In this document: positions 1 to 41,141 of the stretch, piece by piece | Numbering within the stretch: position 1 is the first letter of the stretch | Layout of the letters: every line of letters starts with the position of its first letter | Origin: Thermoplasmatota archaeon | GTDB lineage: Archaea; Thermoplasmatota; E2; DHVEG-1; B18-G2 | Direction of reading: 5' to 3' | Length of the DNA stretch: 41,141 nucleotides | NCBI GenBank assembly: GCA_029259115.1 | Contig: JAPDJO010000012.1 | Span: 1 to 41,141, forward strand | Made by a program: the position numbers and the translations under genes | The notes under the pieces: generated by a model | The model's input: the letters and a program-made list of their open reading frames with translations, nothing else | What the model was told of the DNA's origin: nothing | Databases searched by the model: none

Positions 1-2
1 TG

Positions 3-179
3 GAATGCAAGCATCAGAGGTTTGGGGAGAGGAATGCAATAGAACAGTGGTATGGTTTATTGAAATCCAAGTTGAAATCGTTCTGGAAGAGATTTCCATA
101 CCACAGTTCTTTACAATCAGTAAAGAGTTGGATTGTAGCCTGGTGTGCGATCTACAATCTGGAGGTGAGAAATTGTTGA
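3..179 (+). CDS. DDE transposase, C-terminal end only (cut by window start)
   Basis: The third forward frame is open from the window edge to a TGA at 177-179 and gives 58 residues. They include FGERNAIEQWYGLLKSK, then a Trp/Phe-rich stretch and a final WIVAWCAIYNLEV. This is the usual end of the catalytic domain in archaeal IS transposases with a DDE/RNase H fold: the E in RN-x-IE-x-W would be the last acidic catalytic residue, followed by a basic helix and a 'SLxSxxxWxxxxxxxYN' tail. The two earlier catalytic Asp residues lie outside the window, so neither completeness nor exact IS family (IS6-like is a guess) can be judged. The 3' end overlaps the convergent membrane-protein gene by 28 bases, so an element may have landed on that gene's tail. 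Confidence 0.72.
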   Translation, partial: ECKHQRFGERNAIEQWYGLLKSKLKSFWKRFPYHSSLQSVKSWIVAWCAIYNLEVRNC

Positions 180-898
180 CAGTCTCCAAAGAACATATCA
201 TAATCTTTATTTATAGCATAGTATGTAATTTTGGAGAACTCCATGTATCTTCTTAGTTGTCTAACTTTATCGAGTAGTTTCTTGTTGACCCTATCTTCAG
301 AGATTTTTTCCCATACCTCTCTCTCATCGACATGCTCTATATCTTCTATATAGGTGGTGAATCGAACTATTCTCTTACGAATTTCGAGGTTTAATATGAT
401 GGGATTACAATTATCGCATAAGATTTCGAATGATAATGGGGAGGACAATCTAAAGATATACTTTATACGAAAACTATATGCAGAAAGATATAATCTTTTT
501 CCACAAAAAGGACAAATCCTTATTATGTCTTTATTTAATGTACGAATTAATGGATCAAACGCCCGTAGGATAAATTGACTTGAGAAGAATCTACGAAACG
601 TGACTATTTTCCGATAACCAAGAAATCTCAGCAGAAATGAATTAATAACACGACCTAAACCAAGAATCACTACCATAATCATAAGTATGATTGAGAAGAT
701 AAAAGTTGATACATTGACCCCGTCACCTTTTGACCAGATAATGATAGTAGTAAAAGTAGCAGCAATGCCCAGAACAATTAATAACCATGCTAAGAATATA
801 CAGAAGAGCCTAAATATAGATTTTCTGTACGCTTTTCCCAATTCTATCAGCTGTGGTTCCGAAAGATCAACCTCTAAAATCTTTGGCAATTTTTTCAT
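152..898 (-). CDS. Membrane protein with a zinc-ribbon-like Cys cluster, unknown function
   Basis: This 248-residue protein is not one I recognise. After about 28 polar residues it has two hydrophobic segments (about residues 29-54 and 64-90). These are followed by a cytoplasmic-looking basic region containing CPFCGK near residue 130 and CDNC near residue 160, four cysteines spaced like a treble-clef or zinc-ribbon site. The C-terminal third is charged and probably helical. The start is the ATG at 898; no Shine-Dalgarno precedes it, but an AT-rich palindrome lies directly upstream, so the mRNA may be nearly leaderless. The last nine codons lie inside the transposase reading frame on the other strand, so the original C-terminus may have been replaced by an insertion. 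Confidence 0.6.
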   Translation of the reverse strand: MKKLPKILEVDLSEPQLIELGKAYRKSIFRLFCIFLAWLLIVLGIAATFTTIIIWSKGDGVNVSTFIFSIILMIMVVILGLGRVINSFLLRFLGYRKIVTFRRFFSSQFILRAFDPLIRTLNKDIIRICPFCGKRLYLSAYSFRIKYIFRLSSPLSFEILCDNCNPIILNLEIRKRIVRFTTYIEDIEHVDEREVWEKISEDRVNKKLLDKVRQLRRYMEFSKITYYAINKDYDMFFGDCQQFLTSRL

Positions 899-899
899 T

Positions 900-942
900 C
901 TACAAAAATGAATTTATCGCTCGAGTGATAAATTTTTTGTAG
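900..942. repeat. 43-base AT-rich imperfect palindrome upstream of the 898 gene
   Basis: Outer arms CTACAAAAA (900-908) and TTTTTGTAG (934-942) enclose inner arms AATTTATC (911-918) and GATAAATT (927-934) around a CTCGAG-like centre. Inner and outer arms are offset by three bases, so they cannot all pair at once. The element sits between the divergent membrane-protein gene and tRNA-Ser. ATAAATTT (929-936) is placed about 33 bases before the tRNA and could be its TATA box. It may be an operator, a promoter pair, or simply AT-rich symmetry. Confidence 0.45.
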
Positions 943-967
943 TGTGATATTATCATGTCTAAATCAC

Positions 968-1055
968 GCCGAGGTAGCAAAGTCCGGCCCAATGCGCCGG
1001 CCTTGAGAGCCGGTGGTGCTTTCGCACCGCGGGAGTTCAAATCTCCCCCTCGGCG
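968..1055 (+). tRNA. tRNA-Ser(UGA)
   Basis: A complete class II tRNA cloverleaf. Acceptor arms GCCGAGG (968-974) and CCTCGGC (1048-1054) pair fully, with discriminator G at 1055 as expected for tRNA-Ser. Anticodon stem CCGGC/GCCGG encloses the loop CTTGAGA, placing anticodon TGA at 1004-1006. A long variable arm (about GGTGCTTTCGCACC) and the T-arm GGGAG-TTCAAAT-CTCCC follow. CCA is not encoded and there is no intron. It reads UCA and wobble-related serine codons. Confidence 0.97.
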
Positions 1056-1107
1056 TAATTATAATTACGTCTATGAAAAATGCTTTTAAGTCACCAAATA
1101 TCCAAAA

Positions 1108-1707
1108 CTACTCAAGGAAAACTATATCTGATGAACATGAAAAGGGTATGTAAAGATCTATTACCTTGGTTATTCCACTTGGTGGTATTATACAGATCTT
1201 TATGGAGTCTTCAGCGCGGATATGGATGTGGGGTGGTAATTCTATCGCTATAAAGAATTTATCCCTCTGATTTACTACACCATTTTCAAGTATTGACTTA
1301 TCTTTATCCACAATAACAATTAAACCAAAACCAGATTCTTTCCACACCCGACCCTCGAATAGAGAGCCGCCACTATGTAAAATAGCACATCCACTATAGC
1401 CCATTAACATTAGATCTTTACCATTGTCTATTCCTATTTTCACATCAGACATGTTTAGTCTACCATCAAAAAGCAGTTTTGCCAGAATCAGTATCCTATC
1501 TATTTCTCTCTTTTCTCCTATACCGCTGTACCTTCCTATTACATCTTCTATTTTAATGTAGGTTATGACGTCCTGTAGGACGTTATCAAGTAGCTTTTCT
1601 GCGTCATCATCGATATATCCGGAAGTGTCGAAGTAGATGGTAGATGCACCACTAGCTATCAGTATAGCAGCAAGAATGGGTATTCCTATTGCCTGTACAC
1701 TACCAAT
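1108..1707 (-). CDS. Archaellin-like class III signal protein; start codon non-canonical
   Basis: The in-frame ATG at 1452 gives only 114 residues, but the frame is open for another 85 codons. The added part encodes GSVQAIGIPILAAILIASGA followed by FDTSGYIDDDA, which matches the N-terminal hydrophobic helix and the 'NTAGYLQ' turn of archaellins. Further on, an EIDRILILAKLL...MSDVKIGIDNG strand, GFGLIVIVDKD, and a final IRAEDSIKICIIPPSG...IP...DIVFLE all fit archaellin outer-domain order. There is no ATG, GTG or TTG in frame after the upstream TGA. GAGGTGGTGA (about 1717-1726) sits like a Shine-Dalgarno site ten bases before ATT at 1707-1705, so I placed the start there. The alternative is a one-base slip after GTG-AAA-CGA (see findings). 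No arl/fla motor genes are nearby. Archaellins assemble into the archaellum outside the cell after prepilin peptidase cleavage. Confidence 0.68.
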   Translation of the reverse strand: MGSVQAIGIPILAAILIASGASTIYFDTSGYIDDDAEKLLDNVLQDVITYIKIEDVIGRYSGIGEKREIDRILILAKLLFDGRLNMSDVKIGIDNGKDLMLMGYSGCAILHSGGSLFEGRVWKESGFGLIVIVDKDKSILENGVVNQRDKFFIAIELPPHIHIRAEDSIKICIIPPSGITKVIDLYIPFSCSSDIVFLE

Positions 1708-1731
1708 ATTATTCGTTTCACCACCTCATTT

Positions 1732-1751
1732 GCATTGCATTTATGCAATGC
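1732..1751. promoter_or_regulatory. Palindromic operator candidate, copy 1
   Basis: The sequence gcattgcatttatgcaatgc has perfect 9-base inverted arms around TT. It lies between the probable TATA box of the archaellin-like gene (reverse strand, about 1751-1760) and its start, a position where a bound protein would block transcription. A near-identical copy lies 65 bases away. The adjacent winged-helix/PAS gene is the obvious candidate binder; this is inference. Confidence 0.6.
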
Positions 1752-1796
1752 TATATAATACTTTGTAACTCATATTATATATAATTTTCCAATTTC

Positions 1797-1816
1797 GCAA
1801 TTCATTTATGCAATGC
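1797..1816. promoter_or_regulatory. Palindromic operator candidate, copy 2
   Basis: The sequence gcaattcatttatgcaatgc matches copy 1 at 18 of 20 positions, including an identical 14-base CATTTATGCAATGC. Its left arm is degenerate. It lies ten bases upstream of the TATA box (1826-1834) of the winged-helix/PAS gene, a typical position for an archaeal activator or autoregulatory site. Confidence 0.58.
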
Positions 1817-1825
1817 ACAATACAG

Positions 1826-1834
1826 ATAAATATA
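1826..1834 (+). promoter_or_regulatory. TATA box of the winged-helix/PAS gene
   Basis: ATAAATATA lies 27-35 bases before the ATG at 1861, with no Shine-Dalgarno between, so the transcript probably starts at or very near the start codon (leaderless). Confidence 0.5.
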
Positions 1835-1860
1835 GTTAAGCAATTACATTTCTTGATAGC

Positions 1861-2406
1861 ATGAAAATAGACTATCATAGAGAATTAGAAAAGGTCCTTG
1901 AAATAATCAGGAAACATCCAAAAGGTTGCACGATAAGGGAGATATCAGAAGAACTCGGTATAAATAGAAATGCCGTCGCTAAGTACTTAGATGTCCTGCA
2001 TGTTGCTGGACAGGTTGAGATGAGAAGGATAGGGCCAGCAAAGGTATATTTTCCATCAAAATCTGTACCCATATCTATGTTGTTTGACTTTTCAGAAGAA
2101 TTTATAGTAATTGTAGATGAGGGTTTTGTAACGATAGAGGCAAATATGCCTTTTTTAAGATATATTAATGTGACAGATAAGAGAGAAGTGATAGGAAAAC
2201 CGATCACAGAGTTACCTATAGTTGGTTCCTTTCCTAGAATGATGGAGAATATAAGAAAAGCATTAGAGTACCATCAGATTTTAGAAGACAAATTTGTTTA
2301 CGACAAGAATGACGGATCAAAGCCCGAAAAGTTTAGAGCAAAATTTATCCCAACTACATTCAATAATGGGGAAAAAGGTGTCGCTCTTCTGATTAAGAAG
2401 CTTTAA
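1861..2406 (+). CDS. Winged-helix transcription regulator with C-terminal PAS-like domain
   Basis: This is a 181-residue, two-part protein. Residues about 8-65 form a winged-helix DNA-binding domain (CTIREISEELGINRNAVAKYL is the helix-turn-helix, followed by a wing ending near KVYFP). Residues about 75-181 look like a PAS fold: FSEEFIVIVDEGFVTIEANMPF, the 'GKPITELP' turn and a KFRAKFIPT...GVALLIKKL strand pair. This architecture is common among one-component regulators of euryarchaea, where the PAS part senses a ligand or redox state; no cofactor-binding His or Cys stands out. It is divergent from the archaellin-like gene, and two copies of a 20-base palindrome lie between them, suggesting local control and autoregulation. 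The ATG is preceded by a TATA box at leaderless distance. Confidence 0.8.
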   Translation: MKIDYHRELEKVLEIIRKHPKGCTIREISEELGINRNAVAKYLDVLHVAGQVEMRRIGPAKVYFPSKSVPISMLFDFSEEFIVIVDEGFVTIEANMPFLRYINVTDKREVIGKPITELPIVGSFPRMMENIRKALEYHQILEDKFVYDKNDGSKPEKFRAKFIPTTFNNGEKGVALLIKKL

Positions 2407-2445
2407 AACAATAGTTTTTTGAAAGTTGGTGTATTTTTGTCTTCT

Positions 2446-3759
2446 ATGATCGAAATAAATCCGTGGAGTTCAAGGATTTACGAAGATTACGGTAAACTTA
2501 TGAAAGATTTCGGTATAGAGGAATTCAGAGAAGATCTATGGAGAGATTTACCCAACCCACACAAGTTAATAAGGAGAGGAATAGTGTTCGGACATAGAGA
2601 TTTTGGTAGAATAAAGAGGGCAATAGTCGAGAAGAAGAGATGGGCTATACTTACTGGTTTGATGCCCTCTGGAAAGATGCATCTAGGACATAAGATGGTG
2701 ATAGACCAAGTCAAGTACTACCAAGATATCGGTGCAGATATCTTCGTTGCGGTGGCAGATATCGAAGCCTATGCAACTAGAAATATTTCCCTGAAAGAAT
2801 CTGAAAAGATAGCTTTAGAAGAATATATACCGTATTACATAGCCTTGGGTTTAGATCCAGAGAGAAGCCAAGTATACTTTCAATCGAAAAGAAGCGAAGT
2901 AAAAGATTTAGCATACATCTTTGGAAGAAAAGTAAATTGGTCTCAGTTGATGGCAACATATGGATTCGATGGCTCTACAAATATGTCTCACGCTTTTGCT
3001 CCGTTGATTCAGGCTGGAGATATCTTGCATGTTCAGCTCGAAAAATTTGGTGGTGTAAGACCGACGTTAGTTCCTGTTGGTATAGATCAAGATCCTCATC
3101 TGAGACTCTGTAGAGACATATCAAGATCTTTCAGATTCTTTAATGTGGAGAAAACAAACGATGGAAGAGTAGGAATTTTCTTTAAATTGGATGTAGATGT
3201 TAAGAGACGTCTAGATTGTGTTGAAAATGTTTTGAGGAGTTTAGGGATAAACAAGATGAAGAGGATCGACAATTACAAAGCGATATATCTGGAAGAAAAT
3301 ATAGATATAGGAAAGTTGGATGAAGAGATTTCAAAGGTGGAAGTTAAAGAAGGAGGATATGGTTTTCTACAACCTTCATCGACATATCACAGGCTTATGA
3401 CAGGATTAGATGGAGAAAAAATGTCGTCATCTAGGCCACAAAGTGCAATATTTTTATCTGATGATGAGGAAACCGTGAGAAAAAAAGTATTTTCAGCAAA
3501 GACGGGAGGAAGGGTTAGTCTAGAAGAACAGAGAAAATATGGAGGAGAGCCTGAAAAGTGTATGATATACGAGCTATTTCTTTATCATTTGATAGAAAAT
3601 GAAGATGAACTCAAGGAGATATACAACAATTGCAAGAATGGCGAGCTTAAATGTGGAGATTGTAAAAAACTCGCTACCCAGATATTGAACAGTATGCTCA
3701 AAGAAATCAGGGAAAGGAAAGGATCAAAAGATGAGATAAAGAAGATTATTGCAAATTAA
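2446..3759 (+). CDS. trpS: Tryptophan--tRNA ligase
   Basis: This charges tRNA-Trp with tryptophan in the cytoplasm. The chain has the class I synthetase signatures: PSGKMHLGH (HIGH-like) about 80 residues in and GEKMSSSRP (KMSKS-like) near residue 325. It also has the archaeal/eukaryotic-type features VGIDQDPHLRLCRDI and TYGFDGSTNMSHAFAP. At 437 residues it is full length for the archaeal family. I used the ATG at 2446 because an earlier TTG at 2419 has no Shine-Dalgarno and adds nine residues before the conserved 'IxPW' opening. It follows the winged-helix/PAS gene by 39 bases on the same strand. It may share that transcript, but nothing links the functions. Confidence 0.97.
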   Translation: MIEINPWSSRIYEDYGKLMKDFGIEEFREDLWRDLPNPHKLIRRGIVFGHRDFGRIKRAIVEKKRWAILTGLMPSGKMHLGHKMVIDQVKYYQDIGADIFVAVADIEAYATRNISLKESEKIALEEYIPYYIALGLDPERSQVYFQSKRSEVKDLAYIFGRKVNWSQLMATYGFDGSTNMSHAFAPLIQAGDILHVQLEKFGGVRPTLVPVGIDQDPHLRLCRDISRSFRFFNVEKTNDGRVGIFFKLDVDVKRRLDCVENVLRSLGINKMKRIDNYKAIYLEENIDIGKLDEEISKVEVKEGGYGFLQPSSTYHRLMTGLDGEKMSSSRPQSAIFLSDDEETVRKKVFSAKTGGRVSLEEQRKYGGEPEKCMIYELFLYHLIENEDELKEIYNNCKNGELKCGDCKKLATQILNSMLKEIRERKGSKDEIKKIIAN

Positions 3760-3806
3760 TGTATCAAAAATTTTATAAAATATAACGTATAATATACTAA
3801 GCTAGT

Positions 3807-4094
3807 ATGAGAATAGGGATGCTTATAGTTGGTTTGGTTCTATTCTCCTTTGGTGTAGCCATGCTCTTAGCATTTACCGTACTATCAGACTATATCATTA
3901 CCTTGTATCCCCTTTCAGGATACTTTGGGTTAGGGATAGTTCTGGTCAGTTTTGCTCTCCTCTACAAAGGTATATTCTCTATGCCTCCGTACAGATATGA
4001 AGTCGTAGCATCTGCATCCAGTAGTGAAGAGGAGGATCACGATCTTGATACTTTCGAGGAGTGGGAAAGCGGAGAGAGTGTGTTTTTCTCCTAG
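3807..4094 (+). CDS. Small two-helix membrane protein with acidic tail
   Basis: I do not recognise the family of this 95-residue protein. It has two hydrophobic helices (about residues 3-27 and 31-57, the second rich in Gly/Leu/Val) joined by a short turn, then a strongly acidic, Ser-rich tail (SSSEEEDHDLDTFEEWESGES). A TATA-like TTTATAAAATATAA (3770-3783) lies 24-37 bases before the ATG, giving a short or absent leader. Its stop abuts the stop of the convergent winged-helix gene, with no spacer. The composition suggests an integral membrane protein with a charged cytoplasmic or external tail; no function can be assigned. Confidence 0.6.
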   Translation: MRIGMLIVGLVLFSFGVAMLLAFTVLSDYIITLYPLSGYFGLGIVLVSFALLYKGIFSMPPYRYEVVASASSSEEEDHDLDTFEEWESGESVFFS

Positions 4095-4406
4095 TTATCT
4101 TATTTCTTTCTTGAGATCTTTAAGGGTTGTCACCAAATCATCGAGTGTGGACTCTATTGTTCCAAGAGTTTCATGTATCTTTTCAGTGGTTATAGCACCA
4201 CTCCTAGAAGGTTCTATTAGACCTTCTTGTTCCAAGACTCTAAGCGAGTATCTCACGGCATGCTGCGGAAGGCCCGTCTTCTGGGATAGTTTTATTATTC
4301 CAATTGGTTCGTTCTCCATCACAGCTTTTAACACTTTAAGATGCCTCTCTAGAACTTTAACGTCAGATATTGTTCCATCAAGTAAGGGAGATCTTCTCCT
4401 TTCCAT
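4095..4406 (-). CDS. Winged-helix regulator with C-terminal coiled coil
   Basis: From the ATG at 4406 this encodes 103 residues. GGAGGTGG ends four bases upstream, so this start is preferred over an earlier ATG at 4433. Residues about 15-70 form a winged helix (GIIKLSQKTGLPQHAVRYSL as the recognition unit, then VLEQEGLIEPSRSGAITT as the wing). The rest (IHETLGTIESTLDDLVTTLKDLKKEI) is heptad-patterned and probably a dimerising coiled coil. Small proteins of this type are common in euryarchaea and are annotated only as predicted transcriptional regulators. The reverse-strand TATATACC near 4437-4444 is a plausible TATA box. Target unknown. Confidence 0.72.
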   Translation of the reverse strand: MERRRSPLLDGTISDVKVLERHLKVLKAVMENEPIGIIKLSQKTGLPQHAVRYSLRVLEQEGLIEPSRSGAITTEKIHETLGTIESTLDDLVTTLKDLKKEIR

Positions 4407-4545
4407 ACACCACCTCCATAATTGTAATAACATTTTTGGTATATAATGTTTATTGTTATCATGGGTCTAAGTGGTATGTAATCTTACAACTAGATAACAT
4501 TTGTACAATAACTCGTTTATAAGCGCTCCATCAAAAATAGGATTG

Positions 4546-4908
4546 ATGAGTGGTGTAATGAGATTATTATCCAAAGCTCTCAAAAATAAGTTTGAGATGT
4601 CTGATGATGATGCTAGAGCTTTAGCGAAAATTGTCAAGGACATATTTAATGGGAAAAAAGAAATCGAAGATTCCTCTATAGATAAATATGTAAGGGCCCT
4701 GTTCTATGAGCTTCAAAAGGAAAGACTTATCAAGGTGAGGAGAGAGGAGTACAAAGAAAAGAATAGACTACTGAGAAGGTATTACTGGTATCTAGATATG
4801 GATGCTATAAGAGAGGAAGCGAATAGAATAGTAGAAGAAGATCCTGGAAAGATTTACAAAATACTGCCAAAAAGGGTGTGGTTATCAAAGTCCAGATACG
4901 ATAGCTAA
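4546..4908 (+). CDS. Small charged helical protein, conserved-looking, unknown function
   Basis: This 120-residue protein is Lys/Glu/Arg-rich and largely helical, with no membrane segment. A first half MSDDDARALAKIVKDIFNGKKEIED is followed by YVRALFYELQKERLIKVRREEYKEKNRLLRRYYWYLDMDAI and an IVEEDPGKIYKILP end. The RRYYWYLD block resembles small archaeal proteins of the DUF6015 type, found mainly in Thermoplasmata, but that is from memory and only tentative. The frame is open from a TTG at 4501, yet TTTATAAG (4516-4523) lies 23-30 bases before the ATG at 4546, so I take 4546 as a leaderless start. The stop overlaps the stop of a tiny minus-strand gene by four bases. Confidence 0.62.
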   Translation: MSGVMRLLSKALKNKFEMSDDDARALAKIVKDIFNGKKEIEDSSIDKYVRALFYELQKERLIKVRREEYKEKNRLLRRYYWYLDMDAIREEANRIVEEDPGKIYKILPKRVWLSKSRYDS

Positions 4909-5030
4909 GTATCGATCTCCGGAGGATCTAGGAAAACGTAATACATATAGAATTCTCTTATCACGTCCTTTCTAAATCTGCCGCTTATGCTTTCCTCAAG
5001 AAGAACTCTGAGTTTCTCTATGTTCTCCAT
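4905..5030 (-). CDS. 41-residue ORF downstream of taw3
   Basis: An ATG at 5030 opens 41 codons ending in TAG at 4905-4907. The protein runs MENIEKLRVLLEESISGRFR, then KDVIREFYMYYVFLDPPEID plus a final Thr. It is amphipathic, helical-looking and acidic at the end. GGTGAT lies about six bases before the ATG, a good Shine-Dalgarno position. The ORF follows taw3 on the same strand with a 48-base gap, so it may be the last gene of the lhr-phosphoesterase-taw3 transcript. Codon use (AGA/AGG, ATA) matches its neighbours. No family is recognised. Confidence 0.5.
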   Translation of the reverse strand: MENIEKLRVLLEESISGRFRKDVIREFYMYYVFLDPPEIDT

Positions 5031-5078
5031 GGAAAATCACCATAAATAGTGTTGATTTGTGGGTTATTAAATATTACT

Positions 5079-5666
5079 CTATTTTGCCAACTTTCTCTCA
5101 ATATTTTTCTTAAAAATATCTAGTTTCTTCTTCCCCTTTTCAAGCATGAGGTTTGCTAGCTCACGCATAATCTCTAAATATTCCTCACTCACCATAAGTT
5201 TACCATCCTTCCCGATTAAAACATCCATTCTCTCTGTGCTTCTCAGCTCAACAACTATCTTCCCCCTAAACGCTCTCATCCCCGAGTTTTTAAACCCACT
5301 AGAGAGTCCTATCTTTAAGATTCTTTCTGCACTATCCTGATCGCTGGCAACCACATGAATTATAGGAGGATGAACCATGAACATGATATATCCTTTGCTT
5401 GCTCCTTTGAGAGCTTCGTAAATATCTTCTTTGCTGATCTTTTCATGCCACTTCCCCAAAAATTTAGCTCCGGGTTTTGCTCCTGGATAGGGAACTTCTA
5501 TAATGACTATTCTTCCGCTACAACTACTAGTGGTAAAGAGATTCTTCTCCTTGTTGATGATCTCTAGTATCTCTATCATATCCTTATCCACCTTACTCTC
5601 TCTAATTGCCTTTTCTAGAGATCTTAATGCATTCTCTCTAAGTCTAAGAAATCTCTTGCTATCCAT
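5079..5666 (-). CDS. taw3: tRNA wybutosine-synthesis methyltransferase Taw3 (TYW3 family)
   Basis: This 195-residue protein has the TYW3 hallmarks: LFTTSSCSGRIVIIE near residues 43-57, FLGKWHE, and a Gly/Lys-rich MFMVHPPIIHVVASD segment, followed by FKNSGMRAFRGKIVVELRSTERMDV. TYW3 proteins methylate a nitrogen of the tricyclic wyosine base at position 37 of tRNA-Phe, using S-adenosylmethionine. Length is normal for the archaeal form. The ATG at 5666 overlaps the end of the phosphoesterase gene by eight bases, so the two are translationally coupled. Other wyosine genes (taw1, taw2) are not in the window. Confidence 0.92.
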   Translation of the reverse strand: MDSKRFLRLRENALRSLEKAIRESKVDKDMIEILEIINKEKNLFTTSSCSGRIVIIEVPYPGAKPGAKFLGKWHEKISKEDIYEALKGASKGYIMFMVHPPIIHVVASDQDSAERILKIGLSSGFKNSGMRAFRGKIVVELRSTERMDVLIGKDGKLMVSEEYLEIMRELANLMLEKGKKKLDIFKKNIERKLAK

Positions 5667-6402
5667 ATCTCCTCAACTTCTTTATCTCGGGTAATTCTAG
5701 ATACCTGTCATTTTCAATTATACCTATAGCTTTGAATCTATCAATGTCAACTTTTCTCAAAATGGGAGAAATAAGTTCCTCTACAGGAAGAATATTGATA
5801 TCACTTCCCTCAGCAAAATAACTGGCGGCAGGCATGACTATAATTTTCTTGTCATCAAAATCACCATAGAGAAATATCTTCATCTTTTCCTTAATGCCCA
5901 GATCTGTGAAGAGTGCTACCGATGGATGCTCATGACCGAGTATTATAATTTTCTCTTTGATTTCATTCAGATTCTTCTCCCTGTGTCCATGAAGAAAGAA
6001 ATACGCGCCTTCCCTATATTCATCATAAATCTCTATACCAAACCTTCTGGTTATCCTGATTATAAACGTATCATGATTGCCTTTTACCATCAATATTTCA
6101 TTGAAGCATTTCTTGAGATATTCCAGTAATAAAGAAACTTCTCTGTATTCATGATAACTTGTTTCCGAAAACTCGTGCTTAATATCTCCAAGGATAAGAA
6201 TTCTAGATGCTTTACTTTTCTTCCTTCCATCCTCTATCATTCTTTTTATGTTATCAAATTGTGTCCTAGGAATAAATATACCGTGTTCTGCAGATACAAG
6301 CTCAAAACCGAGATGCAGATCAGATATAACCAAGAGATCTATATCCTCTATATGAATTAGGGGATGAGGCTCTATAGCAACTATATTATCGAATATTCTC
6401 AT
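5659..6402 (-). CDS. Calcineurin-like metallophosphoesterase (COG1407 type)
   Basis: This 247-residue enzyme carries the two-metal phosphoesterase motifs in order: SDLHLG (D28, H30), LGDIKHE, KGNHD, FLHGHRE and GHEHP. These bind Mn2+ or a similar metal pair and hydrolyse phosphate esters. The archaeal COG1407 group is commonly found beside an Lhr-family helicase, as here, and is assumed to act on nucleic acids, but its natural substrate is not established. The ATG overlaps the helicase stop codon in an ATGA arrangement, and the 3' end overlaps taw3 by eight bases, so the three genes form one tightly coupled operon. No signal peptide, so cytoplasmic. Confidence 0.9.
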   Translation of the reverse strand: MRIFDNIVAIEPHPLIHIEDIDLLVISDLHLGFELVSAEHGIFIPRTQFDNIKRMIEDGRKKSKASRILILGDIKHEFSETSYHEYREVSLLLEYLKKCFNEILMVKGNHDTFIIRITRRFGIEIYDEYREGAYFFLHGHREKNLNEIKEKIIILGHEHPSVALFTDLGIKEKMKIFLYGDFDDKKIIVMPAASYFAEGSDINILPVEELISPILRKVDIDRFKAIGIIENDRYLELPEIKKLRRYG

Positions 6403-8981
6403 GATATCTCTCTCATTATCTTCTCGTGCAATTCCATCAACCTTTCTCTCCTGTCTTTCATCAACACCACATCTGCCTCTCCTAGGACTATAAGGTTGTG
6501 AGCAAACGGTGATGGAATTTTTGTTTCTATGACTTTATACTTTATTTTCCCCTCCCTAATTTCCCTAAGTATATTATCTGCCCTCTTTACGTCCATCAAG
6601 TCTTCGAGTATCTCTCTATATGTCTCTTCTATTATTGGAAATTCTGGATCTATGGATTCGCATATCCTGATTAGTTTTTCAGCATTTATCTGCTGTTTCC
6701 TTACGCTTATCTTATGACCTTTATAGTTTTTTAGTATGAGGAAACCCCTTGCTGCACAGTGCCTGAACCTCCTCTTCATGAGTTCTGTTCTCCTTATGTT
6801 TTTCCTCAATGTCTCTCGTATATCAGTCTCTGTTGCCTCTTTTATCAACTTCTCTACATCAAGATTTCTTTCCTTGGATATCATAAGAGAGAAGCCATTA
6901 TCACTGACCGTTATCCTGACATCTGTTCTGAGTAATTTTCCTAAAACTATGGCAAACAATCTTGATAATGCATCATTGACTCTCCTTCCAAAGATAGTGT
7001 GAAATACGATTAGTTTCCTACCTTTGAGATCTCTGGTTATTTCAACAACTATTTTTCTGTGAGTAGGTATGATTTTGACATATCGGTATTGTGCCAAGAA
7101 GTAATCTTTTATGGCTTTCCTAGCCCTCTCATCTACTGGTAACTCTGTTATAATATCGTCTATCTTTTTATTCTTTCTCAGTCTTTTTTCAATTCTCTCC
7201 CTGAATTTTCCTATTTCTGTAGCCAGATCATAGCTTAATGGTAATAATTCTGAAAACCAAGCGGGAATGGTCGGGGATTCTTCTTTTCTTTCTTCTACAT
7301 AGCATCTCATCCCTCTTGCATATCTAAATTCAAATGTTCTTCCTCCTAGAACAAATATGTCTCCTTTTCTTAATCTCTCCAAAAAATCCTCTTCAATATC
7401 CCCAACATATCTCCTTGGATTTAAAGTAAAAACATCAACCTTCACCTCATCTGGTATTGTTCCCATATTAAGATAATATATAACCTTGGTGTATTTTCCT
7501 CTCCTGCCAAAAACCCCATCTCTCTCATCAAACCATATCTTTCCATAGACGCTTTGATGTTCAAGATCAGCATAATGTCCAGCTAGATAATGAAGGATGG
7601 AGAGGAATTTTTCATACGGGAAATCTCTATAGCAATAACTTCTCCTTATGAGATCAAACGCTTCTTTAACACTCCATTTCTTGTTCAATGCCATTCCAAC
7701 GATATGCTGAGATAAGACATCTATACAGTTTCTGGGAATATTGATCTCGTCAAGTTTTCTTTCTAAAACGCTCTTTAGCATCACACCGCACTCAACTAGA
7801 TCGTCTCTATCCATGCCTATGAGTATGCCCTTGGCAGTATCATTTAAGCTATGACCACTCCTTCCTATTCTTTGCACACATCTAGAAACAGATTTAGGAG
7901 AACCTATCTGAACAACAACATCTATATAGCCAATATCTATCCCCAGCTCAAGACTCGTAGATGATACGACTGCCTTGAGTTTTCCTTCTTTTAATTTGTT
8001 CTCAACGTCCCATCTTATCTCTCTAGATAAGGAGCCGTGATGGGCAGCTATTGTATCTTCATCGAATTTTCCGGATTTTTTAAGATGGTACACCACTCTC
8101 TCTGTACCTGATCTCGTGTTTGTGAACACAAGAGTGGTATGATGATTCTCGATTATTCTCTCGAGTTCTCTGTACATTAGATCGTTCAGCTTTTCAGCGT
8201 CGGTATATATTATATCATCGGTTGGACAGATAAGTCTAAGATCAAAAGGTTTAAACCATGTTACATCAACAATTGTACAATCTCTAGGTTCACCATCTTT
8301 AAATCCTACCAGAAATTTTGCTGCTTCTTCAATAGGATGTAGTGTAGCTCCAAGACCTATTCTTACAAATTCCTTTTTGCACATTTCTTGCAGTCTTTCC
8401 AGAGTTAATGTAAGATGAACTCCTCTTTTGCTAGATGCTAGCTCATGTATCTCATCTACAACAACCCATCTGATATCTTTTAACTTCTCGACAAATCTCC
8501 TAGAATTTAGAATTATAGCTAAGCTTTCTGGAGTTGTTATGAGTATGTGGGGAGGTTTCCTGAGTTGCTTTTGTTTTTCATATGGAGTTATATCTCCAGT
8601 TCTTATGCCTATCCTTATTTCCTTAATATGTTCCATTTCCTTACTTATCTCTCCCAAAGGCATCATCAAGTTCTTGTAAATGTCATTATCTAAAGCTCTT
8701 AAAGGACTAACATAAACACAATAGACCTTATCCTCTAGCCTCTTTTCCTTGCTCAGCTTAAATAACTCGCTCAGTATAACCATAAAAGCCGAGAATGTTT
8801 TCCCTGAGCCAGTTGGAGCGGTTATTATGACATTCTTACCTTCGGATATCAGTTTGAAAGAATATCTCTGCGGCGGCGTCAAGGTTTTGAATTTTCTTGT
8901 AAACCATCTCCTTATATCTTCGTCTAGACAAGATAGCGATTCTTCTTCACTCCATGGTTTCTTGAGAAACTCTATTGGCAT
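6399..8981 (-). CDS. lhr: Lhr-family ATP-dependent helicase
   Basis: This 860-residue superfamily 2 helicase has Walker A APTGSGKT (55-62), the DEIH box (176-179), GATL, a second RecA domain with VFTNTRSGTERVV and SSTSLELGIDIG, and motif VI QRIGRSGH. A winged-helix and long C-terminal DEAD/Lhr-associated region follow. Lhr proteins are 3'-to-5' helicases active on forked DNA and RNA:DNA hybrids, linked to replication-associated repair in archaea. The length fits the archaeal core group. It is the first gene of the lhr-phosphoesterase-taw3 operon. The ATG at 8981 begins MPIEFLKKPW, close to usual archaeal starts, and no earlier start is in frame nearby. Confidence 0.94.
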   Translation of the reverse strand: MPIEFLKKPWSEEESLSCLDEDIRRWFTRKFKTLTPPQRYSFKLISEGKNVIITAPTGSGKTFSAFMVILSELFKLSKEKRLEDKVYCVYVSPLRALDNDIYKNLMMPLGEISKEMEHIKEIRIGIRTGDITPYEKQKQLRKPPHILITTPESLAIILNSRRFVEKLKDIRWVVVDEIHELASSKRGVHLTLTLERLQEMCKKEFVRIGLGATLHPIEEAAKFLVGFKDGEPRDCTIVDVTWFKPFDLRLICPTDDIIYTDAEKLNDLMYRELERIIENHHTTLVFTNTRSGTERVVYHLKKSGKFDEDTIAAHHGSLSREIRWDVENKLKEGKLKAVVSSTSLELGIDIGYIDVVVQIGSPKSVSRCVQRIGRSGHSLNDTAKGILIGMDRDDLVECGVMLKSVLERKLDEINIPRNCIDVLSQHIVGMALNKKWSVKEAFDLIRRSYCYRDFPYEKFLSILHYLAGHYADLEHQSVYGKIWFDERDGVFGRRGKYTKVIYYLNMGTIPDEVKVDVFTLNPRRYVGDIEEDFLERLRKGDIFVLGGRTFEFRYARGMRCYVEERKEESPTIPAWFSELLPLSYDLATEIGKFRERIEKRLRKNKKIDDIITELPVDERARKAIKDYFLAQYRYVKIIPTHRKIVVEITRDLKGRKLIVFHTIFGRRVNDALSRLFAIVLGKLLRTDVRITVSDNGFSLMISKERNLDVEKLIKEATETDIRETLRKNIRRTELMKRRFRHCAARGFLILKNYKGHKISVRKQQINAEKLIRICESIDPEFPIIEETYREILEDLMDVKRADNILREIREGKIKYKVIETKIPSPFAHNLIVLGEADVVLMKDRRERLMELHEKIMREIS

Positions 8982-9081
8982 GAGGGGTTCGATAAATAAC
9001 GATTAAATTTATTAAGATAACCCAAGCTATATCGAAATCTTTCTGCAAAATTTTTAAACGTACAATTAGTTTATCCTTATA

Positions 9082-9182
9082 GTCGGGGTGGCTCAGCCTG
9101 GTTGGAGCGCCTGACTCATAAGCTCAGCTCGAGGGTTCGCTGGGAAATCAGGAGGTCGCGGGTTCAAATCCCGCCCCCGACA
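9082..9182 (+). tRNA. tRNA-Met(CAU), elongator type, with an intron
   Basis: The acceptor stem GTCGGGG/CCCCGAC and discriminator A at 9182 frame a normal cloverleaf. D-stem is GCTC/GAGC, anticodon stem CCTGA (9110-9114)/TCAGG (9148-9152), and T-arm GCGGG-TTCAAAT-CCCGC. The anticodon CAT is at 9117-9119. Twenty-six bases (9121-9146) interrupt the loop after position 37, the canonical archaeal intron site. The body resembles archaeal elongator tRNA-Met rather than initiator or CAU-anticodon tRNA-Ile2, though the last cannot be fully excluded from sequence alone. A TTTTTAAAC box about 25-30 bases upstream is the likely TATA element. Confidence 0.94.
9121..9146 (+). other. 26-base intron in tRNA-Met
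   Basis: The segment begins AGCTCAGCTCGAGG and ends CTGGGAA. It lies between anticodon-loop positions 37 and 38, where archaeal splicing endonuclease recognises a bulge-helix-bulge. The exact cut may shift by a base because A residues flank both ends. It is too short to encode anything. Confidence 0.85.
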
Positions 9183-9184
9183 TC

Positions 9185-10402
9185 TTAGAATCTTTTCTCA
9201 TTCTCTCTCAACTTGTTCAGGTATATCTTCTCTACCTTCTCTGTATCTTGGTATTTCTTTATCTCTTCCTCGATCTCGATTGGAAGAGAGCCTTCTCTTA
9301 TTAATCTAGAAAGTTTGTAAACATCCACATCCGAAACGATCTCCCAGAGACCATGTTTCTTCAAAACTTCTTTTAGTTTCTCTCTTCTCTCATCATCTTT
9401 ATAGGGAAAAACAGGTCTAGTTCCCACAACTATCCTAGCTTTAGCTTTTGTTCCATATACCGTGTCTAGACCTTCTCTCTTGGCAAAATCTATCAGTTCC
9501 TTTCTCACTTTCTCGATCTCTTTATCAATCTCCATGAGTAGGTTTTCCTTTTTCTCTATAAGTTCGGCGTATTTATCTACAAGTTGGACACCTTTATCAG
9601 ATAGGAAGTCATCTAAAGTCTTTGCTTCTAGTTTATACCTATGCTTAAACTCTCCACATATGGGCTTATACTCACACCAATCACAAAGTATAGAAGGCTT
9701 TGCTGGAAACTCTTCTGATCTCTCTATTCTCTCTATTATATCTATAACCTTTTTCCTGAGGATTTCTAACTCTGCATCGTCTTTTTTTATCTCTATTTCC
9801 TTATCAAAAGCAAGGAAATGCCATATTAATCTTATATCATTCACATCAGGATATCTATCCTTTATACCTATAGCATATAGAGGGAGCTGTATATCTTTTT
9901 CTAGATATTCATTGATCGGCAAGGTCATGTTGGTCTTGTAGTCATGAATTTCGTATATGCCTCCATCTCTGTAAGCCAATCTATCTATGTATCCCTGTAT
10001 CTTGTATCTCCCTGTACCATCAAGATCCACAACTACTCTCTCTTCCAGTGCTATCGTTCTGGACTGATTAAAAGGATAGTATCTCTTGTAGTAATCTCTC
10101 ACAAATCTTTCAGCCATTTTCAAATAATTCTCAGGAGTATAATCTTTGTTGGTTATGATTATACCATCATTCCACTTTCTATCCCACTCTTTCCTCAAAA
10201 ACTCCAGAAGCTCATCTAAGCTATTCAATTTCTCATACATAAGATCCTTGTACAATTTTCTCAATGTTTCGTGAACTCTATTACCTGTAAACGACTCTAT
10301 AGTCTCTTTTATCTCTGTCTTTATCTTGTCTATGTATGCAAACTTATATTTCCTAGGACACTGAAGATAACAGTTTAGTTTTGAATAAGAATACACTGGC
10401 AT
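9185..10402 (-). CDS. RecB-family PD-(D/E)XK nuclease with an iron-sulfur cysteine cluster
   Basis: This 405-residue protein opens with SKLNCYLQCPRKYKF (C11, C15), typical of the PDDEXK_1/RecB-Cas4 group. It has the nuclease core GYIDRL, EIHDYKT and the QLPLYAIGI motif between about residues 135 and 180. CDWCEYKPIC follows near residue 240; with the N-terminal Cys these could hold a 4Fe-4S cluster, as in Cas4 and AddB. A long coiled coil (about 265-300) and a charged tail follow. The family cuts or trims DNA ends. Without a fused helicase its role is unknown; repair or recombination is likely. It lies 39 bases after pcc1 on the same strand, at the end of the exosome superoperon. No cas gene is in view. 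Confidence 0.85.
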   Translation of the reverse strand: MPVYSYSKLNCYLQCPRKYKFAYIDKIKTEIKETIESFTGNRVHETLRKLYKDLMYEKLNSLDELLEFLRKEWDRKWNDGIIITNKDYTPENYLKMAERFVRDYYKRYYPFNQSRTIALEERVVVDLDGTGRYKIQGYIDRLAYRDGGIYEIHDYKTNMTLPINEYLEKDIQLPLYAIGIKDRYPDVNDIRLIWHFLAFDKEIEIKKDDAELEILRKKVIDIIERIERSEEFPAKPSILCDWCEYKPICGEFKHRYKLEAKTLDDFLSDKGVQLVDKYAELIEKKENLLMEIDKEIEKVRKELIDFAKREGLDTVYGTKAKARIVVGTRPVFPYKDDERREKLKEVLKKHGLWEIVSDVDVYKLSRLIREGSLPIEIEEEIKKYQDTEKVEKIYLNKLRENEKRF

Positions 10403-10441
10403 TCGAAAAACGAAATCTATTCTTGGTATATTAATTATCCT

Positions 10442-10681
10442 CTATCTGAATATATCCCTTACAGATCTAGCGGTTTCGATCCATCTCAAAAAGGAATTAC
10501 AAGCTGCCCTCAAAGAGCTGGTGTCTTCCGATTCTATTCTCAGAATCATCTTGTTATCTATTCTATTGATACTAACCTTCGTTTTGGGTATCCTTTTCTT
10601 TACCTCAGGCTCTATTGATCTAAAAATTATATCAAGATCTCTTTCTTTCTCAAACTCTATTTCTATAACAGCGGATCTCAT
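10442..10681 (-). CDS. pcc1: KEOPS complex subunit Pcc1
   Basis: This 79-residue protein has the Pcc1 fold pattern: an N-terminal strand AVIEIEFEK, a long helix reaching EPEVKKRIPKTKVSINRI, a strand KMILRIESEDTSSLRAACNSFLRW, and a closing helix. Pcc1 dimerises KEOPS, which with Kae1 attaches threonylcarbamoyl to A37 of ANN-decoding tRNAs. Its length is normal. The ATG at 10681 is one base beyond the rpoP stop, so it is co-transcribed with rpoP and rpl37ae, the usual archaeal arrangement. Kae1 and the other subunits are not in the window. Confidence 0.9.
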   Translation of the reverse strand: MRSAVIEIEFEKERDLDIIFRSIEPEVKKRIPKTKVSINRIDNKMILRIESEDTSSLRAACNSFLRWIETARSVRDIFR

Positions 10682-10682
10682 C

Positions 10683-10823
10683 TTAACGGGCTTTAACCCT
10701 TTTAGCTATTGGTGGTCTTTCCTTATAGAATATCTTACTTCCGCAGTAAGGACATTGCAAACCTATGCTCTCGACATTCAAATCAACCTTCTTTTTACAG
10801 ACGCCACATCTATAGCTTACCAT
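10683..10823 (-). CDS. rpoP: RNA polymerase subunit P (Rpb12/Rpc10 homologue)
   Basis: An ATG at 10823 opens 46 codons ending in TAA at 10683-10685. The protein begins MVSYRCGVCKKKVDL and has CPYCGSKI further on. C6, C9, C24 and C27 form one zinc ribbon, and the basic tail ends KRVKAR. This is the small zinc-binding subunit that supports assembly of the archaeal polymerase core beside RpoD and RpoB. Length and position between rpl37ae and pcc1 are standard. One base separates it from rpl37ae. Confidence 0.95.
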   Translation of the reverse strand: MVSYRCGVCKKKVDLNVESIGLQCPYCGSKIFYKERPPIAKRVKAR

Positions 10824-10824
10824 C

Positions 10825-11091
10825 TTATTCCCTCGTTAAACCTAGAACCTTTTCTATATTTAAACTACTCTCGGTTCTCGGAACATAGGCGCCTCCAGCA
10901 AATATAGTCTCACATTTTCTGCACTTCCATATCCCTGCTCCAACCCTCTTTACCTTTTTGTGACCGCAAGAAGGACAAACGTGTTTCGCCCTTTGTATTA
11001 CCTCTATATCTCTGACTAGCTTTCTTATCCTAACTCCGTATCTTGACGAAAATCTTCCAGCAGGACCTACCTTTTTGGTTCTTCTTGCCAT
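10825..11091 (-). CDS. rpl37ae: Large-subunit ribosomal protein L37Ae
   Basis: This 88-residue basic protein opens with MARRTKKVGPAGRFSSRYG and carries a zinc ribbon of C39, C42, C57 and C60 (VCPSCGHKK ... WKCRKC), followed by AGGAYVPRT. This is the archaeal/eukaryotic L37Ae (eL43) of the 50S subunit. It directly follows rrp42 with a one-base gap and precedes rpoP, the conserved order in archaeal exosome operons. Confidence 0.96.
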   Translation of the reverse strand: MARRTKKVGPAGRFSSRYGVRIRKLVRDIEVIQRAKHVCPSCGHKKVKRVGAGIWKCRKCETIFAGGAYVPRTESSLNIEKVLGLTRE

Positions 11092-11092
11092 A

Positions 11093-11884
11093 CTATCTAC
11101 CTACTGTCTTTTCCAATACCTTCCTAATGCGAGCACCGTTATCTCTAGCTGATTTAATAATCTTTCTGACCTCATCTATGGTAAAACTACCTGGTAAACC
11201 TTTCTGCATTGCTCTTATATCCCCATTTTTATCAGTAGCTACAGTTAATCTAGCTTCTGCTATCATCTCTTCTTCCCAACAAGGATCTACAGCTACTACA
11301 CCACCATACTTGACAAAGGTGCATGAGATTGGGGGATCATTCTTTATTGGCAAAGGTTCATCTTCTCCTAGATCAAATCTTTCATTTGGTATCTTTGCCG
11401 TAAGCAGGGCAGCAAGCGCAGCAAGGGATGAGGCATCGAATAAATTGCCATCATAGTCAAGAATATGTATATCTACGAAAACAACCCACACCTTCTCTCC
11501 AGGCTCTATGCATAGTTTTTCAAGATCGATAACCTCCGTCTCTCTTATCCCTCTATCAACAACTCTAGCCAGTTCTATGGCATTCTCATCTGGAGGACCT
11601 GCCTCGAATTCTGGAGATGCCAGAGGAATTAACTCAGCATTTGTAGTTAAAACTCCGCTTTCTGGAGAATCTGGATAAGGCTCACCCATCTCAAGCTTGA
11701 CTCCAACTAAAACCTTTGTATTTCCGAGTTCTACTCTAGCTGATCCTTCTGCTTTCTTCACAAAATTCGTTTGGATCTTTAAGGGTCTATATTCGTCAAA
11801 TGCTCTACCGTCTATTCTCTTATTCGCCTGAGCAAGCTTATGAAGATACTTCCTCTTTATCTCTGATACAACGAGTTCACTCAT
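11093..11884 (-). CDS. rrp42: Exosome core subunit Rrp42
   Basis: This 263-residue RNase PH-fold protein is the non-catalytic partner of Rrp41 in the archaeal exosome hexamer. Visible family marks are [40 protein letters not shown], a [18 protein letters not shown] block, [19 protein letters not shown], and a C-terminal [13 protein letters not shown] helix. It helps form the RNA channel. The ATG at 11884 overlaps the rrp41 end by eight bases, indicating coupled translation. Length is typical. Confidence 0.96.
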
Positions 11885-12620
11885 TTTCCCTGTTCACCTC
11901 CTTCGTGTATTTTTTTAGTAAGGCTTCCCTCTGTAATTTTGATACTATCTCGCAACCTTTTAATGCAAGCTCCAAAGCTTCATCGAATTCTTTTGGAGTT
12001 AAATGTCCATCCATCTGTAACAAAAGTATCTCTTTTTTCCTCGGAGCTATGGCTACAGGAAGATCTGCCTCACCATAATTATCCTCTTCCTTGCAGAGAT
12101 CAAGGACAACATGACCATCTACTTTCCCAGCCGAGCAGGCTACGGGTATGTCTCTCATAGGTATTCCAGCGTCAGCGAGCGCAACAGCAGCCGCAGTTAG
12201 TCCAGCACACCTTGTACCTGCATCCGCATCCAGAACCTCTATGTTTATATCAATTGTAGCCCTAGGTAACTTCTCAACCATTATTATATTTTCCAAAGCC
12301 TCTCCTATAACCTTCGATATTTCTATGCTTCTCCTATCTGGTCCGGGGCGCTTTCTTTCCTCTACACTAAAAGATGCCATGTTGTAGCGAGCATTGACTA
12401 TCGCCTTCAACGGATGCTGTTCATGTCTTGGAAGAGTTTCCTTTGGTCCATAAACAGCTGCAATGATTTTGTTGTTTCCCCATTCTATATAGCATGAACC
12501 ATCAGCTCTATGCAAAGGACCTGCCTCTATCTTTATTGGTCTGAGTTCATCAAATTTCCTTCCATCAATTCTTCTTCCATTCTCATCTATAAGTTTGATA
12601 TCCTCGGGTTTTTTTGACAT
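11877..12620 (-). CDS. rrp41: Exosome catalytic subunit Rrp41
   Basis: This 247-residue RNase PH-fold protein is the phosphorolytic subunit of the archaeal exosome, degrading RNA from the 3' end with phosphate. Seen are [17 protein letters not shown], the phosphate-binding [20 protein letters not shown] and [14 protein letters not shown], whose two Asp residues (D180 and D186) match the catalytic pair of characterised Rrp41. I use ATG 12620; a TTG just before it would add one residue. GAGTGAT precedes the start. It is four bases downstream of rrp4 and overlaps rrp42. Confidence 0.97.
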
Positions 12621-12624
12621 CAAA

Positions 12625-13305
12625 TCACTCTCCCTTTAAAAGAGCTATCACTCTTTCCGTTAACCCATATGTGTGAGCTTCTCTCTCTATGAGCCTAATA
12701 GCTCTCTCTATCTTTTGAATAGCATCAGGATTCCCATCTACCCATATCCTACCATTTCTACCAACAAATATTCTACAGTTCGTATATCTCTTTAATGCCG
12801 TTATCATGGATGCATTTTTCCCTATTATCCTCGGAACTTTTGTTGGCTCTGTCTCAATTAAGGTTCCCCCATTTATCTTGTGAAGACCTCTATCCTTTAA
12901 TGTTATCTGAACTTTGTCCGGATCTCCAGCCGATTTAATTTTTGCTAGAATGACGTCACCATAGTTGAGAAACTTTGATGTATTTCCTATCTCTACAAAC
13001 CAAGGAACCTCATTTATATGTAGAAAAGCGGGATATATTGAGTTGATATCAACCATCCAAACAGCAGCCCCAACCTCTATAACTATACCAACAACAACAT
13101 CTCCAGCTTTTGGTTCGTATTTTCCTCGAAGTGGTGTGATAGTTACAACTCCATCCTTCACGTTTAGTATCCCTAGTCTCTCTGCGTATATCTTACCATC
13201 CTCAACAAATGTTCCTGTCCCTGGCTTGAGTTTTTTTGCATCACCTATAAGTTGGCTTGGAAGGACAAGCTCCCTTGTCTCTTTCTTCTCTTTAGGCATA
13301 TCCAT
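12625..13305 (-). CDS. rrp4: Exosome RNA-binding cap subunit Rrp4
   Basis: This 226-residue cap protein has an N-terminal domain, an S1 domain (about residues 65-140, with [20 protein letters not shown]) and a KH domain (about 150-215, with [20 protein letters not shown] as the GxxG loop). It sits on the Rrp41/Rrp42 ring and guides RNA into the channel. I place the start at ATG 13305, which shares one base with the SBDS stop (TGATG); a TTG directly before it and an ATG two codons later are alternatives. It is in the middle of the psmA-SBDS-rrp4-rrp41-rrp42 run. Confidence 0.95.
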
Positions 13306-14000
13306 CAACTCAATAACTTTGTTTCAACATTTCCCTTGGTAATATCATTAATCTTATCATAAAACTCAGTTTGCAATCCTGCAGGTATCTGAATGATACC
13401 TACCCATGATCCATCCGATTGCCACTCCTCTTTTATCAACGTACCAAAACTTCTGACTAAGCCATATGCTTTTCCTATATGTGTAGCCGGTATCTTGACA
13501 GATATTCTCACCTGTTCCATGGATATTGGTAAGATAGGTCTTATCTTCTCAACAACTTCCTTTACCTGTTGATCTACAGGTTTGAATGGATCTATATGAA
13601 CTCCAGCCTCTTCTATCGCTAATTCTATCCTCTTTCTTGGATGCGGAGCCTTTGTCCTTGGATCCATAGCATTCTTAGCTATTATCTCAACTATCTGATT
13701 GAATTTTCTTTTCTGCATCTCATGCCTCTGCTCGGTGGTTAGTTGGATATTTCCCCTCAATATAATCTGCTTTGCAACCTCTGCTATATCTGTCGTTCCA
13801 AAACATTTCTGTATCGCTTCCTCAGATGCTCTCTCTCCTTTTCTCGCATCCTTGAAAACCTCATCCACTGCTAGGCTTGATAGTATATCAATCTCTTTTC
13901 CATCTATCAGATCTGCAGCTGCTTTCGGGTCAACGAGTATCTCGAAGTGATTATCTCCGATGGTTAATCTTGCTATAACAGCCTTTTCCAGGCTGGTCAC
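13305..14000 (-). CDS. sdo1: Ribosome maturation protein SBDS/Sdo1
   Basis: This 231-residue three-domain protein has the N-terminal FYSH domain (VIARLTIGDNHFEILVDP), a central helical part (FNQIVEIIAKNAMDPRTKAPHPRKRI is the family signature region), and a C-terminal ferredoxin-like domain (VRISVKIPATHIGKAYGLVRSFG). In archaea and eukaryotes it acts in large-subunit maturation, helping to release the anti-association factor aIF6. The start is GTG at 14000, with GGAGGAGTG upstream inside the psmA end. The stop touches rrp4. The first conserved pair, psmA then SBDS, is standard for archaeal exosome operons. Confidence 0.95.
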   Translation of the reverse strand: MTSLEKAVIARLTIGDNHFEILVDPKAAADLIDGKEIDILSSLAVDEVFKDARKGERASEEAIQKCFGTTDIAEVAKQIILRGNIQLTTEQRHEMQKRKFNQIVEIIAKNAMDPRTKAPHPRKRIELAIEEAGVHIDPFKPVDQQVKEVVEKIRPILPISMEQVRISVKIPATHIGKAYGLVRSFGTLIKEEWQSDGSWVGIIQIPAGLQTEFYDKINDITKGNVETKLLS

Positions 14001-14001
14001 C

Positions 14002-14724
14002 CTACACTCCTCCCAAAGCCTTCTTTATGTACTCCTTTGTTTCCTCAGGTGAAAGCTTTCTAAACTTCCTAGAAGAGTCGACAATTCCTATTTCTATAGC
14101 ATCTGGATTTATCTTACCTTCCACACCCTTACTCAAGGCTTTTAGGCCAAGTATTATCGCTTCATCCTTATCTATGTCTTCCTTGTAATGCTTTTCAAAG
14201 TAAGCTATAACGCCATCTCTTCCTGCTCCCTCGCTTGTCGCTTTGTACTCTATCATAGCTCCAGATGGATCGGTTGAGAATAATCTTGGACCGCTATCAT
14301 CTACGCCTGCTATAAGCAAGGCTGTTCCAAAAGGTCTCACTCCCCCATATTGAGTATAGGTCTGTTTAAAGTCACATATCCTTTTAACTAAGGTCTTGAT
14401 CTCTATCTTTCTGTTGAATGTTATTTCATTAATCTGGGCATCGACTCTTGCTCTATCAACCAAGACCCTTGCATCAGCTACTAACCCAGAGGTAGCACAT
14501 CCTATATGATCATCTATCTGAAACATCTTCTCTATAGACTGAGGTTCTATCAGGCGAGAGGTTATCCTCTTATCGACTATCAGAACAACGCCATCCCTAT
14601 ACTTCAGCCCTACAGTAGTTGTTCCTCTCTTTACAGCCTCTCTTGCATACTCAACTTGAAATAGCCTTCCATCTGGAGAAAATACCGTTATCGCTCTGTC
14701 GTATGCCATATTTGATGGTTGCAT
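14002..14724 (-). CDS. psmA: Proteasome subunit alpha
   Basis: This 240-residue alpha subunit has the family signature [21 protein letters not shown] at its N-terminus, then [41 protein letters not shown], and [17 protein letters not shown]. It forms the outer rings of the 20S core, opened by the PAN ATPase. I chose ATG 14724 because AGGTGA ends eight bases before it; the GTG at 14736 lies inside that Shine-Dalgarno region. It is the first gene of the minus-strand exosome superoperon, with a TATA-like AAAGTATATA about 50 bases upstream. Confidence 0.97.
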
Positions 14725-14769
14725 ATCCTTAATCACCTCTCAAACTCTACCAGAAATATGTAATCTAGG

Positions 14770-14780
14770 TATATACTTTT
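14770..14780 (-). promoter_or_regulatory. TATA box of the psmA/exosome operon
   Basis: On the reverse strand AAAAGTATATA lies about 46-56 bases before the psmA ATG, leaving a leader of some 20-25 bases that carries the AGGTGA ribosome site. The element overlaps the tail of the intergenic region just past the nrdG stop. Confidence 0.45.
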
Positions 14781-14786
14781 TGCAGG

Positions 14787-15485
14787 TTATGCCCTAACTA
14801 CAACCTCCTTTATATACCTTTTGCACTCTAGAGATATCTCTCTCAAAAAATCTCTCTCATATGGCTTCACTTTTCTCAACTCTTTGCTCATCGCATTCTC
14901 TGGATTGAATTGTTGTATGGCAAATCTCTTAGCTGGCGATAAGAACTTGGATATTTCTATTACATCTCTAGCGGTGAGAAATGTAGGAACTACCGTTGTT
15001 CTGAACTCATAATCTAAACCTGAATTTTTTATTGTATCTATGCTCTTTTCTATCCTTTTAATATCTACCCTCACGCCTGCCAACCTGCTGTATATCTCTT
15101 TTTCAAGGGGAGCCTTCACATCCATAGCTATGTAATCCACGAGCCCTTTGTCTATGAGGTGGGATAATTTGTCTGGATTGTATCCGTTAGTGTCTATCTT
15201 GATTTTCATACCTATCTCCTTCAGTCTTCTGCATAGATTTTCAAGATCCTTAAACAGTGTAGGCTCTCCACCTGTTATGACCACGCCATCGATGAAATCT
15301 GAGTTTTCAACAAGATATTTCTCTATCTCCTTGTAATCTATATCTGGATATTTATCTGGATTTAAAATCAAACCGTAGTTATGACACATTGGGCATCTAA
15401 AGTTGCAATTCGGAAGAAAAAGAACGGATGTTATGTTTCCGTCCCAGTCAACCAGAGATGTTTTTATAAAGCCTTTTATTCCCAT
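14787..15485 (-). CDS. nrdG: Anaerobic ribonucleotide reductase activating protein, radical SAM
   Basis: This 232-residue protein has C27-x3-C31-x2-C34 (NCNFRCPMCHNY), which ligates the 4Fe-4S cluster for S-adenosylmethionine cleavage. TGGEPTLF, IDTNGYNPD and DYIAMDVKAP follow, all radical SAM core marks. It would generate the glycyl radical on NrdD. The frame is open back to a GTG at 15539 that overlaps the nrdD stop. That extension crosses a GC-rich hairpin, and the ATG at 15485 has GGTGAT close upstream, so I use 15485. It lies directly downstream of nrdD. The family also includes activases of other glycyl radical enzymes, but the neighbour makes NrdG the clear choice. Confidence 0.92.
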   Translation of the reverse strand: MGIKGFIKTSLVDWDGNITSVLFLPNCNFRCPMCHNYGLILNPDKYPDIDYKEIEKYLVENSDFIDGVVITGGEPTLFKDLENLCRRLKEIGMKIKIDTNGYNPDKLSHLIDKGLVDYIAMDVKAPLEKEIYSRLAGVRVDIKRIEKSIDTIKNSGLDYEFRTTVVPTFLTARDVIEISKFLSPAKRFAIQQFNPENAMSKELRKVKPYERDFLREISLECKRYIKEVVVRA

Positions 15486-15501
15486 TGGATCACCATAAAT
15501 G

Positions 15502-15523
15502 GGGAGAGGGTCTCCCCTCTCCC
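15502..15523 (-). promoter_or_regulatory. GC-rich hairpin between nrdD and nrdG
   Basis: Nine-base perfect arms GGGAGAGGG (15502-15510) and CCCTCTCCC (15515-15523) enclose a TCTC loop. In the transcript it begins about 12 bases after the nrdD stop and ends about 16 bases before the nrdG ATG. No T run follows in either direction, so an intrinsic terminator is unlikely. RNA processing or protection of the nrdD 3' end is possible. Confidence 0.6.
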
Positions 15524-15535
15524 ACCTCCACGCTC

Positions 15536-17713
15536 TCACGCACTGAACTTATCTAGGTTGTCTCTCCTTCTGTCCTTTAACTCTCCAAGTTTTCCTTTAT
15601 TCCATGAGCTTATCTTTGAAAAGAAACCGGTAACTCTAGTTATACCATCAACATCCTCAGAATTACAATATGGGCATCTCTCATGTAAACCTCTAGACAC
15701 TTTTCCACAGGTTAAACAATGAGTAAACTCGGGCGAGAAAGCGATCTGTGCGTTCTGAGTGTTAAAGAATGTCTTCTTGACGAAATTTGCTATAGAGTTT
15801 GGATTTGGTCTTGATTCTCCAAGCCATATATGCGTTAATGCGCCAGCCTCGATAAGGGGATGAAATCTACCATCCTTTTTGACTCTCTCTATTGGGGATA
15901 CCGGAGCTGAGACATTCATGTAGGTCGAATTCGTATAATAGATCTCTCCTCTCTTTTTGTCTCCTTTGACTACGGTTGTTGCTTGGAGTGGATAATGTTT
16001 CATATCGAGCATAGCTAACCTATATGCTGTAGATTCTGCAGGAGTTTGCTCAAGAGGAAGTCTAATTCCATACTTCTCACTAAGCTCATCTGCTATCTTT
16101 TTCATGGTTGCTATAACCTTTAAACCGAATAGATGGGCATACTCAGATTCGTGTAACTCCTCTCCGATATGATACTGAACCATCTCATTTAAGCCAAGCA
16201 TACCTATCAAAAACGTTGCCCTATTCAATCTATAATAAGGTTCGCCATCAAGATCCATGGCTAGAAGTGCAAGAGGTCCTCTTCTTCCCATTTTCAAGAG
16301 TTCCTCTATAAATGCTCTTTTCTGAAGATGAGCTTTTACTGCTAGCTCTATTCTTTCTCTCAGTATCTCAAATAGTCTATCATCATCACCATTTGCCTCA
16401 TATGCGATTCTGGGAAGATTTATTGTCACATTCTGCATTGCTGAATACCTCATCTTCCAAGGTTCCTTTGCATCCTCTAGATCTTCATCACTAAGATTAA
16501 AGGCTAATCTGCAGCATTCTGATATTTTTGCGGTATTTCCTCTATCAAAAACGTAATATGTGTTTCCTTTTTCAGCGGCAACCTCGCTAATCTTGTAGAG
16601 AAACTCCTCATGACCCTCTGTAGAAAAGAATCTATCTGTCATGTGTACATTTGGTTTAGGGAAGAAGAAAGGTCTGCCTAGGGCATCTCCTTCATAGTAA
16701 ACATCGAAAAGAGCCATAGCAAATCTCTGAGATTCTTCAACATAATCTGCATAGGTGTTCCCTGTATACTTCCCTTCCGGACCTATCGCTGGAACATCTT
16801 CGAAATGCTTGGGACATTCCCAGTAGATGTTTATATCGCTGAATATGCTCTGTCCTCCTCTCGCCACGGCTTGCTGGGCAAACTCATATACCAGTATCTG
16901 GGCTAGCTGTTTCATTCTTCTATCATCTACATTTGTAAGGTAGGGGGCAAGGAACAGGTTGAATGCATCCCATCCTATCGCTCCAGCAAAATGACCCTGA
17001 AGTGCTGCAGAGAATTTTATAACCTGTTCGATTAAAACCTCTGGATGCTTTGCTGGTCTAGCTATAGATATGGCATTGGGTAGATTTAAACCAAACTTCT
17101 TAACATACTCTATATTCTGTCCAGAGCAGTAGGGTCGATCTATCATTCCAAGATCATGTAAATGGATATCGCCCCGCATATGTGCATCTGCAACGTCTTG
17201 AGAGAAAACTTCGATCAGAGCATATTCCTTCTTTATTCTCTCAGCCAATGTAAGATTTGTTGCCTCTGGACCATGGGGTACGTTTGCGTTTTCTTTGTTA
17301 GGGTTTATTATTATCTGTCTGGCATCGTAAAGAGGTACCCCCAATCTCGTATGCTGTCTTCTTATATGTTCAAGACCATATTCTATCAACTTTGCATTTG
17401 TTAACTCTCTTACAAGAGGTGCAGTAACATTATCTATATTCAAACTCATTATTAGTTTCTCTACCTCTTTTGCTATTATCCTTGCAGCATCTTCACTTAT
17501 TTCTGTTTCTCTCAGAAGAGCTTCTACTATCTTGTTCCTGTCCCACCTATGTATCTCCTCGCTCGATGTCCTGACAAAGAGCGATAGATCTGTGGCATCT
17601 TCTTGAGGTTTTGCTTCTACCTCGCTTTTGAGGTGGTGTGGTCTATATCCATTATCCTTCAAACGGAGCATGATATCGTCCTCTCGTACTAGAAGAGTGT
17701 GAAATTCTTTCAT
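15536..17713 (-). CDS. nrdD: Anaerobic ribonucleoside-triphosphate reductase
   Basis: This 725-residue class III ribonucleotide reductase converts NTPs to dNTPs without oxygen. An ATP-cone domain occupies about residues 45-140 (RNKIVEALLRETEISEDAARIIAKEV). The catalytic barrel follows, with RPYCSGQNIEYV, GGQSIFSDINIYWECP and RLAFNLSDEDLED. Near the end, CLTCGKVSRGLHERCPYC is the zinc site and RVTGFFSKISSWNKGKLGEL carries the glycyl-radical Gly. Length is normal. It is followed by its activase gene and faces a winged-helix gene across 94 bases containing three TTACCAA copies. No class I or II reductase is seen here. Confidence 0.96.
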   Translation of the reverse strand: MKEFHTLLVREDDIMLRLKDNGYRPHHLKSEVEAKPQEDATDLSLFVRTSSEEIHRWDRNKIVEALLRETEISEDAARIIAKEVEKLIMSLNIDNVTAPLVRELTNAKLIEYGLEHIRRQHTRLGVPLYDARQIIINPNKENANVPHGPEATNLTLAERIKKEYALIEVFSQDVADAHMRGDIHLHDLGMIDRPYCSGQNIEYVKKFGLNLPNAISIARPAKHPEVLIEQVIKFSAALQGHFAGAIGWDAFNLFLAPYLTNVDDRRMKQLAQILVYEFAQQAVARGGQSIFSDINIYWECPKHFEDVPAIGPEGKYTGNTYADYVEESQRFAMALFDVYYEGDALGRPFFFPKPNVHMTDRFFSTEGHEEFLYKISEVAAEKGNTYYVFDRGNTAKISECCRLAFNLSDEDLEDAKEPWKMRYSAMQNVTINLPRIAYEANGDDDRLFEILRERIELAVKAHLQKRAFIEELLKMGRRGPLALLAMDLDGEPYYRLNRATFLIGMLGLNEMVQYHIGEELHESEYAHLFGLKVIATMKKIADELSEKYGIRLPLEQTPAESTAYRLAMLDMKHYPLQATTVVKGDKKRGEIYYTNSTYMNVSAPVSPIERVKKDGRFHPLIEAGALTHIWLGESRPNPNSIANFVKKTFFNTQNAQIAFSPEFTHCLTCGKVSRGLHERCPYCNSEDVDGITRVTGFFSKISSWNKGKLGELKDRRRDNLDKFSA

Positions 17714-17750
17714 TATCTGCCTTTTTATCTAAATTTCTGAACTTAGTTTT

Positions 17751-17791
17751 TTACCAAAAGAAAAACTATTTATTACCAAGTTTGTTACCAA
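17751..17791. promoter_or_regulatory. Three TTACCAA direct repeats in the nrdD/winged-helix divergent promoter
   Basis: TTACCAA occurs at 17751-17757, 17773-17779 and 17785-17791, with start-to-start steps of 22 and 12 bases. Between the first two is CTATTTATTA, whose reverse reads TAATAAATAG, so one TATA-like core could serve both directions: about 35-40 bases before the 17808 gene and about 55 before nrdD. The repeats are candidate operator sites for the divergent winged-helix protein. Confidence 0.55.
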
Positions 17792-17807
17792 TTACAGAAG
17801 TGATACT

Positions 17808-18404
17808 ATGGAGATTTTCAAAAGAGATTTAACTCTTCAAGATAAGATCTTAGACTACCTTAGAGAGGGTGAGGATTCTATATCAGGAATCCACAGAAAA
17901 TTAGAGAGAGACGGATATAAGCTTCACAGATTGGTATTAACAGGATATCTAAAAGCTTTAGCAGATGTGGGTATACTCAAAGAACATGAAATCAAGCCGT
18001 CTAAGGTTTATTCTTGGAGATCAAAAGTTAAAAAAAGAAGTATATATGAGATAGTTGGAGAAAAGGTAAAGAAGTTGTCTGATTCTAAAGCAGAACAAGC
18101 AAGGCTAGCAGTGTATATCCTGCAGAAGCTCTTCAAAAGAGCTATTTTTCTAGAGGAGGTAAAAAGATGCGGAATAGATGTAGATGATATAGATGCAAGG
18201 AAAGTGGGCGGAGAAGAGAGGATTCAAGCAAGGAAAGTGCTGTCAAATACTTTTGTAAAGCTTCCTTACAATAACCCGGCCTATATTGTCGAAGGAACCA
18301 AAGGTATGAAAGATATATATGAAGATGTGTTGGAAGAAATTGTTTTACAACTACTTAATGCAAAGAAGTTTGTATTTAGAGGGAAACAACTAAAATTAGA
18401 TTAA
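17808..18404 (+). CDS. Winged-helix protein divergent from nrdD, likely regulator
   Basis: I do not recognise a named family for this 198-residue protein. Residues about 8-70 look like a winged helix: LTLQDKILDYLREGEDSISGIHRKLERDGYKLHRLVLTGYLKALADVGILKEHEI...KVYSW. The remaining two thirds are basic and helical (EKVKKLSDSKAEQARLAVYILQKLFKRAIFLEEVKRCGIDVDDIDARKVGGEERIQARKVLSNTF), without the Cys zinc ribbon of bacterial NrdR. A GAAGTGAT Shine-Dalgarno lies before the ATG. Its divergent placement against nrdD, with TTACCAA repeats between, suggests it controls deoxynucleotide synthesis; that is inference. The stop overlaps the queE stop by four bases. Confidence 0.7.
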   Translation: MEIFKRDLTLQDKILDYLREGEDSISGIHRKLERDGYKLHRLVLTGYLKALADVGILKEHEIKPSKVYSWRSKVKKRSIYEIVGEKVKKLSDSKAEQARLAVYILQKLFKRAIFLEEVKRCGIDVDDIDARKVGGEERIQARKVLSNTFVKLPYNNPAYIVEGTKGMKDIYEDVLEEIVLQLLNAKKFVFRGKQLKLD

Positions 18405-19045
18405 ACGCCTCTCTTATCTCCCCATATTATTTTGTGGATCTGTAGAGATAATCTAGCATTGATGCCATCTTCTATCATGAGTTCAGCAATCCTCTTATAG
18501 TCAGTTCCCCAGACGGGTTGTATTATTAGTTTGCATCTTGGTTTAAATCTCCTTATAAGATCCTTAGCATAATTATAGTCCTCTTCGTCATAAACCACGA
18601 ATTTCAGCTGATCATGTTCTCTTAGGAGGGTTATATTATCCAGCTTCATTCTGTCACTCATACCAGAATATGGACATTTTATGTCTAATGATACCATGAA
18701 ATTCTCCTCGTATTTTTCGAATCTTTTGCATATATCAGATATATCCAAACTTCCGTTTGTTTCAATACAAACCTTGTAACCATTGTCTAACAAAGCCTTA
18801 AGCAAAACAGGAGTTTCTTCCTGTAGAAGAGGTTCTCCGCCTGTTACACATACGTATCTACTCCTGTAACTTCTAATTTGATTCATTATCTCTTCTACAC
18901 TCATGTCTTTACCTTCATAGAATGCATACTCTGTATCGCAATATTTGCACCTAAGATTACAGCCTGTGAGTCTTATGAATATAGTTGGATATCCTACTAG
19001 TTCGCCTTCGCCCTGAATGGAATGAAATATCTCACAGACCCTCAT
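18401..19045 (-). CDS. queE: 7-carboxy-7-deazaguanine synthase (radical SAM)
   Basis: This 214-residue protein begins MRVCEIFHSIQGEGELVGYP, diagnostic for QueE. It has the radical SAM cysteines C29-x3-C33-x2-C36 (GCNLRCKYCDTEYAF), then VTGGEPLLQ, CIETNGSLD and a short C-terminus ending SLQIHKIIWGDKRGV. QueE converts carboxytetrahydropterin to CDG, the ring-contraction step toward preQ0, which archaea insert into tRNA to make archaeosine. AGAGGTGA precedes the ATG. The other archaeosine genes are not in this window. Convergent with the winged-helix gene. Confidence 0.95.
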   Translation of the reverse strand: MRVCEIFHSIQGEGELVGYPTIFIRLTGCNLRCKYCDTEYAFYEGKDMSVEEIMNQIRSYRSRYVCVTGGEPLLQEETPVLLKALLDNGYKVCIETNGSLDISDICKRFEKYEENFMVSLDIKCPYSGMSDRMKLDNITLLREHDQLKFVVYDEEDYNYAKDLIRRFKPRCKLIIQPVWGTDYKRIAELMIEDGINARLSLQIHKIIWGDKRGV

Positions 19046-19131
19046 GATTCACCTCTTAATAGGTAGCATAAAGTATATATATGGGAATTATTATTTGGGT
19101 ATCCCTGTCTCAGACCATAGTATAGAATGAG

Positions 19132-19140
19132 ATATATAAA
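19132..19140 (+). promoter_or_regulatory. TATA box of tRNA-Lys, probably shared by the RNA polymerase operon
   Basis: ATATATAAA lies 21-29 bases before the first base of tRNA-Lys, the expected distance for archaeal transcription. No other TATA-like element occurs between the tRNA and rpoH, so this promoter may also drive rpoH-rpoB-rpoA1-rpoA2-rpl30e-nusA. Confidence 0.65.
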
Positions 19141-19160
19141 GGTTGGGTTTATGGGCGTTC

Positions 19161-19234
19161 GGGCCTGTAGCTCAGCCAGGTAGAGCATCTGGCTTTTAAC
19201 CAGGTGGTCATGGGTTCGAATCCCATCAGGCCCG
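19161..19234 (+). tRNA. tRNA-Lys(UUU)
   Basis: Acceptor arms GGGCCTG and CAGGCCC pair fully, with discriminator G at 19234. The D-stem is GCTC/GAGC, the anticodon stem TCTGG/CCAGG around loop CTTTTAA (anticodon TTT at 19195-19197), and the T-arm ATGGG-TTCGAAT-CCCAT. There is no intron and CCA is not encoded. It is only a few bases upstream of the rpoH reading frame, so the primary transcript may continue into mRNA. Confidence 0.97.
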
Positions 19235-19251
19235 CTAGGATGGAAGGGAGG

Positions 19252-19560
19252 ATGGTCTCAGATATGAAGGAAAAGGAATTTAGCATCCTCGACCATGAAC
19301 TTGTACCCCAACATATAGTTTTATCTAAGAAAGAAGCTGAAGAGGTTCTGAAGAAATTCAATATACAACCCGAACAGCTTCCTAAGATACTAACTACAGA
19401 TCCTGTTGTTAAGGCTATAGGCGCAAAGAAAGGGGACATAATCAAAATAATAAGAAAGAGTAAAACCGCCTCAAAAGCTATAGCATATAGGTTAGTTGTT
19501 GAGGAAGAAGCAATTTCTCCTGTAAAAGATATTGTTGTGAAAGAGTTTGAGGAGGAGTAA
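19252..19560 (+). CDS. rpoH: RNA polymerase subunit H (Rpb5 C-terminal homologue)
   Basis: About 102 residues, carrying the RpoH core: [25 protein letters not shown], then [29 protein letters not shown] and [10 protein letters not shown]. This is the small jaw-side subunit. The frame is open into the tRNA, so the start must lie at ATG 19240, 19252 or 19264. I list 19252, but GGAGG at 19247-19251 could also serve the ATG at 19264, twelve bases away. A short extra tail ([14 protein letters not shown]) is present. Six bases separate it from rpoB. Confidence 0.92.
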
Positions 19561-19565
19561 TTAGT

Positions 19566-22500
19566 ATGAGGGAGCTTGTTGATGCTTTCTATAGAGAAAG
19601 GAGCATTGTTAATCACCAGATAGCATCCTATAACGATTTTCTGGAAAGAAGGTTACAGAACATTATAAACACGACAACTGTGGGAGAAGCTGGTGAAGGA
19701 GAGCAAACCGAAAGAGGTTATATCTACCCGGAGATAGAGGGGTTCAAGATAAAGCTCGGCAAGATAAAGGTTGGAAGACCTGAAGTAAAGGAAGCTGATG
19801 GGTCTGTAAGAGAACTTTTCCCCATGGAAGCTAGACTAAGAGATCTCGATTATGAAGCTCCTATCTGGTTAGAATTCATTCCAATAAGGGATGGCGTAGA
19901 GTATGAACCCGAACTTATAAGGATAGGAGAACTTCCGATAATGGTCAAATCAAAAGCCTGTAATATATCCAAGGAAGCTTTTGAGGAAAGGGAAGGGAGA
20001 GAGTTAACAGACGAAGAGTATAGGGAGTTGCTGGTGAAGGTTCAAGAAGATCCTCTCGATCCAGGAGGATACTTCATAAGCAATGGTACGGAGAGAGTGC
20101 TCGTTACCGTTGAAGATCTAGCTCCGAATAGAGTTTTAGTAGAAAAGGACACGCAGTACGGTACAGAAATAGAGGTAGCAAAAATATTCTCGCAGAAGGA
20201 AGGTTATAGAGCATTGACGGTTGTGGAAAAGAAAAGAGACGGTATCCTGATGGTATCCCTTCCAACAACATATGGACAAATACCTCTTATAATATTGCTA
20301 AAAGCCCTAGGAATGGAAAATGACGAAGAGATCCTGAATGTAATGGCAATGAGACCGGAACTTGAGCCTTATGTTCTCGCGAACATTGAGGAATGTACGA
20401 ATGAATACGGAATAACAAACAAGGAAGAAGCCATAGCATATTTAGGTAAAAAGTTTGCTGGAGGCCAAGCTAGGGAATATAGAATTAAGAGAGTTGAGAC
20501 TATTCTAGATAAGAACCTGCTCCCCCATCTGGGAGATGATCCCTCAGACAGAATAACAAAAGCCGTCTTCATGGCAAGAATGGGAATGAGGGTACTAGAG
20601 TTAGCCCTCGGACTGATAGAGCCAGATGACAAGGATCACTATGCCAACAAAAGATTAAAACTTGCTGGTGACCTAATGGAGGATCTCTTCAGAGTCGCTT
20701 TTACTGCATTATGTAAGGACATAAAATATCAGATAGAAAGAGTTCACGCCAAAGGGAAGGACATAAGAATAAGTTCATGCGTTAGATCCGATGTTTTGAC
20801 TCAGAGATTACATCATGCTATAGCTACTGGAAACTGGGTGGGAGGGCGTGCTGGGGTATCGCAACTATTAGATAGAACCAGTAACCTCTCTGCAATAAGC
20901 CATCTTAGAAGAGTTACATCCCCATTAGCTAGATCTCAGCCTCATTTCGAGGCAAGAGATCTCCATTCAACTCAGTGGGGAAGGTTATGTCCAAACGAGA
21001 CTCCGGAAGGACCAAACTGTGGTCTGGTAAAGAATCTTGCATTAACCGTAGATATATCCGAAGGTTATGATGAAAAAGAGGTCGAAAAGGTTCTTAGAGA
21101 TCTAGGACTGGAAGAGGTTTCAAAGGAGTCTAAAGGTTCTAGAGTATACCTCAACGGAGACCTCATAGGCATGCACCCAGATGGGAAAGAACTCGTAAAA
21201 CAACTCAGAGATAGGAGAAGGAAAGGTTTGCTTCATCATGAAGTAAATGTTTGCTATTATGAGGATTCAAACGATGTTGTCATAAACTGTGATAGCGGTA
21301 GACTGAGAAGGCCTCTTCTTGTTGTTGAGCATGGACATATACTGTTAACAAAGCAGTATCTAGAGGATTTAAAGAACGGAAGAAAAACATGGAGTGACCT
21401 CATAAAGGAAGGTATAGTGGAATATCTCGATGCTGAAGAAGAAGAGAACGCATACATAGCTTTAAGGGAAGAAGATCTAACCCCGGAGCATACCCATATG
21501 GAAATAGATCCAATGTGTATTCTTGGTGTAAGTGCAGGACTCGTTCCCTATGCAGAGCATAATGCTTCTCCAAGAATTACTATGGGAGCAGGAATGGGAA
21601 AGCAAGCGTTGGGATTCTTTGCTTCCAATTATAGGATAAGACCAGATACAAGAAGTCATCTCCTGCATTACCCTCAGGTTCCTCTCGTTCAAACCCATAC
21701 CGCCAAATATGTTAAACTTCTTGATAGACCAGCTGGTCAGAACTTCGTAGTGGCTATACTTTCATATAAGGGCTATAACATGGAGGATGCTTTGATTTTA
21801 AACAAAGCTAGTATAGATAGAGGGTTAGCTAGAAGCACATTCTTCAGAACATACAGCGCAGAGGAAAGGAGATATCCTGGTGGTCAGGAGGATAGATTCG
21901 AGATACCCAGTCCAGATTGCAGAGGTGTGAGAAGTGAGGAAGAGTACAGGAATTTGGATGAGGATGGTCTGATATATCCCGAGTGTAACGTCAATAGCGA
22001 TGATGTTCTCGTTGGCAAAACCTCTCCACCTAGATTTATAGAAGAACCAACAGATTTCTTGACTCCACAAAAAAGGAGAGAGACCTCTGTTACGGTTCAG
22101 CATGGAGAGAGAGGAGTGGTAGATAAAGTTATGCTCTCAGAATCTGTCAGCGGATCAAGGATGGTGAAGATAAAGGTGAGGGATGAGAGGATTCCTGAAT
22201 TGGGAGATAAATTTGCATCTAAGCATGGTCAGAAGGGAGTTGTAGGATATATAGCTCCACCAGAGGATATGCCCTTCAACGAAGATGGTATATCTCCAGA
22301 TCTTATAATCAATCCTCATGCAATTCCGAGTAGAATGACCGTGGGGCATGTTCTTGAGATGATTGGAGGTAAAGTAGCTGCCCTCGAAGGAAGATTCGTT
22401 GATGGTACACCATTCAGCGGTGAACCAGAAGAGGCGTTGAGAAAAGCCTTGGTAGCGAATGGTTTCAAGCATACTGGGAAAGAGATTCTCTATGATGGAG

Positions 22501-22937
22501 AAACTGGAAAGGCATATGAGTGTGACATTTTTGTTGGTTGCATCTACTATCAAAAATTGCATCACATGGTCGCTGGCAAGATGCACGCCAGAAGCAGAGG
22601 GCCCGTACAGATACTAACAAAACAACCAACGGAGGGTAGATCCAGAGAAGGAGGATTAAGATTTGGAGAGATGGAGAGAGATTGTCTGATAGGACATGGA
22701 GCATCAATGGTCATAAAGGATAGGCTTCTCGATGAATCTGATCTAACCGTAAAGTATGTCTGTAACAACTGTGGGCACATAGCAATAGTCGATAGACACG
22801 GTAAACTAAAATGTCCGATATGTGAAGATAAGGCAGAGATATATCCGGTTGATATGAGTTATGCTTTCAAGCTGTTACTAGATGAGTTGAAATCCATGTG
22901 TATAGCACCAAGATTGAGACTAGAATCCTTGGTGTGA
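19566..22937 (+). CDS. rpoB: RNA polymerase subunit B, unsplit
   Basis: This single 1123-residue chain joins the regions that are separate B'' and B' in many euryarchaea. Landmarks are the N-terminal lobe and protrusion, the fork region [32 protein letters not shown], the hybrid-binding [33 protein letters not shown], and the C-terminal zinc ribbon [21 protein letters not shown] before the clamp tail. It forms one side of the catalytic cleft. GAGGAGG precedes the ATG. The unsplit form argues against most methanogens and Archaeoglobus. Confidence 0.98.
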
Positions 22938-22941
22938 TAGT

Positions 22942-25611
22942 ATGGTGGAGACAGGAATAACCAAGAAGATTGGAAAGATAGAGTTTGGCGTACTTTCTCC
23001 GTCAGAGATAAGAAAGATGAGTGCTACCAAAGTGATAACAGCAGACACCTACGATGATGATGGTTTTCCAATACCAATGGGACTGATGGATCCAAGGCTT
23101 GGAGTGATAGAGCCAGGTCTAAGATGTAAAACCTGTGGATTAAGAGCTGGAAAGGATGGTTGTCCTGGACATTTTGGTCATATCGATTTAGCTATGCCAG
23201 TCATACATGTTGGATTCGTAAAAGAGATAAGAGATTGTCTCAGAACAACCTGTAGAAACTGCGGTAGAATTCTTCTCCCAGATGAAAGATTGGAATATTA
23301 CAAGAAATTAAGAGAAGAGTACATCAAGGAAGGTAAAGATACAAGTTTCATCCTGAAGGCAATAATAAATGAGGTAAAGAATGTTGAAAAATGTCCAAGA
23401 TGCGGAAGAGAAGTAGGGAAGATAGAATTGGACAAACCCACAACATTCAGGGAGAATGGAAAGAAATTGACTCCCGCAGAAGTGAGAGAATGGTTAGAGA
23501 AGATACCTGATGAGGATCTCCCTCTCCTTGATATAGAGAGAAAGGCTACAAGACCGGAATGGTTTGTGCTCACTGTACTGCCTGTTCCTCCCGTAACGGT
23601 TAGACCTTCAGTGACGTTGGAAACTGGAGAGAGAAGCGAAGATGATTTAACTCACAAGCTTGTAGATGTTATAAGAATAAACCAAAGATTACAAGAGAAC
23701 AGAGATGCGGGAGCTCCACAACTTATAGTCGAAGATCTTTGGGAATTGCTTCAGTATCATGTTACAACATACCTAGACAATCAGACATCTGGCATACCAC
23801 CAGCTAGACACAGATCCGGAAGACCTCTAAAAACCCTGGCTCAGAGATTGAAGGGGAAAGAAGGGAGATTTAGAAGTAATCTATCTGGTAAAAGAGTTAA
23901 TTTCTCAGCTAGAACAGTCATCTCTCCAGATCCAAATCTAAGCATAAATGAGGTTGGTGTACCTATAGACATGGCAAGAGAGCTTACTGTTCCGATAAAG
24001 GTTACGGAGCATAACATAGATTGGTGCAGGATGATGGTAAGAAGAGGACCAAATCCAACAACAGAGAGAGGAGAGTACATACCTGGAGTCAACTATGTTA
24101 TTAGAGAGAGGGGTGGCATAAAGCAGAGGATAAAGGTGACTGAAAAGAATAAAGAAGATCTGGCTGAAAAATTGGAAGAGGGAATGATCATAGAGAGACA
24201 GTTGATGGATGGAGATATAGTTCTGTTCAACAGGCAACCCTCTCTACACAGAATGTCCATGATGGGACACAAAGTAAGAATAGTTCCGTACAAGACCTTT
24301 AGATTTAACTTAGCTGTATGTCCTCCATACAATGCTGATTTTGATGGAGATGAAATGAATCTACACGTTCTCCAGGGAGAGGAAGCAAGAGCTGAGGCTG
24401 AGATTCTGCTCAAAGTACAAGAGCATATTCTCTCTCCGAGGTTTGGAGGTCCTATAATAGGAGCTATACATGATCACATCTCCGGCTGCTTCCTCCTTAC
24501 ATATGGGGATAGGAAGGTGCCATTGAGTGATGCCATACAGATATTGTCGAATGTTCCCGACAAAGAGAAGATTCCGAAGGTACATGTAGATAAAGATGGG
24601 AATAAGTTTATTTATGGAAAGGATATCTTTAGCTCCATACTTCCAAAGGATCTGACAATATCATTCCCTGCAAAGGTTTGCTCCCATCCTCCACTTGATG
24701 ATCCAAGAGAATGCCCAACAAAGACTTGCGTAATAATAGAGAATGGTGAACTCAAGCAAGGAGTGATAGATGAAAATGCAATCGGTGCATTCAAAGGAAT
24801 GGTTATAGACAGGATAGTAAGAGAAAAAGGAACGGAAGGAGGACGCAAGTTCATAGATCAAGTTACCAGACTGGGAATAGCAGCAATATCGGTATTTGGA
24901 TTCACTGTGGGTCTAGATGAAGAAGACATTCCTGTTGAGGCGCAGAGGAAGATAGAGGAGGGTATAGAGAAGGCTAAGGAGAAGATCAATAACCTTATAG
25001 AGATCTACAGGAGAGGAGAATTAGAGCCTCTACCAGGCAGAAGTTTAGAAGAAACTCTCGAGATGGAAATAATGAGAGTTACTGGTAAAGCGAGAGATAT
25101 GGCTGGAGAGATAGCAAGTAAATATCTAGGTATGAATAATAGCTCTGTTATAATGGCAAGATCGGGAGCAAGAGGTAGTATGCTTAACCTTTCTCAAATG
25201 GCTGGAGTTGTTGGCCAACAAGCAGTAAGAGGAGAAAGGATCCATAGAGGATATAGAGGAAGGACTTTACCTCACTTTAAGAAGGGAGATATAGGAGCTG
25301 AAGCGAAGGGATTTGTAGCATCTAGTTATAAGAAGGGACTTTCTCCAACAGAGTACTTCTTCCATTCTATGGGAGGAAGAGAAGGTCTCGTAGATACTGC
25401 AGTGAGAACTTCTAGATCTGGATACATGCAGAGGAGATTGATTAATGCTCTTGAGAATCTCAAGGTCGAGGAAGATATAACGGTAAGAGATACAGATGGA
25501 GTAATTATACAGTTTGTTTACGGTGAGGATGGTATAGATCCCACCAGGAGTGCGAGAGGAAAAGCCATAGATTTGGATAAGATTGTTACTGAAGTGAAAA
25601 AAGGTGGTTAG
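22942..25611 (+). CDS. rpoA1: RNA polymerase subunit A' (largest subunit, N-terminal part)
   Basis: This 889-residue subunit holds the active site: NADFDGDEMNLH, with the three Mg2+-binding Asp residues, lies near residue 455. The N-terminal zinc sites are CKTCGLRAGKDGCPGHFGHI (about 57-76) and CRNCGRI...CPRCGREV. SGKRVNFSARTVISPDPNL and the bridge-helix segment near GREGLVDTAVRTSRSGYMQRR follow. As in all archaea, the C-terminal part is a separate gene, A'', which starts four bases downstream. Four bases separate it from rpoB. Confidence 0.98.
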   Translation: MVETGITKKIGKIEFGVLSPSEIRKMSATKVITADTYDDDGFPIPMGLMDPRLGVIEPGLRCKTCGLRAGKDGCPGHFGHIDLAMPVIHVGFVKEIRDCLRTTCRNCGRILLPDERLEYYKKLREEYIKEGKDTSFILKAIINEVKNVEKCPRCGREVGKIELDKPTTFRENGKKLTPAEVREWLEKIPDEDLPLLDIERKATRPEWFVLTVLPVPPVTVRPSVTLETGERSEDDLTHKLVDVIRINQRLQENRDAGAPQLIVEDLWELLQYHVTTYLDNQTSGIPPARHRSGRPLKTLAQRLKGKEGRFRSNLSGKRVNFSARTVISPDPNLSINEVGVPIDMARELTVPIKVTEHNIDWCRMMVRRGPNPTTERGEYIPGVNYVIRERGGIKQRIKVTEKNKEDLAEKLEEGMIIERQLMDGDIVLFNRQPSLHRMSMMGHKVRIVPYKTFRFNLAVCPPYNADFDGDEMNLHVLQGEEARAEAEILLKVQEHILSPRFGGPIIGAIHDHISGCFLLTYGDRKVPLSDAIQILSNVPDKEKIPKVHVDKDGNKFIYGKDIFSSILPKDLTISFPAKVCSHPPLDDPRECPTKTCVIIENGELKQGVIDENAIGAFKGMVIDRIVREKGTEGGRKFIDQVTRLGIAAISVFGFTVGLDEEDIPVEAQRKIEEGIEKAKEKINNLIEIYRRGELEPLPGRSLEETLEMEIMRVTGKARDMAGEIASKYLGMNNSSVIMARSGARGSMLNLSQMAGVVGQQAVRGERIHRGYRGRTLPHFKKGDIGAEAKGFVASSYKKGLSPTEYFFHSMGGREGLVDTAVRTSRSGYMQRRLINALENLKVEEDITVRDTDGVIIQFVYGEDGIDPTRSARGKAIDLDKIVTEVKKGG

Positions 25612-26790
<1,179 letters not shown>

Positions 26791-26792
26791 GA

Positions 26793-27092
26793 ATGGTAGA
26801 CATAGAGAGAGCATTTAAATCTGTGATGAAGAAAGGAAAAGTTACGATAGGTTTGAAAAAGACAAAAAAGATGATAATTGATGGAAAAGCAAAGATGGTA
26901 GTCGTAGCAAAGAATTGTCCAGAAAGAGAAGAAATAAAAAATTTGGCCAAAGAGAGAAATATACCTATTTTTGAATTCCCTGGGAAAGGCGTTGAGTTGG
27001 GACCTGCATGTGGTAAACCCTTTGCAATATCGACATTTGCTGTTTTAGATGAAGGGAAAACAGATATTCTCAGTATAGTCGGAGAGAGTTAG
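26793..27092 (+). CDS. rpl30e: Ribosomal protein L30e
   Basis: This 99-residue member of the L7Ae/L30e RNA-binding superfamily has KVTIGLKKTKKMIIDGKAKMVVVAKNCPE, then IPIFEFPGKGVELGPACGKPFAISTFAVLD. Archaeal L30e is a 50S protein that recognises kink-turn-like RNA. Gene position between rpoA2 and nusA is the conserved archaeal arrangement, with gaps of two and three bases. Confidence 0.95.
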   Translation: MVDIERAFKSVMKKGKVTIGLKKTKKMIIDGKAKMVVVAKNCPEREEIKNLAKERNIPIFEFPGKGVELGPACGKPFAISTFAVLDEGKTDILSIVGES

Positions 27093-27095
27093 GTA

Positions 27096-27521
27096 ATGGT
27101 AGAGAGAGTTATATCCAACGAAGACATGCAAAAAATCAGATTAGCAGCGTCTATAACCAAGGCAGATGTAATAGACTGTGTCGAGGATGATGACACTATA
27201 GTTTTTGTTGTGAGTAAAGGTTTTTTAGGCATAGCTATAGGTAAAAATGCAAGGAATATAGAGAGGCTGAAGGAGATACTCAAAAAGAACGTTAGATTTG
27301 TCGAGCTAGATGATGATGAGAAGAAGTTTATATCCAATCTTTTCAAACCTTTCAAGATAGAGGAGATTAGTATAGAGAAAGTTGGAAACAGAAATATAGC
27401 AAAATTGAAAGTTCCCCAAAAGGACAAAACTAGAATCATAGGTAGAGGAGGAAGAAACGTAAGACTTGCAAGAGCTATAGCTCAAAGACATTCCTCTATA
27501 GAGGATATCCAAATTCAATAA
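27096..27521 (+). CDS. nusA: NusA-like KH-domain protein
   Basis: This 141-residue archaeal NusA consists only of two KH domains, lacking the polymerase-binding and S1 domains of the bacterial protein. The GxxG loops are seen as GIAIGKNARNIERLKE and TRIIGRGGRNVRLARAIAQR. It is thought to bind nascent RNA and act in termination or processing; the archaeal role is not firmly proven. It is the last gene of the rpo operon here. In many archaea rps12 and rps7 come next, but here the following gene is an unrelated oxidoreductase with its own TATA box. Confidence 0.93.
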   Translation: MVERVISNEDMQKIRLAASITKADVIDCVEDDDTIVFVVSKGFLGIAIGKNARNIERLKEILKKNVRFVELDDDEKKFISNLFKPFKIEEISIEKVGNRNIAKLKVPQKDKTRIIGRGGRNVRLARAIAQRHSSIEDIQIQ

Positions 27522-27572
27522 AAATCGAAAATTTATAAGTTTGATTCATCTATTCTGCTTGGGGGTATAACT

Positions 27573-29027
27573 TTGAGGATCAGAGAACACCCTATTCTAG
27601 AGTTCAAGAGGGGGAAAAAGGTAAAATTCTATTTCAATGGAAGGGAAATTTATGGATATGAAAACGAGAGTATAGCCGCTGCTTTGGTTGCAAATGAAGT
27701 TTACAAATTTTCTACGAGTTTGAAATATGATAGACCCAGAGGTTTTTTCTGTGGCATAGGGAAGTGTGCATCCTGCAGAATGAGAGTAAATGGTATACCC
27801 AACGTAAGGACTTGTCTAGAAAAAGTTAGAGAAGGAATGAATGTAGAGATGCAGGATAAGGTTGCAGATCTTCCAGATGCAGATTTTATAGAAAAAAAGA
27901 TTGAGCACCTAGATTGTGACATTCTAGTAGTTGGAGGGGGACCAGCAGGACTATGCGCTGCCCTTGAATCTGCTAAATATGGAGTTAAAGTTATTCTCGT
28001 TGATGAAAACTACAGACTAGGTGGTCAGCTCATAAAACAGACTCACAAATTTTTTGGCTCGAAAGATGAAATGGCTGGAAAGAGGGGAATAGACATAGCA
28101 AAGGGGTTGGAAGATCTAATTAGGAAAAATAAGAACATAAAGGTTCTTTTGAGATCTACAGTCTTTGGATATTATGAAAGTAAGAAAAATCATCTCTTCG
28201 GAATAGCTGAAAGATTGGATGATCTCAGCGAAAAAATATACAAAGTGGAGTGTAAAAATGCAATCATAGCTACTGGAGCATCAGAAAATATGTTGGTATT
28301 CCCGAACAATGATCTTCCTGGCGTTTATGGAGCGGGCGGAGTGCAAACTTTGGTAAATGTTTATGGAGTTAAGCCTGGTGAAAAAGTTTTAATGGTCGGA
28401 TCTGGAAATGTTGGGCTGATAGTTTCCTATCAACTTTTACAGGCTGGTGTAGAGGTTAAAGGAGTGGTTGAGGCTTTGCCAAAGATAGGTGGTTATTTTG
28501 TTCATGCTGCAAAGTTGAGGAGGTTTGGCGTACCTATCTATGTATCTCATACCTTAAAAGAGGTGCATGGAAAGGATAAGGTTGAAGGAGCTACTATAGT
28601 TAAGTTGGATAAAAACTGGAATGAAATTCCTGGAACTGAAAAAAGAGTTGATTGTGATGTTGTTTGCTTAGCAGTAGGTCTATCTCCGTCCACAAGATTA
28701 GTATCTCAAACTGGAGCAGATATATCATATATACCCGAAGCCGGTGGATTTGTAGCCCTACATAATGATTACATGGAAACTTCTAAAGAGGGGATATTCG
28801 TAGCTGGAGATTTGTCTGGTATAGAAGAAGCATCTATAGCTATGATAGAGGGGAAGATAGCTGGGTTGGCTGCAGTCGAAAGATTGGGAGTGAAAATAGA
28901 CAAAAGTAAAATGAACAACTACCAAGAAAGACTTAAAGAACTCAGGGCTGGCCCATTTGGAGAGAGAGGAAGAAAGGCCAAGGAAAGAATTAAAGAAATG
29001 TGGAGGAGCAAGTATGGAGGATTATGA
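27573..29027 (+). CDS. Alpha subunit of a dye-linked amine/amino acid dehydrogenase (2Fe-2S + FAD)
   Basis: A 484-residue flavoprotein. The N-terminal about 100 residues form a [2Fe-2S] domain with C60-x4-C65-x2-C68-x12-C81. The rest is a pyridine-nucleotide-disulfide-type FAD fold: VVGGGPAGLCAALESAK (119-), a second dinucleotide motif VLMVGSGNVGLIVSYQ, and GIFVAGDLSGIEEASIAM near the end. This matches the alpha subunit of thermococcal dye-linked L-proline dehydrogenase and the sarcosine-oxidase-alpha/HcnB group. Start is TTG 27573 with GGGGGT six bases before and a TTTATAAG TATA box at 27532-27539. The ferredoxin gene overlaps its end by 14 bases. The true substrate (proline, sarcosine or another amino acid) cannot be read from sequence. 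Confidence 0.82.
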   Translation: MRIREHPILEFKRGKKVKFYFNGREIYGYENESIAAALVANEVYKFSTSLKYDRPRGFFCGIGKCASCRMRVNGIPNVRTCLEKVREGMNVEMQDKVADLPDADFIEKKIEHLDCDILVVGGGPAGLCAALESAKYGVKVILVDENYRLGGQLIKQTHKFFGSKDEMAGKRGIDIAKGLEDLIRKNKNIKVLLRSTVFGYYESKKNHLFGIAERLDDLSEKIYKVECKNAIIATGASENMLVFPNNDLPGVYGAGGVQTLVNVYGVKPGEKVLMVGSGNVGLIVSYQLLQAGVEVKGVVEALPKIGGYFVHAAKLRRFGVPIYVSHTLKEVHGKDKVEGATIVKLDKNWNEIPGTEKRVDCDVVCLAVGLSPSTRLVSQTGADISYIPEAGGFVALHNDYMETSKEGIFVAGDLSGIEEASIAMIEGKIAGLAAVERLGVKIDKSKMNNYQERLKELRAGPFGERGRKAKERIKEMWRSKYGGL

Positions 29028-29484
29028 GGTCTCTGGAGTGATAAGCAGAGATATGATAAAGATGCCAAGCGAAAAACATCTAAAGAGGGGAGTAGCTATC
29101 ATCGAATGCGTCCAAGAAATTCCCTGTAACCCATGTGTCGATGCATGCCCTTTCGGTGCCATATCTATGGAGGATTTGAATGCTCTTCCAAAAATAGACT
29201 ATGATAAATGCGTTGGTTGTGGAAGATGTGTATCTGTATGCCCGGGTTTGGCAATATTTTTGGTAAAAATAGAGGGAGAAAACGGCTTTGTAACTCTACC
29301 ATACGAGATGCTACCCATCCCAAAGGTTGGAGAAATTGTAAAAGTATTAGATAGGGAAGGCAGGGTGATTGGGGAAGGAGAAGTTGTAAAATTAAAAATT
29401 GAAAACAGAACAAGTATTGTAACTATCAAGATTGACAAGAGTTTGATTATGGATGCAAGAAACATAAGGATCGATCGAAAATGA
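29014..29484 (+). CDS. Ferredoxin-like gamma subunit, two 4Fe-4S clusters
   Basis: From ATG 29014 this encodes 156 residues; GGAGGAG ends five bases before it, which decides against an earlier in-frame ATG at 28957. Cysteines C38-x2-C41-x3-C45-P with C32 nearby, and C66-x2-C69-x2-C72-x3-C76-P, can hold two 4Fe-4S clusters for electron transfer. After residue 85 comes a small beta domain (PKVGEIVKVLDREGRVIGEGEVVKLKI). Its size fits the about 19-kDa gamma subunit of the thermococcal proline dehydrogenase complex. It overlaps the alpha-subunit gene, so it is translationally coupled; the next gene has its own promoter and is unrelated. Confidence 0.82.
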   Translation: MEDYEVSGVISRDMIKMPSEKHLKRGVAIIECVQEIPCNPCVDACPFGAISMEDLNALPKIDYDKCVGCGRCVSVCPGLAIFLVKIEGENGFVTLPYEMLPIPKVGEIVKVLDREGRVIGEGEVVKLKIENRTSIVTIKIDKSLIMDARNIRIDRK

Positions 29485-29520
29485 TTTATATCAACATTCA
29501 TATTTTGGATGGGGGATTAA

Positions 29521-31701
29521 ATGAGAAAATTGTTAGTTGGTATTGTAACAATGCTAGTGATTTTCTCAGTATCCAGTTCTTTCATATCAAGAGAGAGTGA
29601 TGCAAGGGGTAATTTTAAATTTCCTTTAAAGTGGAAAATCTGGAATTTCCATCCAACCATATTTAAGTTAATCTTGAACAAAATTTTCAAAAAATATGAG
29701 ATTGCAAATCGTCACAAAATTACTACCAAAACAAACCTAACTTCTACTAGCAATGGAAAAATCATAACAGTCGACGATGAGGGTGACGGAAACTTTACAT
29801 CCATACAAGATGCTGTGGATAACGCAAGCATAGGAGATACGATATTGATTTACAGTGGAACGTACCACGAGGAGGTAAAGATAAACAAAACTTTGTTAAT
29901 AATTGGTGTAGATCGGGAGTTAGGTTCAGGAAATGACATTGGTTATCCTGTAATAGATGGAGAGAAAGAATTAGAAACGGCTATAGAAATATCGAAAAAA
30001 GCAAGGGGTATAAGTATAGAAGGGCTAAAAATAACCGGGTACACTGGCAGAGGTATAGATTGCTCGGCTGATGAAGGGGTGTTTAGAAATTTATACATAG
30101 AGAATTGCGTTCACCCATGGCAGATGTTTGTAGCAAACGCGATTTGGTTAGGAGGAGATAATTGCATAGTAGAGAATTGCGTGTTCTATGCGAACGAAGG
30201 GGGAGTATTTGACGGTAGAAATTCGAAAGGGAATATAATAAGGAATTGTGAATTCAGAAGCACTTCTGAATTTGGATTAGATATCAAAGGAACGAACGAA
30301 AGGATCGAAAACAATCGCTTTATAGATGATAGAAGCATAATGATACGCGAGGGAACAGCATCCTGCATCGTTCTAGAAAACACTTTTGATAATAGCAGAT
30401 ACTCGGCTGTCTATGTATATGGTAAAAGTGATGGCACAAGAATCTCTGGAAATAAGATACGTGGCGGAAAAGTTGGAATACATTTGCAAATGTATAATGA
30501 GCCTTCAGACATAACGGTAGAGGAGAATCATATCTCCTCGACTCTAGATGCCGGTATCTATCTGAAGGATGTGAATGCCTCTGTTATTATAAGAAATAAT
30601 GTTATTTCTGAATGTAAAACAGGGATAGAGTTTGGAAGTTACAGTGATGAAGGATTTAACAATAGAAACATACAAATTTATGGAAATACGATTTTAGGCT
30701 GTAAGGAAGGAATTTCATTGAAAGGATGTGAAGGTATTAGCATTTTTGAAAATATGATCAAAAAGAATGACATAGGGATAACGTGCTCAGTTAGAACAAG
30801 ATGCAATAACATATATCACAATAATTTCATCGATAATGGTCTCAGCGCATACGATTTTTCTGGATCAAACAAATGGAACAAAAAATATCCTGAAGGTGGA
30901 AACTACTGGAGTGATTACTCTGGTAGAGATGAAGATGGTGATGGGATAGGAGATAAACCCTATAAAATCCCAACATCTGGAATTGATGAATATCCCTTTA
31001 TGGAAGCATATGGATGGGAGAACTTACCCCCTTCGGCACCAATGATAATAGGTCCTTCTTCTGGAAGGATCGGTGTTTATTATACCTACAACTTCTCATC
31101 CGAAGATCCTGAAAGTGGAGGTGTGTACTACTACATAGACTGGGGAGATGGTAGCTATATAGAATGGGAAGGGCCATTTCCCTCAGGAAAAGTAGTGAGA
31201 TTTTCCCATAAATGGGATCGGCAAGCAACGTACACCATAAGAGCAAAAGCTAGAGATGAACATGGCAAAGAAAGTAAATGGAGTACTTTGAAGGTGAGTG
31301 TACCTTATGTGGCTGAAAAGGCTAAGCCAACGGCAGTAGCAGAGGTCAGCAGGAGTAAGATAACAAGAGATGACTCAATAGTTACATTCATATCTGAAAA
31401 GAGTCATGATAACGATGAAGATGGAAAGGAGATCAAGTGGATAAGATGGGACTTCGATGGAGATGGTAAGTGGGATACTGGCTCAAGGATAACGAATTAC
31501 TGGATAAGATTTAGAGGAAATGAAAGAATTGCAGTAGATCTTTCCTATCTTTTTGATGATAATAATGATGGTCACGTTAACTCTCTAGCATCACATCAAA
31601 AGTCTGTCAGCTCAAAAACATACTTTGCTAAACTTGAGGTAAAGGATGATGAAGGAGATACAGATATTGACTATGTGAGTATAACTGTTGTGTACTCTTA
31701 A
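29521..31701 (+). CDS. Secreted right-handed beta-helix protein with PKD domains (NosD-like)
   Basis: This 726-residue protein begins with a Sec signal peptide (MRKLLVGIVTMLVIFSVSSS). Residues about 85-440 are a parallel beta helix of repeated N-N-x-I coils, opening ITVDDEGDGNFTSIQDAVDNA and closing with WNKKYPEGGNYWSDYSGRDE, the periplasmic NosD/CASH signature. Two PKD-type Ig domains follow (about 500-595, with IDWGDGSY; about 600-726, with WDFDGDGKWDTGS). Such proteins bind or cleave polysaccharide, or act as surface adhesins, and no catalytic residues are identifiable. No C-terminal anchor is present, so it is probably released or held by other surface proteins. It has its own TATA (TTTATAT near 29484) and splits the dehydrogenase operon. 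Confidence 0.85.
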   Translation: MRKLLVGIVTMLVIFSVSSSFISRESDARGNFKFPLKWKIWNFHPTIFKLILNKIFKKYEIANRHKITTKTNLTSTSNGKIITVDDEGDGNFTSIQDAVDNASIGDTILIYSGTYHEEVKINKTLLIIGVDRELGSGNDIGYPVIDGEKELETAIEISKKARGISIEGLKITGYTGRGIDCSADEGVFRNLYIENCVHPWQMFVANAIWLGGDNCIVENCVFYANEGGVFDGRNSKGNIIRNCEFRSTSEFGLDIKGTNERIENNRFIDDRSIMIREGTASCIVLENTFDNSRYSAVYVYGKSDGTRISGNKIRGGKVGIHLQMYNEPSDITVEENHISSTLDAGIYLKDVNASVIIRNNVISECKTGIEFGSYSDEGFNNRNIQIYGNTILGCKEGISLKGCEGISIFENMIKKNDIGITCSVRTRCNNIYHNNFIDNGLSAYDFSGSNKWNKKYPEGGNYWSDYSGRDEDGDGIGDKPYKIPTSGIDEYPFMEAYGWENLPPSAPMIIGPSSGRIGVYYTYNFSSEDPESGGVYYYIDWGDGSYIEWEGPFPSGKVVRFSHKWDRQATYTIRAKARDEHGKESKWSTLKVSVPYVAEKAKPTAVAEVSRSKITRDDSIVTFISEKSHDNDEDGKEIKWIRWDFDGDGKWDTGSRITNYWIRFRGNERIAVDLSYLFDDNNDGHVNSLASHQKSVSSKTYFAKLEVKDDEGDTDIDYVSITVVYS

Positions 31702-31782
31702 CAAAATTATTTCTTTAGAATTTCCTCAAAGTTTAAAATATTCTATATCATATCGAAGGGTGCAAATTCGAGGTGCATCTTT

Positions 31783-32049
31783 ATGATTAGAAAGATAGTT
31801 TGCAGATGCGAAGATATAGATGAGGAGGAGATAATAAAAGCTATAGAGGAAGGGTACACAGACTTTGAGGAACTGAGAAAGATTTTGAGGATAGGTATGG
31901 GACCCTGTCAGGGTAGAACATGTATTCCATTAGTGTTAAAAATCCTTGCCAAAAAGACCGGAAAAAAAGTTGAAGATTTGAATAAACCAAGTTTTAGACC
32001 GCCTGTTATTCCCATAACACTTGGTTCCCTATCGGGTGAAGATGAATGA
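31783..32049 (+). CDS. BFD-like [2Fe-2S] delta subunit
   Basis: This 88-residue protein has C7-x-C9 (VCRCED) and C42-x4-C47 (GPCQGRTC), the bacterioferritin-associated-ferredoxin-like [2Fe-2S] pattern. It matches the about 10-kDa delta subunit of archaeal dye-linked proline dehydrogenases and the same domain in NirB and sarcosine oxidase relatives. The end (PSFRPPVIPITLGSL) is typical of these small partners. GAGGTG lies shortly before the ATG, and a TATA-like TTTAAAATATT is about 45 bases upstream, so this half of the operon has its own promoter. The stop overlaps the next ATG (ATGAATGA), showing coupling to the beta subunit. Confidence 0.82.
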   Translation: MIRKIVCRCEDIDEEEIIKAIEEGYTDFEELRKILRIGMGPCQGRTCIPLVLKILAKKTGKKVEDLNKPSFRPPVIPITLGSLSGEDE

Positions 32050-33188
32050 AGTATGATGTTGTCATAATTGGTGGAGGTATAAATGGTTGTTCCCTAGCAT
32101 ATCAGTTATCCAAAAGAGGATTGAAAGCGGCTCTATTTGAAAGAGATTACATATGTTCTGGAGCTACAGGAAGATGCGGAGCGGGGATAAGACAACAGTG
32201 GAGTACGGAAGAGAATATAATCTTAGCTAGAGAGAGTGTAAAGATATTCAAGAATCTATCAAAGGAACTTGGAGAGGATATCGGATTTAGACAAGGTGGT
32301 TATCTTATAGCGGTACATGACAAAAAAGAGTTGAAAGATGCTGAAGAAAGAGTTGCTCTCCAGAAATCTCTAGGTGTAGATGTGAGGATCATAGATAAGG
32401 ATGAGATAAGGAGCATAGCTCCAATTTTAGATCCTGATGGTATGCGTGCAATAGCAGCAACATTCTGTCCAACCGATGGTCACGCAGATCCCTTCAAGAC
32501 AACCTTTGCCTATGTTAAATCTGCAAGGAAGCACGGCACAGATATATTTACCCATAGCGAGGTGAAAAAAATAGTTAAGGAGAGGAGTCGGGTGAAAGGT
32601 GTGATTGTTAATGATAAGAATATTAAGGCTGATTATGTCATAAATGCAGCTGGAGCCTGGTCTAAAAAGGTTGCGAAGCTTGCTGGTATAGAGATTCCGA
32701 ATACTCCATTGAGAAAAGAAGCTATAGTTACGGAGAGGCTAAAGAGAATTTTCGATTGCATGGTTATATCTTTCAAGGATGGAATTTACTTTAGCCAGCA
32801 AAACGAGGGGCAGATTCTTGGTGGAATACCTGGACCTGATGAAAGGACAGGTTACTTCTTTCAGCCAACCTTCTCGTTTTTACAGCACATGGCTAGAACT
32901 CTAACCAGATACGCTCCCGTGCTTAAACACATCAAAATACTAAGACATTGGACAGGGTTCTATGATGTATCTCCAGATGCGAGACCTATCATCGGTGAGG
33001 ATCCCAATGTTAAGGGATTTATCCATTGTCATGGGTTTAGTGGTCATGGCTTTATGCTTTCTCCGATGGTGACAAAGATTTTATCTGAATATATAGCTGA
33101 TGGAAAAGATTCTGAGTATCTTCACAGTTTGAGTATAGAGAGATTTAAAGGGAAGAAAATAAAGAAGGAAATATCTGTTGTTGGATAA
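32046..33188 (+). CDS. Beta subunit of the dehydrogenase, FAD amino acid oxidase (DAO) family
   Basis: This 380-residue flavoprotein begins KYDVVIIGGGINGCSLAYQL, the FAD-binding Rossmann motif, with SGATGRCGAGIRQQWS as the family's second FAD contact. RHWTGFYDVSPDARPIIGEDP and HCHGFSGHGFMLSPMV appear near the end, as in sarcosine oxidase beta and L-proline dehydrogenase beta chains. In the thermococcal complex this is the substrate-oxidising subunit that passes electrons on through the iron-sulfur partners. About 43 kDa, the usual size. The overlap with the BFD-like gene supports one functional complex. Proline is the best guess for substrate by family, but glycine betaine-derived amines or other imino acids are possible. 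Confidence 0.84.
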   Translation: MKYDVVIIGGGINGCSLAYQLSKRGLKAALFERDYICSGATGRCGAGIRQQWSTEENIILARESVKIFKNLSKELGEDIGFRQGGYLIAVHDKKELKDAEERVALQKSLGVDVRIIDKDEIRSIAPILDPDGMRAIAATFCPTDGHADPFKTTFAYVKSARKHGTDIFTHSEVKKIVKERSRVKGVIVNDKNIKADYVINAAGAWSKKVAKLAGIEIPNTPLRKEAIVTERLKRIFDCMVISFKDGIYFSQQNEGQILGGIPGPDERTGYFFQPTFSFLQHMARTLTRYAPVLKHIKILRHWTGFYDVSPDARPIIGEDPNVKGFIHCHGFSGHGFMLSPMVTKILSEYIADGKDSEYLHSLSIERFKGKKIKKEISVVG

Positions 33189-33221
33189 GTGTAATAAATC
33201 CCCTTCTCATATAACCATCAG

Positions 33222-35090
33222 ATGAATTACCGAGATCTTGGATTCAAAGCTGGCTTAGAAATTCATCAACAGCTTGATACCAAAAAACTATTCTGCGATT
33301 GTCCATCCGAGTTATCAGAGGAATATGATTTTAAATTCGAAAGACTGTTAAGGCCTACGCAGAGTGAATTAGGAGAATTGGATAGGGCCGCTCTAGCTGA
33401 AGCTGAGAAAAAACGGAGATTTTTGTACTTCTCGTCCAAGAAGAGCAGCTGTCTCGTAGAGAGCGATGAAGAACCACCTCACGAAATGAATAGAGAGGCT
33501 TTGGAGATAGGACTAAAGGTAGCTTTGATGATGAAAGCTAGGATAGTTGACGAGATACAGGTTATGAGAAAGATAGTTATAGATGGCTCAAATACCTCGG
33601 GTTTTCAAAGAACAGCATTAATTGCCTTAAAAGGAAAGGTTAAGGATGTCGGTATTGAAACCATAGCCATAGAAGAGGATGCCGCAAGGAAGATTGAAGA
33701 AAGAGGAAATGTAGTTAGTTATGGCATAGACAGGTTAGGTATACCTCTGATAGAAGTTGCCACATCTGCTGAGCTTAGAGATCCAAAGCATGCAAAAGAG
33801 ATCGCTGAATACATAGGTTCTATATTCAAATCTGTAGGGAAATGTAAAAGGGTTTTGGGAGCTATAAGGCAGGACATAAATGTATCTATAAGAGATGGAG
33901 CAAGGGTTGAGATAAAAGGTGTGCAATATTTATCTGCAATAGAGCGAGTTGCAGAGAAGGAGGTTCTACGACAACTCGATCTTTTGGAAATAAAGAAGAT
34001 ATTGGAGGAGAGAGGAATAAGAAAGAAAGATATAGATAGAGAGGTTCTGAAAGACTTAACAGAAATAATGAAAGACTGTGAGTCTAAAATCATTAGAAAA
34101 GGAATAGAGGAAGGAAAGAAGGTTCTTGTCCTACGATTACCCGGATTTTCCGGACTTCTAAAAAGAGATTATTCCAGATTAGGGAGAGAGTTCGCCATCC
34201 ATGCCAGAATAAAATCTGGGATAAAAGGATTGATTCATAGTGATGAACTGCCTGGATACGGTATAGATGAAGATGATATCAAAAGAATGAAAGAGGTTTT
34301 GGATCTCGAGAAATATGATGCATTTGTTATCTTCGTGGGAGATACAAATGTTGTTGAAAAAGCTGTCACAGCAGTAAAGAACCGAGCTAAGCAGGCATTA
34401 GTAGGTGTACCAGAGGAAGTTAGAAGAGCCCTACCTGATGATTCTACAGAGTATATGAGACCCCTACCTGGATCGGCTAGAATGTATCCAGAGACCGATA
34501 TTCCTCCGATAAGGGTAACAAATGTCTACATCGAGAAATTAAAAAGAGAACTTCCTGAAGAACCTGAAAAGATGATAGAGAGAATAAGTAAAGAGTATGA
34601 ATTGAGTATCGAGCAAGCTAGGCAGTTGTTCAACTCTGGATATATTAAAGAGTTTGAAGAGTTAGCGAAGGAATTTCCACAGATAGCGAGCGTGGTAGCC
34701 AGAACTTTTCTGAACACGATTCCAGAGCTGGAAAGAGAAGGGTATGATGTAAGTTGGATAGATCAGAAGATCCTTTACGATTTATTTTCTAATTTGATGA
34801 GAGGGAAATTCGCGAAGGAGGCGATACCGGATATTTTGGCGTTTCTCTCAAAGAGTGAAAAGAAGGTTCTCGAGTTAGCTATAAAGAAGTTTGGAGGAGT
34901 AGACATAGAGGAAGTTAGAAAGTTTATAAAGAGAGTAGTGAGAGAAAAGAGAGAGTTTGTCAGAGAAAGAGGTATGTCTGCACTTGGGCCGCTGATGGGT
35001 GTGGTTATGAAGGAATTCAGAGGTAAAGTAGATGGGAAGGTGGTTAGCGAGATTCTGAAAGAAGAGATAGAAAAAGAAATATCTACCTAA
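33222..35090 (+). CDS. gatE: Glutamyl-tRNA(Gln) amidotransferase subunit E
   Basis: This 622-residue protein works with GatD to convert Glu-tRNA(Gln) to Gln-tRNA(Gln), the archaeal route to this tRNA. Seen are LGFKAGLEIHQQLDTKKLFCDCPSE, YFSSKKSSCLVESDEEPPHEMN, IDRLGIPLIEVATSAELRDP, and CKRVLGAIRQDINVSI, all GatB/GatE kinase-domain marks. A GAD-type insertion (about 280-400) is followed by the YqeY-like tail ending GPLMGVVMKEFRGKVDGK, which contacts tRNA. Length fits the family. GatD is not in the window. AATAAATCC about 25 bases upstream may be a leaderless promoter. The end overlaps a convergent gene by eight bases. Confidence 0.97.
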   Translation: MNYRDLGFKAGLEIHQQLDTKKLFCDCPSELSEEYDFKFERLLRPTQSELGELDRAALAEAEKKRRFLYFSSKKSSCLVESDEEPPHEMNREALEIGLKVALMMKARIVDEIQVMRKIVIDGSNTSGFQRTALIALKGKVKDVGIETIAIEEDAARKIEERGNVVSYGIDRLGIPLIEVATSAELRDPKHAKEIAEYIGSIFKSVGKCKRVLGAIRQDINVSIRDGARVEIKGVQYLSAIERVAEKEVLRQLDLLEIKKILEERGIRKKDIDREVLKDLTEIMKDCESKIIRKGIEEGKKVLVLRLPGFSGLLKRDYSRLGREFAIHARIKSGIKGLIHSDELPGYGIDEDDIKRMKEVLDLEKYDAFVIFVGDTNVVEKAVTAVKNRAKQALVGVPEEVRRALPDDSTEYMRPLPGSARMYPETDIPPIRVTNVYIEKLKRELPEEPEKMIERISKEYELSIEQARQLFNSGYIKEFEELAKEFPQIASVVARTFLNTIPELEREGYDVSWIDQKILYDLFSNLMRGKFAKEAIPDILAFLSKSEKKVLELAIKKFGGVDIEEVRKFIKRVVREKREFVRERGMSALGPLMGVVMKEFRGKVDGKVVSEILKEEIEKEIST

Positions 35091-35460
35091 TGTGAAACTC
35101 GAACCATTCGACTTTTTTATCCTTGATTAGTTTCTTTATCCTGTTTTGATCCTTTGATAGCTGGGATTTATTGGTTTTGAATTCAACAAATATGACTCTA
35201 TCTTTTTCAAACTGTATTCCATCTATAGGTGAGCCTATGAATCTAAAGTTTTCTGGAGAAAATGGATAGGATTTCATAAAGGGAGCAAACTGTTCTGTTA
35301 TTTTTCCATATGTAGTGGATAGAGATTGTCTCTGTTGTATGAGTTTTTCGATTTTTTCCCTCATTGAAGATATAACTGTTCGGTATACTAGTATAAGCCC
35401 TAGTACCAAACCAAAAATAATGCCTATCAGGAAAGTCCATATGTACACTAGTGGGTCCAT
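35083..35460 (-). CDS. Membrane-anchored endonuclease-like protein (COG4741 type)
   Basis: This 125-residue protein has one N-terminal membrane helix (YIWTFLIGIIFGLVLGLILVY) and a coiled-coil linker. A compact domain then carries RFIGSPIDGIQFEKDRVIFVEFKTNKSQLSKDQ; the D...EFK arrangement is the PD-(D/E)XK core of relatives of archaeal Holliday junction resolvase. The family is annotated as a predicted secreted or membrane endonuclease; its target is unknown. It overlaps the glycosyltransferase upstream by 13 bases, so they are co-transcribed, and it converges on gatE. Confidence 0.75.
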   Translation of the reverse strand: MDPLVYIWTFLIGIIFGLVLGLILVYRTVISSMREKIEKLIQQRQSLSTTYGKITEQFAPFMKSYPFSPENFRFIGSPIDGIQFEKDRVIFVEFKTNKSQLSKDQNRIKKLIKDKKVEWFEFHIR

Positions 35461-36146
35461 TTTAACCTCTTTTTAAATAGGAATTTAAGGTTTTTCCAGC
35501 CGTCCCTAAAGCTCTGTAACTTTGCTTTACCCTTTCTCACGTATAGGGTAGAGGGTATTTCTTTAGCTTTCACTTCTTTTGATTTGAACATCTCTATCTT
35601 TATCTCTTCACTAAATGGCATCCCATCGTCAAATTCCTCCAAAGGTTGTATTTTATCTAAGGCTTCTCTTCTGAATATCCACATTCCTGACTGTGAATCT
35701 CTTAGCCATATCTGGAATAGGATACACAGAGTGAGTGAAAGGATAAGATTTCCAAATCTATGCTTTACGGACATTGCTCCTCTTTCTAAGTTTGCAAATC
35801 TATTCGTTGTTATAAAATCAAGATTGTTTTTCAGAAGATATTCTATGTATTCGTGTATCTTATCGAATGGGTATGTTGCGTCGGCGTCTCCCGTAACTAT
35901 TATATCCCCTTTTACTTCTTTCAAGCCAGTTTTGTATGCTCTACCATAACCTTTTCTTGGCTCTATAATCACTCTTGCGCCTTTCTTCTTAGCTACATCT
36001 CTTGTCTTATCTGTAGAGTTCCCATCTACAACAAGGATTTCCAAATCCCAACCCTTTTTCTTGAAATAATCTCTGTTTATCATATCAAGTGTTTTACCTA
36101 TGCCGTCTTCCTCGTTTAGTGCTGGAATGACTATGCCTATCTTCAT
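35448..36146 (-). CDS. Family 2 glycosyltransferase, dolichyl-phosphate sugar synthase type
   Basis: This 232-residue GT2 enzyme opens MKIGIVIPALNEEDGIGKTL and has ILVVDGNSTDKT, the metal/nucleotide-binding GDADATYPF, NRFANLERGAMS and DSQSGMWIFRREAL. These are typical of enzymes that transfer hexose from a nucleotide sugar to dolichyl phosphate for protein N-glycosylation. It has no clear C-terminal membrane pair, only one hydrophobic stretch near residue 150. ATG 36146 is preferred over a GTG three codons earlier; a TTTAAAAA box about 26-33 bases upstream supports a leaderless start. It lies beside a surface protein with many Asn-x-Ser/Thr sites, a plausible acceptor. Confidence 0.85.
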   Translation of the reverse strand: MKIGIVIPALNEEDGIGKTLDMINRDYFKKKGWDLEILVVDGNSTDKTRDVAKKKGARVIIEPRKGYGRAYKTGLKEVKGDIIVTGDADATYPFDKIHEYIEYLLKNNLDFITTNRFANLERGAMSVKHRFGNLILSLTLCILFQIWLRDSQSGMWIFRREALDKIQPLEEFDDGMPFSEEIKIEMFKSKEVKAKEIPSTLYVRKGKAKLQSFRDGWKNLKFLFKKRLKWTH

Positions 36147-36227
36147 GTTACACACTGCACGAATTAGGTCTTTTTAAATATATCCAAAAAGAAAAACAAA
36201 AAATAGAGAAGTGGAGGCTTTGTTGTT

Positions 36228-39200
36228 TTAGTGTTGTCTCTTTCTCAGCAGTATGAATGCCACTCCAATTGCCGCTATCAGTGTTACTAGTTCGAATCCT
36301 GGTATTCCTCCTGGTTTTACTTTTATGTCTATTTGTGCTGACTTATATCCTTCTTTCTCTACAGTTACTGTATATGTTGTCTCCTTGCTTACTGTTGGTG
36401 CTGTCAGTGTTACTCCCTCAGGAGCAGTTACAGTTCCCTCAGCTATAAGTTCACCATCTTTTAGTATCTTGATATGCACACCGTATACTGCACCAGTATC
36501 AGAGGTTACTTTAACTTTGAACTTCTGACCAGATGTTAATGTTCCTTCTGGACTCACATATACATATAGTTGTGGTACATTTACAATTGTTATATCTTTC
36601 TGTGCTGTAGCATAACCGGCTTTCCTTGCAGTTATTGTATATGTTGCATATGGTAAGTTACCAAATACCGCACCAGTGAATGTTACCTCTCCGTTGCTAT
36701 CTGTTTCTTTTGTATTTCCTGCGAATTCGACTTGCACTCCTTCTACTGGTAAACCATTCTCGTCAGTTACCTTGACTGTAAACTCTTCATCTTCGTAAGC
36801 CTGATCTGGTGCCTCGATCTTGAGCTGATATGATGTTATCTCAATCTTTGTATCTACCGGTCTTTCTTCTACGTAGATGTCTATGTATCCTGTCGCTGTA
36901 GGTACAAACGCAAACAACGCTATTCCATCACTTCCTGTTGTGCTATTGAGTTCTAGGTTACCTGGTCCCTTTAAGGTGATGTTTACACCTTCAAGTGGTT
37001 CGCCTCTACCAGTCGCTTTCACTTTTACTTTGGTAGGCTCGTTAAGTGCGATTATATCTGGTGTCGGCTCTACGTGTGGGACAGTTACTACTAGCACTCC
37101 TGTGGCATTTGCAAAGTCAGCACCGTCTTCTGGTTTATATTTGAAGGTGATTTTCATCTCACTCCTATCTGCTGATAAGTTGGATGCAGTTATGTTGTAA
37201 ATAGTTATCATGCCGTTTTCTAGGGTAACCTCAAGATAAGCATTCGGATCTGCTGTAGAGTTGACCCATGTCTTGTTGTATGTTCCTGCATCGGTTATGT
37301 TGTATATCCTAAGTGTACCGTTTCCAACGGTCGCGCCCTGCCATTTTACAGTAAATGTTGCCGTTATATTATTGTCGTATTTCCAGATTAATTCCTCCAA
37401 ATCGCAACTTACCTCTACCGGTACGACCTCAAAGGTTGCGTTGAATCCTTCGCTGTTATTAGAGTTGTTGTATGCGTATATCGTGTAAATTCCTGGTTCT
37501 AACGCATATACATTTGTAAGTTCAATGGATGCATCACCATCTAATGGTGACCATCCCCAGCCAGTAAACATGCTTGTCACATCTGCTCCCGTCTCATTGT
37601 ATATCTTGACGTGAAGACCAGAATCCTCAGGTGTTCCGGTCTTGTTTCCAGTTGTCGGATCTACGGTGCTGATATTTATCCATAAATCATAATATTTGCC
37701 TGCCATCAGCGTATTTTTGGAAATTTCTACTTTTAGATCGCTCTTTGGTTTCATTGTTGCAGCTGCATATCCATAGCCAACGTTTGCTAAGGATACGTAT
37801 GCAGCTATGTATCTCGGTGCCTTTATCTCAGTCCATACATTGGTCTGATCATCGGTCTGTTGTGTCACGTTAAAGAGGAATGTGTATTCTCCGGCTGTTG
37901 TTCCACCACCGCTTGTTTCATTTATCTTATAAGCTAAGTCACCTGAGTCATCTACATAGTAAAGAGCAACATATGCATTTGGATATGGATAACCGTTTGC
38001 GTCAGTTACCTTCACGGTTATTGTGACGTTCTCTCCTATCATAAATTCTGTTGGAGAGATGGTTACTACAGTTCCGTTAAGTTGGGATCCTCCTATCAGT
38101 ATAGTATCCTCTGCGGTTCCCCAATCACCCCAGTCTACGCTTATCTTTAGTTCTCCACCATTGAGATCCATTGTTGGGGTAAGTTTAACTGTCCAATTAT
38201 GATCACTGTAGTCCACTACATTAGTAAACATATTGCTGTATTCGTAGAGAGTTTTTCCATCTTCGCCAATGAAGAGGGCATCTCCAGTTAGTGTTATGTT
38301 TTTCTTAGCCTCCTCTACATCACCCTCTCCAAGGTATTCATGATTTCTATTAATGACTTGGAATTTGATCTCTATAGGCTGATTAGCTTCACTTGGTATC
38401 TCTTTTATCTCCTTGTCCTCTGGGCTGATTATCTTTATTTGGATACTGGGTGCTTTTGTAACTACGAATGTAGCACTACCATTCCACTCCTCTACACCAT
38501 CACTGTCTTTATCGTAGCTCACCACTACACGCCATGTTCCATTGATACCCCAAACATATCCATTGCTGTCTCGTCCCCAATTGTCACAATATATTCTGAT
38601 CACACCAGGTTGTGATTGATCTATGTTTGTAATATTTGATGTAACATCTTCCTTCTTACTGTTATAGACTTTGACTGTGAAAAGGCTTGATGTCAGATTT
38701 TCTCCGTCATATCCCTTTATGTAAACTTTTACCTCTCCAGAGAAGTTCCAGTACATTGTTTTGTTTGTCTCAGGTATCTCCAACTGAGGTTCACCAGTAT
38801 TAACAATTATCTTTGCAACCTCTGATATTTTCTCTGGTGGATCCCATGGACCACAGATTGAAGAGTAATTGTCATTTGCATTACTTATGCTTGGATTCGA
38901 GTAGCCATAGTATTCAGTGTAACCTTCCGTTCCATATCCTATCTCTGTTGGATCTATATCTCTGTAGACGAATACGGTGTAGTTACCAGCATACGTTAAA
39001 TTGTGGAGCCAATCTGAATTGAATGTTACGACTCCATCTCCAGCCCACTTGTGGAACACTAAAGAATTATTAGATTCTTTTCTAACATCTACCCAAGCCT
39101 CTGCTGCGCTTCCATCTTCTGTTACAGTTATTGTTATCGTTTCATTTTTACCATAGTAGAGTTCAGTCGTTGATATGTCGACATCAAATGCTTCTGTTCC

Positions 39201-41141
39201 GTTCACCCAGAAGTATGCAAAGTCACTGTCACTACCTTCTGCAGCATCTGTTGGATCAGCATCATTGTCCAATATCCACATACCGGATATATTGAAATAG
39301 ATGTTGTCTTGGAAGCTTTCTACATTTCCGTTGGCCTCTATAGATGCTTTTTCTCCCCCTATCTTGTAAGGTTTCCACTCAATGTAGTAATAGTAAGTTC
39401 CTCCACTTTCCACTCTCTTATAGTACGGGTAATAGAGATGATAAGTTTCTTCATCTGTCAGAGTGGATGTGTTAACTCTTAGGTCTACCGTTGCACCATA
39501 CTTTATGTCCTTTGTATCGGTAGCAATAACATCAACTGCACCATCTTCGGTTCCCTCAAAGAAATCTACACCCAGTTTACCTATCTCCAATGAATTACTG
39601 TTGATAAGGTCAGAGGATGGCGGATCTGGCGTGGAAGCCAATGTTATACCTCCTGTAGGTATCTTGAACTGCAATGTTGCACCTTGGGTAGCTACACCAG
39701 AAATATCGACAACAATGTAGAAGGTTTTGCTTTCGTTCCAGAGTGGAACAGATGAGAAAACATTGCTCCACCAGGAGTTACCTGCATTCCATATCAGATC
39801 TGCCAGTTTTGTGTCCTCATCTGCTTGGAAACCTGATGTGTCACCACTCTCTTCATATATAGCGACATTGGATATATCACTGTCGGTTGCTGTTCCCTCA
39901 TTTTGAACGACTATACCTGAGAAGGCATCGCCATACGCGTCGTTATCATCCTGTTCATACACTATCATATCAGCCGTCTCGTCCCAGTCACCACCATCAT
40001 CGTTTCCATCATAAGATTTGAGGTTCCAATCGCTATCAAAGCCAGCTGACCCATCTGTACCGTCTGATGGAATTGCTCCATCAATCACTTGGTCTGGTTC
40101 TGCTGAGTATGTCCCACCATCGTGGTAGTCCTTAATTATTGCATCGTGATCTTGATCCCAAGCACCCCCCTCTTCAGCATCGTATGAGTAGAAGCCCCAG
40201 TCTGCATCGAAGCCAGCATCTGATTCTGCACCATCATCTGGCGTTTTACCAGCAATAACTTGGTCTGCCTCAGCCGAGTAAGTTCCACCATCGTGGTAGT
40301 CAATAAATATGTCCTCTCCATCGTCATACTCGTTGGCTGTGCCGCCAGCGTCATAGAATGCAAGGTTGTCATCCGCATCAAATGCCTTCAACTCGGTGTT
40401 ATCGTCTGTAAATCCAGATGCGTAATCATTTGGATCATAAATTACGATATCGTCTCCTGCGGTACCATCTTCGTCTCCGTCGGTTGTGCCGTCCGCATCA
40501 TAAACTGTGGTGCCGTCATCGTCATTTGGATCGTAAACGATTGTCTCTCCTTCATCCCACTGATCGTTACCATTTTGATCGTAGTAGTAGAGTGCACCAT
40601 CATCATCATTATCGTATAATGTTTCTAATCCGATTAACGCATCGCCAGCCGATTCACCATCATTCGCTGATCCAGAACCAGTGGTGGTGGAGCCATCACC
40701 GTCAACGAGTGTATCGGCCTGAGCAGTAAACTTGGTGTCTGAATCTTTATCTACGAAGATTGTATCAGCGCTTGCATCCCAAGCACCACCATCACTTGCA
40801 TCGATTGAGCGCATGTTCCAATCTGCATCTGCTCCTGGTGCAATTGTGGTTCCAGCTGGTGGAGCTGTACCTGCTATTAGATCATCAGCCTGTGCTGTGA
40901 ATTTACCGTCACTATCCTTATCCCAGAATATAGTGTCAACAGAATTGTCATAAGGACCTCCGTCATCAACAGCATCTATTGAGTAGAGTTTCCAATCACC
41001 ATCGCATCCGTCAATATGAGGGCAAGCGACTTGGGGCTCAAGTCCTGAGAGGTCGTAAACCCTTTCTTCCTTGTACTCTGCATCCGGGTCGCTTCGAACC
41101 TCCTCGAATGGCATCCTCGCCCTCCCCCTCAAGTATCTCCT
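36228..41141 (-). CDS. Giant PGF-CTERM surface glycoprotein (5' end at window edge, chimeric-looking)
   Basis: The frame runs 1637 codons from the window edge to its stop at 36228. In order: a LeuC-like stretch (first about 42 residues, see separate entry), Asp-rich repeats (to about residue 405 counting from a TTG at 41132), a long run of Ig-like beta domains with many Asn-x-Ser/Thr sites, and two carboxypeptidase-regulatory-like domains (GEPLEGVNITLKGPG; GLPVEGVQVEFAGNTKETDSNG). The tail is PGGIPGFELVTLIAAIGVAFILLRKRQH split as spacer, PGF, membrane helix and basic end. PGF-CTERM tails are cut and lipid-anchored by archaeosortase A. An S-layer or major sheath role is likely. No signal peptide is present in the visible N-terminus, which is abnormal for this class. 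Confidence 0.85.
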   Translation of the reverse strand, partial: RRYLRGRARMPFEEVRSDPDAEYKEERVYDLSGLEPQVACPHIDGCDGDWKLYSIDAVDDGGPYDNSVDTIFWDKDSDGKFTAQADDLIAGTAPPAGTTIAPGADADWNMRSIDASDGGAWDASADTIFVDKDSDTKFTAQADTLVDGDGSTTTGSGSANDGESAGDALIGLETLYDNDDDGALYYYDQNGNDQWDEGETIVYDPNDDDGTTVYDADGTTDGDEDGTAGDDIVIYDPNDYASGFTDDNTELKAFDADDNLAFYDAGGTANEYDDGEDIFIDYHDGGTYSAEADQVIAGKTPDDGAESDAGFDADWGFYSYDAEEGGAWDQDHDAIIKDYHDGGTYSAEPDQVIDGAIPSDGTDGSAGFDSDWNLKSYDGNDDGGDWDETADMIVYEQDDNDAYGDAFSGIVVQNEGTATDSDISNVAIYEESGDTSGFQADEDTKLADLIWNAGNSWWSNVFSSVPLWNESKTFYIVVDISGVATQGATLQFKIPTGGITLASTPDPPSSDLINSNSLEIGKLGVDFFEGTEDGAVDVIATDTKDIKYGATVDLRVNTSTLTDEETYHLYYPYYKRVESGGTYYYYIEWKPYKIGGEKASIEANGNVESFQDNIYFNISGMWILDNDADPTDAAEGSDSDFAYFWVNGTEAFDVDISTTELYYGKNETITITVTEDGSAAEAWVDVRKESNNSLVFHKWAGDGVVTFNSDWLHNLTYAGNYTVFVYRDIDPTEIGYGTEGYTEYYGYSNPSISNANDNYSSICGPWDPPEKISEVAKIIVNTGEPQLEIPETNKTMYWNFSGEVKVYIKGYDGENLTSSLFTVKVYNSKKEDVTSNITNIDQSQPGVIRIYCDNWGRDSNGYVWGINGTWRVVVSYDKDSDGVEEWNGSATFVVTKAPSIQIKIISPEDKEIKEIPSEANQPIEIKFQVINRNHEYLGEGDVEEAKKNITLTGDALFIGEDGKTLYEYSNMFTNVVDYSDHNWTVKLTPTMDLNGGELKISVDWGDWGTAEDTILIGGSQLNGTVVTISPTEFMIGENVTITVKVTDANGYPYPNAYVALYYVDDSGDLAYKINETSGGGTTAGEYTFLFNVTQQTDDQTNVWTEIKAPRYIAAYVSLANVGYGYAAATMKPKSDLKVEISKNTLMAGKYYDLWINISTVDPTTGNKTGTPEDSGLHVKIYNETGADVTSMFTGWGWSPLDGDASIELTNVYALEPGIYTIYAYNNSNNSEGFNATFEVVPVEVSCDLEELIWKYDNNITATFTVKWQGATVGNGTLRIYNITDAGTYNKTWVNSTADPNAYLEVTLENGMITIYNITASNLSADRSEMKITFKYKPEDGADFANATGVLVVTVPHVEPTPDIIALNEPTKVKVKATGRGEPLEGVNITLKGPGNLELNSTTGSDGIALFAFVPTATGYIDIYVEERPVDTKIEITSYQLKIEAPDQAYEDEEFTVKVTDENGLPVEGVQVEFAGNTKETDSNGEVTFTGAVFGNLPYATYTITARKAGYATAQKDITIVNVPQLYVYVSPEGTLTSGQKFKVKVTSDTGAVYGVHIKILKDGELIAEGTVTAPEGVTLTAPTVSKETTYTVTVEKEGYKSAQIDIKVKPGGIPGFELVTLIAAIGVAFILLRKRQH
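39918..41012 (-). repeat. Asp-rich tandem protein repeats, about 57-58 residues each
   Basis: Units share D-x-DW-xx-xSxDAxxxGG, then D-x-I-xxDxxDGx-(F/Y)-xAxxDxxIxG. Conserved Trp residues fall at about positions 47, 105, 312 and 369 (counting from the TTG at 41132), giving periods of 58 and 57 residues, with degenerate units between. At DNA level, CCACCATCGTGGTAGTC recurs at 40114-40130 and 40285-40301, exactly 171 bases apart. The region has very few Lys or Arg. The D-x-D-x-DG loops resemble calcium-binding turns. Confidence 0.8.
41016..41141 (-). pseudogene. Fragment of a LeuC/homoaconitase large subunit fused in frame
   Basis: The first 42 codons from the window edge read RRYLRGRARMPFEEVRSDPD followed by AEYKEERVYDLSGLEPQVACPH. 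The 'YLxxR...SDxDAEY...DxSxLEPQVACPH' pattern is characteristic of the C-terminal half of the isopropylmalate/homoaconitate hydratase large subunit, where VDNV would follow. Here it passes straight into the Asp-rich repeats. A hand count gives 71 G+C of 126 (56%), clearly above the surrounding DNA. It is either an assembly join or a recombined gene fragment. Confidence 0.7.

Follow-up and report, generated by a model that had tools for sequence, protein, structure and literature searches.

Archaeal regulators of the Lrp family and similar proteins are autoregulated, with operators in the promoter region common to divergent targets. The locus described here, where a predicted winged-helix/PAS regulator diverges from an archaellin-like gene, is like such Lrp-type autoregulators in having operators in a shared promoter region and in its predicted autoregulation. 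It differs from them in protein family, motif and architecture, since two operators at a fixed spacing of six helical turns flank a single TATA box, and the second of them lies between both promoters. The Lrp family of archaeal regulators is reviewed in PMC2995911.

Regulators of archaellum genes offer a second comparison. EarA, an activator, works through short repeats of the TACATA type that precede the BRE of the arl operon (PMC10665913), and ArnR and ArnR1 of Sulfolobus are one-component helix-turn-helix membrane proteins acting on the arlB promoter (PMC13286277). In contrast to the short sites of EarA, the sites here are 24-bp inverted repeats, with one copy lying over the predicted start of transcription. 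None was found in this genome's arl cluster, including upstream of the operon's BRE. The regulator is a one-component helix-turn-helix protein like ArnR and ArnR1, which are tied to archaellum expression; unlike these membrane proteins it has a PAS domain, and it is predicted mainly to autoregulate and to repress its neighbour.

In a sister family the same promoter faces a candidate structured RNA, and only this RNA can be set beside sRNA162 of Methanosarcina mazei, which is reported to target cis- and trans-encoded mRNAs and to be connected with the gene of a transcription factor (PMC3510493). That connection is the shared feature of the two archaeal RNAs; unlike the methanogen RNA, the one described here belongs to Thermoplasmata, is divergent from a PAS regulator and has no relevant Rfam match in the ten loci tested.

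The proposed operator pair and its promoters

The window is the whole stretch of DNA analysed, 41,141 nucleotides of a contig from a Thermoplasmatota archaeon. The features discussed are the following.

1108..1713, minus strand: archaellin-like gene, about 201 aa (PF01917, E 1.1e-7)
1730..1753, no strand: operator A, 24 bp, TTGCATTGCATTTATGCAATGCTA (PWM 27.5)
1732-1751: site A 20-mer, GCATTGCATTTATGCAATGC, inside operator A
1778-1785, minus strand: divergent TATA box, serving the archaellin-like gene, ATTATATA (TATATAAT as read on the plus strand), between sites A and B
about 1786-1790: BRE-like GGAAA, upstream of the divergent TATA box
1795..1818, no strand: operator B, 24 bp, TCGCAATTCATTTATGCAATGCAC (PWM 23.7), between both TATA boxes
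1797-1816: site B 20-mer, GCAATTCATTTATGCAATGC, inside operator B
1825-1832, plus strand: TATA-like box, GATAAATA, in front of the regulator gene; most relatives have CATAAATA
1861..2406, plus strand: 181-aa transcriptional regulator with winged-helix and PAS domains, proposed to bind A and B
4095-4433: a second winged-helix protein

The first-pass annotation of this DNA had described A and B as paired 20-base palindromes. Their positions, their 18/20 identity and the 65 bp from centre to centre hold, but the symmetry is imperfect in both: site A is self-complementary at 18/20 positions and site B at only 14/20. Taken alone, B is not a good palindrome but a copy of A, and the pair is therefore better named two copies of one operator. 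No match of this kind arose in 100 shuffles of the window. Comparison with 28 orthologous loci puts the predicted functional unit at 24 bp, an inverted repeat with the consensus TTGCnnnGCAnnnnTGCnnnGCAA.

One site had been placed downstream of the reverse TATA box and the other just upstream of the forward TATA box, and the coordinates agree. From the centre of the reverse TATA box, the near edge of site A is 28 bp away in the window (median over 29 loci, 24 bp) and the edge of site B 13 bp (median 15 bp). Site B ends 10 bp from the centre of the forward TATA box (median 14 bp), which in turn precedes the start codon of the regulator by 32 bp; because the median for this last distance is 25 bp, most relatives probably make a regulator mRNA with almost no leader. 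On the divergent transcript, operator A spans about +1 to +24/+25, beginning where transcription is predicted to start; site B is placed between the two BREs, near both.

Conservation of the predicted operators with the regulator

The comparison covered 29 regulator loci, namely the window and 28 orthologous loci of related Thermoplasmata metagenome-assembled genomes (MAGs) from about 20 genera. The same upstream arrangement recurs in them: site B and the relative position of the divergent TATA box are kept in 29/29, site A is clear in 27 and disrupted in the other two, and the centres lie 63 bp apart in 22. The distances to both TATA boxes hardly vary.

A position weight matrix trained solely on these 29 loci was then applied, at a cut-off above 16 bits within 350 bp upstream of the gene, to 55 distant family members outside the training set. 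Fifteen carry a site, where the remainder of those loci predicts 0.13 (p about 3e-26) and shuffling gives 2 in 5500, so that the shared inverted repeat is found upstream of family members in 29/29 training and 15/55 independent loci. The carriers belong to Aenigmatarchaeota, Woesearchaeota, records labelled Bathyarchaeota, Methanoculleus, Methanofollis and Methanoregula. The genes adjoining these distant members are unrelated and include no archaellins; because the motif is kept beside such unrelated neighbours, it tracks the regulator. A recognisable site is missing in 40 of the 55, and therefore the recognition sequence or the autoregulation is not universal. In two of the loci examined, from Methanoculleus/Methanomicrobiales, strong operator-like sites also occur at a distance from the regulator gene (31.2 bits at position 2198 of L116 and 18.8 bits at position 5354 of L104) and are possible further targets.

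Pattern searches of the window's own genome (G000; 1.4 Mb in 94 contigs) returned no third copy within 3 mismatches of the 20-mer or of the 24-mer consensus, and A and B are its two top-scoring sites. No other strong copies were found in this genome. A looser 24-mer search gave 29 places. Apart from A and B, just two of them exceed a score of 16 (C9:32546 with 19.8 and C7:25470 with 17.5); one has no clear gene around it and the other falls within a gene start. About one such score is expected by chance in 1.4 Mb, and a wider regulon in this genome is not convincing. The genome-wide search, which had been proposed as a check for sites beside other appendage or sensor genes, met no other strong site.

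The winged-helix/PAS regulator

The N-terminal part of the regulator matches HTH_24 (1.8e-6) and HTH_IclR (2.7e-6) in Pfam. In the family alignment its winged helix comprises a strongly conserved helix, NRN(S/A)VAKYLD (NRNxVAKYLD), and a wing, GPAKV(F/Y), with N35, R36, N37, V39, A40, K41, Y42, L43 and D44 as well as G58, P59, A60, K61 and V62 invariant. At the C-terminus, the alignment profile matches PAS/LOV structures (2pr5 at 7e-6) and one relative matches TIGR00229 sensory_box at 7.6e-22; the PAS_9 match of residues 81-169 (E 1.4e-4) is below the Pfam cut-off taken alone. Both predicted domains assign the protein to the winged-helix/PAS one-component regulators.

Matches to the regulator occur in 31 of 59 related genomes, named records of the family include the Thermoplasmata MAGs SG8-52-3 and SM1-50, and the regulator was not found in the two same-genus MAGs searched (70% and 86% complete). 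The open-access literature yielded no characterised member of this family. The next gene to the right encodes a tryptophanyl-tRNA synthetase.

The archaellin-like gene and the archaellum cluster

The divergent gene of the window has an archaellin domain, its PF01917 match being above the cut-off, and a predicted archaellin fold: the best Foldseek matches of its AlphaFold model are archaellins (5ya6, rmsd 2.3), at a mean pLDDT of 70 with a poorly modelled N-terminus. In the putative class III signal peptide region, the window reads NNIG-SVQAIG and the relative G003 MNNIG-STGII; the glycine is present, and the basic residue expected before the cleavage glycine is absent. No in-frame ATG, GTG or TTG lies near the 5' end, the first being at 1452, and the reading frame lacks the standard start of an intact gene. 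The apparent start is an ACG at 1713-1711 on the minus strand, after a good Shine-Dalgarno-like GAGGTGGTGA; G003 has an ATG at this place, and both G003 and G004 have ATG starts near it. The ACG may be a rare start codon, a sign of decay or an assembly error, and the target may thus be decayed or misassembled.

An archaellin-like gene is found opposite the regulator in only three of the 29 loci, all from the window's family (G000, G003 and G004). The same genome has a complete-looking archaellum cluster on contig C2, with true archaellins, genes resembling ArlF/G/H/I/J and a 194-aa paralogue of the window gene. No 24-bp site was found in this cluster (L144, 19 kb) or in the G022 and G003 regions. 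In the sister family, archaellin relatives sit elsewhere, and the motif is absent from those examined. The archaellum cluster also holds a 611-aa coiled-coil protein with PAS-like ends (L144, G000:C2:31000-50000, about 13085-14920).

Proposed regulation and alternative explanations

A and B very probably form the operator pair of the adjacent winged-helix/PAS one-component regulator, which would thereby control itself. Site conservation, the fixed geometry and the co-occurrence of motif and regulator were computed directly; the binding, the regulatory signs and the signal are what we infer. From its symmetry, each 24-bp inverted repeat would take one dimer. On site A, a dimer would block or hold RNA polymerase and stop initiation or escape at the divergent gene, so that, judging by position, the divergent output would be repressed, whether the archaellin-like gene in the window or the structured RNA unit in the sister family. 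From site B, near both BREs, the regulator could tune its own promoter, either as an activator through TFB recruitment or as a repressor. The 63-bp spacing, six helical turns (65 bp in the window), would set the dimers on about the same face of the DNA around the divergent TATA box, an arrangement that would favour cooperation between them. The cue sensed by the PAS domain is presumably a ligand or a redox change.

In the 29 loci and into other phyla the motif goes with the regulator, as would be expected of a one-component regulator that controls its own gene. Binding of its own operators and autoregulation are accordingly well-supported predictions, and the earlier proposals that a single dimeric regulator, the PAS protein, binds both sites and adjusts its own expression are borne out to that extent, the motif preceding the regulator gene in all 29 loci and in distant members. 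It is very unlikely that a different regulator, encoded elsewhere, binds the sites and controls both genes. The window does encode another winged-helix protein, and the binder of A and B is a prediction, but a foreign regulator would not predict that the motif co-occurs with this family across phyla beside unrelated genes. About as unlikely is that site A is no DNA operator but acts in the divergent mRNA, as a 5' UTR hairpin: once transcribed, it can form an 8-bp hairpin just ahead of the Shine-Dalgarno-like sequence, but the fold is no better than that of shuffled sequences (z -0.43), which speaks against an RNA hairpin. The motif recurs at site B, which lies upstream of both promoters and is part of neither transcript, and in distant relatives it precedes the regulator.

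As to what the pair controls, the first-pass annotation proposed repression of the archaellin-like gene and, more broadly, a sensory switch for surface appendages. Repression of the divergent gene is likely, and plausible because site A sits at the predicted transcription start, but an archaellin neighbour is confined to the three loci. It is improbable that the protein serves as a repressor dedicated to surface filaments, under sensor control and separate from the known arl regulators. The archaellin fold of the divergent gene in its three genomes and the paralogue within the arl cluster speak for it; the 26 operator pairs that face something else, the siteless arl cluster in a genome with no other strong site, the distant members that keep the motif beside no archaellins and the lack of a standard start codon in the window gene all speak against it. 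The appendage reading is at most a special case at family level.

The pair of sites is, then, real and conserved, and is predicted to serve as the operators of a PAS regulator under its own control. It supplies an operator sequence and, for a PAS-type one-component family found in several archaeal phyla, a regulon that can be tested. The hairpin RNA of the sister lineage is the more novel element.

A candidate regulatory RNA in the sister family

In the other 26 loci, the same promoter faces a region with neither an archaellin nor any large conserved ORF. Nearly all of them have conserved blocks there, ending in a hairpin, GAGGTACCTC ... GCATCCCATCTCTCC ... GAGGTACCTC. This conserved GAGGUACCUC hairpin, with a C-rich, anti-Shine-Dalgarno-like loop, lies roughly 200-380 nt from the divergent promoter (for example at G042:C126:7971-8033, and likewise in L007 and other sister-family loci). 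In the stem, 91.9% of cells are paired and 7 of 12 pairs have changed on both sides; none of 500 shuffles reaches its covariation score. A covariance model built from these loci matches 26 relatives at E <1e-8, nearly all beside the regulator, a number that shows locus-specificity rather than independent discovery, as most matches are training sequences. One match, in G038, lies close to the end of a contig, and no regulator was found there. Matches in the window's family are not significant (best E 0.018 in G001 and 0.04 in the window's own genome). Near-matches to the complement of the C-rich loop in five related genomes fall in non-coding or unclear places or at ordinary gene starts.

The sister-family unit carries a conserved structure and may well be a regulatory RNA, the alternatives being a small-protein mRNA or both; as such it is a candidate for a family of regulatory RNAs among uncultured archaea of sediments. 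We tentatively consider, as a possibility somewhat short of even, that regulatory RNA is the usual output of the PAS-regulator module in this order and that the archaellin-like gene in the window's family represents an output swap. On that reading, a unit of roughly 350 nt ends in the covarying GAGGUACCUC hairpin, its C-rich GCAUCCCAUCUCUCC loop could pair with Shine-Dalgarno regions, and the same promoter and operators would drive a duplicated archaellin-like gene in the window's family. The locus is a case where regulator, operators and promoter are kept and the gene they would control changes from family to family. No clear orthologues occur in families outside f1 and f2, and the swap may have gone in either direction.

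Short ORFs after a Shine-Dalgarno-like GGTGA occur just past the divergent promoter (L006-L031), for instance MKxLITxSVVTSTKRDLYNPH... and MKSFIYRSVTVL...KLGGV, and they include a conserved GGGGGAG block. These ORFs are alike within genera and differ between genera. A further conserved, non-coding-looking block, GGCGGAGAGATGGGATTGC, recurs in related genomes (L180, L183 and L186).

Follow-up and report, generated by a model that had tools for sequence, protein, structure and literature searches.

The in-frame junction between a LeuC fragment and a surface protein at the end of the window (the whole stretch of DNA analyzed, 41,141 nt) is almost certainly an assembly artefact and not a real gene fusion. 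The window was the whole of contig C13 of bin G000 (G000:C13:1-41141), so that the LeuC piece formed the extreme contig tip. The preliminary description had favored a chimeric assembly at a contig end, and this reading was strongly supported by a 127-nt tip equal in length to the assembly k-mer, by the foreign composition and affinity of that tip, and by the signal-like N terminus of a homolog of the surface protein, L194. The features concerned are the following.

36228..41014, minus strand: 5'-truncated host surface protein (open reading frame, Pfam domains, Loki-CTERM, homologs in the same taxonomic order, gatE neighbor)
41014..41015, no strand: junction, almost certainly a chimeric breakpoint (drop in DNA identity to the LeuC gene L043)
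41015..41141, minus strand: foreign tip, an in-frame piece of an aconitase-family leuC gene (NCBIfam, tblastn, GC3, k-length match)

The reading frame and its outer codons

The frame of the surface protein ran on the minus strand from 41141 to 36228 without a stop codon (1637 codons) and was open at the contig edge, and it thus continued unbroken into the 42 LeuC-like residues, as had been described. These outermost 42 codons, RRYLRGRARMPFEEVRSDPDAEYKEERVYDLSGLEPQVACPH, matched LeuC/HacA-family profiles of NCBIfam (PRK00402, E value of 1.7e-7; hacA_fam, 7.1e-7) and two solved isopropylmalate/citramalate isomerase large subunits (E value of 0.006), and the match to the Pfam Aconitase family was weak (E value of 0.008, under the Pfam cut-off). 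The assignment of the 42 residues to the aconitase-family LeuC/HacA proteins, originally made from the sequence alone, was therefore confirmed by profile and structure matches. Their placement had to be revised: the segment had been called C-terminal, but it aligned to profile positions 231-274 of 412-415, in the middle of the protein. The fragment scored 30 bits against a curated cut-off of 385 for full-length LeuC/HacA proteins, and it covered 42 of about 415 residues.

The host surface protein and its neighborhood

The remainder of the frame encoded carboxypeptidase-regulatory and Ig-like domains (Pfam) together with Asp-rich repeats, and it ended in a C-terminal sorting signal that scored above the curated cut-off for Loki-CTERM (NF033507, 23.6 versus 19.9 bits). 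The protein had been labeled a PGF-CTERM protein, but PGF-CTERM was absent among the matches. In its domains, its C-terminal signal, and its homologs in the same taxonomic order, the protein resembled archaeal Loki-CTERM-type surface proteins with Ig-like domains and Asp-rich repeats, from which it differed in that the 5' end was absent and foreign sequence stood there instead. The N-terminal export signal that a Loki-CTERM surface protein should have was accordingly lacking, the LeuC fragment being in the place of the 5' end.

The nearest readable homolog, L194, belonged to the same family and covered part of the Asp-rich half. It started with MKVDVKNRLLSTSIAILMLTSGLVMLANTRGA..., a signal-like segment, with similar Asp-rich repeats after it. 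All five homologs with readable starts (L194-L198, same order) opened with signal-like segments, as judged by eye, and no LeuC sequence was found in any of these five N-terminal regions. The surface gene is native to the host, and its true 5' end is missing from the contig. The Asp-rich repeats (roughly DWxxxSxDxxxGGxWDxxxDxI) were located at 39968-41003 of the window and near the N terminus of L194, and they are possibly metal binding in both proteins.

The stretch 33222-41014 held gatE (33222-35090), a Holliday-junction-resolvase-related endonuclease gene, a family-2 glycosyltransferase gene, and the surface-protein gene together. In the congener G002, gatE and the tail of a homologous surface protein shared one contig (C86), as in the window; that contig also terminated inside the surface protein. 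Elsewhere in the window, at 27573-33188, redox genes lay on one strand and encoded a Fer2_4/Pyr_redox_2 protein, a 4Fe-4S protein, a BFD-like [2Fe-2S] protein, and a DAO-family FAD oxidoreductase; this run, which was interrupted at 29521-31701 by a NosD/beta-helix protein, recalls a multi-subunit sarcosine-oxidase-like dehydrogenase.

Foreign origin and extent of the tip

Relatives of the fragment were sought with a 50-residue tblastn query among 84,980 bacterial and archaeal species, each represented by one genome. Two Hadesarchaea metagenome-assembled genomes supplied the most similar LeuC proteins, at 71 and 74% identity, and the ungapped identities to these two proteins were 30/42 and 29/42; the best-scoring match by E value inside the host's own class was 51% identical to the fragment. 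The tip thus resembled the Hadesarchaea branch of the LeuC/HacA large subunits (aconitase superfamily) throughout its 42 residues (71-74% identity) and differed from them in holding merely about a tenth of the protein. Its DNA was found neither elsewhere in the bin (with 35 contigs of <3 kb read as N) nor in the four family-mates searched.

The composition of the tip was foreign as well. Its GC content was 56.3%, in agreement with the 56% counted by hand in the preliminary description, and the two Hadesarchaea LeuC genes lay on stretches of 56-65% GC. Against a reference of 8,966 overlapping, codon-phased windows of the same size from the contig's own genes, the GC content of 0.563 was reached by 1 window and the GC3 of 0.619 by none (mean of 0.34, standard deviation of 0.07). 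Together, the Hadesarchaea affinity, the outlying GC3, and the poor match to the LeuC genes of bin and genus place the tip in an organism other than that of the rest of the contig.

These comparisons also bear on whether the host's own LeuC might have been joined to the surface gene by misassembly or rearrangement within the genome. In favor of such an origin, genus-mates have two LeuC/HacA-type genes, whereas the bin yielded only a single full copy and, apart from it, an aconitase-type gene. However, the fragment shared 15/42 residues with the bin's own LeuC-family genes and 18-19/42 with those of the genus-mates (the genus-mates' copies, on inspection, resembled each other far more), and its GC3 was beyond the range of the contig's genes; a host origin of the fragment is very unlikely.

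Counted in whole codons, the LeuC similarity took up the terminal 126 nt of the contig; the next base, number 127, was an A, as was the base after the ACPH/ACPP motif in both closest leuC genes (AGC in L043 and AGG in L044). The DNA identity to L043 was 86/127 through base 127 and 4/33 past it, and for L044 the two values were 85/127 and 5/33. With L043 as the reference, the change in identity was best placed 127 bases from the contig end, with positions 122-130 nearly tied across the two genes. By these sequence comparisons the length of the foreign piece equals one k-mer, give or take a few bases when judged from similarity only and one base when judged from the codons. An abrupt switch had been reported at HIDGCDGDW; the switch itself was upheld, but its position moved to about 41014/41015, directly after ...QVACPH. 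The junction sat in the linker preceding a repeat (IDGCDGDW here, compared with DGEATDW in L194). A 20-nt pattern spanning the junction had no occurrence in viral contigs.

The assembly k-mer and the origin of the junction

The bin consisted of 94 contigs (1.4 Mb) with an estimated contamination of 5.5%. Exact overlaps were sought among its 118 readable contig ends, with C60-C94 (35 contigs of <3 kb, read as N) left out, and only four were found (C33L/C7R, C14R/C33R, C23R/C25R, and C20L/C23L), each of exactly 127 nt. End overlaps of exactly k are typical of assemblers that work on k-mer graphs and arise at branching nodes, so the final assembly k was 127; the foreign stretch measured 126-127 nt. 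Through these overlaps, contigs C7-C33-C14 and C25-C23-C20 can probably be joined. Contigs from metaSPAdes and MEGAHIT bear end sequences of maxK length where the graph branches (PMC10914622). The tip resembled such de Bruijn graph contig ends and chimeric joins in that the terminal stretch equaled k, other contigs of the bin overlapped by exactly k, and the tip came from another source; it differed from them in that the junction chanced to be in frame and so resembled a fusion protein.

Outlying GC content at contig ends was also considered as a general sign of chimeras, and this idea was not borne out. The right end of contig C6 (L186:2776-2896) carried a complete 5S rRNA gene that was exactly terminal (65% GC, versus 37% in the adjoining DNA), and no chimera was demonstrated at the other ends inspected.

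The junction almost certainly arose as follows. The contig breaks within the Asp-rich repeat region of the host surface-protein gene, and we infer that in the k = 127 de Bruijn graph this region was tied to a leuC vertex by a spurious edge or by a chimeric read. The last k-mer (127 nt) almost certainly derives from leuC of another, co-sampled, higher-GC archaeon resembling the Hadesarchaea, and the contig stops at the branching vertex and carries exactly one leuC k-mer; a tip of one k-mer is expected if a chimeric or branching edge ends a contig at the vertex of the other organism's leuC. The open frame is put down to luck: strand and frame agree by chance about once in 6 joins of this kind, and therefore no special explanation is required. 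Another cause of the break, an exact repeat of at least k bases in the sequenced part, was ruled out, with repeats near the junction just 61-78% alike.

The k-length tip marks the junction as a branch of the graph, and a recombinant sharing at least 127 identical bases with a co-sampled genome gives the same tip. The preliminary description had raised such an event, a gene capture, as its exciting alternative: a leuC fragment from a Hadesarchaea-like donor would have entered the surface-protein gene toward its 5' end, with the contig ending because the 127-mer recurs in the donor leuC. The frame open through the junction and the resemblance to Hadesarchaea LeuC fit this account; however, it requires those 127 or more bases to be identical to a co-sampled donor, it would put a fragment of a cytosolic enzyme at the expected site of the export signal, and the fragment ends in the middle of a domain. 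The homologs L194-L198, with starts that looked signal-like by eye and without LeuC, likewise speak against it, and the capture account as a whole gained no support. Capture of the fragment is thus extremely unlikely, and one can scarcely credit that a genuine recombination between distant archaea gave the surface gene a 5' end taken from leuC, possibly with leuC expression signals.

Read as an assembly artefact, the in-frame junction teaches no new biology, and it offers a clean example for recognizing a false fusion gene, the hallmark of which is a foreign in-frame tip as long as the assembler's k-mer. Any fusion protein predicted at the end of a metagenome contig should be checked for a k-length tip before it is reported or deposited.
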